DNA from: Aquisalimonas lutea
Lineage (GTDB): Bacteria > Pseudomonadota > Gammaproteobacteria > Nitrococcales > Aquisalimonadaceae
NCBI RefSeq assembly: GCF_030409225.1
Contig: NZ_JAUFPK010000001.1
Span: 1,772,733-1,836,732 of the forward strand
Length of the DNA stretch: 64,000 nt
Direction of reading: 5' to 3'
In this document: in pieces, positions 1 to 64,000 of the stretch
Layout of the letters: the number at the start of each line of letters is the position of its first letter
How positions within the stretch are numbered: the stretch's first letter is position 1
Notes under the pieces: generated by a model
Told to the model about the DNA's origin: nothing
Database searches by the model: none
Seen by the model: the letters and a program-made list of their open reading frames with translations, nothing else
Program-made: the position numbers and the translations under genes

Positions 1-81
1 AAGCGGTGGCTCCGGCCGGGGCACAGTACCCTCAGCCACCCTACTCCGGCGCGTCCGTCGGGGCCCGGCGAGGGAGTGTCC

Positions 82-819
82 ATGGAGTGCCCGAAATGCG
101 GTCATCCCCGGGAAGCCGGGGAGATTGCCTGCAGCAGCTGCGGGCTGGTGTTCCACAAGTACGAAGCCTACCTGGAGCGCCTGGAGGCAGTGGAGGCAAG
201 CGCCCGGGACACGGACGCCGGCGAGGGCGGCCGGTGGTCTTCCCTGGGGCGCGAGCTGCTGGCTCCGCCCGTGGCGGCCCGGCAGTTCTTCTGGCCTTGT
301 CTCGGTCTCTGGCTCGTCTTCGTGGTCTGGGGCTGGAGCTACATGCTGCAGGATATCGATGCCCTGGGGCATCGGCCCGGCTTCCTGCACAGCGTGAACC
401 TGCCCTTCCACGAGGCCGGGCACGTGATCTTCGGTCTCTTCGGCCAGTTCATCGGGTCGCTGGGCGGGACCCTGGCGCAGCTCCTGATGCCGGTGATCTG
501 CGGCGTCGCGCTGCTGTGGCAGCGCCAGGATACCTTCGGCGCCAGTCTCTGCCTGTGGTGGTTCGGCCAGAACTTCCTCGACATCGCCCCCTACATGGCG
601 GATGCCCGGGCCGGCGAGCTCCCCCTGCTGGGCGGCAACTACGGCAAGTCGTCGCCCTACGGTTTCCACGACTGGGAGTTCATCCTCGGCGAGACGGGCC
701 TTCTCGCCTACGACACGACGCTGGCCGCCGTCACCCTGAACGCCGGGCGGGCGATCATGCTGGCCGCCATGGCGTGGGGCCTGCTGCTGCTGTGGCGGGC
801 GCGACCGGCACGAGCGTGA
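82..819 (+). CDS. Zinc-ribbon membrane protein with HEAGH (M50-like) motif
   Basis: Seen: an N-terminal zinc ribbon with two CxxC pairs (about residues 3-6 and 17-20), several hydrophobic segments, an HEAGH motif near residue 112 at the start of a hydrophobic stretch, and a later N-F-L-D-x-x-P-Y-x-x-D-A motif near residue 165. HExxH followed by a distant N/D motif inside membrane segments is the layout of site-2-type (M50) metalloproteases. Proteolytic activity is therefore an inference, not shown. An in-frame GTG lies 6 bases upstream, but the GAGGGAG ribosome site at 70-76 overlaps it and fits ATG 82. The gene heads a same-strand group with a Gly-rich protein, two YbjQ proteins and an M48 peptidase. 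Confidence 0.7.
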   Translation: MECPKCGHPREAGEIACSSCGLVFHKYEAYLERLEAVEASARDTDAGEGGRWSSLGRELLAPPVAARQFFWPCLGLWLVFVVWGWSYMLQDIDALGHRPGFLHSVNLPFHEAGHVIFGLFGQFIGSLGGTLAQLLMPVICGVALLWQRQDTFGASLCLWWFGQNFLDIAPYMADARAGELPLLGGNYGKSSPYGFHDWEFILGETGLLAYDTTLAAVTLNAGRAIMLAAMAWGLLLLWRARPARA

Positions 820-948
820 GCGGCGCGGCGGATCCTCCGCCTGCGGCGTGCGCGGACCGTGGAATGGGTCGCATTTTGAGACACTGGGCCTTTACCCCGG
901 GTTCCGGGCAGGTACGCTTGTACCCGGAGTCGTCACAAGGGCCCAGGC

Positions 949-1602
949 ATGAAGGATACTGCCCAGCCGGACAAGGAATCCGTCAGCGATCCGCTGTATG
1001 TCGTCGCGCCGGGGTTGTTCCGCAGCCCCTTCCGGCGGGACGGCCGCTCCATTGCGATCACCCGCGGCGAGGAGACGCTGGCCTCCATCGAGGAGCCCGG
1101 GCTGTGGTCGGGGCGGCCGGAGCAGCTGCGCTTCCGCGGCCGTCGCTATCGGCTGGCACGGCCCGATGACGCCACCGTGGGCGAGGCGGTGGCGAACATG
1201 GCCCGCTCGGTATTCGGAGTGCCCCGGCGACGGCGTGTGTGGCGGGCCGGGGCCGGCATCGTCACCGAGATCCGCGAGACCACGGAGACGACCCGCGAAG
1301 CCGCCGGCCGGTTCGTGATCGATGATCAACCCTACCAGGTGCAGTGCACCGCGTACGGTTCTGCGCGGCGCGACATCCAGCGGCTGCTTTTCGGCCCCAG
1401 GGGGCTGACGGCCGAGCTGGAGCCCAGCGAATTCTCCCGGCAAGCCTTTTTCCTGACGCCGCGCCTGCCGACGCGGCTGGACGTTCTGGCCATCGGCCTC
1501 CACATGATGTTCTGGCTCAATACCGGGATCTCCAGCGGCGGTGGTGCCGTGGGTGCCGGTGGCGCAGGAGGCGGAGGCGGTGACGGGGGCGGCGGCTGCT
1601 GA
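949..1602 (+). CDS. Hypothetical protein with hydrophobic segment and Gly-rich tail
   Basis: 217 residues, family not recognised. The first two thirds are charged and look soluble. Near residues 182-195 is a hydrophobic stretch (LDVLAIGLHMMFWLN), and the last 20 residues are almost only glycine with a final cysteine. Such tails occur on bacterial membrane proteins as flexible ends or protein-interaction segments; no role can be assigned. It lies between the HEAGH membrane protein and the first YbjQ gene on the same strand, so a shared function is possible. The start ATG is preceded by a weak purine run. Confidence 0.6.
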   Translation: MKDTAQPDKESVSDPLYVVAPGLFRSPFRRDGRSIAITRGEETLASIEEPGLWSGRPEQLRFRGRRYRLARPDDATVGEAVANMARSVFGVPRRRRVWRAGAGIVTEIRETTETTREAAGRFVIDDQPYQVQCTAYGSARRDIQRLLFGPRGLTAELEPSEFSRQAFFLTPRLPTRLDVLAIGLHMMFWLNTGISSGGGAVGAGGAGGGGGDGGGGC

Positions 1603-1665
1603 TGGCGGGGGCCCCCGGCGGCCGGGAGAGCGTGGACAACAACGATTGGAGACAGAGGAGGTTGC

Positions 1666-1986
1666 ATGCTGATCAGCAACATGGAAATCGTACCCGGCAA
1701 GCGTGTCCGGGAGCACTTCGGCATCGTCCAGGGCAGTACGGTGCAGTCGAAGCACGTCGGCCGGGACTTCATGGCCAGCCTGAAGAACCTGGTGGGCGGC
1801 GAGCTCACCGGGTACACGGAGCTGCTGGAGGATGCCCGCGAGTACGCACTGGAGCGGATGACCAGCCAGGCCGAGGCCATCGGCGCCAATGCCGTGGTCA
1901 ACGTCCGCTTCTCCACCTCCGCCATCTCGGCCGGGGCCTCGGAGATTCTCGCCTACGGAACGGCGGTCGTCCTCGACGACATGTAG
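1666..1986 (+). CDS. YbjQ/UPF0145 family protein
   Basis: 106 residues, the usual length of the YbjQ (UPF0145) family, small proteins sometimes called putative heavy-metal-binding that form pentameric rings. Diagnostic features are the GSTVQSKHVGRDFMASLKNLVGGEL block, the ERM..QA..IGANAVVNVRF block and the terminal EILAYGTAVVL strand. A clear AGAGGAGG ribosome site precedes ATG 1666. The next gene, 9 bases downstream, encodes a membrane-anchored member of the same family, so the two are probably co-translated paralogues. Biochemical role unknown. Confidence 0.85.
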   Translation: MLISNMEIVPGKRVREHFGIVQGSTVQSKHVGRDFMASLKNLVGGELTGYTELLEDAREYALERMTSQAEAIGANAVVNVRFSTSAISAGASEILAYGTAVVLDDM

Positions 1987-1995
1987 GAGGGCATC

Positions 1996-2460
1996 ATGGA
2001 GCTGATTCTCATCCTGGTCCTCCTGGTGGTGGGATTCGTGTTCGGGCGGCTGGCGGAGAAGCGCCACTACCGGCGGATCCGGCGCCGCGAGCTGGCCTAC
2101 CGGGGCCTGGTGGTGGTCCCTGCCCGCTCGCCGCCGCGGGAGTATCTGCACCACGACAGCGAGCTCGTCCGGGGCAACGTCGTCGTCTCCGTGGACTACT
2201 TCAAGTCCACCCTGGCCATGCTGCGCAATCTCGTCGGCGGTCGCGTGTCCGCCTACGAGTCGCTGCTGGACCGGGGCCGCCGCGAGGCGGTACTGCGCAT
2301 GCAGGAGCAGGCACGCCAGTTCGGCGCCGACGCCGTGTTCAATATGCGCTTCGAGACCAGCCGGGTCTCCGGCAATGCCGGCAGCGGGCTCGGATCCATC
2401 GAGGTGCTGGCCTACGGTACCGCGCTGATTCCGAAAGACCGTGAAGGCGCCGCGTCGTAA
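1996..2460 (+). CDS. YbjQ-like protein with N-terminal membrane anchor
   Basis: 154 residues. An N-terminal transmembrane helix (about residues 2-17) and a basic linker lead into a YbjQ-like domain: NVVVSVDYFKSTLAMLRNLVGGRV, then QARQFGADAVFNMRFETS and IEVLAYGTALI, matching the blocks of the preceding gene. It is a membrane-tethered paralogue of that protein. AGGAGGG lies 7 bases before ATG 1996. Its 3' end overlaps the start of the M48 peptidase gene by 20 bases, so the three genes are almost certainly one transcript with translational coupling. Confidence 0.8.
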   Translation: MELILILVLLVVGFVFGRLAEKRHYRRIRRRELAYRGLVVVPARSPPREYLHHDSELVRGNVVVSVDYFKSTLAMLRNLVGGRVSAYESLLDRGRREAVLRMQEQARQFGADAVFNMRFETSRVSGNAGSGLGSIEVLAYGTALIPKDREGAAS

Positions 2461-3301
2461 TCCGCAGCCGCCGGAGGGCGTCAACAGCCCGGAGACCAGC
2501 GGCCTGGGCGAGTTCCTGACGCTGGCGGCGGGGCTGGCCGTCGCCGCCGTGGTCGTCACGGCGGTGCTGGTGGTCGCCGCGCAACGGCTGGCGCCGCTGG
2601 TGCCGTTCGAGTGGGAGCGCGCCGTGGCCCGCGGCGTCGAGCCCGGGGTGGTCTCGCAGTACCCGCAGGCCCGTGACGCCCTGCAGGCTCTGGCGGACGA
2701 GCTGGCGGTGGCCGCGGACCTGCCCGAGGGCATGTCCGTGCGGGTGCACCTCACGGACCAGGCCGTCCCCAACGCGTTCGCCACCCTGGGCGGCCACGTG
2801 ATCGTCACCCGCGGGCTGGTGGCAACGCTTTCCTCGGAGAACGCCCTGGCCATGGTGCTCGCCCACGAGATCGCCCACGTCAAGCACCGTGATCCGGTCC
2901 GGGCGCTGGGGCGCAGTGCCGTCATCAGCCTGGTATGGGCGGCCATCTCCGGGGCGACCGGGCAATCCGGGGTGCAGGAGGTGCTGGGCTCGGCGGGGCT
3001 CATGACCGTGCTGAGCTTCAACCGGGACATGGAGCGGGCCGCGGATCGCGCGGCCCTGGACGCGCTGCGCGCGCATTACGGCCACGTCGCGGGCGCCGGC
3101 GAGTTCTTCCGGCACATGCAGCAGCGACGCGGCGATGCGGGCCCGGTGGATCTGCTTCGCACCCACCCGCGCAGCGCCGAGCGACTCGCGGCGATTGCGC
3201 GCCGGACGCGGGCCGCGGGCGCGTCCCTGGAGCCCCTGCCGCCACCGCTGCAGGCGCTCGGCGGGGGCGGCTCCTCCCGCCCGTCGGGGGCCGTCAAGTA
3301 G
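2441..3301 (+). CDS. M48 family metallopeptidase, membrane anchored
   Basis: 286 residues from GTG 2441. One N-terminal transmembrane helix (about residues 25-48) is followed by an M48 domain with the zinc motif HEIAH at 142-146 and the downstream MERAAD motif near 197-202 whose Glu is the third zinc ligand. Loiter features such as FATLGGHVIVTRGL and THPRSAERLAAI are typical of periplasm-facing M48 enzymes (BepA/LoiP type), so it probably degrades misfolded envelope proteins; this is inferred from the family. Overlaps the anchored YbjQ gene by 20 bases. Confidence 0.85.
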   Translation: MKAPRRNPQPPEGVNSPETSGLGEFLTLAAGLAVAAVVVTAVLVVAAQRLAPLVPFEWERAVARGVEPGVVSQYPQARDALQALADELAVAADLPEGMSVRVHLTDQAVPNAFATLGGHVIVTRGLVATLSSENALAMVLAHEIAHVKHRDPVRALGRSAVISLVWAAISGATGQSGVQEVLGSAGLMTVLSFNRDMERAADRAALDALRAHYGHVAGAGEFFRHMQQRRGDAGPVDLLRTHPRSAERLAAIARRTRAAGASLEPLPPPLQALGGGGSSRPSGAVK

Positions 3302-3384
3302 CCGGGCGGCTATGGCATTCCCCGGAGAACCGGTGGCATGCTGGTATTGCGGTGCAAAAATGGCCGAATGAACGGGAGGTCGCC

Positions 3385-3915
3385 ATGAGCCTGCTTATCC
3401 ATGCCCGCGGGATGGCGCGTTACAACCAGTGGATGAACGAACGCATCTACGATGCCTGCGCCGGTCTGTCCGATGCCGAGCGCAAGCGGGATGCCGGGGC
3501 CTTCTTCCGCTCCATCCACGGTACGCTGAACCACATTCTGCTGGCCGATCGCCTGTGGATGGGGCGCTTTACCGGCGAGCCGTTCTCGGTCCAGTCCCTG
3601 GACCAGGAGCTGTATGCGGACTTCGATACCCTCCGCAGCGAGCGCGCCCGGGAGGACGAGCGCATCCGCGCGTGGGCGGAGGCGCTGACGGAGGCAACCC
3701 TCGGCGGCGAGCTCGCCTACACCAGCGCCGTGAACCCGGCGCCCCGGCGCATGCCTTACTGGCTGGCGGTATCCCACTTCTTCAACCACCAGACCCATCA
3801 CCGCGGCCAGATCACCACGCTGCTCACGCAGCAGGGCGTGGACCCGGGCGTGACGGATCTCATCTGGTGCCCCGAGGCGAAGGAGCTCGGGCCGGCGGGT
3901 GCGCCGCCGGGGTGA
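3385..3915 (+). CDS. DinB family protein
   Basis: 176 residues. Starts ARYNQWMNERIYDAC, with GTLNHILLADRLWMGRF in the middle and HFFNHQTHHRGQITTLLTQQGVDPG near the C-terminus. These are the helical segments and the three spaced histidines (about H49, H132, H136) of the DinB/YfiT four-helix fold, which binds a divalent metal. Members include thiol-dependent transferases and proteins of unknown activity; the substrate cannot be told. ATG 3385 has GGGAGGT 4 bases upstream; longer in-frame extensions run through the M48 gene and are not real. Confidence 0.85.
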   Translation: MSLLIHARGMARYNQWMNERIYDACAGLSDAERKRDAGAFFRSIHGTLNHILLADRLWMGRFTGEPFSVQSLDQELYADFDTLRSERAREDERIRAWAEALTEATLGGELAYTSAVNPAPRRMPYWLAVSHFFNHQTHHRGQITTLLTQQGVDPGVTDLIWCPEAKELGPAGAPPG

Positions 3916-3932
3916 CCGGCGCGTTGCGAGCG

Positions 3933-3971
3933 TTCCCGGAAACCCTGCCAGGTCCCGGTGGTTTCCGGGAA
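3933..3971. promoter_or_regulatory. 12-bp inverted repeat after the DinB-like gene
   Basis: TTCCCGGAAACC (3933-3944) and its exact complement GGTTTCCGGGAA (3960-3971) flank a 15-base loop. There is no U-run, so it is a weak terminator candidate or a stabilising 3' hairpin for the DinB-like transcript. The rest of the 285-base gap to the next gene has no recognisable feature. Confidence 0.4.
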
Positions 3972-4200
3972 GCCTCGTATGCCGCGGGGCCGGTACCCGG
4001 CCTACGGGACCGGATCGGTGGATTCCGGCATGCCTTCTTCGCGCGGACTGATAGACTGGATCGTGACAGACCCGGTCGCACCTACAGGCGGCACGTCACC
4101 GGGAACAAAGCGGCCTCCGCACCTCTCCAACCGGGCGGTGACGCCCGAGGAGCGCCCTGCGTCCCGGGCGAGGCAGACAATCCCCCGAAAGCGGTGAATC

Positions 4201-4857
4201 ATGAACAAGGTACAGATCGATATCGTCTCGGACGTCGCCTGCCCCTGGTGCGCCATCGGGTACAAGCGCCTGGAGCGGGCCATGGGCGAGCTTGCCGGCG
4301 AGTTCGCGTTTACCATCCAGTGGCATCCGTTCCAGCTCAATCCGGACATGCCGCCCGAGGGCGAGCCTATTCTCGAGCACCTCATGCGCAAGTACGGGCG
4401 CAGCGCCGAGGAGATGCAGGCTGCCCAGCAGCAGATCATCGACACTGCGCACGAGCTGGGGCTGAACTTCCGCATGGCGGCGCAGCGGCGCGCGCACAAC
4501 ACCTTCGATGCGCACCGCCTGCTCGGCTGGGCGCGTGACCGGGATCACCAGACCGAGCTGAAGCTGGCGCTGTTCGACGCCTACTTCGGGCACGGGCAGG
4601 ATCCCGGCGACCCCGCCGTGCTGCGCGCGGCGGCCGAGGCGGCCGGCCTGCCCGGCGACGAGGCGGAACAGGTGATCGCCGGCGACGACTACGCCGACGA
4701 GGTGCGCGCGGAAGAGGCCTACTACAAGCAGGCCGGCATCACCGGGGTGCCCGGGTTCATCATCAACGGGCGCTACCTGATCTCCGGCGCCCAGGAGCCG
4801 GCAACCCTGGTCAGCGCCTTCCGGCAGATCGCCGACGAGGCAACGGCGCCGGCGTGA
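4201..4857 (+). CDS. DsbA family oxidoreductase (FrnE-like)
   Basis: 218 residues with a thioredoxin fold of the DsbA/FrnE class. The CPWC active site is at residues 14-17 right after the first strand (KVQIDIVSDVACPWC); a helical insertion follows, and the cis-proline loop is in GITGVPGFIINGRYLISGAQ. No signal peptide is visible, so the protein is cytoplasmic, as FrnE-like proteins are. Members act as thiol-disulfide isomerases or in polyketide and stress chemistry; the substrate is not predictable. It stands alone, with the ABC importer starting 135 bases downstream. Confidence 0.9.
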   Translation: MNKVQIDIVSDVACPWCAIGYKRLERAMGELAGEFAFTIQWHPFQLNPDMPPEGEPILEHLMRKYGRSAEEMQAAQQQIIDTAHELGLNFRMAAQRRAHNTFDAHRLLGWARDRDHQTELKLALFDAYFGHGQDPGDPAVLRAAAEAAGLPGDEAEQVIAGDDYADEVRAEEAYYKQAGITGVPGFIINGRYLISGAQEPATLVSAFRQIADEATAPA

Positions 4858-4920
4858 CGGGAAGGTCCGCCGGGTCCGGCTCCGGCGCGGGAAATCGGTT
4901 CATGGCAGGGACTTGCCGGT

Positions 4921-4948
4921 TTGACAGTTCCCCCAATCCTTCTAGGCT
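4921..4948 (+). promoter_or_regulatory. Possible promoter of the sugar ABC operon
   Basis: A perfect TTGACA at 4921-4926 is followed after 16 bases by TAGGCT (4943-4948), a poor -10. A GGTG-T-CACC palindrome at 4952-4960 just downstream could be an operator. Assignment rests on the -35 match and position only. Confidence 0.35.
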
Positions 4949-4992
4949 CAGGGTGTCACCTTGGGTGATCGGAGGAGAGAGGGGGTATAACC

Positions 4993-6435
4993 ATGTCAAA
5001 ACACACCCTGCAGCAAATCAGTCACATCCACCGGAAAGGGTTCGTCACGGCGATCACGGCCACCGCGCTGCTCGCCGTGAGCGGGGCGGCCCAGGCCGCC
5101 GGCGATCCCCCGGACATCGAGTTCCGCACGCAATACGGGGACATGAGCTTCCCCGAGTCCTTCCCGGACGGCACGGAGCTGCGCATTACCCAGTGGAGCC
5201 ACTTCGTGCCGCGCTACGACGAGTGGTTCGAGGAGTACGCCCAGGACTGGGGTGACGCCCACAACGTCGACGTCACCGTGAACTTCATCAACCTGGCGGA
5301 TCTGTCGTCCACGCTGTCGGCGTCCATCTCGGCGGGTGAGGGTGCCACGCTGTTCGAGATGGTCGCCCCGCCCACGGCATTCATCGACGGCCTGCAGTCC
5401 CTGGACGACGTCAACGAGGCCGCCCAGGCCGAGTTCGGCGAGCAGGCAGGTACCTGTGCCCGGTCCAGCTACCTGCCGGCGAAGGATCAATGGTACGGCT
5501 TCTGTCACGGCTGGGTGCCCGACCCGGGCGACTACCGGCGCTCCCTCTGGGACGATGCGGGCTACCCCGAGGGGCCGGAGACCTACCAGGACCTGCTGGA
5601 GGGCGGTGCCCAGATCTACGAGGACACGGGCATTCCCGTGGGCGTCGGCATGTCGCCGGAGATCGACTCCGAGTTCTACGCCCGGGCCCTGATCTGGTCC
5701 CACGGCGGCTCCATCCAGGACGAGAACGGCAACGTGACCTTCGACTCCGAGGAGGTCCTGGAGGCGGTGAAGTTCCAGCAGCAGCTGTACAACAATGCCA
5801 TGACGCCGGAGGTGTTCGCCTGGAACGCGGCCTCGAACAACCAGACGTTCATCGGCGGCCGGGCGTCCTACATCCAGAACTCCATCTCGTTCTATCGCAG
5901 TGCCCAGGAATCGGCACCGGAGATCGCCGCGGACACGGGCTTCCGCCCGGGGCTGGAGGGACCGCGCGGGGATCGCATGATGCCGTCCCACGTGTGGTTC
6001 ATCTACACCATGCCCGATTACGTCGAGGACGAGGACACCATCCAGGCGGCGAAGAAGTTCATGCTGGACCTGGAGGGCAACTACGCCAACGCCAGCTACT
6101 ACTCCAAGTTCTACAACTTCCCGGCCTTCCCGTCGACGGCGCCGCAGCTGCTGGGCGAGGACAGCTGGCTGGATAACGACCCCTGGGGGGCCGAGCCGGC
6201 GGACAAGCTGAGCCTGCTCAAGACGGCCGAGGACTGGACCGCGTGGCTGGGCTACCCGGGTTATGCCAACCCGGCGATCAGCGAGGTGTACCAGTCCGAG
6301 CTGCTCTCCAGCATGATGGCCGACGTCGCCCGCGGCGTGAAAACCCCCGAAGAGGCGGTGAGCGATACCGCGGAGGAGATCGAGCAGATCTTTGCCAAGT
6401 GGCGTGAACGAGGCTACGTCGGCGAAGGGAACTGA
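4993..6435 (+). CDS. ABC transporter sugar-binding protein (family 1)
   Basis: 480 residues. A long signal peptide (basic start, hydrophobic core about 16-31, probable cleavage after AQA near 35) without a lipobox cysteine indicates a soluble periplasmic protein. The body shows the family-1 solute-binding pattern: LRITQWSHFVPRYDEWFEEYA, SAGEGATLFEMVAP, and a C-terminal PEEAVSDTAEEIEQIFAKW helix as in maltose/trehalose-type binding proteins. It begins a binding protein-ATPase-permease-permease operon. Substrate is probably a carbohydrate or polyol; the exact ligand cannot be read from sequence. GGAGGAGAGAGGG precedes the start. Confidence 0.88.
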   Translation: MSKHTLQQISHIHRKGFVTAITATALLAVSGAAQAAGDPPDIEFRTQYGDMSFPESFPDGTELRITQWSHFVPRYDEWFEEYAQDWGDAHNVDVTVNFINLADLSSTLSASISAGEGATLFEMVAPPTAFIDGLQSLDDVNEAAQAEFGEQAGTCARSSYLPAKDQWYGFCHGWVPDPGDYRRSLWDDAGYPEGPETYQDLLEGGAQIYEDTGIPVGVGMSPEIDSEFYARALIWSHGGSIQDENGNVTFDSEEVLEAVKFQQQLYNNAMTPEVFAWNAASNNQTFIGGRASYIQNSISFYRSAQESAPEIAADTGFRPGLEGPRGDRMMPSHVWFIYTMPDYVEDEDTIQAAKKFMLDLEGNYANASYYSKFYNFPAFPSTAPQLLGEDSWLDNDPWGAEPADKLSLLKTAEDWTAWLGYPGYANPAISEVYQSELLSSMMADVARGVKTPEEAVSDTAEEIEQIFAKWRERGYVGEGN

Positions 6436-6461
6436 TCCCTCCGTTGCAGTCCTGCCATGTT

Positions 6462-6494
6462 CACCACCCGGCCGCGGCCCGCGGCCGGGTGGTG
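6462..6494 (+). promoter_or_regulatory. 15-bp hairpin between binding-protein and ATPase genes
   Basis: CACCACCCGGCCGCG (6462-6476) and its exact complement (6480-6494) enclose a 3-base loop. There is no U-run. Such stem-loops between a binding-protein gene and the rest of an importer operon commonly protect the upstream mRNA and lower downstream expression, giving excess binding protein. That role is inferred from position. Confidence 0.6.
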
Positions 6495-6533
6495 TACGGT
6501 GAACCATGTCCAACGTGTTGAGGGCAGCGATCT

Positions 6534-7586
6534 ATGGCGATCCTGGAAGCACGGCAACTGAAGAAGCATTTCGGGTCCATCCATGCCGTCGACGGCATCG
6601 ATTTCCGCTCCGAGGACGGCGAGCTGCTGGCGATCCTCGGCCCCTCGGGCTCGGGCAAGAGCACGCTCATGCGCATGGTCGCCGGCCTGGAGGAGCCCAC
6701 GGCCGGCGATATCCTGGTCAACGGCGAGTCCATCGTCGGCATCCCGCCGCGACGGCGCAACGTGGCCATGGTCTTCCAGAGCTTCGCGCTGTACCCGCAC
6801 ATCACGGTGCGCGAGAACATCCGCTTTCCCCTGGCCGCCCGCAAGGTGCCGGAGACGGAGCAGAAGCGGAAGATCGACTGGGTGACGGAGATCCTGGACA
6901 TCCGTGACCTGCTCGATCGCCGGCCCAGCCGCCTGTCCGGCGGGCAGAGCCAGCGGGTGGCGCTGGCCCGCGCCATGGTGCGCGACCCGGACCTGTTCGT
7001 CTTCGACGAGCCGCTGAGCTCGCTGGATGCGCAGATCCGCAGCCAGGCGCGGGGCGAGCTGCGCAGCCTGCTGGATCGTACGCAGATCACCACCCTGTAC
7101 GTGACCCACGATCAGGTCGAGGCGCTGGGGCTCGCCGATCGCGTCGCCGTCATGCAGAGCGGGCGCATCCACCAGATCGGCACGCCGCGGGAGCTCTACG
7201 ATGCGCCGGCGAATCTGTTCGTCGCCGGGTTTATCGGCGACCCGCCCATGAACCTGTTCCGCCAAGGCGACGAGATCATCGGCGCCCGTCCCGAGCACCT
7301 GATCGCCGAAGCGGACCTGCCCGACGACGTCGAGGCAGCCCTGCACCTGGACGTGGAGATCGAGCACCTGGAGTTCCTGGGCTCCGAGTGGCTGATCTAC
7401 GGGCTGGTCCACGGGGGCGTGCCGGAATCCGGCGAAGGGCTGCGCATCATCGCCCGGGAGCGTCAGGAGACGCCGCGCCTGCGGGCCGGTGAGCGCACGC
7501 AGCTCGTGGTTCCGCGGCATCAGGCGCAGTATTTCGACGCCCGCAGCGGCATGCGCAAGAGCGGACCGGAGGTGGCAGTGGCATGA
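6534..7586 (+). CDS. ABC transporter ATP-binding protein (MalK/UgpC type)
   Basis: 350 residues. Walker A GPSGSGKST at 36-44, Q-loop MVFQSFALYPH, signature LSGGQSQRVALARA, Walker B DLFVFDEPLSSLDA and switch histidine in LYVTHDQVEA are all intact. A C-terminal extension of about 110 residues matches the TOBE/OB-fold domain of sugar importer ATPases (MalK, UgpC, ThuK), including GARPEHL. It powers the importer with the two following permeases; the stop overlaps the next start by 4 bases. Confidence 0.92.
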   Translation: MAILEARQLKKHFGSIHAVDGIDFRSEDGELLAILGPSGSGKSTLMRMVAGLEEPTAGDILVNGESIVGIPPRRRNVAMVFQSFALYPHITVRENIRFPLAARKVPETEQKRKIDWVTEILDIRDLLDRRPSRLSGGQSQRVALARAMVRDPDLFVFDEPLSSLDAQIRSQARGELRSLLDRTQITTLYVTHDQVEALGLADRVAVMQSGRIHQIGTPRELYDAPANLFVAGFIGDPPMNLFRQGDEIIGARPEHLIAEADLPDDVEAALHLDVEIEHLEFLGSEWLIYGLVHGGVPESGEGLRIIARERQETPRLRAGERTQLVVPRHQAQYFDARSGMRKSGPEVAVA

Positions 7587-8554
7587 GCGCACAAGTCTCT
7601 GAGCCGGTGCGCGCCCGCGCGCCCGCGACCTTCGGCGAACGCCTGGCCGGGGCGCTGGAGCGCCCGCGGGTGCTGGGCTCGCTGATGCTGGCGCCGGCGG
7701 TGCTGTACGTGGTGTTCTTCGTGGGCGTGCCGTTCATCATCGCCATCGCCCTGAGCATGAGCGACGCCACCGCGGGCAACCCGAGCATCGACACTTTCGT
7801 CGGCCTGGACAACTTCCGGGCGGTCATGCAGCAGGAGACGTTCTGGACGGCCCTGCGCAACAGCGTGATCATTACCACGCTGACGGTGGTGAGCATCGTG
7901 GTGCTGGCCACCATCGCCGTGGAGATCCTGTCGCGGGAGTTCCGCGGCAAGCGCCTGGTCCAGGTGCTGTTCATGATGCCCTGGGCCATGCCCGTGGCCC
8001 TGTCGGCCATTACCTGGCTGTGGCTGCTGGACTCGCAGTTCAGCCCCATCGACTGGGTGCTGGTGCAGATCGGCATCCTGGGGCCCGACGGGCTGTTCGG
8101 GCCGCAGCGGCACATGTACTGGCTGGGTCGCGAGTGGCTGGGCATTCTCTCCGTGGTGTTCGTGGACACCTGGCGCACCCTGCCGCTGGCGACCATCATC
8201 GTCCTGGCCGGCCGGCTGTCCATCCCGCGGGAGCGGCTGGAGCAGGCGCAGATCGACGGCGCCGGCTTCTTCCGGACGCTGTTCCGGGTCATCCTGCCGG
8301 CGCTGGCGCCGGTGCTCATCGTGGCCATCCTGTTCACCGCCCTGCTGGTGATCGGCGAGATCTCGTCGGTGGATCTGCTCACCCGCGGCGGGCCCGGCCA
8401 TTCCACCCAGATCCTGCCGCTGTGGGCCTATCTCAAGGGCATCGAGAGCGGTGACCTCGGGCAGGGGGCGGCCATTGCGCTGTTTCTTTTCCCGGTATTG
8501 TTGGCGGCGGCGATCGTGGCCCTGCGCTTCGCGTCGCGCCTGCACAAGGACTAG
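7583..8554 (+). CDS. ABC sugar transporter permease (MalF type)
   Basis: 323 residues with six or so membrane segments; the first follows a cytoplasmic N-terminus of about 30 residues. The EAA loop that docks to the ATPase reads ERLEQAQIDGAGFFRTLFRVILP near residues 217-239. This is the MalF-like member of the permease pair. The start overlaps the ATPase stop (ATGA), so the genes are translationally coupled. Ends with basic residues on the cytoplasmic side. Confidence 0.9.
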   Translation: MSAQVSEPVRARAPATFGERLAGALERPRVLGSLMLAPAVLYVVFFVGVPFIIAIALSMSDATAGNPSIDTFVGLDNFRAVMQQETFWTALRNSVIITTLTVVSIVVLATIAVEILSREFRGKRLVQVLFMMPWAMPVALSAITWLWLLDSQFSPIDWVLVQIGILGPDGLFGPQRHMYWLGREWLGILSVVFVDTWRTLPLATIIVLAGRLSIPRERLEQAQIDGAGFFRTLFRVILPALAPVLIVAILFTALLVIGEISSVDLLTRGGPGHSTQILPLWAYLKGIESGDLGQGAAIALFLFPVLLAAAIVALRFASRLHKD

Positions 8555-8566
8555 GAGCCGGTGGTC

Positions 8567-9412
8567 ATGCAACGACAATTGCGCAAGCTGGGGTTCTACA
8601 CGGCGGTGGTGCTGCTGTTGCTGTTCGCGGTGCTGCCCATCGCCTACGCCGTGATCACCACCTTCAAGAAGGAATCGGAGTTGTTCTCCTTCGGGGCCAA
8701 CCCGTTCATCTACGAGCAGGGCCCGACCCTGGAGCCGCTGATCTTCCTGTTCACGGACACGGGGTTCCCGACGTTCGTGTGGAACTCGGTGGTCATCGGC
8801 GTGTTCGTGGTGGCCATCACGGTGGTCCTGGCGGTTCCGGCGGCCTACGCCCTGGCGCGCCTGACGGGCCGCTGGGGCGAGAGCTCGGGCATGGCCATCT
8901 TCCTGGTCTACCTGATCCCGCCGACGCTGCTGTTCATCCCGCTGTTCCGCATCGTCGTGTGGCTGGGGCTGGCGAACACCATCTGGTCGCTGGTGCTGGT
9001 TCTGCCCACGATCACGGTGCCGTTCTGTACCTGGCTGCTGCTGGGCTTCTTCCGGTCGGTCCCCCAGGAGCTGGACGAGGCGGCGCTGCTGGACGGCTGC
9101 ACGCGCTTCGGCGCGTTCCGCAAGGTGGTGCTGCCCCAGGCCCTGCCCGGCATCGGTGCCTGCGTGGTGTTCGCGTTCTCGCTGTCGCTGTCGAACTACA
9201 TCTACTCGGTGACATTCATCAGCGAGAGCGCCGCGCGCAACATCAGCGCCGGGGTGCCCACGGAGCTGATCCGCGGCGACGTCTACTTCTGGCCGTCGCT
9301 GATGGCGGCCACGGCCATCGTCGCCATCCCGCTGGGCATCGCCTACGGGCTTCTGTTCGACTACCTGGTGCGCGGCTTCCAGGCGTCCGGGGCGACGGAA
9401 GCCGAGGGCTGA
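8567..9412 (+). CDS. ABC sugar transporter permease (MalG type)
   Basis: 281 residues, six membrane segments, with the EAA loop QELDEAALLDGCTRFGAFRKVVLPQALPG around residues 167-195. This is the MalG-like half of the permease and the last gene of the importer operon. ATG 8567 is preferred to the in-frame GTG at 8561 because AGGAG at 8553-8557 is 9 bases from it. No terminator with a U-run is visible after it; a weak GCGGGTG/CACCCGC hairpin lies at 9438-9462. Confidence 0.9.
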   Translation: MQRQLRKLGFYTAVVLLLLFAVLPIAYAVITTFKKESELFSFGANPFIYEQGPTLEPLIFLFTDTGFPTFVWNSVVIGVFVVAITVVLAVPAAYALARLTGRWGESSGMAIFLVYLIPPTLLFIPLFRIVVWLGLANTIWSLVLVLPTITVPFCTWLLLGFFRSVPQELDEAALLDGCTRFGAFRKVVLPQALPGIGACVVFAFSLSLSNYIYSVTFISESAARNISAGVPTELIRGDVYFWPSLMAATAIVAIPLGIAYGLLFDYLVRGFQASGATEAEG

Positions 9413-9653
9413 GCACCGCCGAGCCGTGCCGACGTCCGCGGGTGCCAGGGACGGTCACCCGCAACGCCCGCGCCCTGATGCCCTAGGACCGGGGCGATGC
9501 CGGAAGGTTCGTGCATGCCCGGGGTAGGGGCCCGGCCCGGTGCTCGCGTAACCGCCGCGCGGGGCGTGTCCGGATCATGCCGCCTGTCCCGCCATGATAG
9601 GCTCCCTGCCTGTACTGGTGTGCAACCGCGACCGCGTGGGAGTGGACGACCGC

Positions 9654-10832
9654 ATGGGCGATGCCGCCATCAGCCTGATTCTTCTCGGCGCCATCCTGTC
9701 CGCGAGCATCCTGGTCGACGTGGCGGCGCGGCGCACGTCCATGCCGCGCATTTCCCTTCTCATACTGATCGGCGTGGCGGTCGCCGCGGTCCAGCAACTG
9801 GTGCTCGGGTCGCCGGGAGTGCGGCCTCTGGGGGAGCTCGGCGAGCCCCTGATCCAGCTGGCGCTGGTCATGGTGGCGTTCCTGCTGGGCGGCGAGCTGA
9901 CGGCGGAGCGCTTGCGTACCCTGGGCCCGGTCATCTTCCGGGTGTCCGCGGCCGTCGTGGTCGCCAGCGTCGCGGTGGTGGGGCTGGGGATCGCGCTCAT
10001 GGGATATCCGCTTGCAGTCGCCGTTTGCCTTGCGGCGGTCTCCGTGGCCACGGATCCGGCCGCGGTCCTGCAGGCCGTCCGCGACAGCGGCGACGACAGC
10101 CTGCGGGCGCGGGTGCTCAAGGGGGTCGTGGCCATCGACGATGCCTGGGGCATTCTGGTCTTCGGGCTCGCCATGGCGTTGCTCGGCTGGCACACCTCCG
10201 TCGACGGGGCGGCCGCGCTGGGGCACGCGGCCTGGGAGCTCGGCGGAGCGCTGCTGCTGGGCGGGCTCATCGGCCTGCCGGCGGCATGGCTCACCGGGCG
10301 TCTGCAACCGGGCAAGCCGACCCAGGTCGAGGCCCTGGCGCTGATTCTCCTGATGACCGGCCTGGCGGAGGTGCTGGAGATCTCGGGGCTGCTGATGGCC
10401 ATGGTGGCGGGGTGCGTGATCGCCAATGCCTCCGTGCATCATACGCGGGCGTTCAACGAGATCGAGAACATCGAGTGGCCGTTCCTGGTGTTCTTCTTCG
10501 TCCTGTCCGGCGCGAGCGTGGACTTCACCGCCGTGGGCCCGGCCCTGGGCCTGGTCGCCGCCTACATTGTCCTGCGCCTGGCGGGGCGGTATCTCGGGGG
10601 GCTCGCCGCGGTGCGCCTGGATGCGGGCGGTGGCCGGCTGCCGCCGGCGATCGGCCTGGCGCTGACGCCCCAGGCCGGTGTCGCCATGGGGATGGCGCTG
10701 CTGGCGGCGGAGCGCTTTCCGGAGCACGCCGGCCTGCTGATGACCACCGCCGTGACCTCCACTATCATCTTCGAGGTGGCGGGCCCGTTCCTGGTGGCCC
10801 GGGTGCTCCGCGGCAGGGCGGCTTTTGCTTGA
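9654..10832 (+). CDS. Cation/proton antiporter, CPA superfamily
   Basis: 392 residues, about 12 hydrophobic segments, and no cytoplasmic RCK or TrkA domain. The VATDPAAVLQAVRDSGDD segment and the AIDDAWGILVFGLAMALLG segment carry the acidic residues used for ion exchange in CPA antiporters. It likely exchanges Na+ or K+ for H+ at the inner membrane, in keeping with pH or salt homeostasis. An in-frame start at 9594 would add 20 polar residues with no membrane character, so ATG 9654 is chosen. It stands alone. Confidence 0.85.
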   Translation: MGDAAISLILLGAILSASILVDVAARRTSMPRISLLILIGVAVAAVQQLVLGSPGVRPLGELGEPLIQLALVMVAFLLGGELTAERLRTLGPVIFRVSAAVVVASVAVVGLGIALMGYPLAVAVCLAAVSVATDPAAVLQAVRDSGDDSLRARVLKGVVAIDDAWGILVFGLAMALLGWHTSVDGAAALGHAAWELGGALLLGGLIGLPAAWLTGRLQPGKPTQVEALALILLMTGLAEVLEISGLLMAMVAGCVIANASVHHTRAFNEIENIEWPFLVFFFVLSGASVDFTAVGPALGLVAAYIVLRLAGRYLGGLAAVRLDAGGGRLPPAIGLALTPQAGVAMGMALLAAERFPEHAGLLMTTAVTSTIIFEVAGPFLVARVLRGRAAFA

Positions 10833-11057
10833 CCGGACGGTGACTTGAGGTGTATGTTCCCCGCCTCGAAACGTCGCGGTTTCGCGGGTCGAGGCCCGTG
10901 CGCGGCTCGAGCGACGTTGCCCCGGCACGAGGCGTTCCGGGCCCTGGAAAGCGGCCTGGTGCTGTCCTGCCGGGTGCGCCCGCCGGGTGCCGGCGGCAGG
11001 AGTTCGCAACCCAGCGGGATGGCGCCTGTCAGCCGGGCGCCGGTCGCTGAGCATCGG

Positions 11058-11080
11058 ATGGGCCTCGGGGCCCATTTTTT
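11058..11080 (+). terminator. Hairpin plus U-run immediately before rimP (attenuator-like)
   Basis: ATGGGCC (11058-11064), loop TCGG, GGCCCAT (11069-11075), then six T ending at 11080, only 11 bases before rimP. The upstream gene ended 226 bases earlier, and the intervening DNA has several alternative hairpins (for example CGAAAC/GTTTCG at 10867-10884, which competes with AACGTCGC/GCGACGTT at 10870-10918). Position and form match the rimP-leader attenuators described in gammaproteobacteria, so it likely controls readthrough into the nusA-infB operon. Confidence 0.75.
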
Positions 11081-11091
11081 ATTTGTGTGGA

Positions 11092-11553
11092 ATGAACATG
11101 GACGCGATCCGGGAAAAGCTGACGGCGCTGGCCGAGCCCGCGGTAGCCTCCATGGGGTATGAGCTGGTCGGGCTGGAGTATCGTCCCAACAAGCGCGAGG
11201 GGCTGCTGCGGATCTACATCGATTCGGCGGCAGGCATCACGCTGGAGGACTGCGAGGCCGTCTCGCACCAGATCAGCGGTTTGCTGGACGTGGAAGATCC
11301 GATCCGGGATGCCTACCGCCTGGAGATCTCGTCGCCGGGGCTGGATCGCCCCCTGTTCAAGACCGCGGATTTCGACCGCTTCGCCGGGGCGCAGGTGCGG
11401 GTGCGCCTGACCGGCCTGTGGGAGGGGCGGCGCAAGTTCAACGGCATCCTGCGCGGCGTGCGGGATGCCATGGTGGTAATCGAGGAGCAGGGCACGGAGT
11501 ACGCGGTGCCGCTGGAGCGGATCGACAAGGCCAACCTGGTTCCGGATGTCTGA
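11092..11553 (+). CDS. rimP: Ribosome maturation factor RimP
   Basis: 153 residues, the usual length. Family landmarks: LEYRPNKREGLLRIYID, ITLEDCEAVSHQISGLLDVEDPI and YRLEISSPGLDRPLFK, followed by the C-terminal SH3-like barrel. RimP assists assembly of the 30S subunit. First gene of the rimP-nusA-infB-rbfA-truB operon. No clear Shine-Dalgarno site is present: the start lies 11 bases after a transcription terminator-like hairpin, so the leader structure probably governs expression. ATG 11098 is an alternative start two codons in. Confidence 0.93.
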   Translation: MNMDAIREKLTALAEPAVASMGYELVGLEYRPNKREGLLRIYIDSAAGITLEDCEAVSHQISGLLDVEDPIRDAYRLEISSPGLDRPLFKTADFDRFAGAQVRVRLTGLWEGRRKFNGILRGVRDAMVVIEEQGTEYAVPLERIDKANLVPDV

Positions 11554-11598
11554 CAACCCGGCGGACGTACAGCGTCGCCCGGGCGTGGAGTCGCGAGC

Positions 11599-13110
11599 AT
11601 GAGCAAAGAGGTTCTGCTGGTCGTAGAGGCCATATCCAACGAGAAGGGCGTCGATCGCGACGTGATCGTCGAGGCGGTCGAGGCGGCCCTGGCTTCCGCC
11701 ACGAAGAAGCGCCATCCCGGCGACATCGACGTGCGTGTCGATGTCGACCGGCGCACCGGCGACTACAGCACGTACCGCCGCTGGGAGGTGGTGGACGACG
11801 ACGCCGAGGTGGAGCATCCGGAGCAGGTGATGCGCCTGTCCGAGGCGCACGAGCGCGACCCGAACCTCCAGGTGGGCGACTACGTCGAGGAGCCCATGGA
11901 GTCCGTGGCGTTCGGGCGTATCGCCGCGCAGACGGCCAAGCAGGTCATCGTCCAGAAGGTGCGCGAGGCCGAGCGCGCCAAGGTGGTGGAAGCCTACAAG
12001 GACCGGGTGGGCGAGTTGCTCACCGGCGTGGTCAAGAAGGCCGAGCGCGGCAACGTCATCATGGATCTCGGCAGCAACGCCGAGGCGCTGATCCCGCGCG
12101 AGGAGATGATCCCGCGCGAGGCGTTCCGCGCCGGTGACCGCGTGCGCGGCTACCTCAAGGAGGTGCGCCCCGACGCCCGCGGCCCGCAGCTGTTCGTCTC
12201 GCGCACGGCACCGGAGTTCCTTATCGAGCTCTTCGAGCTGGAAGTGCCGGAGGTCGGCCAGGAGCTCATCGATATCCTGGGCGCAGCCCGGGATCCGGGC
12301 CTGCGGGCGAAGATCGCGGTGCGCTCCAACGACCCGCGCATCGACCCGGTGGGCGCCTGCGTGGGCATGCGCGGCTCCCGGGTGCAGGCGGTGTCCAACG
12401 AGCTCTCCGGCGAGCGCATCGACATCATCCTCTGGGACGAGAACCCGGCCCAGTTCGTGATCAACGCCATGGCGCCGGCGGAGGTGGAGTCCATCGTCGT
12501 GGACGAGGACTCCGGCAGCATGGACGTCGCCGTGGGCGCGGATCAGCTCTCCCAGGCCATCGGCCGGGGCGGGCAGAACGTGCGCCTGGCCAGCGAGCTC
12601 ACCGGCTGGGAGCTCAACGTCATGACCAGCGAGGATGCCCAGGCCAAGAGCCAGGAGGAGGCGCAGCGGATCCTGGACTCGTTCATCGAGACCCTGGGCG
12701 TCGACGAGGAGGTGGCCGGGATCCTGGTGCAGGAAGGCTTTTCCAGCATCGAGGAGGTGGCCTACGTTCCCACCTCGGAGATGCTCGAGATCGAGGAGTT
12801 CGACGAGGATATCGTCGAGGAGCTCCGTTCGCGCGCCCGCGACGCGCTCCTGCAGCAGATGATCGCTTCGGGCGGCAGCAGCGGTGAGGCGAATGCGGAG
12901 CCCGCCGAGGATCTGCTGGCCATGGAGGGCATGGACGACGAGCTTGCGCGCAAGCTGGCGTCCGAGGGCGTGGTGTCCATGGAGGACCTGGCCGATCAGG
13001 CGGTCGACGACCTCGTGGACGCCACCGGCATCGACGCCGAGCGGGCGGCTGCGCTGATCATGAAGGCTCGGGAACCATGGTTCGCCGAGCAGGAGCAGAA
13101 GGAATCCTGA
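11599..13110 (+). CDS. nusA: Transcription termination/antitermination factor NusA
   Basis: 503 residues with the full proteobacterial layout: N-terminal RNA polymerase-binding domain, S1 domain (about 135-200, [24 protein letters not shown]), KH1 and KH2 ([21 protein letters not shown] and [18 protein letters not shown]), and two C-terminal acidic helix-hairpin-helix repeats after residue 350 that contact alpha-CTD and N protein in relatives. It modulates pausing, termination and antitermination. Sits 45 bases after rimP, 82 before infB, the universal order in this operon. Confidence 0.96.
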
Positions 13111-13192
13111 GCCGTCGTGCGGGCCAGGCCCGGTAAGGCAGGGGCACGCGTGAGGCGGTGCCGATCGACGCACAGGATTCGGGGAGAAATGC

Positions 13193-15835
13193 ATGTCGGA
13201 AGTGACAGTCAAGCAGTTTGCAGAGGCGGTCGGTACACCGGTGGACAGGCTGCTGTCGCAGCTCAGTGAGGCCGGTGTCGAGGTGACCGACGCGGATTCC
13301 GTGCTCTCGGAGGACGACAAGGCGACCCTGCTGGCTTATCTGCAGAAATCGCGCAGCGGCAACGACGCCGAGGACGGACCGCGCAAGGTGACCCTGCGTC
13401 GCAAGAGCACGAGCCAGATCAAGCTGCCCACCGGGGGCGGCGGCGCGCGCGGCTCGCGCAGCGCCGGCACGCGCACCGTGAACGTGGAGGTGCGCAAGAA
13501 GCGTACGTACGTCAAGCGCGAGGACGTGGAGGCCCAGCGCCAGCGGCTCGAGCAGGAGCAGCGCGAGGCCGAGGAGGCCCGCCGCGCCGAGGAGGAACGC
13601 CAGGCCGAGGAGGCCCGCGAGGCGGACGCCGGCGCGCCGGAGCCGGAAACGGCCGGGGAAGCCGCCGAGCAGGCGCCGGCCGCCGCCGGCGAGGAAGCCG
13701 CCGGCACCGGGGAGGCCGTCGAGGCGGCGGAGGCCGCGGATGAAGCGGTCACCGAGACCGAGGCCGATGCCGAAACCGGCGACACGGAAGAGGCCGGGAC
13801 CGAGGCGTCCGCCGGCGAGCCGCCGGTGGCCGATCCGGCCACGCTGGAAGCCGAGGAATCCAGCCAGGCCGGCAAGCGCAAGAAGGCCAAGGCCAAGGAG
13901 CGCAGCCGCGCCGACGAGGAGGCGGAGGAAGGCCGCCGCAAGGGCAAGAGCCGCAAGGGCCGCGACGAGATCCACGTTTCCACGCGCCCGGGCAAGCGCG
14001 GCAAGCGCAAGGACAAGGATCGCCGCGGCGGTGCCGCGAGCACCCTGCAGCACGGCTTCGAGAAGCCGACGGCGCCGGTGGTGCGCGAGGTGGAGATCCC
14101 CGAGTCCATCACCGTGGGCGAGCTGGCCCAGCGCATGAGCGTGAAGGCCCCGCAGCTGATCAAGGAGATGATGAAGCAGGGGGTCATGGCGACCATCAAC
14201 CAGGCCGTGGATCAGGAAACCGCGGTGCTGCTGGTCGAGGAGTTCGGCCACCGGCCCAAGATCGTCAACGAGAACGCCCTGGAAGAGGAGGTGGTCAGCG
14301 AGGCCGCCGAGCCCGAGGGCGAGAAGCGGCCGCGCGCGCCGGTGGTTACCATCATGGGCCATGTCGACCACGGCAAGACCTCGGTGCTGGACCACATCCG
14401 CCGCACCAAGGTGGCCGCCTCCGAGGCCGGCGGCATCACCCAGCACATCGGCGCCTATCACGCGACCACCGAGCGCGGCGGGGTGACCTTCCTGGACACC
14501 CCGGGGCACGAGGCGTTCACCGCCATGCGGGCCCGCGGCGCGCAGCTCACCGACGTGGTGGTGCTGGTGGTGGCCGCCGACGACGGCGTCATGCCCCAGA
14601 CCGAAGAGGCCATCAAGCATGCCCGCGAGGCCGGCGTGCCGCTGGTCGTGGCGGTCAACAAGATCGACAAGCCGGATGCCGACCCGGACCGGGTGAAGCA
14701 GGAGCTCAGCCAGCACGACGTGATCTCGGAGGAGTGGGGCGGCGATACCCAGTTCGTGCACGTCTCGGCGAAGACCGGCGAGGGCCTGGAGAACCTCCTG
14801 GAGGCGATCATCCTCCAGGCCGAGCTGCTGGAGCTCAAGGCGGTGGTGGACTGCCCGGCCACCGGCATCGTGGTCGAGTCTAGCCTGGACAAGGGGCGCG
14901 GACCGGTCGCGACGATCCTCGTGCAGAACGGCGAGCTCCACAAGGGCGACGTCATTCTCTCCGGCGTCGAGTACGGGCGCGTGCGGGCCATGCTGGACGA
15001 GAACGGCCGCCAGGTGGACAAGGCCGGACCCTCGACCCCGGTGGTCGTCCTGGGCCTGTCCGGGCTGCCCAACTCCGGCGACGACGTCATGGTGCTCAAG
15101 GACGAGCGTAAGGCCCGCGAGGTGGCCGAGCTGCGCCAGGAGCGCCAGCGCGACAAGCGCCTGCAGCAGCAGAAGGCGGCGCGCATGGACGAGCTGTTCA
15201 GCCAGATGAAGTCCGACGAGGTCAACCAGGTCAACATCCTGCTCAAGGCGGACGTCCAGGGCAGTGCCGAGGCGCTCAGCCAGTCGCTGGCCGACCTGTC
15301 CAACGACGAGGTCAAGGTGCACGTCATCCAGACCGGCGTCGGCGGCATCAACGAGTCCGACGTCAACCTGGCCATCGCGTCCAACGCCATTCTCATCGGC
15401 TTCAACGTGCGTGCCGACGGCGCCGCCCGCAAGCTGATCCGCGAGGCCGAGGTGGACGTGCACTACTACAGTGTCATCTACGAGGCCATCGACGAGGTCA
15501 AGAAGGCCATCAGCGGCATGCTGGAGCCGGAGATCCGCGAGAACATCCTCGGCCTGGCGAAGGTCCAGGACGTGTTCAAGTCGTCCAAGCTGGGCTCCAT
15601 CGCCGGCTGCCTGGTGGAGGAGGGCGTGGTGCGCCGCCGCTGCCCGATCCGCGTGCTGCGTGACAACGTGGTGATCTTCGAGGGCGAGCTGGAGTCGCTG
15701 CGCCGGTACAAGGACGACGTCAGCGAGGTGCGCTCGGGTACCGAGTGCGGCATCGGCGTCAAGAACTACAATGACGTCAAGGTCGGCGACCAGATCGAAT
15801 GCTTCGAGCGCGTCGAGGTGGCCCGTACGCTGTAA
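13193..15835 (+). CDS. infB: Translation initiation factor IF-2
   Basis: 880 residues. An IF2_N domain at the start ([21 protein letters not shown]), then a long charged Glu/Ala/Lys/Arg-rich linker (about residues 100-285), a second IF2_N-like segment ([22 protein letters not shown]), and the GTPase domain with G1 GHVDHGKT at 389-396, DTPGHEAF, and NKIDKPDA. Domains II-IV and the fMet-tRNA-binding C-terminus are complete. It places initiator tRNA on the 30S subunit. GGGGAGAAATGC precedes ATG 13193. The linker's biased codons explain the long antisense reading frame over this gene. Confidence 0.97.
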
Positions 15836-15867
15836 ACGGGCCCGGGCTGCCACCGCAGGGGACAGGC

Positions 15868-16242
15868 ATGAGCAACGAGACACCGCGCACCCGGCGCGTG
15901 GCCGAACAGGTCCAGCGCGAGCTGGCGACCATCATCCGCGACGAGATCCGCGATCCGCGCATCGGCTCGGTGACCGTCTCCGGGGTGGAGCTCGCCCGCG
16001 ACCTGGGGCACGCCCGCGTGTTCATGACCGTGCTGGGCGCGGAGGCGGCCGCCAGCGAGGAGGCCGCCGGCATTCTCAACCGCGCCTCCGGGTTCCTGCG
16101 TCGCGAGCTGGGGCGGCGGGTGCGGCTGCGTACCGTGCCGGCCCTGCGTTTCGTCCACGATCCGTCGTTCGACCGGGGCGCGCACCTGACGTCCCTGATC
16201 GATCGCGTCGTCGAGGAAGACGACGCCCACCGCGACGACTGA
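15868..16242 (+). CDS. rbfA: 30S ribosome-binding factor RbfA
   Basis: 124 residues. Starts [36 protein letters not shown], the RbfA KH-like fold, and ends [24 protein letters not shown], both conserved in the family. It aids late maturation of the 16S 5' end and cold adaptation. ATG 15868 is taken because upstream in-frame codons overlap infB. Lies 32 bases after infB and 34 before truB. Confidence 0.95.
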
Positions 16243-16276
16243 ACCCGTCATCTCCCGGGACGCCCGACGACTTCCG

Positions 16277-17209
16277 ATGGTCAGCAAGCGCAATCGACGC
16301 AACGTCAGCGGCATTCTCCTGCTGGACAAGCCCGCCGGCGGCACCTCCAACCAGGTGCTGCAGTGGGCCAAGCGCCTGTTCGTGGCACGCAAGGCCGGCC
16401 ATACGGGGAGCCTGGACCCGCTGGCGACGGGGCTGCTGCCGCTGTGCTTCGGCGAGGCGACCAAGGTGTCCGGTTTCCTCCTGGACGCCGACAAGCGCTA
16501 CCGGGTGACCTGCCGGCTCGGGCAGACCACCACCACGGCGGACGCCGAGGGTGAACTGCTGAGCGAGCGGCCGGTGCCGGCGCTCGACGCCGACGCCGTG
16601 GCCGGGGTCCTGGAGCGTTTCACGGGCGAGCACGACCAGGTGCCGCCCATGTACTCCGCCGTGAAGCACCAGGGGGAGCGGCTCTACCGGCTGGCCCGCC
16701 GCGGCGAGGAGGTGGATCGCCGGGCCCGGCGCGTGAGCGTGTACGCCATCGCCCTGGTGGCCCTGGGCGATGACACGCTGACCCTGGACGTGCACTGCTC
16801 CAAGGGCACGTACGTGCGCACCCTGGTCGAGGACATCGGCGAGGCGCTGGGCGCCGGCGCGCACGTCACGGCACTGCGGCGCACCGGGCTGGGGCCGTTC
16901 ACCGGCGAGACGCTGGTCACGGCGGACGAGCTGGAGGCAGCCGCCGAGCAGGGCTACGAGGCCCTGGATGCGCTGCTTCTGCCGCCGGAGGCGGGGCTGA
17001 CCGGCTGGCCCGACGTGAACCTGGATGCCGACAGCGCCCATTTCCTGTGCCAGGGGCAGGCGGTTTTCGTGCCGCGGGCGCCGCGCGCGGACTGGGTCCG
17101 GCTGTTCGGACCGGGCGGCTTCATCGGCATGGGCGTGCTGCTGGATGACGGGCGCGTGGCGCCGCGGCGCCTCATGGTTAGCAAAAGTTCCGGCGAGAAG
17201 CGAGTTTAG
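16277..17209 (+). CDS. truB: tRNA pseudouridine-55 synthase TruB
   Basis: 310 residues. [24 protein letters not shown] and [25 protein letters not shown] include the catalytic Asp of the TruB motif (about residue 45). [25 protein letters not shown] and [21 protein letters not shown] are further family blocks, and a C-terminal PUA domain follows. It makes pseudouridine 55 in the T-loop of tRNAs. Last gene before the rpsO promoter. Confidence 0.95.
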
Positions 17210-17210
17210 C

Positions 17211-17239
17211 TTGTCGCCTCATCGGCGCGCCGCTACAAT
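17211..17239 (+). promoter_or_regulatory. Sigma-70-type promoter of rpsO
   Basis: TTGTCG (17211-17216), 17-base spacer, TACAAT (17234-17239), placed in the short gap between truB and rpsO, where enterobacterial genomes also have the rpsO promoter. Overlaps the end of the truB stop region. Confidence 0.75.
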
Positions 17240-17281
17240 ATCGGGCCTTCAGAAAGTGGACGGAATACCAGGAGTCATTTG

Positions 17282-17551
17282 ATGTCACTGACTGCCGAAC
17301 AGAAATCCGAGATCGTCAACGAGCACAAGCGCTCGGAAGGGGATACCGGCTCTCCCGAAGTCCAGATCGCGCTGCTCACCAGCCGGATTTCGCATCTCAC
17401 GCAGCACTTCGTGGACCACAAGCAGGATCATCATTCCCGCCGGGGCCTGCTGAAGCTGGTCAACCAGCGGCGCAAGCTGCTGGATTACCTCAACCGCAAG
17501 GATCGCGAGCGCTATCAGGCGATCGTGGCGAAGCTCGGTCTGCGCAAGTAA
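17282..17551 (+). CDS. rpsO: 30S ribosomal protein S15
   Basis: 89 residues, the exact family length. [35 protein letters not shown] and [26 protein letters not shown] are the 16S-binding segments. S15 is a primary binder of 16S rRNA and in E. coli represses its own mRNA. ATG 17282 is chosen over the TTG just before it; AGGAG lies 7 bases upstream. Forms an operon with pnp, as in most gammaproteobacteria. Confidence 0.97.
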
Positions 17552-17568
17552 GGCGCCGGCGCCATTTT
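17552..17568 (+). terminator. Short palindrome and T-run after rpsO
   Basis: GGCGCCGGCGCC (17552-17563) then ATTTT, directly after the rpsO stop codon and 25 bases before pnp. It corresponds in position to the leaky terminator between rpsO and pnp known in E. coli. The stem is short, so partial readthrough into pnp is expected. Confidence 0.55.
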
Positions 17569-17592
17569 CCCGCAGGCAGAGGTAGAGTTGCT

Positions 17593-19686
17593 GTGGAATC
17601 AGTAAAGAAGTCTTTCCAGTACGGTGAACACACCGTTACGCTCGAGACCGGTGGCATCGCACGGCAGGCAACGGGCGCCGTGCTCGTCAACATGGCCGAC
17701 ACCGTGGTGCTGGTCACGGTGGTCAGCAAGAACGAATCGGGTGCCCAGCGGGACTTCCTGCCGCTGACCGTGAACTACCAGGAACGGACCTATGCGGCGG
17801 GCAAGATTCCCGGCGGGTTCTTCAAACGCGAGGGCCGCCCCTCCGAGAAGGAAACCCTGACCTGCCGCCTGATCGACCGCCCCATCCGTCCGCTTTTCCC
17901 CGAAGGTTTCTACAACGAGGTTCAGGTCATCGCCACGGTGATCTCCATGAACCCGGATGTTGACCCGGACATCCCGGCGCTGATCGGGACGTCCGCGGCG
18001 CTGGCGATCTCGGGCATTCCGTTCGAGGGCCCCATCGGTGCGGCACGGGTGGGCTACAAGGACGGCGAGTACCTGCTCAATCCCGGCTTCTCGCTGCTGG
18101 AGGAATCCGAGCTGGACCTGGTCGTGGCGGGGACGGCGGAAGCCGTTCTCATGGTCGAGTCCGAGGCCCGGGAGCTGCCGGAATCGGTGATGCTGGGCGC
18201 GGTAATGTTCGGCCACGAGCAGATGCAGAAGGCCATCGGCGCCATCAACGAGCTGGCCGCCGAGGCCGGCAAGCCGCGCTGGGACTGGCAGCCGCCGGCC
18301 AAGGACGACGACCTGGCGACGCAGCTGCGCTCCCAGTTCGAGAGCGCCCTGCGCGAGGCCTACGGTGTCCCGGAGAAGGGCGAGCGCAACGAGCGCGTCA
18401 ACGCCCTGCGGGATCAGGCCGTGGAGATGTTCGTCTCCGACGAGGAGGGCGGCACCAGCAAGCACGACGTGGTCGGCGCCTTCAAGGACGTGGAGAAGGA
18501 CATCGTCCGTGGCCGCATCATCCGCGGCGAGCCGCGCATCGACGGCCGCGACAACCGCACGGTCCGCGGCATCGACATCGAGGTGGGCTCGCTGCCGCGC
18601 ACCCACGGCTCCGCCATCTTCACCCGCGGGGAGACCCAGGCGGTGGTGGTGACCACCCTGGGTACGGGCCGCGACGCGCAGATCGTCGATGCCATCGAGG
18701 GTGAGCGGAAGGAACCGTTCATGCTGCACTACAACTTCCCGCCGTACTGCGTCGGGGAGACCGGCTTCATGGCCGGGCCCAAGCGGCGCGAGATCGGCCA
18801 CGGCAAGCTGGCCAAGCGCGGCGTGCAGGCGATCATGCCGTCATCCGAGGAGTGCCCCTACGTGATCCGCGTGGTCTCCGAGATCACCGAGTCCAACGGC
18901 TCCAGCTCCATGGCGACGGTGTGCGGGACCAGCCTCTCCCTCATGGATGCGGGCGTGCCGGTCAAGGCGCCGGTGGCGGGCATCGCCATGGGCCTGATCA
19001 AGGAAGGCGACGACTTCGCCGTGCTGAGCGACATCCTCGGTGACGAGGACCATCTCGGCGACATGGACTTCAAGGTGGCCGGTACCGAGGGGGGTGTCAC
19101 CGCCTTGCAGATGGACATCAAGATCAACGGCATCACCCGCGAGATCATGGAAAAGGCGCTGGCGCAGGCCAACGAGGGCCGTATGCATATCCTCGGGGAG
19201 ATGCAGAAGGCCATCAGCAAGCCGCGGGAGGACATGTCCGAGTATGCGCCGCGCCTGCTGACCATGCGGATCGACCCGGAGCGCATCCGCGATGTCATCG
19301 GCAAGGGCGGTGCCACCATCCGCCAGCTCACCGAGGAGACCGGTGCCAACATCGACATCTCCGACGAGGGCGTGGTCACCATCGCCTCCGTGGACAAGGC
19401 GGCGGGCGAGGAGGCGCGCCGGCGCGTGGAAGAGCTCACTTCCGACATCGAGGTGGGCAAGGTCTACGAGGGCCGGGTGGTCAAGCTCATGGACTTCGGC
19501 GCCTTCGTCAGCATCCTGCCGGGCAAGGACGGCCTGGTGCATATCTCCCAGATCTCCAACGAGCGGGTGACCAAGGTCGCCGACAAGCTCAACGAGGGGG
19601 ATATCGTCAAGGTCAAGGTCCTGGAGGTGGACCGCCAGGGCCGCGTCCGGCTGAGCATGAAGGCGGTGGAAGAGGCGGACGCCTGA
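17593..19686 (+). CDS. pnp: Polyribonucleotide nucleotidyltransferase (PNPase)
   Basis: 697 residues, the normal length. Two RNase PH-like domains (first: [30 protein letters not shown]; second: [21 protein letters not shown], the phosphate-binding region, and [21 protein letters not shown]), a KH domain ([24 protein letters not shown]) and a C-terminal S1 domain. It degrades RNA from the 3' end and adds tails, and joins the degradosome. Starts with GTG (GAGTTGCT upstream is a weak site). Followed by a strong terminator. Confidence 0.97.
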
Positions 19687-19713
19687 GCGCCGCCTCCTTC
19701 AACGACCCCGGGA

Positions 19714-19740
19714 GCCCCGCCGCGCGCGGGGCTTTTTTTT
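19714..19740 (+). terminator. Rho-independent terminator after pnp
   Basis: GCCCCGC (19714-19720), loop CGCGC, GCGGGGC (19726-19732), then eight T. It lies 28 bases after the pnp stop and ends the rimP-pnp block. Confidence 0.93.
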
Positions 19741-19982
19741 GGGTTACCGGACACTCGCTTGCCGGCGTATTGCGTGGCCCGGGGGCGCCGCGTACCATCA
19801 ATGATGCTTCGGACGCTGTTCCCAGGGCGATCGTCAGTCCCCGCCCGTCTTGTCACCGGGCCCGCGCTGAACTCGTTTCCTGTGCACCGGGCGCCGGGTG
19901 CCAGTGGGCACTCGCGCCTTCCGGAGTGTTGAGGCGGCACCCGTGCCGTGCGTATTGAATCGTGATTCAGAGGTTGCAAGTA

Positions 19983-20195
19983 ATGGCAGAGCGAGAAACG
20001 GGTACGGTCAAGTGGTTTGACGCGGCCAAGGGGTATGGGTTCATCGCCCGCGAGGCCGGTGATGACGTGTTTGTCCACTTCCGTGCCATCCGCGGTACCG
20101 GCTACCGGACGCTGGAAGACGGCCAGCAGGTCGAGTTCGGCGTCGTGCAGGGCCAGAAGGGTCTGCAGGCCGACGACGTGGTCGCGGTCGAGTAA
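19983..20195 (+). CDS. Cold-shock domain protein (CspA family)
   Basis: 70 residues: [29 protein letters not shown] carries both RNA-binding motifs, RNP1 (KGYGFI) and RNP2 (VFVHF). A single-domain nucleic-acid chaperone. ATG 19983 is chosen over an upstream in-frame ATG at 19962, which would add MIQRLQV. The 243-base leader after the pnp terminator contains a TGAAT/ATTCA inverted repeat at 19956-19969; long structured leaders are common in csp genes, but cold control is not shown here. Confidence 0.92.
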
Positions 20196-20219
20196 CACCG
20201 ACCGCAGACCCCGGGCCGG

Positions 20220-21293
20220 TTACCCGGCCGGATCAAGAAGGCCCCCGTCCGGGGGCCTTCTTGCGTTGAGGCCCCCGCCTTCTAGCCCTTGCCAGAGCAT
20301 GTCGGGGATCGTGGTATCCAGCCAGTAGCCCGGGTGTAGCGGCGACGCCCCCGTGACGAAGCCGACGTGCCCGCCGCCCCCGCTCAGCTCCAGGCTGACC
20401 GATGCCGGCAGCTCGCTCCGCCCGGGCAGGGAGTCCGGGGGCACGAACGGGTCGTCCAGGGCCTGGATCATCCGCGTCGGCACGCGGACGTTCGCCAGGC
20501 GCCGCATCGGCGAGCAGCGCCGGTAGTAGTCGTCGGCGCCGCGAAAGCCGTGCAGCGGGCTGGTCACGTGCTCGTCGAAGTCCCGCAGGCTGCGGATCCC
20601 GCGCAGGCCTCCTGCCGGCAGGCCCAGATCCTGCTGCGCCTGCTTCCGCCGGACGAGCCGCAGCAGACCGCGGACCAGATGGCGGTCGTAGACCCGCCGG
20701 ACGCCGGAGTCGAGATGGTCGGCGCAGCGCGCCAGGTGCAGCGGTGTCGAGACGGTAATGGCGTGGTCGACGCCGGTGCGGTCGCCGCGGGCACCCAGCC
20801 AGTTGAGCGTGACGATGCCGCCCATGGAGAAGCCGACCACCGCGATCGGGCGCGCCGGGAACGCGCGCCGGACCCGCTCCACCGTGCTCTCCAGGTCGTC
20901 GATGGCCCCGGCGTGGAAGAACCGGGGTCGCCGGTTCAGGTGCTCCCCGGCGCCGCGGAACTGCATGACCACGCCCTGCATGCCGCGGTCGCGGAGGGCC
21001 GCGAGCAGCCCGAGCACGTACGGCGAGCGGGCGCAGCCGCCGAGGCCGTGCAGGACGATGACCACCGGTCCCCGGACCGGCGGACCGTGGAAGAGCTGCA
21101 GATCGTCGCCGTCCGGCAGCTCGAGGGTCTCCGGGGTGAGGGGCACCGGTGCCCGCCGGCGGACGAGCCCCGCCCAGAGCGTCTGGGCGTGCCCGTTCGC
21201 CAGCCACCGTGGCGGCGTGAAGCCGTTGTCCCGGATCACGCCGGTGCCCGGCAGAGCGTCCCGTGCCGCGTCAGCCGATGTCACAGTGCTCAC
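20220..21293 (-). CDS. YheT-like alpha/beta hydrolase
   Basis: 357 residues. FTPPRWLANGHAQTLWAGLVRR is the N-terminal signature of the YheT/EMB8 group; the catalytic triad is seen as nucleophile GFSMGG, Asp in ALDDPFVPP and His in GGGGHVGFV. Substrate unknown, probably an ester of lipid nature. GTG 21293 is chosen: GGAGG precedes it by 6 bases, and it overlaps the end of the histidine-kinase gene by 23 bases, implying coupling as the last gene of that operon. Confidence 0.85.
   Translation of the reverse strand: MSTVTSADAARDALPGTGVIRDNGFTPPRWLANGHAQTLWAGLVRRRAPVPLTPETLELPDGDDLQLFHGPPVRGPVVIVLHGLGGCARSPYVLGLLAALRDRGMQGVVMQFRGAGEHLNRRPRFFHAGAIDDLESTVERVRRAFPARPIAVVGFSMGGIVTLNWLGARGDRTGVDHAITVSTPLHLARCADHLDSGVRRVYDRHLVRGLLRLVRRKQAQQDLGLPAGGLRGIRSLRDFDEHVTSPLHGFRGADDYYRRCSPMRRLANVRVPTRMIQALDDPFVPPDSLPGRSELPASVSLELSGGGGHVGFVTGASPLHPGYWLDTTIPDMLWQGLEGGGLNARRPPDGGLLDPAG
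20235..20262. terminator. Bidirectional terminator between csp and hydrolase genes
   Basis: Perfect 12-bp stem AAGAAGGCCCCC (20235-20246) and GGGGGCCTTCTT (20251-20262) with a GTCC loop. The arms end in CTTCTT on both strands. It terminates the plus-strand csp transcript; on the minus strand it lies within the last codons of the hydrolase gene, so it could also end that message. Confidence 0.85.
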
Positions 21294-24015
21294 CCCCCGC
21301 CTCCGGCAGTCGCACCACGAAGGAGGCGCCGCCGGCGTCGGCGTTCTCCGCGTGGATCGTGCCCCAGTGCAGGTCCGTGATGCGCTTGCAGATGGCCAGT
21401 CCCAGACCGCTGCCCTTGGGCTTGCCCGCCTGCTGGTCGCTGATCTGGTGGAACTTGTCGAACACCCGCTCGCGCTCGTGTTCCGGGATGCCCGGGCCGT
21501 GGTCGGTGACCCGGAGCTCGTGGAACGAGCCCCGCGTGGCCAGGCTGACCCGCACGGCGCCGCGCTCCGGATCCGAGAACTTGACCGCATTGGACAGCAG
21601 GTTGATGACCAGCTGGATGAGCCGGTCGGCATCGCCCTTGACGTAACAGGGCTGCTCCGGGGTGTCCTGCTGCAGGGCCAGATCCCGGTCGCGGAAAAGC
21701 TGCGAGGTCGCCTCGGCGCCTTCGTGGACGATATCACGCAGGTCCACGGTCTGCAGCTGCCACGCGCTCCAGCCGCTCTCGATCCTGGACAGATCCAGGA
21801 CCTGGTTGATGAGCCGCGTCAGCCGCTCGCTCTCGCGGACCACCACGTCCAGGAACTCGTGGCGCTGGTCGCCGTCCATGTCCGGGTTGTTCATCAGGAT
21901 CTCGCCGAAGGCGCGGATGGACGTCAGCGGCGTGCGCAGCTCGTGGCTGACCATGGAGACGAACTCGTCCTTGAGCTGATCCAGCTCCTTGAGCCGCTCG
22001 TTGGCGGCCCGGAGCTCGCTGGTGGCCTGCTCCAGCTGGCGGGACTTCTGCTCCAGGCGCTGGCTGTACTCGATGGCCTGGGAGGTGGCATCCAGGATCT
22101 GCATCACGCCCTCGAAGGTCAGCGCCTCGCCCTGGACGATGGACGAGACCATGACCCGCGCCGAGGCCGAGCCGATGGTCCCCGACAGCACGCGCTCGGC
22201 GTGGTTGACCAGCCCCGGCGGCGCCTGCCGGCCGGCCGCCTCCGCCGGGTCGTCGCCCCGCGGCAGGTAGTGCGCCAGCGCCTTGCGCGCGCGCTCCTCG
22301 CCGACGAAGCGGGCGAGCAGCGCCTCGACGTCGCCGATGGTGGCATTGCCCTGCCAGAAGCGGGTGTCCTGCTCCGAGCGCAGGAAGACGTCCACGAACA
22401 GCGCGGCCTGGATGCGCTCGATATCGCTCTGCCGGGTCAGCAGCGAGATCACGACGATACTGCCGACGTTGCCCAGCATGCTCCAGAACAGGGCGTGGGT
22501 GATGGGGTCCAGCCCCCGCAGGCCGAACAGCGCGTGGGGGTCGAGCAGGGCGATGCCGAACGGCCCGCCGTCCAGGGGGCCGGCCGGCAGCCAGCCGGGG
22601 TCCATGAGCGAGGGCAGGAACAGCGTATACGCCCAGATGGCGAAGCCGGCGACCAGGCCGACCACCGCGCCCGGGCGGCTGGCGCCTTTCCAGTACATGC
22701 CCAGCAGGATGGGCGGGGCGAACTGGGCCACGGCGACGAAGGAGATCAGGCCGATGCTCACCAGCGCGTAGGTCTCGGCGATCAGGCGGAAATAGGCATA
22801 GCCCAGCAGCACCAGGCCGACGATGATCCCCCGCCGCAGGTAGATGATCAGCCGGCGCAGGCCGAAGCGCTCGATCACCGGCCAGTGGCGGATGCGCAGC
22901 AGGGCCGGCATGAACAGGTCGTTGCTCACCATGATGGCCAGGGCGATGGTGGCCACGATGACCATGCCGGTGGCCGCCGAGAAGCCGCCCAGGTAGACGA
23001 ACAGCGCCAGCAGCTCGTTGCCCTCCGCCAGCGGCAGGGCGAGCACGTAGTTGTCCGGGCTTACCGGGGTATCGCCGAAGTACAGCAGTCCCGCCAGGGC
23101 GATGGGCAGGACGAAGATGTTGATCAGCAGCAGGTACAGCGGGAACAGCCACGAGGCCACGCGCAGGTGGTCCTCGTTGACGTTCTCCACCACGGTGACC
23201 TGGAACTGCCGCGGCAGGAACAGGATGGCGGCCATGGACAGCAGCATCATGCCCAGCCAGCTGCCGTAGCCGCCGGGGCTGTCGCGGAAGCTCAGCAGCT
23301 CGCGCAGGGCTTCCTGCTCCCGGGCGTGCTGGACCAGGTCGGCGGGACCGGCGTACAGCACGAAGGTCACGAACACGCCCACCGCCAGGAAGGCGACCAG
23401 CTTGACGATGGACTCGAAGGCCACCGCCACCACCATGCCTTCGAGGCGTTCGGTGGCGTCGATGTTGCGGGTGCCGAACAGGATCGCGAACACGGCCAGC
23501 AGCCCCGCCACCCAGAACGCCTTGTCGCCGAGCAGGGCCGTGCCCGCGGCAGCGCCGCCGGCGCCGTCCGGGAAGCTGATGAGTGCATCGAAACTGGCCG
23601 AGACCGCCTTGAGCTGCAGGGCGATGTAGGGCGTGATGCCGACTACCGCGATGAAGGTCGCCAGGCCGCCCAGCAGCATGCTCTTGCCGTAACGCGAGGC
23701 GATGAAATCGGCGATGGACGTCACACGGTGCTGCTTGGCGATGCGGATCATCTTGCGCAGCACCAGCCACCAGACAATGGCCACCAGGGTGGGCCCGAGG
23801 TAGATGGTAATGAAGCTCATGCCGTCCTGGGCCGCCCGTCCCACGCTGCCGTAGAACGTCCAGGCGGTACAGTAGACAGCGATGGACAGCGTGTACACGT
23901 AGGGATTGTTGACCAGCGAACGCCCGCTGCGCGCGCGCTGATCCGCGACATAGGCGATGGCGAACAGCAGTCCCAGGTAGACGAAGGGGGTGACAATGAT
24001 CAGCCACTCGGGCAT
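21271..24015 (-). CDS. Sodium/solute symporter-histidine kinase fusion (CbrA-like)
   Basis: 914 residues. The first ~500 form a 13-helix sodium:solute symporter domain (YTLSIAVYCTAWTFYGSVG, ITPYIALQLKAVSASF, LPLAEGNELLALFVYLGGFSAATGM). A linker with a short coiled coil follows, then a HisKA domain with phospho-acceptor His in MVSHELRTPLTSIRAFGEI (about residue 691) and a HATPase domain (NLLSNAVKFS, DHGPGIP, GSGLGLAIC). This is the CbrA architecture, in which a transporter-like domain senses nutrients such as histidine. The partner is probably the single-domain regulator two genes upstream. Ligand unknown. Confidence 0.88.
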   Translation of the reverse strand: MPEWLIIVTPFVYLGLLFAIAYVADQRARSGRSLVNNPYVYTLSIAVYCTAWTFYGSVGRAAQDGMSFITIYLGPTLVAIVWWLVLRKMIRIAKQHRVTSIADFIASRYGKSMLLGGLATFIAVVGITPYIALQLKAVSASFDALISFPDGAGGAAAGTALLGDKAFWVAGLLAVFAILFGTRNIDATERLEGMVVAVAFESIVKLVAFLAVGVFVTFVLYAGPADLVQHAREQEALRELLSFRDSPGGYGSWLGMMLLSMAAILFLPRQFQVTVVENVNEDHLRVASWLFPLYLLLINIFVLPIALAGLLYFGDTPVSPDNYVLALPLAEGNELLALFVYLGGFSAATGMVIVATIALAIMVSNDLFMPALLRIRHWPVIERFGLRRLIIYLRRGIIVGLVLLGYAYFRLIAETYALVSIGLISFVAVAQFAPPILLGMYWKGASRPGAVVGLVAGFAIWAYTLFLPSLMDPGWLPAGPLDGGPFGIALLDPHALFGLRGLDPITHALFWSMLGNVGSIVVISLLTRQSDIERIQAALFVDVFLRSEQDTRFWQGNATIGDVEALLARFVGEERARKALAHYLPRGDDPAEAAGRQAPPGLVNHAERVLSGTIGSASARVMVSSIVQGEALTFEGVMQILDATSQAIEYSQRLEQKSRQLEQATSELRAANERLKELDQLKDEFVSMVSHELRTPLTSIRAFGEILMNNPDMDGDQRHEFLDVVVRESERLTRLINQVLDLSRIESGWSAWQLQTVDLRDIVHEGAEATSQLFRDRDLALQQDTPEQPCYVKGDADRLIQLVINLLSNAVKFSDPERGAVRVSLATRGSFHELRVTDHGPGIPEHERERVFDKFHQISDQQAGKPKGSGLGLAICKRITDLHWGTIHAENADAGGASFVVRLPEAGGEHCDIG

Positions 24016-24024
24016 GGGCGCGCC

Positions 24025-24255
24025 TCAGTGACGGTGCCTCCGGGACATGATCCAGCCGGTGAGGGCGATCACGCCGGCCCAGGCCAGGAACAGGTACAGG
24101 TACAGCACGGGGATCCCGAATGCCAGCGCATCGCCGGCGAACAGCGACAGAAGCGGATAGTTGAGCAGCAGGAAGGCGACGGCGAACAGCGCGACCAACC
24201 GTTCCGCGCGGCTGGACGGTGAGCGCACGGATCGCTGCCGGTCGCCGTCCGCCAC
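24025..24255 (-). CDS. Small two-helix membrane protein, symporter partner
   Basis: 76 residues from a GTG 2 bases after the response-regulator stop. Basic N-terminus, two transmembrane helices (about 21-42 and 45-70), and a basic C-terminus RRHRH. It resembles in size and topology the small subunits encoded ahead of sodium:solute symporters (DUF4212/YhdT type) and the small membrane ORF found beside cbrA in pseudomonads, but I cannot assign it by motif. Its place between regulator and symporter-kinase suggests it assembles with the sensor. Confidence 0.65.
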   Translation of the reverse strand: MADGDRQRSVRSPSSRAERLVALFAVAFLLLNYPLLSLFAGDALAFGIPVLYLYLFLAWAGVIALTGWIMSRRHRH

Positions 24256-24257
24256 GG

Positions 24258-24629
24258 TCAGGATGCCCCCAGCAGCTCGTCCACCTTGTCCACCACGTCC
24301 TGGGTGGAGAACGGCTTGGTGATGTAGTCGTCCGCGCCCAGGGACAGGCCCTTCTCGCGCTCCACGTCCCGCCCCTTGGCGGTGAGCATGACGATGCGCA
24401 GATCCGGCAGGTCGGCGCGCTCGCGCAGCATCTGGCAGACCTGGTAGCCGTCCTTGCGCGGCATCATCACGTCCAGCAGCACGAGATCGGGGTTGTCCCG
24501 GTCCACGGCGGCCAGGGCCTGGTCGCCATCCGTGGCGGTGGTGACCTCGTAGCCGCTCTTCTTCATCAGGAATTCCAGGGACAGGACGATATTGGGCTCG
24601 TCGTCAACGATCAGGATGCGTTTGGGCAT
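24258..24629 (-). CDS. Single-domain response regulator
   Basis: 123 residues consisting only of a receiver domain: acidic pair D9-D10 (IVDDEPNI), phospho-acceptor D53 in LVLLDVMMPRKDG, and the conserved Lys in MLTAKG. No output domain, so it must act by protein-protein contact or as a phosphate relay. ATG 24629 has GAGGAGAG upstream; an in-frame start at 24674 is less likely. It heads the operon with the small membrane protein, the symporter-kinase and the hydrolase. CbrA normally works with an NtrC-type regulator, so this pairing is unusual. Confidence 0.9.
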   Translation of the reverse strand: MPKRILIVDDEPNIVLSLEFLMKKSGYEVTTATDGDQALAAVDRDNPDLVLLDVMMPRKDGYQVCQMLRERADLPDLRIVMLTAKGRDVEREKGLSLGADDYITKPFSTQDVVDKVDELLGAS

Positions 24630-24801
24630 CGTCTCTCCTCGCCTGTTGTCGTGTCGGGCCCCCCTCGCCGACAACCTTTTCGGTCATTATGGCGCTTGTG
24701 GCACGCCGCGTCGCCTCCGGCGAGCCGGCGGATCGCTGCGTGTTACACGAGGAAACACGGGCGTTACGGGAGGTGACACCCGACGTCGCGCCGGGCGCGC
24801 G

Positions 24802-25599
24802 TCAACGCCCGCGGAACGTGGGCCGGCGCCGTTCCAGGAAGGCGGCCACGGCGTTGTGGAAATCCTCCGTGGCGGCGCATTCCCTGAACGCCTGCGCCTC
24901 GGCATCGAGCTGCTCGCCCGGCGTGTGCTGCAGGCTGGCGCGCAGGAGCTGCTTGATCCGCGCCTGGGCCGCCGGCGGGCCGTCCGCCAGGCGCCGGGCC
25001 AGCCGCTCCGTGGCCGCGGGCAGCTCCGCCAGCGGTACCACCTGGTTCACCAGGCCCAGGTCGAGCGCCTCGTGGGCCTCGACGGTCTCGGACAGCAGGG
25101 CGATGGCCATGGCGCGCCGCAGCCCCACCACCCGGGGCAGCGACCACGAGCCCGAGCAGTCCGGCACCGTGCCGATGTTCGCGTAGGCCAGATTGAAGCG
25201 GGTGTTGTCGGCGGCGATGGCCAGGTCCGCCGCCAGGGCGACACTCATGCCGGCTCCGGCCACGGCGCCGTGGAGGCTGGCGACCACCGGCTGGGGCGCA
25301 TCCATGAGCCGGGCCATGGCCGCATGGGACGGCCGGATGATGGCGTCCACCGTTGCCACGGCGTCGTCGCCGGCGTCGCGCATGGCCTGCAGGTCGCCGC
25401 CGGCGAGGAAGGCATCCCCCGCGCCGGTGAGCACGATGACGCGCACCGCGTCGTCGCCGGTCGCCCGCGTGACGCAGTCGTGGAACGCCTCGGCGGTGGC
25501 GGCGTCCAGGGCGTTGAGACGGTCCGGGCGGTTGAAGCGAATCTCCGCGATGCTCTCGCGGCAGGCCAGGGTGACGGCTTCATCGGTGGTGTCGGCCAT
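24802..25599 (-). CDS. Crotonase-family enoyl-CoA hydratase/isomerase (PaaG-like)
   Basis: 265 residues with the crotonase oxyanion-hole segments (GAGDAFLAGGDLQAM and SLHGAVAGAGMSVALAADLAIA). The first catalytic Glu of classical hydratases is replaced (N141 in AYANIG), while D147 in GTVPDCSGSWSLPRVVG aligns with the catalytic Asp of PaaG-type isomerases, and RAMAIALLSETV follows as in that group. An isomerase, or a hydratase acting on an aromatic or unusual acyl-CoA, is more likely than a plain fatty-acid hydratase. Transcribed divergently from the TetR gene. Confidence 0.82.
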   Translation of the reverse strand: MADTTDEAVTLACRESIAEIRFNRPDRLNALDAATAEAFHDCVTRATGDDAVRVIVLTGAGDAFLAGGDLQAMRDAGDDAVATVDAIIRPSHAAMARLMDAPQPVVASLHGAVAGAGMSVALAADLAIAADNTRFNLAYANIGTVPDCSGSWSLPRVVGLRRAMAIALLSETVEAHEALDLGLVNQVVPLAELPAATERLARRLADGPPAAQARIKQLLRASLQHTPGEQLDAEAQAFRECAATEDFHNAVAAFLERRRPTFRGR

Positions 25600-25616
25600 G
25601 CGGGGCTACTCCAGGG

Positions 25617-25645
25617 TTGACGGTGAATCTACCCGCGAGTATAGA
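25617..25645 (+). promoter_or_regulatory. Strong sigma-70-type promoter of the TetR gene
   Basis: TTGACG (25617-25622), 17-base spacer, TATAGA (25640-25645), 44 bases before the TetR start. It lies in the 89-base divergent gap with the crotonase gene, so a repressor bound here could control both. Confidence 0.7.
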
Positions 25646-25688
25646 ATCGACTCATCGGAAAATTCCAACCGGCGGACAGGAGAAACGC

Positions 25689-26375
25689 GTGCAGGACGGC
25701 CGCGGTGATCGGCAGCAACCGTCCCCCTGGGCGCCCGCCGCCCAGCGCGACGAGCAGCGCACGCTCAAGCGCGAGGCGGTGCTTCTGACGGCGGTGCGCT
25801 CGTTCAACCGCCACGGGTTTCACGCCACCTCCCTGGAACAGGTGGCCGAGGCGCTGAACATCACCAAGCCCACGATCTACTACTATTTTTCCAGCAAGGA
25901 CGAGATCCTGTTCGAGTGCGCCCGGCGCGGGCTGGAGCGCATCCGCGAGGTCGCCGCGGCGCGGCGTGCGCCGGAGGAGACGGGGCTGCAGCGGCTGACG
26001 GCGATCATGCGCGACTACGCCATCATCATGACCGAGGACTTCGGGCAGTGCGTGATCCGCATCGGCGACCACGAGCTCTCGGAGGCGAGCCGCCAGAAGC
26101 AGCGGGCGCTCAAGCGCGAGATCGATCAGACGGTGCGGACCGTCATCGAGGCCGGCATCCGCGACGGCTCCATTGTCGACCGCGACGTGCGCCTGCTCAC
26201 GTTCACGATCACGGGCGCGCTGAACTGGATCGCCAAATGGTACGAGCCCGGCGGGCGGTACCCGCCCGAGGCGGTCGCCGAGCAGTGCGTGGGCCTGCTG
26301 GTCGACGGCCTGGCGCCGCGGGCCGGGAGCGAAGGATCACCGGCCGGCTGCCCCGGGCAGCCGGAATCGGCCTGA
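25689..26375 (+). CDS. TetR family transcriptional regulator
   Basis: 228 residues from GTG 25689, which has ACAGGAGA 5 bases upstream. The helix-turn-helix is at about residues 39-70: SFNRHGFHATSLEQVAEALNITKPTIYYYFSSKDEIL. The rest is a helical ligand-binding domain with a TetR_C-like WYEPGGRYPPEAVAEQ segment, seen in regulators of acyl-CoA metabolism (FadR/KstR2-like). Flanked by a divergent crotonase gene and the Liv-type importer with acyl-CoA synthetase, so it probably represses these in the absence of an acyl-CoA ligand. Confidence 0.88.
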   Translation: MQDGRGDRQQPSPWAPAAQRDEQRTLKREAVLLTAVRSFNRHGFHATSLEQVAEALNITKPTIYYYFSSKDEILFECARRGLERIREVAAARRAPEETGLQRLTAIMRDYAIIMTEDFGQCVIRIGDHELSEASRQKQRALKREIDQTVRTVIEAGIRDGSIVDRDVRLLTFTITGALNWIAKWYEPGGRYPPEAVAEQCVGLLVDGLAPRAGSEGSPAGCPGQPESA

Positions 26376-26455
26376 CAATAACGATTAGCCCGAGAACAAC
26401 AACGGACCGACGCGGACAAGACAACAATCGTCGGGCGGAAAGGAGGAGAACGACG

Positions 26456-26518
26456 ATGCGGATTCACCTGGAACCCCGGAATCCACGCCTCGTGCCCCGC
26501 CGGTACGCGGACGCCTGA
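26456..26518 (+). CDS. Possible 20-residue leader ORF ahead of livG
   Basis: ATG 26456 to TGA 26516-26518 encodes MRIHLEPRNPRLVPRRYADA, rich in Arg and Pro. AAGGAGG at 26440-26446 is a full ribosome site with 9-base spacing, stronger than that of many real genes here. No larger gene covers it; the 208-base gap between the TetR gene and livG holds only this ORF and a hairpin just after it. It could be a leader peptide, a small protein or a chance ORF. No family was recognised with certainty. Confidence 0.45.
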   Translation: MRIHLEPRNPRLVPRRYADA

Positions 26519-26539
26519 TCGTTCCGTAACGATGTTCCC

Positions 26540-26569
26540 GTCGGGCGCGGTCACCGGAGCGCGCCCGAC
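26540..26569 (+). promoter_or_regulatory. Hairpin between the short ORF and livG
   Basis: GTCGGGCGCG (26540-26549) and CGCGCCCGAC (26560-26569), exact 10-bp stem with a 10-base loop, ending about 5 bases before the GAGGAGG ribosome site of livG. No U-run follows, so effects on translation or RNA stability are more likely than termination. Confidence 0.55.
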
Positions 26570-26583
26570 CTGGGCGAGGAGGC

Positions 26584-27399
26584 ATGATGTCGATTCTGCG
26601 CGTGGACGGGCTGTCACTGGCGTTCGGGGGGCTGCAGGCTCTCCGGGACGTCAGTCTCGACGTCGCCCCGGGCAGCATTACCGCGGTGATCGGGCCCAAC
26701 GGTGCGGGCAAGACGTCGCTGTTCAATGCCGTATCGGGTTTTTACCGGCCCCAGGCGGGCCGGGTCGTCCTCGAGGGCCAGGATATTTCCCGCGTGACAC
26801 CGCCCCGGCGTGCGGCCCTGGGCCTGGGCCGGACGTTCCAGAATATCGCGCTGTTCCGCGGCATGACGGTCATGGACAACGTCAAGCTGGGTGCCCACGT
26901 GCGCACCCGGACCGGGCCCCTGGCGGCCATGTGGTACCTGGGCCCGGCGCGCCGCGAGGAGGTGCGCATCCGGGCCGAGGTCGAGCAGGAGGTGTTCGAC
27001 TTCCTGGAGATCGATCACATCCGCCGCAGCCCGGTGGCCGGCCTGCCCTACGGGCTGCAGAAGCGCGTGGAGCTGGCCCGGGCCCTGGCCATGCGGCCGA
27101 AGGTGCTCATGCTCGACGAGCCGGTGGCCGGGATGAACCGCGAGGAGAAGGAGGACATGGCACGGTTCATCCTCGACGCCCGGGATCAGTGGGGCCTGAC
27201 GGTGCTCATGGTGGAGCACGACATGGGCATGGTCATGGACATCTGCGACCAGGTGCACGTGCTCAACTTCGGCGAGAAGATCGCCGGCGGCACGCCGGCG
27301 GAGGTGCAGGCCCATCCCGAGGTGATCGCCGCCTACCTGGGTTCGGACGACATGGCCACGCTGCGGGAGCGGCTGCGCGGCGAGCGGGGGGCGGCCTGA
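26584..27399 (+). CDS. livG: Branched-chain-type ABC transporter ATPase (LivG)
   Basis: 271 residues. Walker A GPNGAGKTSLFNAVSGF, Q-loop RTFQNIALFRGMTVMDNV, signature LPYGLQKRVELARALA (the PYGxQKR variant marks LivG) and Walker B VLMLDEPVAGMNREE. One of two ATPases of a HAAT-family importer. First gene of a six-gene operon livG-H-M-K-F plus acyl-CoA synthetase. Two tandem ATGs; GAGGAGG precedes. Stop and next start overlap (TGATG). The cargo is probably a carboxylate rather than an amino acid, given the CoA ligase. Confidence 0.9.
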   Translation: MMSILRVDGLSLAFGGLQALRDVSLDVAPGSITAVIGPNGAGKTSLFNAVSGFYRPQAGRVVLEGQDISRVTPPRRAALGLGRTFQNIALFRGMTVMDNVKLGAHVRTRTGPLAAMWYLGPARREEVRIRAEVEQEVFDFLEIDHIRRSPVAGLPYGLQKRVELARALAMRPKVLMLDEPVAGMNREEKEDMARFILDARDQWGLTVLMVEHDMGMVMDICDQVHVLNFGEKIAGGTPAEVQAHPEVIAAYLGSDDMATLRERLRGERGAA

Positions 27400-28277
27400 T
27401 GGAGTGGCTGTTCTTCTTCGAGGTAAGCCTGGCCGGGCTCGGTTTCGGTGCGCTGTACGCCCTGACGGCGGTGGCGTTCGTGGTGATCTACAAGGCCACC
27501 CGGGTGATCAACCTGGCCATGGGCGAGATGCTCATGTTCGGCGCCTACCTGTTTTTCGGCTTCGCCGCCGGCATGGCGCTGCCCGTGTGGCTGGCCCTGG
27601 TCCTGGCGCTGCTGGGCGGCGCCCTGCTGGGCCTGGGCCTGGAGCGGATCGTCATCCGGCCGCTGCTCGGCGAGAACCCCATCTCCGTGTTCATGGTGAC
27701 CATCGGGCTGTCCAGCGTGCTGGTGGGCCTGGTGGAGATCATCTGGACGGCCACCCCGCGCAGCCTGCCGGACTTCCTGCCATCGGACCCCATCTTCATC
27801 GGTGACGCCTTCGTGGCGCCGAAGACCTTCTGGAGCTTCGTCATCGCCGCCGTGGTCATCGGCGTCTTCCTGGTGCTGTTCCGGTTCTGGCGCGGCGGCG
27901 TTGCCCTGCGGGCCACCGCCTCGGACCAGGGCGCAGCCTATGCCATGGGCATCAATGTACCGGCGGTCTACAGCCTGTCCTGGGGGCTGGCCGGCATGCT
28001 CGCCGCCGGCGCCGGCATTCTCCTGGGCTCGGTGGCCGGCATCTCGTCGGAGATGGGCGTGTTCGGGCTCACCGTGCTGGTGGTGGTCATCGTGGGCGGG
28101 CTCGACAGCGTGCTGGGTGCGCTGGTCGCCGGCCTGTTCATCGGCTGGGTCGAGTCGCTGGCGGGCGTGTACTTGGGCGGCGAGTACGAGCACCTGATGA
28201 CGTTCATCATCCTGATGGTGGTGCTGCTGCTGCGGCCCTGGGGGCTGTTCGGCACCCGCGAGATCGAGCGGCTGTAG
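27399..28277 (+). CDS. livH: Branched-chain-type ABC permease (LivH)
   Basis: 292 residues, about eight hydrophobic segments. GALYALTAVAFVVIYKATRVINLAMGEMLMFGAY is the N-terminal LivH signature; RATASDQGAAYAMGINVPAVYSLSWGLAGMLAAGAGIL is the conserved cytoplasmic loop contacting the ATPase. ATG 27399 overlaps the livG stop by one base. Works with LivM as the membrane channel. Confidence 0.9.
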   Translation: MEWLFFFEVSLAGLGFGALYALTAVAFVVIYKATRVINLAMGEMLMFGAYLFFGFAAGMALPVWLALVLALLGGALLGLGLERIVIRPLLGENPISVFMVTIGLSSVLVGLVEIIWTATPRSLPDFLPSDPIFIGDAFVAPKTFWSFVIAAVVIGVFLVLFRFWRGGVALRATASDQGAAYAMGINVPAVYSLSWGLAGMLAAGAGILLGSVAGISSEMGVFGLTVLVVVIVGGLDSVLGALVAGLFIGWVESLAGVYLGGEYEHLMTFIILMVVLLLRPWGLFGTREIERL

Positions 28278-28286
28278 GAGACCCGT

Positions 28287-29330
28287 ATGCGCATCGGCTC
28301 ACCCAAGGAGACCTACGCCGCCGACGAGGGGTTGTTCCGCACGCGCACGCAGTGGGCGTGGTTCGGCATCCTGCTGCTGTCCCTGGTGCTGTTTCCGTTT
28401 TTGAGCAACCTGTACTGGCTGTACCTGGTCTGCCTGATCAGCATCCACGTCATCAGCGCCACGGGGCTGAACATCCTCACCGGCTATACCGGGCAGGTGA
28501 GCCTGGGCCAGGCGGCGTTCATGGGCGTGGGTGCCTATACCGTGGCGTGGCTGGACAACCACGCGGCCACGCCGTTCGTGCTCAATCTGCTCGCCGCCGG
28601 CGGGGTGACCACGGTGGTCGGGATGGTCGCCGGCCTGCCGAGCCTGCGGGTGAAGGGGCTGTATCTGGCCATCGCCACCATCGCGGCCTCGTTCATCCTG
28701 CATTTCGTGTTCCTCAACTGGGAGAGCGTCACGGGTGGGGCGCGGGGCATGAATATCGCGCCGCCGCAGGCGTTCGGCCACGAGCTCGCCAACGCGGACA
28801 CGTTCTACTGGCTGGTGATGCCGGTCACCGTGGTCATGGTGCTGCTGGCCGCCAACCTGTTCCGCACGCGGGTCGGGCGGGCGTTCATCGCCATCCGCGA
28901 CCGCGACATCTCGGCCTCGGTGCTGGGCATCAGCCTGCCCGTGTACAAGCTCATGAGCTTCGCCATCGCGTCGTTCTATGCGGGCATCGCCGGAGGCTTC
29001 TATGCCTACTTCTTCGGCGCCATCAATCCCGAGAGCTTCCCGCTGCTGATGTCGATCTTCTACCTGGCCGCGGTCATCGTCGGCGGCCTGGGCACCATCC
29101 TCGGGAGCATTCTCGGGGCCGTTTTCATGACGCTGACGCCGGAGCTGCTGCGCTACGGCGTCGATGTCATGGAGCCGTTCGTCGATGATGCCTCGGCACT
29201 GCTGTCGCCGGTGCGCACCATGGTGTTCGGCCTGTTGATCGTCGGGTTTCTGCTGTTCGAGCCCCACGGGCTGGCGGAGATCTGGCGGCGTGTGCGGCGT
29301 TTCTTCCACTTGTGGCCGTTCCGGAACTAG
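28287..29330 (+). CDS. livM: Branched-chain-type ABC permease (LivM)
   Basis: 347 residues. ATGLNILTGYTGQVSLGQAAFMGVGAYTVAWL is the LivM hallmark, followed by LPSLRVKGLYLAIATIAASFILHFV and the ATPase-docking AIRDRDISASVLGISLPVYKLMSFAIASFYAGIAGGFYAY. Starts 9 bases after livH with AGGAGAC upstream. Ends in an extra positively charged tail of about 15 residues. Confidence 0.9.
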   Translation: MRIGSPKETYAADEGLFRTRTQWAWFGILLLSLVLFPFLSNLYWLYLVCLISIHVISATGLNILTGYTGQVSLGQAAFMGVGAYTVAWLDNHAATPFVLNLLAAGGVTTVVGMVAGLPSLRVKGLYLAIATIAASFILHFVFLNWESVTGGARGMNIAPPQAFGHELANADTFYWLVMPVTVVMVLLAANLFRTRVGRAFIAIRDRDISASVLGISLPVYKLMSFAIASFYAGIAGGFYAYFFGAINPESFPLLMSIFYLAAVIVGGLGTILGSILGAVFMTLTPELLRYGVDVMEPFVDDASALLSPVRTMVFGLLIVGFLLFEPHGLAEIWRRVRRFFHLWPFRN

Positions 29331-29366
29331 GCGGGCGCCCGGTTCCGACGGCGGGAGGGTAATTGC

Positions 29367-30587
29367 ATGTCCATGAAAATACGTACCTCTCGACTCCTGT
29401 TCGGTGTTGCTTCCGGGCTGGCCCTGGGCGGCCTGGTCTCGGGCACGGCCCTGGCCCAGGACCAGGAGACCACGGTGGGGGCCGGTGCCGGCGAGGAAGA
29501 CGCCATCGTCATCGGCGGCTCCATCCCCATGACCGGGGTGTTCGCGTTCGCCGGGCTGGCCTTCAACGAGGGAATGCGGGACTTCGTGAGCTGGGTCAAC
29601 GAGGAGCACGGCGGCGTCAACGGGCGCAAGTTCCGCTACGTGGGCCAGGACACGGGCTACGATGTCGACGAGTCCGTGGGGGTTTTCCAGCGCATCACCA
29701 GCCGCGAGGACGTGGACTTCTACTTCGGCGACTCCACGGCGTTCTCCCAGACCATCAACTCCGAGCTCAACCGGCGGGACATCCTCATGACCGGTGCATC
29801 GTTCGCCTCGGAGCTCAACAATCCCGAGGAGTACCCGCTGCAGTTCCTGCTGGGGCCGGACTACACCGAGCAGGTGGGCATTCTGCTGGACTACATCGCC
29901 GACGAGCAGCCCGGGGCCCGGGTGGCCTTCGTGCACTCCGACACCGAGTTCGGCCGCGATCCCATCGCCGCCAGCCAGGAACGGGCCGAGGAGCTCGGGC
30001 TCGAGGTGGTCGAGACGCTGGTCACGCCGCCAGGGGCGTCGGATATCTCCGGGGCGACCCTGTCGCTGCGGCGGGCGCGGCCGGACTACACCATCTTCCA
30101 CGGCTACGTGCTGGCGCCCATCCCCGATTTCATTGAGCGGTCCCGGCAGATGGGCATGGAGACGAAGTTCATGGGCACGTACTACTCCATGGACCAGACC
30201 ATCATCGACGAGATGGGCGAGGCCGCCGACGGCTTCATGGGCGTGATGCCCTATCGCTACTACTACGACCAGGAAGCGCCCGATACCGAGATCCTGGGCG
30301 CCATCCACGACATGCACGACGAGTACAAGCCCACCATGTACATCCAGGCCTGGCTCGCCGGGGTGCTGCTGCGCGAGATCGCCCAGGAGACGCTGGATGC
30401 GGGCAAGGAGCTCACCGGCTCGAACATGCGCGAGACCCTGGATTCCATGGAGAACATCGACACCGGCGGGATCATCGGCGTGCCGGTGACCTACCGGGGC
30501 AGCTCGATTCCCGTGGGACGCATCTACCGGGCGGACATGGACGAGGGGCGCATGGTGCCGGTGTCCGACTGGATCGAGTTGGAGTAA
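29367..30587 (+). CDS. Branched-chain-type ABC substrate-binding protein (LivK-like)
   Basis: 406 residues. Signal peptide with probable cleavage after ALA near residue 29, no lipobox. Then IVIGGSIPMTGVFAFAGLAFNEGMRDFVSWVNEEHGGVNGRKFRYVGQDTGYD, the type-I periplasmic binding fold of HAAT importers. The ligand pocket does not show the usual leucine-binding residues as far as I can judge. It lies fourth in the operon between LivM and LivF. Family members in such contexts bind aromatic or aliphatic acids; the ligand here is unknown. Confidence 0.88.
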   Translation: MSMKIRTSRLLFGVASGLALGGLVSGTALAQDQETTVGAGAGEEDAIVIGGSIPMTGVFAFAGLAFNEGMRDFVSWVNEEHGGVNGRKFRYVGQDTGYDVDESVGVFQRITSREDVDFYFGDSTAFSQTINSELNRRDILMTGASFASELNNPEEYPLQFLLGPDYTEQVGILLDYIADEQPGARVAFVHSDTEFGRDPIAASQERAEELGLEVVETLVTPPGASDISGATLSLRRARPDYTIFHGYVLAPIPDFIERSRQMGMETKFMGTYYSMDQTIIDEMGEAADGFMGVMPYRYYYDQEAPDTEILGAIHDMHDEYKPTMYIQAWLAGVLLREIAQETLDAGKELTGSNMRETLDSMENIDTGGIIGVPVTYRGSSIPVGRIYRADMDEGRMVPVSDWIELE

Positions 30588-30590
30588 GGC

Positions 30591-31397
30591 GTGGACGACC
30601 GGATCCTGGACGTCAGCAACATCGAGGTGGTGTACAACCACAGCGTGCAGGTGCTGCGGGGGCTGTCGCTGAACGTCCCCCGCGGCGAGATCGTGGCGCT
30701 GCTCGGCTCCAACGGCGCCGGCAAGTCCACCACGCTGAAGGCCATCGCCAACGTGCTGTTCCTGGAGGACGGCGAACGCTCCTCCGGGCAGATCCGGTTC
30801 GACGGCGATGCGGTGGACCACCGGCCGCCGCATCGCCTGGTCCGCGACGGGCTCTGCCACGTCATGGAAGGCCGCCGCGTGTTCGAGGACCTCACCGTGG
30901 AGGAGAACCTCATCGCCGCCGGGTACGCGCGCTCCGGCCGCGGGACGTCGGTGACCCGCGATCTGGTCTACGAGTACTTTCCGCAGCTCTACTCCCGGCG
31001 CCGTTCCCTGGCGGGCTATCTCTCCGGGGGCGAGCAGCAGATGCTCGCCATCGGCCGCGGGCTGCTCGGCCAGCCCAGCATGATGCTGCTGGACGAGCCC
31101 TCGCTGGGCCTGTCGCCCATGCTGGTGGAGGAGATCTTCACCATCATCGCCCGCATCAACCGCGAGCAGGAGGTGGCCATGCTGCTGGTGGAGCAGAACG
31201 CCAACGTGGCGCTGGCCCTGGCCTCCTACGGCTATATCATGGAATCCGGCCGGGTGGTCATCGATGGCACGCCGGAGAAGCTGATGGCCGACGACGACGT
31301 CCGCGAGTTCTACCTCGGCAGCGGCGGGAGCGAAGGCGAGGGCAAGAGCTACCGCGACGTCAAGCACTACAAGCGCCGCAAGCGCTGGCTGTCCTGA
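30591..31397 (+). CDS. livF: Branched-chain-type ABC transporter ATPase (LivF)
   Basis: 268 residues from GTG 30591, 3 bases after the binding-protein stop. Walker A LLGSNGAGKSTTLKAIA, HVMEGRRVFEDLTVEENL, signature YLSGGEQQMLAIGRGLL and Walker B MMLLDEPSLGLSPMLVEEIF identify the LivF member of the ATPase pair. The C-terminus has an added basic segment (about 20 residues, SYRDVKHYKRRKRWLS) found in members linked to acyl-CoA synthetases. Confidence 0.9.
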   Translation: MDDRILDVSNIEVVYNHSVQVLRGLSLNVPRGEIVALLGSNGAGKSTTLKAIANVLFLEDGERSSGQIRFDGDAVDHRPPHRLVRDGLCHVMEGRRVFEDLTVEENLIAAGYARSGRGTSVTRDLVYEYFPQLYSRRRSLAGYLSGGEQQMLAIGRGLLGQPSMMLLDEPSLGLSPMLVEEIFTIIARINREQEVAMLLVEQNANVALALASYGYIMESGRVVIDGTPEKLMADDDVREFYLGSGGSEGEGKSYRDVKHYKRRKRWLS

Positions 31398-31417
31398 CAC
31401 CGGCCGAGGAGGGACCA

Positions 31418-33241
31418 ATGACCGCGAATGCCGAACTGCCGGAGCTGTCCCTGCCGCAGATGCTGCGCCACAACGCGCGCCATCGCGGCGACCGCGTGGC
31501 GCTGCGGCAGAAGGATTTCGGGATCTGGCACCCCGTCACCTGGGCGGAGTACTACCGGCGCGCCCGCCACGTCGGGCTCGGGCTCCGGGCGCTGGGGCTC
31601 GGGGTCGGCGGCCATTTCGCCGTCATCTCCGAGAACCGCATCGAATGGGTGATCGCCCAGATGGGGGCCGGGATCGTGCGCGCGGTGACCGTCGGCGTCT
31701 ATCCCACCAGCCCGGCCGCGGAGGTGGCCTACGTGCTGGAGCACTCCGACGCCGAGATCGTCCTGTGCGAGGACCAGGAGCAGGCGGACAAGGTGCTGGA
31801 GGTCCGCGACCGGCTGCCGTGCCTGCGCAAGCTGGTGGTCCCCGAGATGAAGGGGCTGCACGGCTACGACGAGCCGGACCTGCTGTCCTTCGACGCCGTC
31901 GAGCGCATGGGCGCGGAGGCGGAGGCCCGCGAGCCCGGGGCCGCTGACGAGCTGCTGGATGCCCAGCAGCTCGCCGACATCGCCCTGATGATCTACACCT
32001 CCGGCTCCACCGGCAAGCCCAAGGGGGCGATGATCAGCTACGCCAACATCCGCGCCGCCGCCCCCAGCATCATCGACGGCCTGGGACTCGCCGAGCGCGA
32101 CAGCCTGCTGTCCTATCTGCCGCTGTGTCACGTCGCCGAGCAGGCCACCACGAACTTTGCGCCCATGTACCTGGGCATGCTGGTGAACTTCGGCGAATCC
32201 CTGCGCACGGTCCAGGAGGATCTCCGGGAGGTGGCGCCCACGGTATTCCTCGGTGTCCCCCGCATCTGGGAGAAGCTGCACTCGGCCATCCACATCAAGA
32301 TGCTGGAGGCCGGCGGCGTGCGGCAGTGGCTGTATCACCGGGCGCTCGCCGCCTGCGAGCCGTTCTGCTTCCGCTCCCGCGCCCGGCTGACCACGGGGGA
32401 GATGCTGCGCTACCGGCTGTACTACCTGCTGGTGTTCCGGGCCCTGCAGAACTTCATCGGCCTGCGCTGCTGCCGCGTGGCGATTACCGGGGCGGCGCCC
32501 ATCGCCCCGGATATCGTACGTTTCTTCCGCACCATCGGCGTGCCGCTGCTGGAGGTCTACGGCCAGACGGAGACCACCGGGGTGGTGACCGCCCAGCATC
32601 CGGAGCGCATCGAGCCCGGCACCATCGGCGAGGCCACCCCCGGCGTGACGCTGCGGGCGGCCGAGGACGGCGAGCTGCTAGTCGCGGGGGGCATGGTCTT
32701 CGAGGGCTACTACAAGAACGCCCAGGCCACGGACGAGACCATCCGCGACGGCTGGCTGCACACCGGTGACGTGGTGGAGATGCGCGACGGCATCGTGCGC
32801 ATGGTGGACCGCAAGAAGGACATCATGATCACCGCCGGCGGCAAGAACCTCTCGCCCTCGGAGATCGAGAACACCGTCAAGGCCAGCCCCTATATCAAGG
32901 AGTGCGTGGCCATGGGCGAGGCGCGCAAGTACATCAGCGCCCTGATCCAGATCGACTACGACACCGTCGCCAAGTGGGCCGAGGAGAACGGCATCGCCTA
33001 TACCACTTTCCGCAGCCTGGCCGAGAATCCGCAGGTGGAGGCCCTGATCGACCGCGAGGTGGTGGCGGCCAACGGGCAGCTGCCCCGGGTGGCCCAGGTC
33101 AAGCGGTTCGCCCTGCTGACCAAGGAGCTGGACCACGACGACGACGAGGTCACCGCCACCATGAAGATCCGCCGCGGCAAGATCCACGAGAAGTACAGCG
33201 AGCTCATCGAGTCGCTGTACCGGGACGAGAGCGCGGCGTAG
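31418..33241 (+). CDS. Long-chain-type acyl-CoA synthetase (AMP-forming)
   Basis: 607 residues. P-loop IYTSGSTGKPKGAM (about 192-205), then LLEVYGQTETTGVVT, GWLHTGDVVEMRDGIVRMVDRKKDIMITAGGKNLSPSEIEN with the catalytic Lys region at the end. It activates a carboxylic acid to acyl-CoA with ATP. Length and the GAAPIAPDIVRFFRTIGVPLLEVYGQTE block resemble FadD15-type long-chain or bulky acyl substrates. As the last gene of the Liv-type importer operon it most likely activates the imported acid. GAGGAGGG precedes ATG 31418. Confidence 0.88.
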   Translation: MTANAELPELSLPQMLRHNARHRGDRVALRQKDFGIWHPVTWAEYYRRARHVGLGLRALGLGVGGHFAVISENRIEWVIAQMGAGIVRAVTVGVYPTSPAAEVAYVLEHSDAEIVLCEDQEQADKVLEVRDRLPCLRKLVVPEMKGLHGYDEPDLLSFDAVERMGAEAEAREPGAADELLDAQQLADIALMIYTSGSTGKPKGAMISYANIRAAAPSIIDGLGLAERDSLLSYLPLCHVAEQATTNFAPMYLGMLVNFGESLRTVQEDLREVAPTVFLGVPRIWEKLHSAIHIKMLEAGGVRQWLYHRALAACEPFCFRSRARLTTGEMLRYRLYYLLVFRALQNFIGLRCCRVAITGAAPIAPDIVRFFRTIGVPLLEVYGQTETTGVVTAQHPERIEPGTIGEATPGVTLRAAEDGELLVAGGMVFEGYYKNAQATDETIRDGWLHTGDVVEMRDGIVRMVDRKKDIMITAGGKNLSPSEIENTVKASPYIKECVAMGEARKYISALIQIDYDTVAKWAEENGIAYTTFRSLAENPQVEALIDREVVAANGQLPRVAQVKRFALLTKELDHDDDEVTATMKIRRGKIHEKYSELIESLYRDESAA

Positions 33242-33294
33242 GCGGGGTCCCGGGCGCGGCCCCGGGCCGGGCGGATCATGGCTTCCGCGCAGGG

Positions 33295-33372
33295 TCGCGA
33301 CTGACGTCGCTCCTACGGCGGGTCGAGGAAAGGCTTTCCAGAAACCCGCCGTAGGAGCGACGCCAGTCGCGA
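33295..33372. repeat. Inverted pair of REP elements, GTAGGAGCGACGT type
   Basis: Two copies of a 27-base unit containing GTAGGAGCGACGYCAGTCGCGA face each other (33295-33321 on minus, 33346-33372 on plus). Each unit folds into a small hairpin (GCGAC/GTCGC). It is the first of three groups in the 369-base gap between the acyl-CoA synthetase and the dehydrogenase; I see no gene there. Confidence 0.85.
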
Positions 33373-33410
33373 TCCCCCGGAAGACCGCACCCCGGATCTC
33401 CGTGCCCGTT

Positions 33411-33482
33411 GTGGGAGGGGCTTCAGCCCCGACGTTCCAGAGGCGGAGTTCCCCGAGCCGTCGCGGCTGAAGCCGCTCCCAC
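33411..33482. repeat. Inverted pair of REP elements, GTGGGAGCGGCTTCAGCCGCGA type
   Basis: GTGGGAGGGGCTTCAGCCCCGAC on plus (33411-33433) and the related unit on minus (33460-33482). This second sequence type carries the stem GCGGCT/AGCCGC. In the first copy both arms carry matching changes (GGGGCT/AGCCCC), which keeps the hairpin: a compensatory pattern. Confidence 0.85.
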
Positions 33483-33493
33483 GGGATCACACG

Positions 33494-33521
33494 CCCGCCG
33501 TAGGAGCGACGTCAGTCGCGA
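33494..33521 (+). repeat. Single REP element, GTAGGAGCGACGT type
   Basis: CCCGCCGTAGGAGCGACGTC and its remainder match the unit at 33346-33372. From here to 33610 the gap holds only an ACTGAAAACCGCCAACTGAG stretch at 33573-33592 resembling the AT-rich repeat at 48.9 kb. Confidence 0.8.
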
Positions 33522-33610
33522 CCCCGCCCGGAAAACCGGACCGCGAACCTCCATGTCCGCCCGCCGCATTCAACTGAAAACCGCCAACTGAGCACGGACA
33601 ACGTGCATCG

Positions 33611-34807
33611 TCAGTCCTTGCCTACCTCCAGCTTGGCGATGGTCTCCATGTGCACCTCGTCCGGGCCGTCGGCCAGGCGCAGGGTGCGCAGGCTGGCATA
33701 GGCGCCGGCCAGGAAGGTGTCCTGGCACACGCCCATGGCGCCGAAGGCCTGGATGGCGCGATCCACCACGTTGCAGGCCATGTTCGGCGCGACCACCTTG
33801 ATCATGGCGATCTCGCGGCGGGCGACCTTGTTGCCCACGGTGTCCATCATGTGGGCGGCGTTCAGGGTGAGCAGCCGCGCCTGCTCGATCTCCATGCGCG
33901 AGCGGGCGATCTCCTGGCGCAGCCCGCCCAGGTCGGCCAGGCGCTGGCCGAAGGCGGTGCGGGTCCTGGCGCGCTCGACCATGGCCTCGAGGGCGCGCTC
34001 GGCCACCCCGATGGAGCGCATGCAGTGGTGGATGCGGCCGGGGCCGAGGCGCCCCTGGGCGATCTCGAAGCCGCGACCCTCGCCCAGCAGCATGTTGCTC
34101 GCCGGCACGCGCACGTTGTCGTAGACGATCTCGGCATGCCCGTGGGGGGCGTGGTCGTAGCCGAAGACGTTGAGCGCCCGCTCGATCTTCACGCCGGGCG
34201 TGTCCAGGGGCACGAGGATCATGGACTGCTGCTTGTGCTTGGGCGCCGACGGGTCGCTCTTGCCCATGACGATGGCGATCTTGCAGTGCGTGTCCAGCGC
34301 CCCGGAGGACCACCACTTGCGGCCGTTGATGACGTACTCGTCGCCCTCGCGACGGATCTCCGTCTCGATGTTGGTGGCGTCGCTGGATGCGACCTGGGGC
34401 TCGGTCATGGAGAAGCACGAGCGGATGCGTCCCTCCAGCAGGGGCTCGAGCCACTGCTTCTTCTGCTCGTCGGTGCCGTAGCGGACCAGGACCTCCATGT
34501 TGCCGGTATCCGGCGCGGAGCAGTTGAACACCTCGGGGGCGATGGGCGAGCGGCCCATGATCTCGCACAGCGGGGCGTACTCCATGTTGGTCAGCCCGGC
34601 CCCATACTCGCTCTCGGGCAGGAACAGGTTCCACAGTCCTTCGGCGCGGGCCTTGGCCTTGAGCTCTTCCAGAATGGGCGGGGGTGACCAGTGATCCCCC
34701 TCGGCGTGCTGCCGGCGGAAGACCTCCTCGTTGGGGTAGATATTGTCGTCCATGAATGCCTTGAGGCGATCCTGGAGCTCCCGGGAGCGTTCGCTGAACT
34801 CGAGCAT
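33611..34807 (-). CDS. Acyl-CoA dehydrogenase (ACAD10/11-like)
   Basis: 398 residues. N-terminal helical domain, then [40 protein letters not shown] (FAD/substrate middle domain), and the C-terminal four-helix domain with [30 protein letters not shown] and [12 protein letters not shown]. The terminal [22 protein letters not shown] block is characteristic of the ACAD10/11-like group, which acts on longer or hydroxylated acyl chains. Oxidises an acyl-CoA to enoyl-CoA. Last gene of the minus-strand locus; GAG-rich site precedes ATG 34807. Confidence 0.88.
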
Positions 34808-34869
34808 GGCGTCGCTTGACCTCTTGCGCTTGTTGCGTGGACTGCCACCGCTCGCGGGAGCGGGTGGCC

Positions 34870-36888
34870 TCAGAGCCGGAACCGCAGCGGCTCACCCATG
34901 GCGCGCCGCTGCATGACAATCGTGGTGGCGCCCACGATCAGGAGACCGGCGGATAACAGCATCAGTGTGCCATGGTTGATGCCGACCATGCCGCCGCCCG
35001 GCGCCGCCAGGACCAGGCCCGAGGCGACCAGCGCGGCTCGCGCGAACAGCCCGGCGGGGCCCGGACCCACGCGGCCGGCCCCCAGGAGATAGCCCTGCAG
35101 GCCCGCGGCCAGCAGGATGACGCCGATCAGGGCCGTGATCACCACGGTGATCACCTCCAGCGGCGAGCCCATCAGCAGCAGTGCCGGATTGAACACGAAG
35201 AAGAATGGAATGAAGTAGATGATCGTGCCCAGGCGCATGGCCTCGAAGCCCGCCTGCATGGGGCTGACCTTGGCCACGGATGCGGCGACGAAGGCGGCGA
35301 TGGCCACCGGCGGCGTAATGAAGCTCAGCATGCCCCAGTACATGATGAACATGTGCGAGGCCACCGGGTCCAGGCCGGCATTGATGAGCGCCGGCGCCAG
35401 GATGACCGCCAGGAAGATGTAGGCGGCGGTCACCGTCATGCCGATGCCCAGCACGAACGCCGTCAGGGCCCCCATGATCAGCAGCACCAGGACGTTGTCG
35501 CCGGCGATGTAGACCAGGTCGTTGGTCAGCGTGCCCGCCATGCCGGTGACCTGCAGGGAGCCGATGATCAGCCCGATGGCCGCCAGGATGCCGCCTAGCT
35601 CGGCCAGGATCTGGCCGGCTCCGGAGAGCAGGTCGAGAAAGCCCCGCATGCTCAGCCGGTGCCGCGTGAACTGGTTGATGACCAGCAGCAGGGCGGTGGC
35701 ATAGAACGGCGCCGTCGCCTCGCGCTGGAGGAAGACCAGCATCCAGATCAGCAGCGCGAACACGAAGATGAAGTACCAGCCCTCCTTGAGCACGCCCCAC
35801 GGGCTGGGCAGCTCGTCCCGGGGCAGCCCCTGGAGCTCGTGGCGCGCCGCGTAGGCGTCGATCTGCATGAACAGGCCGAAGAAGTACAGCAGCGACGGAA
35901 TGATGGCGGCGATGACGATGGTGACGTAGGACACGCCCAGGAAGTTGGCCATCACGAAGGCGGTCGCGCCCATGATCGGGGGCATGAGAACGCCGCCGGT
36001 GGACGCGCAGGCCTCGACGCCGGCGGCGTAGCCCCGGGAGAAGCCGATGCGCCGCATGGTGGGAATGGACAGCGGGCCGGTGGTCAGCACGTTGGTGACC
36101 GGCCCGCCGCTCATGGACCCCATGAGGCCGCTGGAGAAGATGGCGACCTTGGCCGGGCCGCCGCGGAAGCGGCCCAGCAGCGCGAAGGCAATGTTGATGA
36201 AGAACTTGCCGGCGCCGGTGTGCTGCAGCGAGACACCGAACAGCAGGAAGCCGAACAGCAGCAGCGCCGCCACCTGCGTGGGAATGCCGAACAGGCTCTC
36301 CTCGCTCATGATGTGGAACGCGGCCGCTTCCTCCAGGCCCATGCCGACACCGGAGATGACGTCCGGCATGCGGTCGGCGTAGAGCGGGTACAGGGAGAAG
36401 ACCAGCACCACCACGAAGATGGGCCAGCCGCCGGTGCGGCGTCCGGCTTCCAGCACCAGGGCCCAGGTCGCCAGGGCCATGTAGATGCCGAACTGTGGCG
36501 CCGCGTATTCCCAGGCCTGCAGGACGATGCGCTCGGCGTGGACCGCGAAATACCCGAACAGCCCGGCGGTGGCCAGCGCCAGCACGATGTCGTACCAGGC
36601 GACGGTGGTGCGCGAGGCGGAGCCGTTGGCGGGGAACGAGATGAACACCATGACCAGGATCGCCCCTACGTAGATGTAGAGGTAGCGGGTACTGAGCATC
36701 ACCTCGCCGATGAGGAACCCCAGGTTGAAGATCTGGTTGATGGCGAGCAGCGATATGATCGCCGTCATGACCATCAGGAAGGCGCGCCACGGCCGTGACA
36801 GCATGCGGTACCGGGTGGCGTAGAGCTCCTCGGCGCGGCGCTCCGATTCTTCGCGCGAGGCGCGCATGGTGTCGTTTTCGTCGGTCAT
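34870..36888 (-). CDS. TRAP transporter fused 4TM/12TM permease (TAXI type)
   Basis: 672 residues with many hydrophobic segments: the N-terminal part matches the small DctQ-like subunit and the rest the large DctM-like channel ([91 protein letters not shown]). Fused permeases pair with TAXI binding proteins and drive sodium-dependent uptake of carboxylates. ATG 36888 is the real start: upstream codons run into a GC-rich gap. Immediately upstream lies a truncated TAXI binding-protein gene; the complete one is further upstream. Confidence 0.9.
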
Positions 36889-36968
36889 GTCGCCGTGTCT
36901 GCTGTTGCGGTGGAGGCGGAATGGCGCGGGCCGCCGCCGGCGGGCCCGCGCCGCGGTCGCGTGCCGTG

Positions 36969-37085
36969 TTACCGGATGACCGTGCCCGGCAGCTCGATGT
37001 CGGCGGCCTGGGCGCTGGTGGCGAGGGCGAGCGCTGCGGCGGTACCACCCAGGGTGCCACGGGCGATTCGGAGTCCGGATTGCAT
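36969..37085 (-). pseudogene. 5' remnant of a TAXI substrate-binding protein gene
   Basis: 38 codons from ATG 37085: a signal peptide (AALALATSAQA) followed by ADIELPGTVIR and a stop. The complete binding protein upstream begins its mature part AEVELPGTIIWSAYPTG, and the DNA is also alike (ATCCGGT here, ATCTGGT there) up to exactly that point, after which similarity ends. AGGAGAGAG precedes the start. So this is the head of a second TAXI gene whose body has been lost, keeping its own promoter region and ribosome site in front of the permease gene 80 bases away. Translation of the short peptide is possible. Confidence 0.75.
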
Positions 37086-37240
37086 GCTGGTTCTCTCTCC
37101 TGCACCGGGCGGTGCGTGTCGGTTTCTTGTCGAACGATCTGCCGCGGTCGCGGTATCGGACGCCGGAGCGGTCGGGGCGTCTTCGACACATCGACGGCGA
37201 GACCGAAACATGGCATGAACCGGGCGAGGGGTCAATAATT

Positions 37241-37266
37241 TCGGAACAAGATTCCGCACAGCAAAA
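37241..37266. promoter_or_regulatory. Operator-like motif before the truncated TAXI gene
   Basis: TCGGAA (37241-37246) and TTCCG (37252-37256) form an inverted repeat; the run ATTCCGCACAGC at 37251-37262 is shared exactly with the SDR/IclR intergenic region at 41304-41315. It lies about 155 bases upstream of the remnant start, suggesting control of the permease by the nearby IclR regulator. Confidence 0.5.
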
Positions 37267-37287
37267 CTACAGGGGCGAAAGGACAAC

Positions 37288-37314
37288 CCCCCGGGGCGTC
37301 GAGCGCCCCGGGGG
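37288..37314 (-). terminator. Strong hairpin after the TAXI binding-protein gene
   Basis: CCCCCGGGGCG (37288-37298) and CGCCCCGGGGG (37304-37314) make an 11-bp stem with a 5-base loop, 8 bases after the binding-protein stop. On the minus strand it is followed by GTTGTCCTTT, a modest T-rich tail. It likely separates the binding-protein transcript from that of the permease. Confidence 0.65.
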
Positions 37315-37321
37315 AGCAGGG

Positions 37322-38503
37322 TTACATCCAGTTGGCGTTCAGGGGGTCGAAGCCGTTGTCCTCCAGGGCTTTCCTGCGGGCTTCCATCCAGCCGCGGGCG
37401 AACGCCTCGCGGTCGGCCGGGGAATCCGCGGTGTAGTCCGCCCAGGCCTCCTGCAGGACCTCCTGGCGCTCCAGGGCGCGTTCATGGTTCGCCTGGGCCT
37501 CGTCGGTCCAGATGCCGATCTCCTTGTAGTAGCGGATCGCGCCCTCGTGGAACGGCACCGGAATACTGGCCAGGTCCATGCGCTCGGGGTCCCAGCCCTC
37601 GGCGCCCGGTGCAGCGTCCTTGAACGCGTCGTAGCTCTGGTGAATGGCCTTGACCATGTTGTAGACCACGTCGGCGTCCTGGTCGGCCATGGTGATCAGC
37701 TTCGGGTACGGCGTGGTCAGGACCTCGATCTCCTCGTCGGGCTCCATGCCCACGTTCTGCGTGCTCCGGTGGGGCACGAACCAGGGCGCGTACTGGTTGA
37801 CCCGCTGGATGCCCTCCTCGTTGTCGTGGGGGAATTCCACGAACGTCAGGCCCCGGGGCGAGGAGTCGATGCGCAGGAATGGTGCGGAGTTGCAGGAGCC
37901 GCCCATGGCGTCGGCCCGGTTCTCGATGATGGCCTCCACGGCGCCCATGTAGCCGCCCACCTCCACGCGCTCGACGTCGTCCCAGCCGAGACCCGCGTAG
38001 TTCAGCAGGTACTGGATGCCGAAGTTCAGGCTGGGCGCGCCCTGGACGTAGACCACGCGCTTGCCCTCCAGGTCCTCGGCGGTGTCGATGCCCGCATCGC
38101 CGGCGGCGGCGATGGTGAACGAGCAGGCGTCGGCGATGGACCACATGACGCTGCGAACCGGCTGCGGCCCCCAGTGGCGCTCGCCGAAGGCGAACTGGGC
38201 GTCCTGGGCGGAGACGGACTCCGTGCCGCCGGCGGAGAAGTCGGCGCGGTCCCGGCGCAGGGGCTCCAGGCGCGAGACGTCATTGCGGCCGGGGATCACC
38301 CGCAGATTGGTGTCGTACTCGTTCTGCAGCACCTGGCCGATGGCCACGGCCTGGCTGTAGCCGCTGCTGCCGGTGGGGTACGCCGACCAGATGATGGTGC
38401 CGGGCAGCTCTACCTCCGCCGTCGCGACCGTGGAGCCGAGGGCCAGCGCCAGGCCGGTGGCCGCCGCGGCGGAAGCGTGCAGTGCGTGGGTCTTTCGAGT
38501 CAT
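37322..38503 (-). CDS. TAXI family TRAP transporter substrate-binding protein
   Basis: 393 residues. Signal peptide (ATGLALALGSTVATA, cleavage near residue 28) and mature start AEVELPGTIIWSAYPTGSSGYSQAVAIGQVL, then IPGRNDVSRLEPLRRDRADFSAGGTES and RVVYVQGAPSLNFGIQYLLNYAGLGWDDV, as in TAXI (TRAP-associated extracytoplasmic immunogenic) proteins. It binds a carboxylate-type ligand in the periplasm for the fused permease downstream. GGAGGAGACC precedes ATG 38503. Follows the CoA ligase gene by 109 bases including a hairpin. Confidence 0.88.
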   Translation of the reverse strand: MTRKTHALHASAAAATGLALALGSTVATAEVELPGTIIWSAYPTGSSGYSQAVAIGQVLQNEYDTNLRVIPGRNDVSRLEPLRRDRADFSAGGTESVSAQDAQFAFGERHWGPQPVRSVMWSIADACSFTIAAAGDAGIDTAEDLEGKRVVYVQGAPSLNFGIQYLLNYAGLGWDDVERVEVGGYMGAVEAIIENRADAMGGSCNSAPFLRIDSSPRGLTFVEFPHDNEEGIQRVNQYAPWFVPHRSTQNVGMEPDEEIEVLTTPYPKLITMADQDADVVYNMVKAIHQSYDAFKDAAPGAEGWDPERMDLASIPVPFHEGAIRYYKEIGIWTDEAQANHERALERQEVLQEAWADYTADSPADREAFARGWMEARRKALEDNGFDPLNANWM

Positions 38504-38575
38504 GGATGGTCTCCTCCGATGGGTTTTCTTGCAGGTCAGTTGCCTTGTCCGCCCGCCGTCCTGACGGGCCGCATC

Positions 38576-38602
38576 CGGGCGGTGCCGTCCCGGCACCGCC
38601 CG
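38576..38602 (-). promoter_or_regulatory. Intergenic hairpin between CoA ligase and TAXI binding-protein genes
   Basis: CGGGCGGTGCC (38576-38586) and GGCACCGCCCG (38592-38602), 11-bp stem, 5-base loop, 10 bases after the ligase stop. No T-run on the minus strand, so it may be a processing or stability element inside the operon. Confidence 0.5.
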
Positions 38603-38612
38603 TCGCCGAGCC

Positions 38613-40286
38613 TCAGCCGCCCGGGCTGCGCTCGGCCTCCTGCAGCTCGCGCCACAGGAGCTTGCCCGTGCCCGACCGGGGCAGCCGGTCGACGAATTCC
38701 ACGTAGCGCGGCACCTTGTAGGCGGCCATGTGCTCGCGCGCCCATTCGATGATCGCCTGCTCGTCGGTGTGCCCGCGGGCGTCCGGCTGCAGGACCACCA
38801 CGGCCTTGACGGTCTCGCCGCGCTTGGGGTCCGGCGTGGCGATCACGCAGACCTCCTGGATGGCCGGATGGCCGTAGAGCATGGATTCCACCTCCGACGG
38901 CCAGACCTTGAAACCGGAGGCGTTGATCATGCGCTTGAGGCGGTCGACCATGAAGAAATAGCCGTCCTCGTCGTAGTAGCCCAGGTCGCCGCTGCGCAGG
39001 AAGCGCTTGCCGTCGCGCTCGATGAACGCCTCGGCGGTGGCCTCGGGGTTGTTCCAGTACGCGCGCATGACCTGGGGTCCGTGCATGATGATCTCGCCCA
39101 CCTCGCCGGGCCCCTTCTCCTCGCCGGTCTCGGGATCGATGATCCGGCTGTCCACGTCGCACACGGGAATGCCCAGGCACTGGCGCCGGGGGCGGTCCGG
39201 CGGATTCACGTGGGTCTGGGCAATGGTCTCCGACATGCCGTAGCCCTCGACGTACGACAGCCCCGTGAGCCGCGTGAGCTTCTCGGCCACCGCCTCGGGC
39301 ATGGCCGCGCCGCCGCCGCCGGTGGCCTGCAGGCTGCTGATGTCGTACTGGTCCAGCTCCGGGTTGTTGAGAAAGTCCACGGCCATGGTGGTGATGTTGC
39401 GCCAGTGGGTGACCCGGTAGTGCTGGATGAGGCGGGCGGCGGTGGTGCGGTCCCAGCGGGTCATCACCACGGTGGTGGCACCGGCGTACAGCGGGCCGTT
39501 CATGGAGCTCTGCATGCCGGTGACGTGGAAGAACGGCAGCGTGGCCAGGTTGACGTGGTCCACCTGCATGGGATTCCAGAGGACGCCACCCTGGGCGGTG
39601 GCCATGACCGTGGCGTGGGTATGCACGCAGCCCTTGGGCCGCCCGGTGCTGCCGGAGGTGTACGGGATTACCGCCATGTCCTCCGGGCCCACCGGCACCG
39701 GCGCCAGGCCGGCGCGCTCGCCGGCCGCCAGCGCCTCCGACCAGCCCACGGCGCCGGCGTCCGCCGGCGCCGCTTCCGCGGCACGGACCACGTCCGGCAG
39801 CTCCAGGCCGATGTCGTCGTCGATGTAGCTGCCGTAGGCGGCCACCGCGGCGTGCGCCAGACGGCCGTCGGCCAGCAGGGGCTGCAGGTAGGGGTAGAGC
39901 TCCTGGCCGCACAGCGCGACCCGGGCGCCGCTGTCGTCGACGTAATGGCCGAGCTCGTCGGTGAGGTTCATGGGGTTGGCGGGTACGACCACCGCGCCGG
40001 CGGTGACAATCCCGTAGTAGCCGATCATGAACTGGGGGCTGTTCTGCATGTAGAGGATGACGCGGTCGCCCTTGCCGACGCCGCAGTGCTGCTGCAGCCA
40101 CGCGGCCACGGCATCGGCTTCCCGCTTCATGCGGGCGAAGCTGATGTCGGTGCCGTAGTAGGCGATGGCCGCCTTGCCGGGGAAGCGCGCCGCGCTCACC
40201 TCCAGGTTGTACTGGAGACTGGTGGCGGCGACGGTCAGGGTACGGGGGAGGCCCTCGGGCCAGACCCGGAAATGTCGGTCAAACAT
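38613..40286 (-). CDS. Medium/long-chain acyl-CoA synthetase (AMP-forming)
   Basis: 557 residues. P-loop IPYTSGSTGRPKGCVHTHATVMA near 185-207, then GLSYVEGYGMSETIAQTHVN, FLRSGDLGYYDEDGYFFMVDRLKRMINASGFKVWPSEVE and the C-terminal RSGTGKLLWRELQE with the catalytic Lys. It converts an acid to its CoA ester. Between the SDR gene and the TAXI binding protein on the same strand, so it probably activates the acid taken up by this TRAP system. ATG 40286 has GAGGAGAACC upstream. Confidence 0.88.
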   Translation of the reverse strand: MFDRHFRVWPEGLPRTLTVAATSLQYNLEVSAARFPGKAAIAYYGTDISFARMKREADAVAAWLQQHCGVGKGDRVILYMQNSPQFMIGYYGIVTAGAVVVPANPMNLTDELGHYVDDSGARVALCGQELYPYLQPLLADGRLAHAAVAAYGSYIDDDIGLELPDVVRAAEAAPADAGAVGWSEALAAGERAGLAPVPVGPEDMAVIPYTSGSTGRPKGCVHTHATVMATAQGGVLWNPMQVDHVNLATLPFFHVTGMQSSMNGPLYAGATTVVMTRWDRTTAARLIQHYRVTHWRNITTMAVDFLNNPELDQYDISSLQATGGGGAAMPEAVAEKLTRLTGLSYVEGYGMSETIAQTHVNPPDRPRRQCLGIPVCDVDSRIIDPETGEEKGPGEVGEIIMHGPQVMRAYWNNPEATAEAFIERDGKRFLRSGDLGYYDEDGYFFMVDRLKRMINASGFKVWPSEVESMLYGHPAIQEVCVIATPDPKRGETVKAVVVLQPDARGHTDEQAIIEWAREHMAAYKVPRYVEFVDRLPRSGTGKLLWRELQEAERSPGG

Positions 40287-40319
40287 GGTTCTCCTCCTCG
40301 CGGAGCCGGGCTCGTGCGC

Positions 40320-41114
40320 TCACACCTTCATGCCGGGCATGTTCAGCGAGGCCGTGTTGCCACCGTCCACGGCCAGCGCCTGCCCGGTAATGAAGCTCGC
40401 CTCGTCGCTGGCCAGGAACAGGATCGCGGCTGCCAGCTCCTCCGGCCGGCCGTAGCGGCGCAGCTCGCAGCGGGCGCCCAGCTTGCTCTCCTTGCCCTGT
40501 TCGCGGGCATAGTCGAACACGCGCCGGGTCATTCCCGTCTCCGTCAGGCCGGGGCACACGGCATTGACGCGAACCCCGTACTGGCCCAGGTCGCAGGCGC
40601 TGGTCTGGGTGAGATTGATCACCGCCGCCTTGGAGGCGCTGTAGGGATTGCCCCCGGCGCCCGCGCGGATGCCGGCCACCGACGCCGTGTTGACGATGGC
40701 GCCGCGCTGCTGGTCGCGCATGATGCGGCCGGCGTACTTGGTGCCGTACATGGCGCCGAGCAGGTTCACGTCCAGGACCCGGCGCCAGACGTCGGCGTCC
40801 TCCTCGGTGACCGGCCCGTAGGAGCCGCCGGTAATGCCGGCGTTGTTGCACAGGATGTCCAGGGAGCCCCAGCGGTGGTGCGCGGCCTCCACCAGATCGG
40901 CGACCGCGCTCTCGTCGGCCACGTTGACCACCCGGCTTTCCACGGAGGCCGCGCGCTGCTCGACCTGGCGGCGGGTCTCCGCCAGGCCGTCCTCGTCGAT
41001 GTCGGCAATGGTCAGGCGCGCGCCCTCGGCGGCGAATCGCAGGGCGGTGGCCCGCCCGATGCCGCTGCCGGCACCCGTGATGACGGCCGTGCGCTCATGA
41101 ATGGCTGCTGTCAT
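40320..41114 (-). CDS. SDR family oxidoreductase
   Basis: 264 residues, classical short-chain dehydrogenase. NAD(P)-binding TGAGSGIG at 13-20 with an acidic D near the end of strand 2 (LTIADIDEDGL, favouring NAD+), NNAGITGG, and catalytic Y158-x3-K162 in GNPYSASKAAV. Probably oxidises a hydroxyacyl intermediate or alcohol of the imported compound. ATG 41114 is chosen; upstream in-frame codons lie in the regulatory gap. First gene of the minus-strand catabolic operon, divergent from the IclR gene. Confidence 0.88.
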   Translation of the reverse strand: MTAAIHERTAVITGAGSGIGRATALRFAAEGARLTIADIDEDGLAETRRQVEQRAASVESRVVNVADESAVADLVEAAHHRWGSLDILCNNAGITGGSYGPVTEEDADVWRRVLDVNLLGAMYGTKYAGRIMRDQQRGAIVNTASVAGIRAGAGGNPYSASKAAVINLTQTSACDLGQYGVRVNAVCPGLTETGMTRRVFDYAREQGKESKLGARCELRRYGRPEELAAAILFLASDEASFITGQALAVDGGNTASLNMPGMKV

Positions 41115-41458
41115 GGCTGTGATTCCTGCGTGCGTGTGTCGGTACGCGTCCCGGTTTGCACGCGGCGCATTGGTCGGGCGAGGATTGCCCCGGTGCCGCA
41201 TTGCCGCCGGTCCGCCCCGTATCCGGACGAGGGCAACCCCGTCGGTACGATCGATTTTCGGGAAACGTTACACGCTCGCGGGGGTTTCGACAACCGAACC
41301 GTAATTCCGCACAGCGGAACTGTCAGCGAAACGTTATTCCGCACTGTGGACGAAATCGCGCCCCAGGGTGCTACCATGCACTGCAGATACGTGGCTCCCT
41401 CCACGCATGAGCGGACCGGGCGAAGCCACGCGCAGCGGACTCAGGACGGACAACAACG
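41115..41458. promoter_or_regulatory. Divergent SDR/IclR control region with two operator-like sites
   Basis: 344 bases without a gene. TTCCGC-ACA-GCGGAA (41305-41319) is a perfect palindrome; a second imperfect copy begins TTCCGCACTGTGGA at 41337. GAAACGTTA occurs twice (41264-41272 and 41328-41336) just before these sites. The IclR family binds palindromes of this kind, often at autoregulated divergent promoters. A possible -10, TACCAT, for the IclR gene is at 41372-41377 but without a clear -35. Confidence 0.6.
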
Positions 41459-42280
41459 ATGCGACAGAAACCAGTGGCCCTGGTCGACTTTGCGGCCCAG
41501 GAGCAGGACGGCAAGAAGGACCGGAACTTCGTCATGGCCCTGGCCCGGGGGCTGGAGATCCTGCGGGCGTTCCGCCCCTCGGACGGGCTGCTCAGCAACC
41601 AGGAGATCGCCGCGCGCACGGGCATACCGAAACCCACGGTGTCGCGCCTTACCTATACGCTGACCAAGCTCGGCTACCTCAGCTATTCCGAGCGCCTGGA
41701 GCGCTATCAGCTGGGGACGGGGGTCCTGGCCCTGGGGTATTCCAGCCTGGCGAGCATGGGCATCCGCCAGGTGGCGCGTCCGCTGATGCAGGAGCTGGCC
41801 GACGAGACCGGGGCGTCGGTGTCCCTGGGCAGCCGCGACCGCCTCAGCATGGTGTACCTGGAGAACTGCCACGGCCAGGGGGCGCTGACGCTGCGCCTGC
41901 AGGTCGGCTCCCGGGTCCCCGTGGCCACGACCGCCATGGGGCGCGCCTTTCTGGCGGCCCTGCCGGAGGTCGAGCGCAACTACCTGCTGGACCATATCCG
42001 CCGCAAGGACGAGCAGGCCTGGCCGCGGATCCGCCAGGGCATCGAGCAGGCGGTGGAGGATCTGCAGGACAAGGGCTACTGCATCTCGGCCGGGGACTGG
42101 GAGCGTGACGTCAACGCCGTGGGGGTGCCGCTGGTGCTGGATGACGGCTCGGACGTGCTCGCCTTCAACGCCGGCGGCCCGTCGTTCCGGCTGCCCCAGG
42201 AGGAGCTGGACCGCAACCTGGGGCCGCGCCTGGTCAACCTGGTGCGTACCGTGGAGAACCGCCTGTCCACGAGCCAGTAG
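41459..42280 (+). CDS. IclR family transcriptional regulator
   Basis: 273 residues. Winged helix-turn-helix at about 22-80 (GLEILRAFRPSDGLLSNQEIAARTGIPKPTVSRLTYTLTKLGYLSY) and C-terminal effector domain (RQVARPLMQELADETGASVSLGSRDRLSMVYLENC, TTAMGRAFLAALPEVER, KGYCISAGDWERDVNAVGVPLV). Likely controls the divergent SDR-ligase-TAXI operon in response to the imported acid or its metabolite. Matching operator-like sites lie in the shared gap and before the TRAP permease. Confidence 0.9.
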   Translation: MRQKPVALVDFAAQEQDGKKDRNFVMALARGLEILRAFRPSDGLLSNQEIAARTGIPKPTVSRLTYTLTKLGYLSYSERLERYQLGTGVLALGYSSLASMGIRQVARPLMQELADETGASVSLGSRDRLSMVYLENCHGQGALTLRLQVGSRVPVATTAMGRAFLAALPEVERNYLLDHIRRKDEQAWPRIRQGIEQAVEDLQDKGYCISAGDWERDVNAVGVPLVLDDGSDVLAFNAGGPSFRLPQEELDRNLGPRLVNLVRTVENRLSTSQ

Positions 42281-42305
42281 CGCCCGCCGGCGAAGTGCGC
42301 CGGGT

Positions 42306-43223
42306 TCAGCTGCTGCGTTCCATGATGTAGCGCGCCAGGTCGCGGAGGCAGTCGGCGCTGTCGCCGAGGCCTTCCAGGCTGTCCAGTGCCCGCTCCACGA
42401 GCTCGCGCCCGCGGGTGCGCGCCTCCTGCATGCCCAGAAGCCCGGGATAAGTGGCCTTGTCCAGGCGCGCATCGGCGCCGCTGGTCTTGCCGAGGGCCTC
42501 GGTGGTTCCCTCCACGTCCAGGATGTCGTCCTGGATCTGGAACGCCAGCCCGATGCTCTTGGCGTAGCGGTCCAGGGCGTCCAGGTCCTGCCGGTCCGGC
42601 GCCCGGGCACAGAGGGCGCCCAGCATGACGCTGGCCCGGATCAGCGCCCCGGTCTTGTGGATGTGCAGATCCTCCAGCTGTGCCAGATCCAGGGTCCGGC
42701 CGGTGGCCGCCAGGTCCAGGGCCTGGCCGCCCGCCATGCCGTGTGAGCCCGCCGCGGTCGCCAGGCGCGCGACCATCTCGGCCCGCGCCTCGGCGGGTAC
42801 CGCCGAGGGCGCCTCGGCCAGGATGCGGAACGCCAGGGACTGCAGCGCGTCACCCACGAGAACGGCCGTGGCCTCGTCGTAGGCCTTGTGGCAGGTGGGC
42901 CGGCCCCGCCGCAGGTCGTCGTCGTCCATGCACGGCAGGTCGTCGTGGACCAGCGAATAGGCGTGGATGAGCTCGACGGCGCACGCCGGCCGGTCGAGCG
43001 CCTCGGCAGGTGCGCCCAGGGCCTCGCCGGTGGCGTAGACCAGCACGGGCCGCAGGCGCTTGCCGGAGCCCAGCACGGCGTAGCGCATGGCCTCGTGCAG
43101 CCGCATGGGCAACGTATCGGGGGCGGGGAGAAACCGGGCCAGGCTGTCCTCGACGCGGTCGCGATAGGCGGGCAGGCGCTGCTCCAGCCGTTCAGTCGGC
43201 GTCCGGCTCGAAGGGTTCGACAC
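42306..43223 (-). CDS. ispA: (2E,6E)-farnesyl diphosphate synthase
   Basis: 305 residues. GSGKRLRPVLVYATGEALG, first Asp-rich motif HDDLPCMDDDDLRRGRPTCH and second motif LAFQIQDDILDVEG are intact; residues before the first motif (VELIHAYSLVHDD) fit C15-forming enzymes. It condenses IPP with DMAPP and GPP. GTG start has AGGAGG 8 bases upstream and overlaps xseB by 32 bases. In many gammaproteobacteria dxs follows ispA; here the next gene is the convergent IclR regulator. Confidence 0.92.
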   Translation of the reverse strand: MSNPSSRTPTERLEQRLPAYRDRVEDSLARFLPAPDTLPMRLHEAMRYAVLGSGKRLRPVLVYATGEALGAPAEALDRPACAVELIHAYSLVHDDLPCMDDDDLRRGRPTCHKAYDEATAVLVGDALQSLAFRILAEAPSAVPAEARAEMVARLATAAGSHGMAGGQALDLAATGRTLDLAQLEDLHIHKTGALIRASVMLGALCARAPDRQDLDALDRYAKSIGLAFQIQDDILDVEGTTEALGKTSGADARLDKATYPGLLGMQEARTRGRELVERALDSLEGLGDSADCLRDLARYIMERSS

Positions 43224-43455
43224 GGTCTTCGCCTCCTTCCCGGGTGAGGATCTCCACCTTCTGCTCGGCCGAGCGCAGCGCCTTCTCGCAATGGCGGGTC
43301 AGCGCGATGCCCCGCTCGAAGGCCTGCAGCGAGTCCTCCAGGGAGAGCTCGCCCTTTTCCATCCGCTCGACGAGGCCTTCCAGCTCCTCGAGCGCCTTCT
43401 CGAAGTCGACGTACTCGCCGGACTCGTCGGGGGTTTCACCGGTGTCCTCGGTCAT
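43192..43455 (-). CDS. xseB: Exodeoxyribonuclease VII small subunit
   Basis: 87 residues. VDFEKALEELEGLVERMEKGELSLEDSLQAFERGIALTRHCEKALRSAEQKVEILT is the complete XseB two-helix domain. With XseA (not in this window) it forms exonuclease VII, degrading single-stranded DNA. Upstream of and overlapping ispA, the usual order. Confidence 0.93.
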   Translation of the reverse strand: MTEDTGETPDESGEYVDFEKALEELEGLVERMEKGELSLEDSLQAFERGIALTRHCEKALRSAEQKVEILTREGGEDRVEPFEPDAD

Positions 43456-43622
43456 GGCAGGCCCTCGGGCGTGAGAATGCGGGAACGGTAGCGCAGCGCG
43501 GCGGGAGGGTCAAAAGATCGGGCGCCCTCTCGCTGCCCGCGGATCTGCACTGTAGACTGCTCACGCCGATCACGGTATCCCGCGATCCCGAACATTCACG
43601 TAACAGCAGTACCGGAACCCCT

Positions 43623-45515
43623 ATGGCAGAGAGCTACGATTCCGCCTCCATCGAGGTCCTCACCGGCCTGGATCCCGTGCGCAAGCGCCCCGGCATGTAC
43701 ACCGACACCAGCCGGCCGAACCACCTGGCCCAGGAAGTGATCGACAACAGTGTCGACGAGGCCATCGGCGGCTACGCCCAGCGCATCGTCGTGACCCTGC
43801 ATTCGGATCATTCGCTGTCGGTGGAGGACGACGGACGCGGCATGCCGGTGGACGTCCACCCGAACGAGGGCGCCCCAGGGGTGGAAGTCATCCTCAGCCG
43901 GCTGCATGCCGGCGGCAAGTTCTCCCAGAAGAACTACCAGTTCTCCGGGGGACTGCACGGGGTGGGCGTGTCCGTGGTCAACGCGCTGTCGCAGCGGCTG
44001 GAGGTCACGGTGCGCCGGGACGGCAAGGAGTACCGGATCGTGTTCGCCCACGGCGAGAAGGTCTCGGACCTGGAGGAAATCGGCACCGTCGGCCGGCGCA
44101 ACACCGGTACGCGGCTGCATTTCTGGCCGGACACCCGCTATTTCGACAGCGCCCGCTTCTCCATCCCGAAGCTGCGCCACATCCTGCGGGCCAAGGCGGT
44201 GCTGTGCCCGCGGCTGGAAGTGGTGTTCCGGGACGAGGCCGGCGACGAGGAGACCGTCTGGTACTACGAGGACGGCCTGCGGGACTACCTGGCCGGGGCG
44301 CTGGTGGATCTGCCCCGGCTGCCGGACGAGCTGTTCACCGGCCGCATGACCGGCAACACCGAGACCGTGGAGTGGGCCCTGGCGTGGCTGCCCGAGGGCG
44401 GCGAGGCGGTGGCCGAGTCCTACGTGAACCTGATCCCCACGACCCTGGGCGGCACCCACGTCAACGGCCTGCGCACCGGGCTCACCGACGCGCTCCGGGA
44501 GTTCTGCGAGTTCCACAACCTGCTGCCGCGCGGGGTGAAGCTCACCCCGGACGACGTCTGGGAGAACCTGTCCTTCGTGCTGTCGGTGAAGCTGGAGGAC
44601 CCGCAGTTCTCCGGGCAGACCAAGGAGCGCCTGTCCTCCCGGGAGTGCGCCACGTTCGTCTCCGGCGTGGTCAAGGATGCCTTCAGCCTGTGGCTCAACC
44701 AGAACGTCACCACCGCCGAGGCCATCGTCCAGCTGGTGCTGGCCAACGCCAACCGCCGCATGCGCTCGTCCCGCAAGGTGGCCCGCAAGCGCGTGAGCAG
44801 CGGCCCGGCGCTGCCCGGCAAGCTGGCCGACTGCACCGCCCAGGACCCGCAGCGCACGGAGCTGTTCCTGGTGGAGGGCGACTCCGCCGGCGGCTCCGCC
44901 AAGCAGGCCCGGGACCGCGAGTACCAGGCGGTGATGCCGCTGCGCGGCAAGATTCTCAATACCTGGGAGGTGGACCCGGCGGATGTCATGGCCTCCCAGG
45001 AGGTCCACGACATCGCCGTGGCCCTGGGCATCGAGCCCGGCTCCGACGATCTCTCGCGGCTGCGCTACGGCAAGGTGTGCGTGCTCGCCGACGCCGACCC
45101 GGACGGCGCTCACATCGCCACGCTGCTGTGCGCCCTGTTCCTCAAGCACTTTCCGTCGGTGGTCCGCGCCGGGCACGTGTTCGTGGCCATGCCGCCGCTG
45201 TACCGCATCGACGTGGGCAAGCAGACTTTCTATGCCCTGGACGAGCACGAGCGCGAGGGCATTCTCGACCGCATCCAGGCGGAGAAGCTCAAGGGCAAGG
45301 TGGCCACCACGCGCTTCAAGGGGCTGGGCGAGATGAACCCGGTGCAGCTGCGCGAGACCACCATGCGCCCGGATACCCGGCGCCTGGTCCAGCTCACCGT
45401 GGACGCCCCGGAGGAGACCGACCGGCTGATGAACATGCTCCTGGGCAAGGGCGCCGCCAGCCAGCGCCGCAGCTGGCTGGAGAGCAAGGGCAACATGGCC
45501 GAGGTGCTGGTGTAG
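43623..45515 (+). CDS. parE: DNA topoisomerase IV subunit B
   Basis: 630 residues. GHKL ATPase: VLTGLDPVRKRPGMYTDTSRPNHLAQEVIDNSVDEA, DDGRGMPVDVHP, QFSGGLHGVGVSVVNALS; transducer; and TOPRIM with EGDSAGGSAKQARDREYQAVMPLRGKILN and DADPDGAHI. The short ParE form, without the long GyrB insertion. It supplies ATP-driven strand passage for decatenation with ParC. Separated from parC by 149 bases containing a REP pair. Confidence 0.95.
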   Translation: MAESYDSASIEVLTGLDPVRKRPGMYTDTSRPNHLAQEVIDNSVDEAIGGYAQRIVVTLHSDHSLSVEDDGRGMPVDVHPNEGAPGVEVILSRLHAGGKFSQKNYQFSGGLHGVGVSVVNALSQRLEVTVRRDGKEYRIVFAHGEKVSDLEEIGTVGRRNTGTRLHFWPDTRYFDSARFSIPKLRHILRAKAVLCPRLEVVFRDEAGDEETVWYYEDGLRDYLAGALVDLPRLPDELFTGRMTGNTETVEWALAWLPEGGEAVAESYVNLIPTTLGGTHVNGLRTGLTDALREFCEFHNLLPRGVKLTPDDVWENLSFVLSVKLEDPQFSGQTKERLSSRECATFVSGVVKDAFSLWLNQNVTTAEAIVQLVLANANRRMRSSRKVARKRVSSGPALPGKLADCTAQDPQRTELFLVEGDSAGGSAKQARDREYQAVMPLRGKILNTWEVDPADVMASQEVHDIAVALGIEPGSDDLSRLRYGKVCVLADADPDGAHIATLLCALFLKHFPSVVRAGHVFVAMPPLYRIDVGKQTFYALDEHEREGILDRIQAEKLKGKVATTRFKGLGEMNPVQLRETTMRPDTRRLVQLTVDAPEETDRLMNMLLGKGAASQRRSWLESKGNMAEVLV

Positions 45516-45533
45516 CCGGCGCGGCAACAACGA

Positions 45534-45610
45534 TGTAGGAGCGGCTTCAGCCGCGACCATGCGAGGCGGGCTGCCGCCGCCGAGGTATCGCGGCTGAAGC
45601 CGCTCCCACA
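45534..45610. repeat. Inverted REP pair between parE and parC
   Basis: TGTAGGAGCGGCTTCAGCCG on plus (unit 45534-45558) and the mirror unit on minus (45588-45610), 29 bases apart. Same type as 33411-33482. Together they can fold into one long hairpin downstream of parE and upstream of parC. Confidence 0.85.
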
Positions 45611-45664
45611 GGGTCGTTGCAGTACCCGAGGCGAATTCTTACCGACAGTGCAACCGGGAACACC

Positions 45665-47938
45665 ATGACCGACAGCGATACCACCAGCAGCAACCAGGAC
45701 TTCGAATCCCGTCCGCTGCACGAGTTCACGGAGAAGGCGTACCTGGACTACTCCATGTACGTCATCCTCGACCGCGCGCTGCCCAATATCGGTGACGGGC
45801 TCAAGCCGGTGCAGCGCCGCATCGTCTACGCCATGTCGGAGCTGGGGCTGTCGGCCCTGGCCAAGTACAAGAAGTCGGCCCGCACGGTGGGCGACGTCCT
45901 GGGCAAGTATCATCCCCACGGGGACGCGGCCTGCTACGAGGCCATGGTGCTCATGGCCCAGCCGTTCTCCTATCGCTACCCGCTGGTCGACGGCCAGGGC
46001 AACTGGGGCTCGCCGGACGACCCCAAGTCCTTCGCCGCCATGCGCTATACCGAGTCCCGCCTGGCCAAGTACTCCGAGGTGCTGCTGGCGGAGCTGGGGC
46101 AGGGCACGGTGGACTGGGTGCCGAACTTCGACGGCACCATGGAGGAGCCGTCCCTGCTGCCGGCGCGCCTGCCCAACGTCCTGCTCAACGGCGGCACCGG
46201 TATCGCCGTGGGTATGGCCACGGACATCCCGCCGCACAACCTGCGCGAGGTCGCCAGCGCCTGCATCCACCTGCTGGAGGATCCGGACGCCACGGTGGCC
46301 GATCTCTGCGAGCACGTCCAGGCGCCGGACTTCCCCACCGAGGCCGAGATCATCACGCCGCGCGACGAGATCCGCAAGGTCTACGAGAAGGGTCACGGCA
46401 GCATCCGCCAGCGCGCGCGCTACCAGGTCGAGGACGGCGACATCGTCATCACCGCGCTGCCGTTCCAGGTCTCCGGCAGCAAGGTGCTGGAGCAGATCGC
46501 CGCGCAGATGCAGGCGAAGAAGCTGCCCATGGTGGAGGACCTGCGCGACGAGTCCGACCACGAGAACCCGACCCGGCTGGTGGTGGTGCCGCGCTCGAAC
46601 CGCGTGGACACCGGCGAGGTCATGAAGCACCTGTTCGCCACCACCGACCTGGAGAAGAACGCCCGGGTGAACCTCAACGTCATCGGCCTGGACGGCCGTC
46701 CCCAGGTCCGGGATCTGCGGAGCCTGCTGGCGGAGTGGCTGCAGTTCCGCACGGAGACGGTGCGCCGGCGCCTGCAGTGGCGGCTGGACAAGGTCGAGGC
46801 GCGGCTGCACATCCTGGAGGGGCTGCTGACCGCGTATCTCAACATCGACGAGGTGATCCGCATCATCCGCGAGGAGGACGAGCCCAAGCCGGTGCTCATG
46901 GAGCGCTTCGGTCTCAGCGACCGCCAGGCGGAGGCCATCCTGGAGCTGCGTCTGCGACACCTGGCGAAGCTCGAGGAGATGAAGATCCGCGGCGAGCAGG
47001 ACGAGCTCCAGGAAGAGCGGGGCCAGCTCCAGGAGATCCTGGGCTCGGAGGAGCGGCTGCGGGCCCAGGTCAGCCGGGAGCTCAGCGCCGATGCCGAGAC
47101 CTACGGCGACGAGCGGCGCTCGCCGCTGGTGGCGCGCAGCGCCGCCCGGGCGCTGGACGAGACCGCGCTGGTCCCCAGCGAGCCGGTGACCATCGTGCTC
47201 TCGGACAAGGGCTGGGTGCGCGCCGCCAAGGGGCACGAGATCGATCCCGCGAGCCTGAACTACAAGGCCGGCGACGGCTATCTCTCCCACGCCCGCGGCC
47301 GCAGCAACCGCCAGGCGCTGTTCCTGGACTCCACCGGTCGCGCCTACGCGCTGCCGGCGCACAGCCTGCCCTCGGCGCGAAGCCAGGGCGAGCCGCTGAC
47401 CGGGCGCCTGAGCCCGCCGGCTGGGGCGCGCTTCGAGCACGTCGTCGCCGGCGACGACGCCGACCGCCTGATCCTGGCGTCCGACGCCGGCTACGGCTTC
47501 GTCACCACGGTGGCCGATCTGTACGCCAAGAACCGCGGCGGCAAGGCCGTGATCACGCTGCCGGGCGGCAGCCGCCTGCTGCCGCCGGCCCTGGTGGACG
47601 ACCCCGAGACGGACCGCCTGGCCGCCGTGTCCACGGCCGGCCGGCTGCTGGTCTTCCCGGTCCGCGAGCTGCCCCAGCTCGCCCGGGGCAAGGGCAACAA
47701 GATCATGGGCATACCGGCGGCGCGGGTGAAGGCGCGGGAGGAGCTCCTCCTGGCCGTGGCGGCGATCCCGGACGGGGGCAGTCTCGCGCTCACCGCCGGC
47801 AAGCGCACGCTGACCCTGCGCGGCGGCGATCTGGCGAACTTCGAGGCGGGCCGGGGACGTCGCGGGGGCGCGTTGCCCCGCGGCTTCCAGCGCGTGTCGG
47901 CGGTGCAGGTGGTCCCCCCGGGAGGAACGGCCACTTGA
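45665..47938 (+). CDS. parC: DNA topoisomerase IV subunit A
   Basis: 757 residues. [71 protein letters not shown], and catalytic Tyr128 in [12 protein letters not shown]. The C-terminal beta-pinwheel is shorter and lacks a GyrA box, consistent with ParC. The quinolone-region residues are GDAACYE, with Ala where many ParC have Ser. ATG 45665 is taken; upstream codons enter the REP gap. Confidence 0.94.
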
Positions 47939-47961
47939 ACCGCGTCGCCGCGCCCCTATCT
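47934..47961 (+). promoter_or_regulatory. Sigma-32-like heat-shock promoter of htpX
   Basis: CTTGAAC (47934-47940), 13-base spacer, CCCTATCT (47954-47961). Against the sigma-32 pattern CTTGAAA-N13/14-CCCCATNT it has single mismatches in each box. The -35 box overlaps the parC stop codon; htpX starts 59 bases downstream. htpX is a heat-shock gene in E. coli. Confidence 0.6.
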
Positions 47962-48019
47962 AAGCATTGAAGCGTGAATGTCCTGAAAGGTTCGTAGTCG
48001 AGGGAGGCCGACCCGGATC

Positions 48020-48907
48020 ATGAAGCGTGTAAGCCTGTTCGTCCTGACCAACCTGGGCATCGTGGTGCTGCTCGGGATCATGCTCAACCTCTTCGTCGAG
48101 CCGTGGATGGCCCGGGAGGGCATGCAGCTCAATACCACGTTCATCCTGATCCTGGCGGCTGTCCTGGGCATGGGCGGGTCGTTCATTTCTCTGGCCCTGT
48201 CCAAGATGATGGCCAAGCGCATGATCGGGGCGCGGGTCATCGAGCGGCCCGCCAACCCCGCCGAGCAGTGGCTGGTGGATACCGTCCGCCGGCATGCCCG
48301 GCAGGCGGGGATCGGCATGCCGGAGGTGGCGATCTACGAGGCCCCGGAGATCAATGCCTTCGCCACCGGGATGAAGCGCGACAACGCCCTGGTGGCGGTG
48401 AGCTCCGGGCTGCTGCGGCAGATGAACGCCGACGAGGCGGAAGCGGTGATCGGCCACGAGATCGCCCACGTGCAGAACGGCGACATGGTCACGCTGGCGC
48501 TGATCCAGGGGGTGCTGAACACGTTCGTGATCGTGCTCTCCCGGGTCATCGGCATGGTCGTGGACAAGGTGATCTTCAAGAACGAGCGGGGCTACGGCCC
48601 CGGCTTCCTGATCACCGTGATCTTCGCCCAGGTCGTGCTCGGCATCATCGCCAGCATCATCGTCCAGTGGTTCTCGCGCCAGCGGGAGTACCGCGCCGAT
48701 CTGGGCGGCGCGCGCTTTGCCGGCCGGGAGAAGATGATCGCGGCGCTGGAGAAGCTCAAGAAGAACGTGGAACCGTCCACGCTGCCGGAGCAGGTGGAGG
48801 CGTTCGGCATTTCCGGGCGCATGGGCTCGGGCATCAAGCGGCTGCTGATGAGCCACCCGCCCCTGGACGACCGCATCGCCGCCCTGCGTGAACGCAGATA
48901 TGGGTAG
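48020..48907 (+). CDS. htpX: Protease HtpX
   Basis: 295 residues. N-terminal transmembrane helices (about 4-25 and 37-57), zinc motif [10 protein letters not shown] with H146 and H150, two further membrane segments, and the third ligand Glu in [28 protein letters not shown]. It degrades misfolded inner-membrane proteins together with FtsH. Preceded by a sigma-32-like promoter, so it is probably transcribed apart from parC. A second M48 peptidase is at 2441-3301. Confidence 0.94.
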
Positions 48908-48985
48908 AGTTTTCAGTTTTGCAGTGCTCAGTTTTCAGTCGCGGGCGTCTGCGCAGGCGAACTGAAAACTGAACACTGAAAACTC
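48907..48985. repeat. AT-rich cruciform repeat between htpX and the FimX-like gene
   Basis: GAGTTTTCAG (48907-48916) pairs exactly with CTGAAAACTC (48976-48985), and CAGTGCTCAGTTTTCAGT (48922-48939) pairs 17 of 18 with 48961-48978. The GTTTTCAGT unit repeats up to 48997. It is an AT-rich island in very GC-rich DNA between two convergent genes, possibly working as a two-way terminator. A shorter relative lies near 33573-33592. Confidence 0.75.
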
Positions 48986-49002
48986 AGAACTGAAAACTTC
49001 CC

Positions 49003-51084
49003 TCACATGACCGTGCCGGTGAAGTCGTAGTCCATGGTCAGTGACGGGGCCTGGAGGAAGTGCCCCTGGACGAAGTCCACCTGGTAGCGCCAGTAGGTGG
49101 CCATGCCCATGGCATCCTCCACGTAGCCCGCGATCACCCGCTTCTTCATGGAATGGGCGTTGTCGATGATGCTCTGCACGCGTTCCTGGGTTTCCTCGTT
49201 GTCCGCCAGGTCCTGGCCCAGTGAGTGATCGAGCTTGAGGTAGTCGGCGGGCAGGTGCTTGAGGAGCTGGAACGGATTCACGCCGCTGCCGAAGTGATCC
49301 AGGGTGAAGCCGCAGCCCAGCTCCTTGAGCCCCCGGAACGTCTCGCGGGCCTCGTTGAGCTGGGTGACCGCCACCGGCTCGTTGACCTCGAAGTTGACGT
49401 TGCGGCCCTTGATGCCGTGCGCCTTCAGGCGCTCGCCGAGGAACGCCAGGAATCCCTCGTCGGACAGCGTCGGCCCGGAGATCTTGATCATCAGGGTGCG
49501 CTCCGGGTCGTTCTGAAGCCCGCGGCTCAGGGCCGCCAGGGCATGATCCACGACCCAGCGGTCCACCTGGGCCATGAGTCCCGCTTCCTCGGCCCGGGGA
49601 ATGAAATCCGCGCCCCGCAGCTCTTCGCCCTCCTCGTTGCGCAGCCGCACCCGCACCTCGTACCGGGAGGTGGTGTCGCCGTTCAGCGCGGCCACCGGCA
49701 TGTAGACCAGGTGGAAGGCGTCGCGCTCCAGCGCGTCCTGGAGGAAGGCCTGCCAGTGCTGGTTTCCCGCAGCGCCCTCGCTGTCATCCTCCGCCGGCAG
49801 CAGGTAGACCTGGTTGCCGCCGGCCTCCCGGGCGATCTCGCAGCCACGGTGCGCCCGGCCGACGGCCTCGCCGGCATCCCGCGCCTTCTCGCCCACCATG
49901 ACGGCGCCGACGGTGCAGGTGGCGGTGACCGTGTGGCGGTCCGTCTCCACGATATGGTCCTCGACCTTCTGCCGGATCGCCTCGGCCACGGCCACGGTGT
50001 CGTGGACGCCCCGGTTGGGCAGCAGCACGGTAAACACGTCGTCGGCGAACCGGCCGGCGACCGCCCCTTCGTCCAGCTCGCCGGTGACCAGCGCCGCGAC
50101 GTCGGTAATGACCTTGTCGCAGGCACTGATCCCCAGGGTCTGCCGGATGCCGTCGAGATTCTCCACCTGGATGTAGAGCAGGCCGTCGCTGCTTTCCTCG
50201 TTGCCGGCGGACTCGCGGATGCTGTGCTCCAGGCGGTCGACGAAATGGGCGCGGTGGAACAGGCCCGTGAGCAGGTCCGTCTTGCTCAGCGAGTCCAGCT
50301 GCGCTTCCAGGTCGTGCTCCGCCGACTGGTCCCGGATGAGCACCTGGGTGCACGGCTCGCCGTCCACGGTGGCCGCCGACAGGCTGACCTGCACCGGCAG
50401 CGTCTGGTCGCGGGCCACCATGCGCAGGTCCGCCTCGGGCTCGGTGCGATCGCCGCGGCTGTAGCGGCGCAGCAGGTCCTTGAAATCCTTCTGGTCCTCC
50501 GGCGCGATCATGTCCAGCAGGGGCATGCCCTCGATCTCCTCGAACGCCTCCACGCCGAACTTCTCCAGGTACGCCGGGTTGGCGTAGATGTGCATGCCTT
50601 CGTGGACGTAGGCGATGGCATCCCGGGAGCTGTCCAGGAGGGCGCTGGCGCGGCGCTCCGACTCCTTCAGGGCCTTCTCCATGCGCCGCAGCCGGCGGCG
50701 GTCCTGGAGGTGGCGGAGCTCCCGCCGCACCACCAGCTTGAGATGCTCCAGGTCTTCCTTGCTGACCAGGTCCAGGGCACCGGACTGCATGGCCTCGCGG
50801 CGCCGTGTCGGCCCGTCTTCCTCGGTGACGGCGATCAGGGGCAGGTCCCGGCCGCTTTCCTGGACGGCGTGGGCGGCGTCGGCCAGGGGCAGCTCATCCA
50901 GGTGCAGGGTGCACAGGAACAGCTCGAAGGCATGCTCCTCCAGCGCGCTGTGCAGGTCCTCGAGATCCTCCACGTGGCTTGCGCGCACCGCGTGGCCGGC
51001 ATTGCGCAGCACGCTGATGAACATCTCCGCGTCGTTGAGCGACGTCTCCGCCACCAGCAGTCGGACAATGTCGTCCTGATTCAT
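49003..51084 (-). CDS. FimX-like c-di-GMP effector (REC-PAS-GGDEF-EAL, degenerate)
   Basis: 693 residues, close to FimX (about 690). N-terminal receiver-like domain without the phospho-acceptor Asp (LFLCTLHLDELP), PAS domain (about 145-265, SRDAIAYVHEGMHIYANPAYLEKFG), a GGDEF domain in which the active loop reads GRFADDVF, and an EAL domain whose motif is YEVRVRL. Both catalytic motifs are lost, so it most likely binds c-di-GMP rather than making or breaking it. FimX controls type IV pilus assembly and twitching through PilZ and PilB. The adjacent gene encodes a PilZ-like protein. Confidence 0.82.
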   Translation of the reverse strand: MNQDDIVRLLVAETSLNDAEMFISVLRNAGHAVRASHVEDLEDLHSALEEHAFELFLCTLHLDELPLADAAHAVQESGRDLPLIAVTEEDGPTRRREAMQSGALDLVSKEDLEHLKLVVRRELRHLQDRRRLRRMEKALKESERRASALLDSSRDAIAYVHEGMHIYANPAYLEKFGVEAFEEIEGMPLLDMIAPEDQKDFKDLLRRYSRGDRTEPEADLRMVARDQTLPVQVSLSAATVDGEPCTQVLIRDQSAEHDLEAQLDSLSKTDLLTGLFHRAHFVDRLEHSIRESAGNEESSDGLLYIQVENLDGIRQTLGISACDKVITDVAALVTGELDEGAVAGRFADDVFTVLLPNRGVHDTVAVAEAIRQKVEDHIVETDRHTVTATCTVGAVMVGEKARDAGEAVGRAHRGCEIAREAGGNQVYLLPAEDDSEGAAGNQHWQAFLQDALERDAFHLVYMPVAALNGDTTSRYEVRVRLRNEEGEELRGADFIPRAEEAGLMAQVDRWVVDHALAALSRGLQNDPERTLMIKISGPTLSDEGFLAFLGERLKAHGIKGRNVNFEVNEPVAVTQLNEARETFRGLKELGCGFTLDHFGSGVNPFQLLKHLPADYLKLDHSLGQDLADNEETQERVQSIIDNAHSMKKRVIAGYVEDAMGMATYWRYQVDFVQGHFLQAPSLTMDYDFTGTVM

Positions 51085-51136
51085 GAAGTACCGTCCTGTC
51101 TATGCGTTCGTTGCGGCCCGCCGGGACGTCCTGCGG

Positions 51137-52729
51137 TCATTGCGTGTCGTACCGGAAGCTCCAGCGGGCGAAGTCCGGTCGGCGTTCCATGCAGGCCTCC
51201 GGCCGGATCGGGACCAGCCCGTCCGGGGTCTCCAGCCAGATGCGCCGGCGCTGCTGGGCGGCCAGGGGCGGAACGATGAGGGTCGCCGGCACGTTCAGCC
51301 GCGACATGGCCGCCGTGTGCAGGGCGCGAAAGACCCCCGTCAGCCGGCCCTCGTCGTCTTCCGCCCGCAGCTGCACCGCGGTCGGCTCCGGTGCGATGAG
51401 CTGCACCCCTGCATCCACGCACCCCTTGTGATGGTGCCGTACCCAGCGGACAACGCCAAGCTCCCAGGGGAGCCGCTGGTCTTCCAGTACCTCCCGCACC
51501 AGCACGGGCTCGCCGACGCCGGGTGCCGAGTCCGCTTGCTGTTCCCGCAGCCGGTAGCCGTCCGGTGACCGGTCCGCCACCTCCCACGACACCACGCTGG
51601 CGGCGGCGCGGCCCTGGTCCGGGGGGTCCGGTTCGGCGGAGCGACCCGGGGAGTCGCGATTCGCCTCGGCGGGGAAGATGAGATCCCAGATGTCCGTGCT
51701 CGGCGCCTGGGCGCGCGGTACGCGGCCCTGGAACCGGGCGTGCTGCGGCGTTTCCGCGGCGCCGGCGAGCATGCGGTGGGCGGCGGTGAGCCCGGTAACC
51801 ACCTCGACGCGGCCGGACGCCGCACGACGCGGGTATCGGCGTGCGGCGACGGCTGCCAGCTGCTCGTGGGCATGTTCCAGGACGCGGCGCCGACGCTCGG
51901 AGACGGGGCGCCGGCGCCAGGGCCGGCGGCGTGTGCAGGCAGCGATCTCGCGCTGCAGCCGCGCCGCCACGCCGGAGGTGTCCACGAAAACGGTGCCCGC
52001 GGCCGTGCCCGTCGCCTGGGCAAGAGGGAAGGGAGCCGCGTCGTTGTCCGGAGCGACCGCGAGTCCGCCGCCGTCCGGGCGTGTCGCGCGCAATCGCACG
52101 CGGCCGGCCCAGCGCGCGGTCTGCCGGTAGAGCTCGCGGATATCCGCGCGTGCCATGCCCCAGGGGTCGCACCCCTCCACCAGGAGCAGCTGGCGATAGC
52201 GCGTGCCCGTGCGCCGGATACCGGGCGCCAGGCCGTGGCGGTGGAGCAGCTGCCACAGGCCCGGGGGTGGTGCCGTGTGGCACGCGTGGTAGTCCTCCAG
52301 GATGACTCCCCCGTGGTGGACGATCCGCCGCGAGGCCCGTTCCCGGAGCCGCTTGCCGCCGCTGGCGTGCACCAGCCGATAGCCCCGCGCCATGGACTCA
52401 TGCAAGGCCGCGGCCCGCTCCACGGCCTCGGTATGGCGCGCGGTGGCCGCGGCGCCGCCGCTACGGGGCTCGCGTAGCTGGCCGCTGATGCGGTGTACCG
52501 TGGCCTCCAGGCGGTGCAGGAGGGCGTTGCGGCGGCCCGGGCGAAGCCGGCACGTGTTGAGGGTGTCGATGCACTCCAGTAAGCGGGAGGCGGCGCCCGC
52601 CGGGTGGGCCAGCGGCAGCTCCCGGAGCCAGCGCTTGAGGGGGGCGACCCGCGTGGGTGCCGGCGCCGCGGCGGGGTCCGCGGCGCCATGGCCATCGGCG
52701 TGGATTGCTGCGAACGGTGCGCGGGTCAT
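51137..52729 (-). CDS. Uncharacterised protein with C-terminal PilZ-like domain
   Basis: 530 residues. An N-terminal helical region of about 370 residues (repeated Arg-rich segments such as SERRRRVLEHAHEQLAAVAARRYPRR) is not assigned. From about residue 378, WEVADRSPDGYRLREQ fits the D/N-x-S-x-x-G core of PilZ domains, and GVVRWVRHHHKGCVDAGVQLIAPEP the later beta strands. An RxxxR switch before it is not certain. It lies 52 bases downstream of the FimX-like gene start region on the opposite face of the same strand order, so linked c-di-GMP function is plausible. ATG 52729 chosen; upstream frame enters noncoding DNA. Confidence 0.65.
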   Translation of the reverse strand: MTRAPFAAIHADGHGAADPAAAPAPTRVAPLKRWLRELPLAHPAGAASRLLECIDTLNTCRLRPGRRNALLHRLEATVHRISGQLREPRSGGAAATARHTEAVERAAALHESMARGYRLVHASGGKRLRERASRRIVHHGGVILEDYHACHTAPPPGLWQLLHRHGLAPGIRRTGTRYRQLLLVEGCDPWGMARADIRELYRQTARWAGRVRLRATRPDGGGLAVAPDNDAAPFPLAQATGTAAGTVFVDTSGVAARLQREIAACTRRRPWRRRPVSERRRRVLEHAHEQLAAVAARRYPRRAASGRVEVVTGLTAAHRMLAGAAETPQHARFQGRVPRAQAPSTDIWDLIFPAEANRDSPGRSAEPDPPDQGRAAASVVSWEVADRSPDGYRLREQQADSAPGVGEPVLVREVLEDQRLPWELGVVRWVRHHHKGCVDAGVQLIAPEPTAVQLRAEDDEGRLTGVFRALHTAAMSRLNVPATLIVPPLAAQQRRRIWLETPDGLVPIRPEACMERRPDFARWSFRYDTQ

Positions 52730-52827
52730 GGCGTCCTTGTGCTTGTCGGCCCGTCGTTCCGGCCTCGCCGGGCCTTGCCCTCCGGCGTTCAGTGTATGCA
52801 CCCGCCGGCGGGAAACCAATCCCCGCG

Positions 52828-53859
52828 TCAGCCGTGGCGGGCGGTGGTCAGGGGCGTCTTGGCAGGGGCGCCGGCATCCTCGCGCATGAGCTGCGGTACC
52901 AGGTACCCGGGCAGTCGCGCCGCCAGGGCCGCCGCCAGCTCTCTTGCCTCGTCCTCCGGGACGAGGAAGTGCGTGGCGCCGGCGACCCGGTCCAGCTGGT
53001 GCAGGTAGTAGGGCAGCACGCCCAGGGTGAACAGCCGCTCGCTGAGCTCGCTCTGCGCGTCTGCCGTGTCGTTGATGCCGCGCAGCAGCACCGCCTGGTT
53101 CAGGAGCTGGACGCCGGCCTCGCGCAGGCGCCGGCAGGCGCTCGCGACCTCGCCGTCCAGCTCGTTGGCGTGGTTGGCATGGAGCACCATCACGGGCTGC
53201 AGGCGGGTGCCCGCCAGCCATGCGAGCAATTCGTCGTCGACCCGCTCCGGCAGGACCACCGGCAGCCGCGAATGGACCCGCAGGCGCACCAGGTGCGGAA
53301 TGGCCGCCAGCTCTCCCGCCAGCGGTCCCAGGCGTCGGTCCGGCAGCGTCAGCGGGTCGCCGCCGCTGAGAATGACCTCCCTGAGCCCGCTCTGGTGGCG
53401 CAGGTAGGCGAGGGCCGGCTGCCACGCGTCGCGGGCGGCATGGGCGTCGCCGTAGGGAAAGTGCCGGCGGAAGCAGTAGCGGCAGTTGATGGCGCACGCC
53501 CCCGTGGCGACCAGCAGGGCACGCCCGTGGTACTTGTGCAGCACGCCCGGGGCCTGCTGGGCGGCGAGATCCCCCACCGGATCGGCCCCGAAGTCCGGGG
53601 CCTCGGTCTGCTCGGCGGCCAGGGGGAGTACCTGCCGCAGCAGGGGGTCGTTCGGGTCGCCCGGGCGCATGCGGCGGACGAAGCCCCGCGGCACGCGCAC
53701 CGGGAAGTCCCGGTGCCCGGCCTCGGCCGCGGGCAGCAGGCCCGGGTCCAGCGCCAGCGCCTCCAGGAGCTCGGCGGGGCGCCGGAAGCCCCGGGCCAGC
53801 TCGGTCTGCCAGGCGGGAGGCGTGACGGGTTCGCGGGCGGTTGCGGACATGGGCGTCAT
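52828..53859 (-). CDS. epmB: EF-P beta-lysylation protein EpmB
   Basis: 343 residues, radical-SAM enzyme of the lysine 2,3-aminomutase family. The cluster motif CAINCRYCFRRHFPYGD supplies Cys at about 122, 126 and 129; GGDPLTLPDRRLGPL and LRVHSRLPVVLPERV are family blocks. The length is that of EpmB rather than of the longer KamA catabolic enzyme. It turns alpha-lysine into beta-lysine for EF-P. Divergent from efp, with epmA downstream of efp, so the whole modification set is here. A second ATG is 9 bases in. Confidence 0.93.
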   Translation of the reverse strand: MTPMSATAREPVTPPAWQTELARGFRRPAELLEALALDPGLLPAAEAGHRDFPVRVPRGFVRRMRPGDPNDPLLRQVLPLAAEQTEAPDFGADPVGDLAAQQAPGVLHKYHGRALLVATGACAINCRYCFRRHFPYGDAHAARDAWQPALAYLRHQSGLREVILSGGDPLTLPDRRLGPLAGELAAIPHLVRLRVHSRLPVVLPERVDDELLAWLAGTRLQPVMVLHANHANELDGEVASACRRLREAGVQLLNQAVLLRGINDTADAQSELSERLFTLGVLPYYLHQLDRVAGATHFLVPEDEARELAAALAARLPGYLVPQLMREDAGAPAKTPLTTARHG

Positions 53860-53936
53860 TGTAACGTGCTCGCGGCGACCACAGGGGCGTGTATTCGCGG
53901 CAATTTTTCGTTAGCATTCGGCCGTTTCCCCGGCAA

Positions 53937-54201
53937 GGGAAACGCTGAACAATTCGCGCGCGCCTCTGGCCGAGCAGCGCGAGCGCAGACAAGGCGCGTT
54001 GCGCCGCGCTGTACTGGCGGTACAGTCAAGCAACGCAACGCCGGCTGCGCTCGCGCTGCTCGGCCCCGAAGGGCGCTCCACGGCGGCGTTGTGGTCTGCG
54101 TTGGCATTCTTGTAAAGGGCGACGCCATTCACGGCGAATGCCGCCTTGCCACAACGCCGCTGTGGAGCGCAGAGGCACGCGGGAATTGTTCAGCGTTTCC
54201 C
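53937..54201. mobile_element. 265-bp MITE-like element with nested hairpins, between epmB and efp
   Basis: Terminal inverted repeats of 32 bp with 30 matches; the outer 19 bases are exact, GGGAAACGCTGAACAATTC (53937-53955) against its complement (54183-54201). Inside are a perfect 20-bp pair (53969-53988 with 54045-54064) and a 22-bp pair with one mismatch (54073-54094 with 54149-54170). So it can fold as a closed stem with two arms. No transposase is present. Compact size, long termini and intergenic position fit a non-autonomous transposable element. No target duplication beyond AA is evident. Confidence 0.75.
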
Positions 54202-54245
54202 AAGATCCGGACCACCGAACCCACGCACAGTCCAGCGGAGTCTCC

Positions 54246-54815
54246 ATGGCGACGTATACGACCAACCAGTTCAAGGGCGGGCTCAAGCTCATGCTCGACG
54301 GTGAACCCTACAGCATCGTCGAGAACGAGTTCGTCAAGCCCGGCAAGGGCCAGGCGTTCAACCGGGTCAAGCTGCGCAACCTGAAGACAGGCAAGGTATT
54401 GGATCGCACCTTCAAGTCCGGGGAGTCCGTGGAGGCCGCCGACGTGCTGGAGACCGAGCTCCAGTATCTGTTCAACGACGGCGAGCACTGGTACTTCATG
54501 GACACCGAGACCTTCGACCAGGTCGCCGCCGGCAAGGCCGCCATGGGCGGTGCCGAGAAGTGGATCAAGGAGCAGGATATCTGCAACGTGACCCTCTGGA
54601 ACGGCGAGCCCCTGCAGGTGGATCCGCCGTCGTTCGTGGAGCTGCAGGTCACCCAGACGGACCCCGGCGTGCGCGGCGATACCAGCAGCGGCGGCAGCAA
54701 GCCCGCCACCGTGGAGACGGGGGCCGTGGTCCGTGTGCCGCTGTTCCTGGAGGAGGGCGAGGTCATCAAGATCGACACCCGCAAGGGCGAGTACGTGGGG
54801 CGGGTGAAGGACTGA
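54246..54815 (+). CDS. efp: Elongation factor P
   Basis: 189 residues. [42 protein letters not shown] places the modified lysine at K34 in PGKGQ. Three beta-barrel domains end with [20 protein letters not shown] relieves stalling at polyproline, and K34 is the target of EpmA/EpmB encoded on either side. GGAG at 54237-54240 precedes ATG 54246. The repeat element ends 45 bases upstream, so the efp promoter must lie within or right beside it. Confidence 0.96.
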
Positions 54816-54853
54816 GCCCCGCCCGCGGTCCGGGCCCCCACCCGCCGCCAGCG

Positions 54854-55038
54854 CCCGCCGTAGGAGCGACGTAAGTCGCGACCTTCCAGGAGAGCCCGAT
54901 GCCCTGAAAAGTCGCGGCTGAAGCCGCTCCTACACGGCTTCGGTACAGCCTGCTGCAGAATGCTGTGGGAGCGGCTTCAGCCGCGACCGTTGCAGAGAAC
55001 AAGGTTCTCTGGAATGTCCCGACTGTCGTCGCTCCCAC
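54854..55038. repeat. REP block, left arm of an inverted pair around epmA
   Basis: Four REP units: GTAGGAGCGACGTAAGTCGC type on plus (54854-54881), GCGGCTGAAGCCGC type on minus (54911-54934) and on plus (54964-54987), and a worn first-type unit on minus (55021-55038). Spacers such as TTGCAGAGAAC and AGGTTCTCTGG are also repeated. The whole block is a close inverted copy of 56073-56258 on the other side of epmA. Confidence 0.85.
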
Positions 55039-55062
55039 GCGATTCTCCAAGAGGGTTCGGTC

Positions 55063-56025
55063 ATGAGTGAAAACTGGCGCCCCGCGGCCTCGCTGGCGAC
55101 GCTGCGTGCCCGCGCGGAGCTCATGGACGCCGTCCGCCGGTTCTTCCGCGAGCGCGGCCTGCTGGAGGTGGAGACGCCGCTGCTGTCCGCGGCCGCCGGG
55201 ACCGACCCGAACCTGGAACCCCTGCACACCCGCTATGAAGGGCCCGAGGCACCGTCCGACGGGCTGCTCTACCTCCACACCTCCCCGGAGTTCCCCATGA
55301 AGCGCCTGCTCGCCGCGGGCAGCGGACCCGTCTGGCAGATCAGCCGGGTGTTCCGGGGCGGCGAGCGGGGCCCGCGTCACAACCCCGAGTTCACCATGCT
55401 GGAGTGGTACCGGCCGGGCTGGGATCATCGCGCGCTGATGGTAGAGGTCGCCGAGCTGGTGGCCGCGGTGGCGGGGCCGCGCCCGGTCCGCGAGCGCACC
55501 CACGCCGAGGCGTTCGCGTCGCTGGGCGTGGATCCGCACCGCGACGATGCAGCGGCGCTGGACGCGGCCGCCCGGGCGAACGGCGTGACCCCGCCGGACG
55601 GGCTGGAACGCGATGCCCTCCTGGACCTGCTGTTCTCCCATGCCGTAGCCCCGGAGCTGGGGCACGGGCGGATCGAGTTCGTGCACGACTTTCCGGCGGA
55701 GCAGGCGGCCCTGGCCCGGGTGCGGGAGGGCGACCCGCCGGTGGCGGAGCGCTTCGAGTGCTACCTCGACGGCATGGAGATCGCCAACGGCTTCCACGAG
55801 CTCGCCGACGCGGCCGAGCAGCGGCGCCGCTTCGTGGCGGACCAGCAGCGCCGCCGCGCACGCGGCCAGCCCGTGCCGCCGGTCGACGAACGCCTGCTCG
55901 CGGCCCTGCAAGCGGGACTGCCCGACTGCGCCGGCGTCGCCCTGGGCCTGGACCGGCTGTTCATGGTGGCCCTGGGCGCGCGCCGCATCGACGAGGTGCT
56001 GGCGTTCCCGCTGGAGCGGGCGTGA
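55063..56025 (+). CDS. epmA: EF-P--(R)-beta-lysine ligase EpmA
   Basis: 320 residues, a class II lysyl-tRNA synthetase-like enzyme lacking the anticodon-binding domain (GenX/PoxA). FFRERGLLEVETPLLSAAAGTDPNLEPL, motif 2 QISRVFRGGERGPRHNPEFTMLEWYRPG and motif 3 GVALGLDRLFMVALGARRIDEVLAFPLERA are complete. It attaches beta-lysine to K34 of EF-P. Flanked on both sides by inverted REP blocks of about 185 bp. Confidence 0.94.
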   Translation: MSENWRPAASLATLRARAELMDAVRRFFRERGLLEVETPLLSAAAGTDPNLEPLHTRYEGPEAPSDGLLYLHTSPEFPMKRLLAAGSGPVWQISRVFRGGERGPRHNPEFTMLEWYRPGWDHRALMVEVAELVAAVAGPRPVRERTHAEAFASLGVDPHRDDAAALDAAARANGVTPPDGLERDALLDLLFSHAVAPELGHGRIEFVHDFPAEQAALARVREGDPPVAERFECYLDGMEIANGFHELADAAEQRRRFVADQQRRRARGQPVPPVDERLLAALQAGLPDCAGVALGLDRLFMVALGARRIDEVLAFPLERA

Positions 56026-56072
56026 ATGGATACGTTCGCGCCGCTTGCCGTCTTCGGTCGTCACAAGAGGCG

Positions 56073-56258
56073 GCCGTAGGAGCGACGTAAGTCGCGACGT
56101 GCCAGAGAACCTTATTCTCTGCAACGGTCGCGGCTGAAGCCGCTCCCACAGCACTCTGCAGCGGGCTTTACCGAAGCCGTGTAGGAGCGGCTTTAGCCGC
56201 GACTTTCCAGGGCATCCGGTTCTCTGGAAGGTCGCGACTTATGTCGCTCCTACGGCGG
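56073..56258. repeat. REP block, right arm of an inverted pair around epmA
   Basis: Four REP units in the order plus, minus, plus, minus (56073-56098, 56127-56150, 56180-56203, 56231-56258). Reverse-complemented, the block aligns with 54854-55038 nearly end to end with scattered differences, including the spacer CACGGCTTCGGTA between the middle units. It fills most of the 252-base gap between epmA and spoVR. Confidence 0.85.
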
Positions 56259-56277
56259 CTCCCGCGATGGCCGGCGG

Positions 56278-57699
56278 CTACGCCTTCTCCGGGTCGGTGT
56301 CCTCCGGCTCGAGCACCTTGGTATCGCCGGCGTGATCCACGGTCTCCAGCCGGACGGGGCGGCGCCAGACCCGCTGGATGTAGTTGAGGACCTTGCGGGA
56401 GCGGTTGATGTCCAGGCCGCGGCCGTCGGTGTCGGTGTCGTGGGCCAGCTCCAGGCTGCCGTCGACGCCCATGGAGCGCACGTAGATGCGCGGCGCGCCG
56501 TAATTGAACTTGGGCCCGATGATGTTCTCGCGCAGGGCGTCGATCTCGCGGTCGCGGATGATGTAGCGCTCCTCGCCGCCGGCTCCCGGGCGGCGCGTGT
56601 AGTTGAACAGCTCCAGCTCCGCGGCCAGGTCCTCGTCCAGGTAGTTGCGGATGAAGCTGAAGTCGTCCTCGTCCCGGCGGATGGCCAGGGCTTCGTCCAG
56701 GCTGCAGTCGCGCAGGATGCGCTCCCAGATCGAGAACCCGAGGTGATAGGGGTTCACGCGCAGGGCGACGGCGTCGTCGCCGGCATACGGCCGGACCACG
56801 TCGGAGTGGGTCTTGATGGCGTCCAGGTAGACCTGGTGCGGGAGGAATTCCGCCTCGCGCAGCAGCCGCGCATGCCAGTAGCTCGCCCAGCCCTCGTTCA
56901 TGATCTGGCAGGCGAACACGGGATAGAAATAGAAGGACTCCTCGCGCACAGCCAGGAAGATGTCCCGCTCCCAGCCCTCCAGCTCCGGTGCGTAGCGGGC
57001 GATGAACCACAGCAGGTCGTACTCCGGCTGCGGCGGAATGGCGGCCGGCCGCCGGCGCTGGGGCTCTTCCTCGGTCTCCTCGCCGGGGAGCTCGCTGTAG
57101 TGGCGCTGGAAGCCCTGGGGACGCGGGCGCACCCGGGGCTCCTCCATCTCGGGGAAATCGCGCCGGTTGAGCGGCTGGTTGACATCGATGTTGGCCTCCA
57201 GGGCCAGCGCGGCGTCGAGCACTGCCTCGACGCGGCGCTGACCGTGGGTCTCGATGGCGTCCTGGATGCGGCTGGCCCGCTCCGCTGCCTGCTCGACGAT
57301 ATGGAATCCCACCTCGCGCTGCATGCGGTCGAACAGCTGGTTGTTGCAGGAGAAATCCGCGTGGCCGAGCACGTGCGCGGTCACCAGCGTGTTCTCGGGC
57401 AGCGCGTTGTCGTCCACCAGGTAGGCGCGGTTGGGGTTGCCCGGGAAGACCACCTCGAAGATCTTCGAGTTGCCCATGCGGTGCTGGATGTACTGGTAGA
57501 TGTAGCGCACGCCGAAGGACCAGTGGGGCATGCGCACCGGCAGCCCGTAGACGGCGACCTCCATCATGAACTGGTTGGGAACCAGCTCGAAGTCCACCGG
57601 GTAGAAGCTCAGCCCGTGGTCCCGGGCCAGCCCCTCGATCCGCGGGGTGTACTCGGCGAGCTGCTCGTTGCTCATCTCCGGGCCGTGCACGTGTTTCAC
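56278..57699 (-). CDS. SpoVR family protein (YcgB-like)
   Basis: 473 residues from GTG 57699, which has AGGAGG 5 bases upstream; GTG 57705 is too close to it. The SpoVR hallmarks are FEVVFPGNPNRAYLVDDNALPENTLVTAHVLGHADFSCNN, QIMNEGWASYWHARLL and DAVALRVNPYHLGFSIWERI. Related to B. subtilis SpoVR and E. coli YcgB; biochemical role unknown, expressed in stress and stationary phase in relatives. Last gene of prkA-yeaH-spoVR, a set conserved across proteobacteria. Confidence 0.92.
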   Translation of the reverse strand: MKHVHGPEMSNEQLAEYTPRIEGLARDHGLSFYPVDFELVPNQFMMEVAVYGLPVRMPHWSFGVRYIYQYIQHRMGNSKIFEVVFPGNPNRAYLVDDNALPENTLVTAHVLGHADFSCNNQLFDRMQREVGFHIVEQAAERASRIQDAIETHGQRRVEAVLDAALALEANIDVNQPLNRRDFPEMEEPRVRPRPQGFQRHYSELPGEETEEEPQRRRPAAIPPQPEYDLLWFIARYAPELEGWERDIFLAVREESFYFYPVFACQIMNEGWASYWHARLLREAEFLPHQVYLDAIKTHSDVVRPYAGDDAVALRVNPYHLGFSIWERILRDCSLDEALAIRRDEDDFSFIRNYLDEDLAAELELFNYTRRPGAGGEERYIIRDREIDALRENIIGPKFNYGAPRIYVRSMGVDGSLELAHDTDTDGRGLDINRSRKVLNYIQRVWRRPVRLETVDHAGDTKVLEPEDTDPEKA

Positions 57700-57720
57700 A
57701 GTCACCTCCTGGCCTGGGGG

Positions 57721-57763
57721 CCGGTTACCGCTGCCCGCGACGGCCGCGCGCAGCGGTAACCGG
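57721..57763 (-). promoter_or_regulatory. 14-bp inverted repeat between yeaH-like and spoVR genes
   Basis: CCGGTTACCGCTGC (57721-57734) and its exact complement (57750-57763), 15-base loop, filling most of the 66-base gap. No T-run, so it is more likely an mRNA processing or stability hairpin within the operon than a terminator. Confidence 0.55.
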
Positions 57764-57765
57764 CC

Positions 57766-58956
57766 CTATCCGGCCTGCTGGCTGTCGTCGCTGGTGGCCT
57801 GGCGGCGGAAGAACGCGCGGATCGCGTCCCAGATATCCTCGTTGCCGTGGACGGTATAGCTGCTCACCGGGTAGTTGCGCGCCTCCAGGGACTTGAACAA
57901 TCGCCCCGTCTCCGAGCGGGCCGCCTCGAACCGGTTCTGGGGCGTCTCCACGAAGCCCATGAAGTTGACCTGGTTGCCCAGCTCCATGGCCAGGGCCTCG
58001 GCGGCGTCGCGGTCGTCGGCGAAGTTGTCGCCGTCCGAGGCGTAGAAGACGTACTGGTTGTACTGGCTGGGCTGATAGCGCTCGCTGAAGATCTCCTGGA
58101 CCTTGCGGAAGCCGCTGGAGGCGACCGTGCCGCCGGTGGCGCTGATCTGAAAGAACTCTTCCTCGGTGAATTCCCAGGCCTCGTTGGTGTGGGCGACGAA
58201 CACCGTCTCGATGTTGCCGTACTGCCGGCGCAGGCCCTGGCTCGCCCAGAAGAAGAACGCCTTGGCCAGCTTGCGGCGGTTGGCGTCCATGCTGGCAGAG
58301 ACGTCCAGGATGAAGGCCACCACCGCGTTCATGGCCGGGCGCCGGCGCCGGGAGAGCTGGCGGTAGCGCAGGTCGTCGTCGGTGAACGGAACCGGGTCGG
58401 TCTGGACGGCGCGCCGCTTCACCGCCTCCTTGACCGTGCGCCGGCGGTCCAGGCGCGCCCGCGGGCCGCGCTTGTCCCAGCCCTCGGGGGTGAGCTCGTC
58501 GTCCTGCAGGGCGTCGGCGGTCTTGGGCTTGAGGTCCGGCAGCTCCAGCTCCTGCCAGATCCAGTCGACGATGTCGTCCACCTGGAACTCGAGGACGAAC
58601 TGCATTTCGCCCTCGCCGCTGCCGCCTTCGCTGCCGCCCTGGCCCCGCCGAGGCTGGCCGCCGGTGCGGTAGACGTCACCGGGCTGGCCGCTGCCCTGGC
58701 CGACGCCGTCGTCCTCGTGGGGGTCGCGCAGGCGGAAACGGTAGTGCTCCATGAACCGCACCGGCACCTGCACCGTGCGGTCGCCCGGGCGGCTGAGGAT
58801 GTCCGAGCCGGTGACCATGTCCGAGAGTTGATCGCGCACCGCCTCCCGGACCTTTTCGTTGTGCCGCAACCAGTCCCGGGCTCCGCGGGAGAAGAGATCG
58901 TACCAGCGGTTCTTGACCGCCATTCGGGATACGGGCTGCCTGTCTTCGTCGCGCAT
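57766..58956 (-). CDS. yeaH: DUF444 protein (YeaH/YhbH family)
   Basis: 396 residues. N-terminal region, a Gly-rich segment (about 85-112), then a von Willebrand A-like domain with FILDVSASMDANRRKLAKAFFFW (MIDAS DxSxS) and YVFYASDGDNFADDRDAAEAL. Family members sit between prkA and spoVR and act in the same stress pathway; in E. coli YeaG and YeaH respond to nitrogen starvation and stationary phase. Likely a scaffold for the PrkA kinase. GGAGGCAGC precedes ATG 58956. Confidence 0.92.
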   Translation of the reverse strand: MRDEDRQPVSRMAVKNRWYDLFSRGARDWLRHNEKVREAVRDQLSDMVTGSDILSRPGDRTVQVPVRFMEHYRFRLRDPHEDDGVGQGSGQPGDVYRTGGQPRRGQGGSEGGSGEGEMQFVLEFQVDDIVDWIWQELELPDLKPKTADALQDDELTPEGWDKRGPRARLDRRRTVKEAVKRRAVQTDPVPFTDDDLRYRQLSRRRRPAMNAVVAFILDVSASMDANRRKLAKAFFFWASQGLRRQYGNIETVFVAHTNEAWEFTEEEFFQISATGGTVASSGFRKVQEIFSERYQPSQYNQYVFYASDGDNFADDRDAAEALAMELGNQVNFMGFVETPQNRFEAARSETGRLFKSLEARNYPVSSYTVHGNEDIWDAIRAFFRRQATSDDSQQAG

Positions 58957-59001
58957 GCTGCCTCCGGGCCGTCCCCGGGGGATGTCCCGGGGGTTCGGCC
59001 G

Positions 59002-60957
59002 TTATTCCTGGGAGAGCAGGGTCGTGACGTAGTTCAGTGCCTCGCGGGCGCTGTGTGCGTCATACCCGTAATCGCTGACCAGCCGGTCCTCCACGGCGGA
59101 GACCTTCTTCTGGGTCTCCTCGTCGGGACGGGCGCTGGAGGTCACCAGGCGCAGCACGTCCCGGCGCTCCTGGAACAGGTACTGCTCCACCGCCTCGCGC
59201 AGGCGGGCGTGGCTGCCCAGGGTGAACTTCTCGCCGCGCTTGTACGCGCCCATGGCCTTGCGTACCACCTCCTGGCGGAAGGAATGCTTGCCGGCATCGG
59301 AGATGCTGATCTTCTCCTCGACGCCGCGGAGGAAGCGCTCGTCCGCCTCGCGTTCCTCGCCGGTGATGGGGTCCTCCACCTTGCGGCTGTCCAGGACCGC
59401 CTCCACCTCGTCCAGGTACTTCTCCAGCAGGTCCTGGGCCTCCTGCTCGAAGGAGACGAACAGCGCCTTGTGCACGTCCTCCTTGACCCAGCGGTTGTAG
59501 AAGTCCTTGCGCGCGGTGACCAGCAGGTCGATCCAGGTCTTCTTCTCCTTGCTGTCCATGCGCGCGTCGGACTCGATGGCGTCCTTGAGCGCGATGAGCA
59601 CGTCCAGCGCCGTGAGGCTCTTGTTCTCGCTGCGGCTGATCGCCCCCGCCAGGGTGTTGACCACGAAGCGCGGGCTGATGCCGTCCATACCCTCGTCGGG
59701 GTTCTCGTTGCGGATCTTCTCCACCTCGGAGTAGGAGATGCCTTCGACATCCTCGCCGGCGTGCAGCCGCACCTTCTTGGTGAGATCCAGATCCGCGCGC
59801 TCCGAGGGCTTGAGCCGCGTCAGCACGGCGAACACCGCCGCCACCTTGAGGGCGTGCGGGTCCAGGTGCACCTCCTTGAACGTGGGCGTCGAGGAGGTGA
59901 GCTTGTCGTAGATCCGCGCCTCGTCCTGGTAGCGCAGCGTGTACGGCACCTGGATGATTACCATGCGATCCAGAAGGGCCTCGTTCTCCTTCTCCTGGAG
60001 GAACTTGCGGAACTCCGCCAGGTTGGTGTGGGCGACGATGGTCTCGTCCATGTGGATGAGCGGGAAGCGCGAGACCTTGATGTTCTTCTCCTGGGTCAGG
60101 GTCAGCAGCAGGTACAGGAACTCGCGCTTGACCTTGAGGATCTCGATCATCTCCAGCATGCCGCGATTGGCGGCATACACCGCACCGGACCACGACCAGG
60201 CCCGCGGATTGCCCTCGTCGCCGTACTCGGCCACCTTGGACAGGTCCACCGAGCCCACCAGGTCGGCGATGTCCGCGGTAGTCGGATCGTGGGGGGCATA
60301 GGTGCCGACACCGACGCGGCCGGCCTCGCTGATGAACACGCGCTCCACCGGTACCTGCGTGAAGTCGCCCTCGTACTCCTCGTCCAGCATGGCGCGGGTG
60401 TACGGCGACAGCTCGCCCTCGATCTCCACGCCGTAGGTATCGCGGAACTCGGCGCGCTTGCTCTGGGGAATGAGCAGCAGCGGATTCTCGTGGATGGGCG
60501 AGCCCTTGATGGCGTACATCGCCCCTTCGTCGGTGAGGCTGTACTCTTCCAGGCCGCGCTTGAGCAGCGTGACCAGGCTGGACTTGCCGCCGGAGGGTGG
60601 TCCCAGCAGCAGGAGCAGGCGGCGCCCGACCTCGGAGCCTTCGCTGGCGGCCTTGAAGTAGTTGGCCACCCGCTCCAGGGATTCGTCCATCCCGAACAGG
60701 TCGTTGGCGAACAGGTTGTAGCGGGTGACGTGCTCGCCTTCGTCCGAGCGCTCCGAGCCGTACCAGCGGATCATGTCCCACAGGTACTGGTGGCTGGTCC
60801 GCGCCAGCAAGGTGGGCGCGGTGGGGAGCACTTCCCGCAGGAATTCGCCGAACGTGCCCTCCCAGTGCTTCGCCTTGTGCGCCTTGGTGTAGTCGACCAG
60901 GGAGTCGACGAAGCGATTCGTTTCCTGCGTTTCGGGATGCTGATCCTTATTCACCAT
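59002..60957 (-). CDS. yeaG: PrkA family serine protein kinase (YeaG)
   Basis: 651 residues. The AAA+-like N-terminal domain carries Walker A in LLLGPPSGGKSSLVTLL (about 117-133) and QFRDTYGVEIEGELSPYTRAML-type blocks; the C-terminal PrkA kinase domain contains SKVAEYGDEGNPRAWSWSGAVYAANRG and KVSRFPLIHMDETIVAHTNLAEFRKF. It belongs to the YeaG/PrkA group, active in stress and stationary phase. ATG 60957 has GAGGG upstream; the earlier in-frame ATG at 60984 is unlikely. First gene of the operon with yeaH and spoVR. Confidence 0.93.
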   Translation of the reverse strand: MVNKDQHPETQETNRFVDSLVDYTKAHKAKHWEGTFGEFLREVLPTAPTLLARTSHQYLWDMIRWYGSERSDEGEHVTRYNLFANDLFGMDESLERVANYFKAASEGSEVGRRLLLLLGPPSGGKSSLVTLLKRGLEEYSLTDEGAMYAIKGSPIHENPLLLIPQSKRAEFRDTYGVEIEGELSPYTRAMLDEEYEGDFTQVPVERVFISEAGRVGVGTYAPHDPTTADIADLVGSVDLSKVAEYGDEGNPRAWSWSGAVYAANRGMLEMIEILKVKREFLYLLLTLTQEKNIKVSRFPLIHMDETIVAHTNLAEFRKFLQEKENEALLDRMVIIQVPYTLRYQDEARIYDKLTSSTPTFKEVHLDPHALKVAAVFAVLTRLKPSERADLDLTKKVRLHAGEDVEGISYSEVEKIRNENPDEGMDGISPRFVVNTLAGAISRSENKSLTALDVLIALKDAIESDARMDSKEKKTWIDLLVTARKDFYNRWVKEDVHKALFVSFEQEAQDLLEKYLDEVEAVLDSRKVEDPITGEEREADERFLRGVEEKISISDAGKHSFRQEVVRKAMGAYKRGEKFTLGSHARLREAVEQYLFQERRDVLRLVTSSARPDEETQKKVSAVEDRLVSDYGYDAHSAREALNYVTTLLSQE

Positions 60958-61161
60958 AACCGGCCCTCTGCGGAATGCTGGCAAGACAACACACCCAGGT
61001 GACCGGCCGTGGATCCTGTGCTGCTACCCGTGCCCGGGGGCCGGCCACCGGCGCTCGTGTTCATCCGGTTGGATCGGTGCTGCCGACCGTAAGTTCCGGA
61101 TGACGTGCGTCCTCACTGCCATTATGGTCCTCTGCAGCGAGATTTGCTGCCCCCGGAATGA

Positions 61162-63528
<2,367 letters not shown>

Positions 63529-63541
63529 TCCGACGGGCCCG

Positions 63542-64000
63542 CTATTCGCTGTCGCTGTCGTTCTTCGGCCGGTACAGCTCGACGTCGGCGTTCTGCCGCA
63601 GGTCCCGCACGTAGGCGTTGATCCGCTCTTCGGCGAGCTCGTTGCGGAGGTGCCCGGTCATCTGCTCGAACCGCGGCGGCTCGCGCTCGCGCCGGTCCTC
63701 GAGCTTGATTACGTGATGGCCGTAGCGGGTGCGGATGGGCTCGTGGGTGTACTCGCCCACCTCCAGCTCCTTGATGGCCTCGCCGAAGGTCGCCACCATC
63801 TCGCCGGGGACCACCCAGCCCAGGTCGCCGCCCCGGGAGGCGGTGGGCCCGTGGGATCGCTCCCGCGCGAGCCGGGCGAAGTCGGCGCCGTCGTCCAGTG
63901 CCTCGATGACTTCCCGGGCTTCCTCGGCGCTGCGGAGCAGGATGTGCCGCGCATGGAATTCCTGGCTGTGCTCGCCGCTGGCCACGGCCTCGTTGAAGCG
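63542..64000 (-). CDS. Parvulin-type peptidyl-prolyl isomerase (5' end beyond window)
   Basis: C-terminal 152 codons up to the window edge. A parvulin domain: FHARHILLRSAEEAREVIEALDDGADFARLARERSHGPTASRGGDLGWVVPGEMVATFGEAIKELEVGEYTHEPIRTRYGHHVIKLEDRR, with the conserved histidines and GGDLGW. The frame is open to base 64000, so the gene continues upstream; an N-terminal signal and chaperone region as in PpiD/SurA-like proteins is expected. Convergent with ligA, 13 bases apart. Confidence 0.9.
   Translation of the reverse strand, partial: RFNEAVASGEHSQEFHARHILLRSAEEAREVIEALDDGADFARLARERSHGPTASRGGDLGWVVPGEMVATFGEAIKELEVGEYTHEPIRTRYGHHVIKLEDRREREPPRFEQMTGHLRNELAEERINAYVRDLRQNADVELYRPKNDSDSE

Follow-up and report, generated by a model that had tools for sequence, protein, structure and literature searches.

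The divergent gap between epmB and efp in the 64,000-nucleotide stretch of Aquisalimonas lutea DNA analysed here (the window) contains a set of long, nested inverted repeats, which raises the question of whether this sequence is a mobile insertion or a conserved efp leader, and of what keeps its folded structure intact. The initial annotation had described a 265-bp non-coding element of the miniature inverted-repeat transposable element (MITE) type.

The element and its insertion site between epmB and efp

Repeat searches recovered all the inverted repeats that had been annotated, comprising a terminal pair of 32 nt (53937-53968/54170-54201; 94% complementary, 30/32) and two inner pairs of 21 nt (53968-53988/54045-54065; 100%) and 22 nt (54073-54094/54149-54170; 95%). 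The exact 19-base termini were also confirmed, as the 19-mer GGGAAACGCTGAACAATTC occurs at both ends with 0 mismatches and had no further match in the window when 3 or fewer mismatches were allowed (0.02 expected). The annotated ends at 53937 and 54201 were one base too far out on each side: the repeats do extend there, but the outermost base belongs to a CAAG target duplication, so that the element, whose limits were set by comparison with other copies, is 263 and not 265 bp long (Table 1). Its plan consists of a 30-bp outer stem with the terminal repeats, two arms of ~98 nt and a small hairpin between them. The prediction of a structured RNA was borne out by folding, where 285 nt reached -207.2 kcal/mol in comparison to -129.3 for shuffled sequences (sd 4.67; z -16.68; 0/200 shuffles equal), and the reported lack of coding content also stood, the longest frames through the element being unconvincing six-frame ORFs. 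With 263 bp, no transposase of its own, terminal inverted repeats and a target duplication, the element has the defining features of a MITE.

Table 1. Features of the epmB-efp region, in window coordinates.
Feature	Coordinates	Strand	Basis
epmB, 343 aa, divergent neighbour	52828..53859	-	
Promoter-like box TTTTTCGTTAGCATTC, conserved upstream of efp (function inferred)	53904..53919	+	gap alignment with 4 congeners
Target duplication CAAG, left copy	53934..53937		comparison of copies
Whole element, 263 bp	53938-54200	+	comparison with other copies
Outer stem, left strand, with terminal repeat GGAAACGCTGAACAATTC	53938..53967	+	repeat search, fold
Arm 1	53968..54065	+	fold branch 31-128 of element
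Arm 1 core motif, same strand as efp reading	53990..54039	+	pattern search
Inter-arm stretch, part of small CCCGAAGGG hairpin	54066..54072	+	fold
Arm 2	54073..54170	+	fold branch 136-233 of element
Arm 2 core motif, opposite strand	54100..54148	-	pattern search
Outer stem, right strand, terminal repeat inverted	54171..54200	+	repeat search, fold
Target duplication CAAG, right copy	54201..54204		comparison of copies
efp, 189 aa	54246..54815	+	

The epmB-efp gap measured 386 bp in the window in comparison to about 142 (G002), 144 (G001), 178 (G003) and 169 bp (G004) in congeners, and the element was absent from the gap in 4/4 congeners read. Once the element was removed in script, the flanks aligned with the congener gaps, and a box, TTTTTCGTTAGCATT, common to all of them lay upstream of the insertion. 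In the window the TAGCAT of this box ends 20 nt before the element, from which we infer that the efp promoter is located at the conserved box and that the element lies in the leader; the efp mRNA would probably carry the element structure at its 5' start. Of the two roles that had been suggested for the element, reshaping of the efp 5' UTR is favoured by the upstream position of the box, while supply of a promoter appears less likely, as a consensus scan of both strands of 53830-54260 showed no sigma-70-like promoter. The same scan also misses the box itself and so neither supports nor excludes an efp promoter there. The annotated distance to efp was correct, the element ending 45 bases before the ATG, and neither these 45 bases nor the ribosome-binding region belong to the element.

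In another genus, too, the gap between epmB and efp was seen to hold a 268-bp element (locus L134 in genome G011, 1126-1393) with the same plan and different arm sequences, lying about 15 nt past the TTAGGAT box of its own gap. This looks like an independent insertion, since the gap is short in G005 and G008, both belonging to the genus of L134. The corresponding gap of G012 holds one MITE-like end.

Dispersed copies and a probable IS5-family partner

Searches of the same genome (4.20 Mb, 16 contigs) for other copies gave 72 BLAST matches at E <= 0.001, and the 19-base terminus had 53 matches at <=3 mismatches in comparison to 0 for the reversed pattern. Copies paired by script fell into size classes of about 260-265, 192-193, 167-171 and 56 bp. 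The duplications were mostly YTAR-like (CTAG, TTAA, TTAG), with CAAG and CTTG also present. A match was found in 24 of 144 genomes of relatives. Several of them hold full-size copies, including G002, G038, G045 (where copies are partly decayed) and G131, and one congener has a 56-bp copy. Plasmids gave no match for the element or for one 50-nt arm core. Rather than keeping to the same place in all relatives with no other copies, the sequence is dispersed and its site is empty in congeners. Taken together, the copies, the 4-bp duplications and the 4/4 empty sites show, at the level of sequence comparison, an insertion into the predicted efp leader after the lineage split from its congeners. The proposal of a non-autonomous mobile element held on these grounds and on an 18-bp end found on IS5-family elements, and it is near certain that a MITE stands in front of efp.

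Several features of other copies were recorded along the way. In six G038 loci (L192, L196, L200, L222, L223, L224) the element core sits inside a larger ~452-bp repeat with its own outer inverted repeats, the core being flipped relative to the flanks in 3/6. At four copies in the window's genome, G000 (L003, L005, L006, L015), the end of a predicted gene coincides, by coordinates, with the edge of the element, and the TAG or TAA of the duplication is the stop codon of that gene. Predicted genes were interrupted by elements in 0/17 cases, according to a simple gene finder that also missed efp.

A search for a full-length transposon with the same ends had been proposed, and it gave a match for one end only, on IS5-family elements elsewhere, with none found in this genome. 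The exact 18-bp end was located in 88 stretches, and among the 80 of these that were read there were 5 IS-sized end pairs (1188-1260 bp), accepted with a duplication matching at least 3 of 4 bases. Their carriers are Salinicola salarius, Gallionella, Hydrogenophilales, Rhodocyclaceae and a Bacillota MAG. Each of the five matches the 18-bp end of the element at one terminus but not at the other. The transposases of two of them scored 307.5 and 348.4 bits against the IS5 model NF033581 (cut-off 140) and carry DUF772 and DDE_Tnp_1 domains. Congener G002 possesses an IS of 1202 bp in four copies, which encodes a transposase of 340 aa and has related ends and flanking YTAR duplications; this IS, the one compared in its interior, had no interior sequence in common with the element, only terminal and chance-level matches, indicating that the element is not a simple internal deletion of it.

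Within the window's genome a transposase query gave no match, and the IS5-family model identified a broken relic (G000:C1:1316717-1317671) in two pieces, one with an internal stop, of which the first exceeds the NF033581 cut-off; matching paired ends are absent from it. An autonomous partner with these ends was not found in this draft of 16 contigs, where a copy may have been missed. For the terminus TGTACTGCGTCACTC of G136, no IS with two such ends was present in the 14 stretches read. Movement in trans by an IS5-family transposase is the best explanation of the matching ends. In Allochromatium palmeri, the same terminus recurs at a distance of 127-144 bases from the ends of ten contigs (L263, L273, L278, L282, L304, L307, L321, L325, L331, L334), a pattern that would fit breaks in the assembly at a multi-copy IS with that end.

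The arm motif and the fixed plan under unrelated termini

The description of nested hairpins was right as to the two inner hairpins, which are real, but it had missed the strand-specific motif that they have in common and that is found in many bacteria. Both window arms carry, on opposite strands, CAAGGCG-helix-CGCNG-hairpin-CAAG-helix-CAAC. Among folded arms placed in one orientation, of which 83 of 90 passed a score filter (75 distinct), the core runs from CAAGGCG and a variable helix through CGCNG, an apical hairpin and CAAG to the helix partner and CAACGCNG. Stem register varies by one base among arms, and the G after CAACGCN was invariant in one arm alignment though it lies outside the search pattern (CAAGGCG-N5-CGCNG-N12..26-CAAG-N5-CAAC).

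Of the 369 genomes sampled within the class, 55 contained this pattern, with up to 42 copies in one (reversed control, 3 matches), as did 24 of the 398 sampled within the phylum (reversed control, 2 matches). Some single matches, such as those of G132, G593 and G734, whose helices are poor, are probably due to chance. In the window the pattern is confined to the efp element, once per strand. Viral contigs gave 75 stretches matching the pattern, many with chance-like lengths and settings. An arm motif was also seen at 5278 of L275, a Gammaproteobacteria MAG record reached via the terminus scan.

Each core lies about 52 nt from its own end of the element, and the two are antiparallel, so that either strand bears one. 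One locus per genome was read in 30 genomes. Elements were delimited there by requiring a YTAR-like 4-mer duplication and a terminal repeat, a condition that partly imposes the kind of duplication found. An element was obtained at 16 of the 30 loci, 11 of these being 260-266 bp long. Under mutually unrelated termini (TGTACTGCGTCACTC, TGCTCTATCAA, TACTCCAACAAGG, TGTCCTGTCACAC, GGAAACTCTGCACG and others), the core started at nt 52-54 in 14/16 and the fold was that of the window element in 11/16, with an outer stem closing at nt 24-30 and branches at about 31-128 and 136-233; the rest were three short one-arm forms and two that folded otherwise. A motif-independent check used 18 elements picked by termini alone from G136 and G259, where the strict motif was present in 13/18, a loose motif in two and none in three. 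All ten elements of 263-265 bp in this set had the strict motif, at nt 52-53, and the end pairs of G136 were 263-266 bp apart in 15/22 cases. Judged by sequence and fold, the 263-bp element belongs to a large superfamily built on one fixed plan. Its hairpin arms retain a common folded motif in bacteria that are only distantly related, even though the majority of paired bases differ.

A known RNA family was rejected as a candidate, with nothing at curated Rfam 15 scores: up to E 1 the window stretch gave 7 hits, none of them near its gathering score (best mir-9261, 24.4 of 86 bits), and 12 loci gave a single sub-threshold hit outside the element. Within the collection of papers covered, literature searches, including searches by the letters of the motif and termini, found no description of the element, and this widespread group of about 263-base elements apparently has no name.

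Probable selection on the folded strand and its interpretation

Covariation was examined in 28 of 37 full-size elements, excluding the truncated L005, L186 and L191, the near-duplicates L196, L200, L223 and L224, and the divergent L134 and L068. RNAalifold returned 89 pairs, 59 of them with a double change. Paired cells amounted to 94.0% in comparison to 81.1% in shuffles, and double-change cells to 298 in comparison to 80.4, values that 0/500 shuffles reached in either case. Differences between close copies were mostly single changes and those between more distant copies double changes; L001 and L008, for example, are separated by 4 single and 11 double changes, where 2.35 doubles are expected for independent sides.

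Unselected mutation should give G-U and A-C mismatches equally, and an excess of G-U was consequently read as selection on a folded single strand; in all counts that follow, arm cells are not independent and kinship is ignored. Read on the motif strand, 28 arms taken from 27 of the 30 loci (L364, L367 and L369 failed filters) gave, over their 14 proximal pairs, 338 Watson-Crick, 35 G-U, 0 A-C and 19 other, and 61 arms from the window's genome and relatives gave 767, 45, 8 and 34, respectively. Over a shorter span of pairs, G-U:A-C was 32:1 and 37:7. The inner helix, in 87 strings from 32 genomes, gave 358 Watson-Crick, 45 G-U, 5 A-C and 27 other, with a Watson-Crick fraction of 0.823 in comparison to 0.466 with partners shuffled, while the local inner helix alone had a G-U:A-C ratio of only 5:2. 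The excess follows the motif in both arms, at 18:6 for the + strand and 11:4 for the - strand in the local set and 18:0 and 5:0 in the wide set. Terminal repeats showed no consistent G-U excess (14:55 local, 16:10 wide), nor was there an excess when the terminal and proximal stems were read on the + strand of the element with arm 2 unturned (G-U 43, A-C 37). A reading in which the palindrome is conserved at the DNA level alone, based on that unturned count, is superseded by the counts on the motif strand. A folded single strand, either RNA or ssDNA, thus seems to be what selection acts on, which we regard as a strong inference from these sequences, and the arms are likely under strand-specific structural selection.

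The whole reading that we favour, with some reserve, is that of an IS5-moved MITE in the efp leader whose superfamily arm is kept as a folded single strand, probably RNA. Mobilised in trans by an IS5-family transposase into the efp leader, the element would be transcribed within the host message, here that of efp, and one arm would fold in the sense direction. That arm could make the insertion tolerable, for instance by influencing how the RNA is processed or how transcription proceeds across the insert, a role that we put forward as a doubtful guess. More tentative than the reading as a whole, and somewhat better placed than this guess, is the proposal that the conserved 263-nt two-arm unit with its two antiparallel hairpins (RNA or ssDNA) represents a new mobile structured class across Pseudomonadota, with termini swapped to use different transposases. 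Bacterial MITEs are usually regarded as decayed insertion sequences without working parts. In this element the plan of the interior is conserved to the nucleotide, with compensating stems and conserved unpaired bases, under unrelated termini and in distant families, and such conservation resembles that of working RNAs or DNA hairpins. If this is true, a large share of Pseudomonadota intergenic repeats would bear a conserved device and hundreds of host transcripts would bear an arm.

That the folded strand is RNA rather than ssDNA is our guess, held with a modest preference. The arm could instead be a folded ssDNA signal, for example in transposition or replication, where one core per strand would let either exposed strand fold, as the cores on opposite strands would allow. 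DNA hairpins tolerate G-T better than A-C, in keeping with the mismatch counts, and the stem lengths of about 30 and 21 bp may be taken as near whole B-DNA turns. Double-stranded DNA, however, is what IS5-type transposases move, and no ssDNA-acting partner came up, although the search for one was not systematic; we consider this alternative unlikely.

Still less probable is an ordinary MITE without selected function, the palindromes of which are kept perfect by mutation alone as polymerase template switching copies arm from arm. Template switching between inverted-repeat arms has been reported to yield inverted spacers and arm homogenization (PMC8604942), and the arm spacer is inverted in L006 (arm 1) and L013 (arm 2), indicating that arm correction does happen. 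This mechanism would also suit one pair that appears as A-T, G-C and G-T in copies 95-97% alike, the covariation of the terminal repeats as well as the arms, and the mainly single changes between close copies. It predicts no strand preference, however, whereas G-U exceeded A-C on the motif strand of both arms, and it does not account for the conserved unpaired bases or for the constancy of position (52 nt) and size (263 bp) in elements whose termini are unrelated; the G045 copies, moreover, decay without correction. An immobile efp leader or ncRNA at its ancestral place, which the strong and covarying structure might suggest, was rejected as having negligible probability, given the empty congener gaps and the many other copies with duplications.

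Among known systems, the closest are IS5-family MITEs (partner NF033581), which the element resembles in being <500 bp long without a transposase, in its terminal inverted repeats and 4-bp YTAR-like duplication, and in having the exact terminus that full IS5 elements carry at one end. It differs in that its interior has no more than chance-level stretches in common with the G002 IS, and in a core that elements bearing other termini also possess. An integron attC site consists of paired GTTRRRY/RYYYAAC boxes, and none in that arrangement were seen by eye in the arms. Correia elements (CREE/NEMIS) of Neisseria have a TA duplication. As is proposed for the present element, they are intergenic MITEs that end up in transcripts (PMC10969869), and RNase III has been reported to cut messages at these repeats (PMC10969869; PMC2649163); compared by description only, they differ in that the portions consulted mention no two-arm plan or common arm motif. 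QMITEs of Coxiella burnetii are likewise structured MITEs, said to yield small RNAs, and differ, again by partial description, in duplication length and in having a single core (PMC10969869). The same source presents MITEs as IS derivatives with stable stem-loop transcripts (PMC10969869).

REPs and REPINs are also mobile palindromic repeats, and REPs differ from the element in being 20-40 bp long and tied to tyrosine transposases. REPs and REPINs are not known to make a duplication of the YTAR kind. Two clusters of GTAGGAGC...GCGAC palindromes that resemble GTAG-type REPs are present in the window itself, at 54860-55039 and 56076-56254, where they flank an epmA-like gene; over 150 nt the two clusters are 91% complementary.
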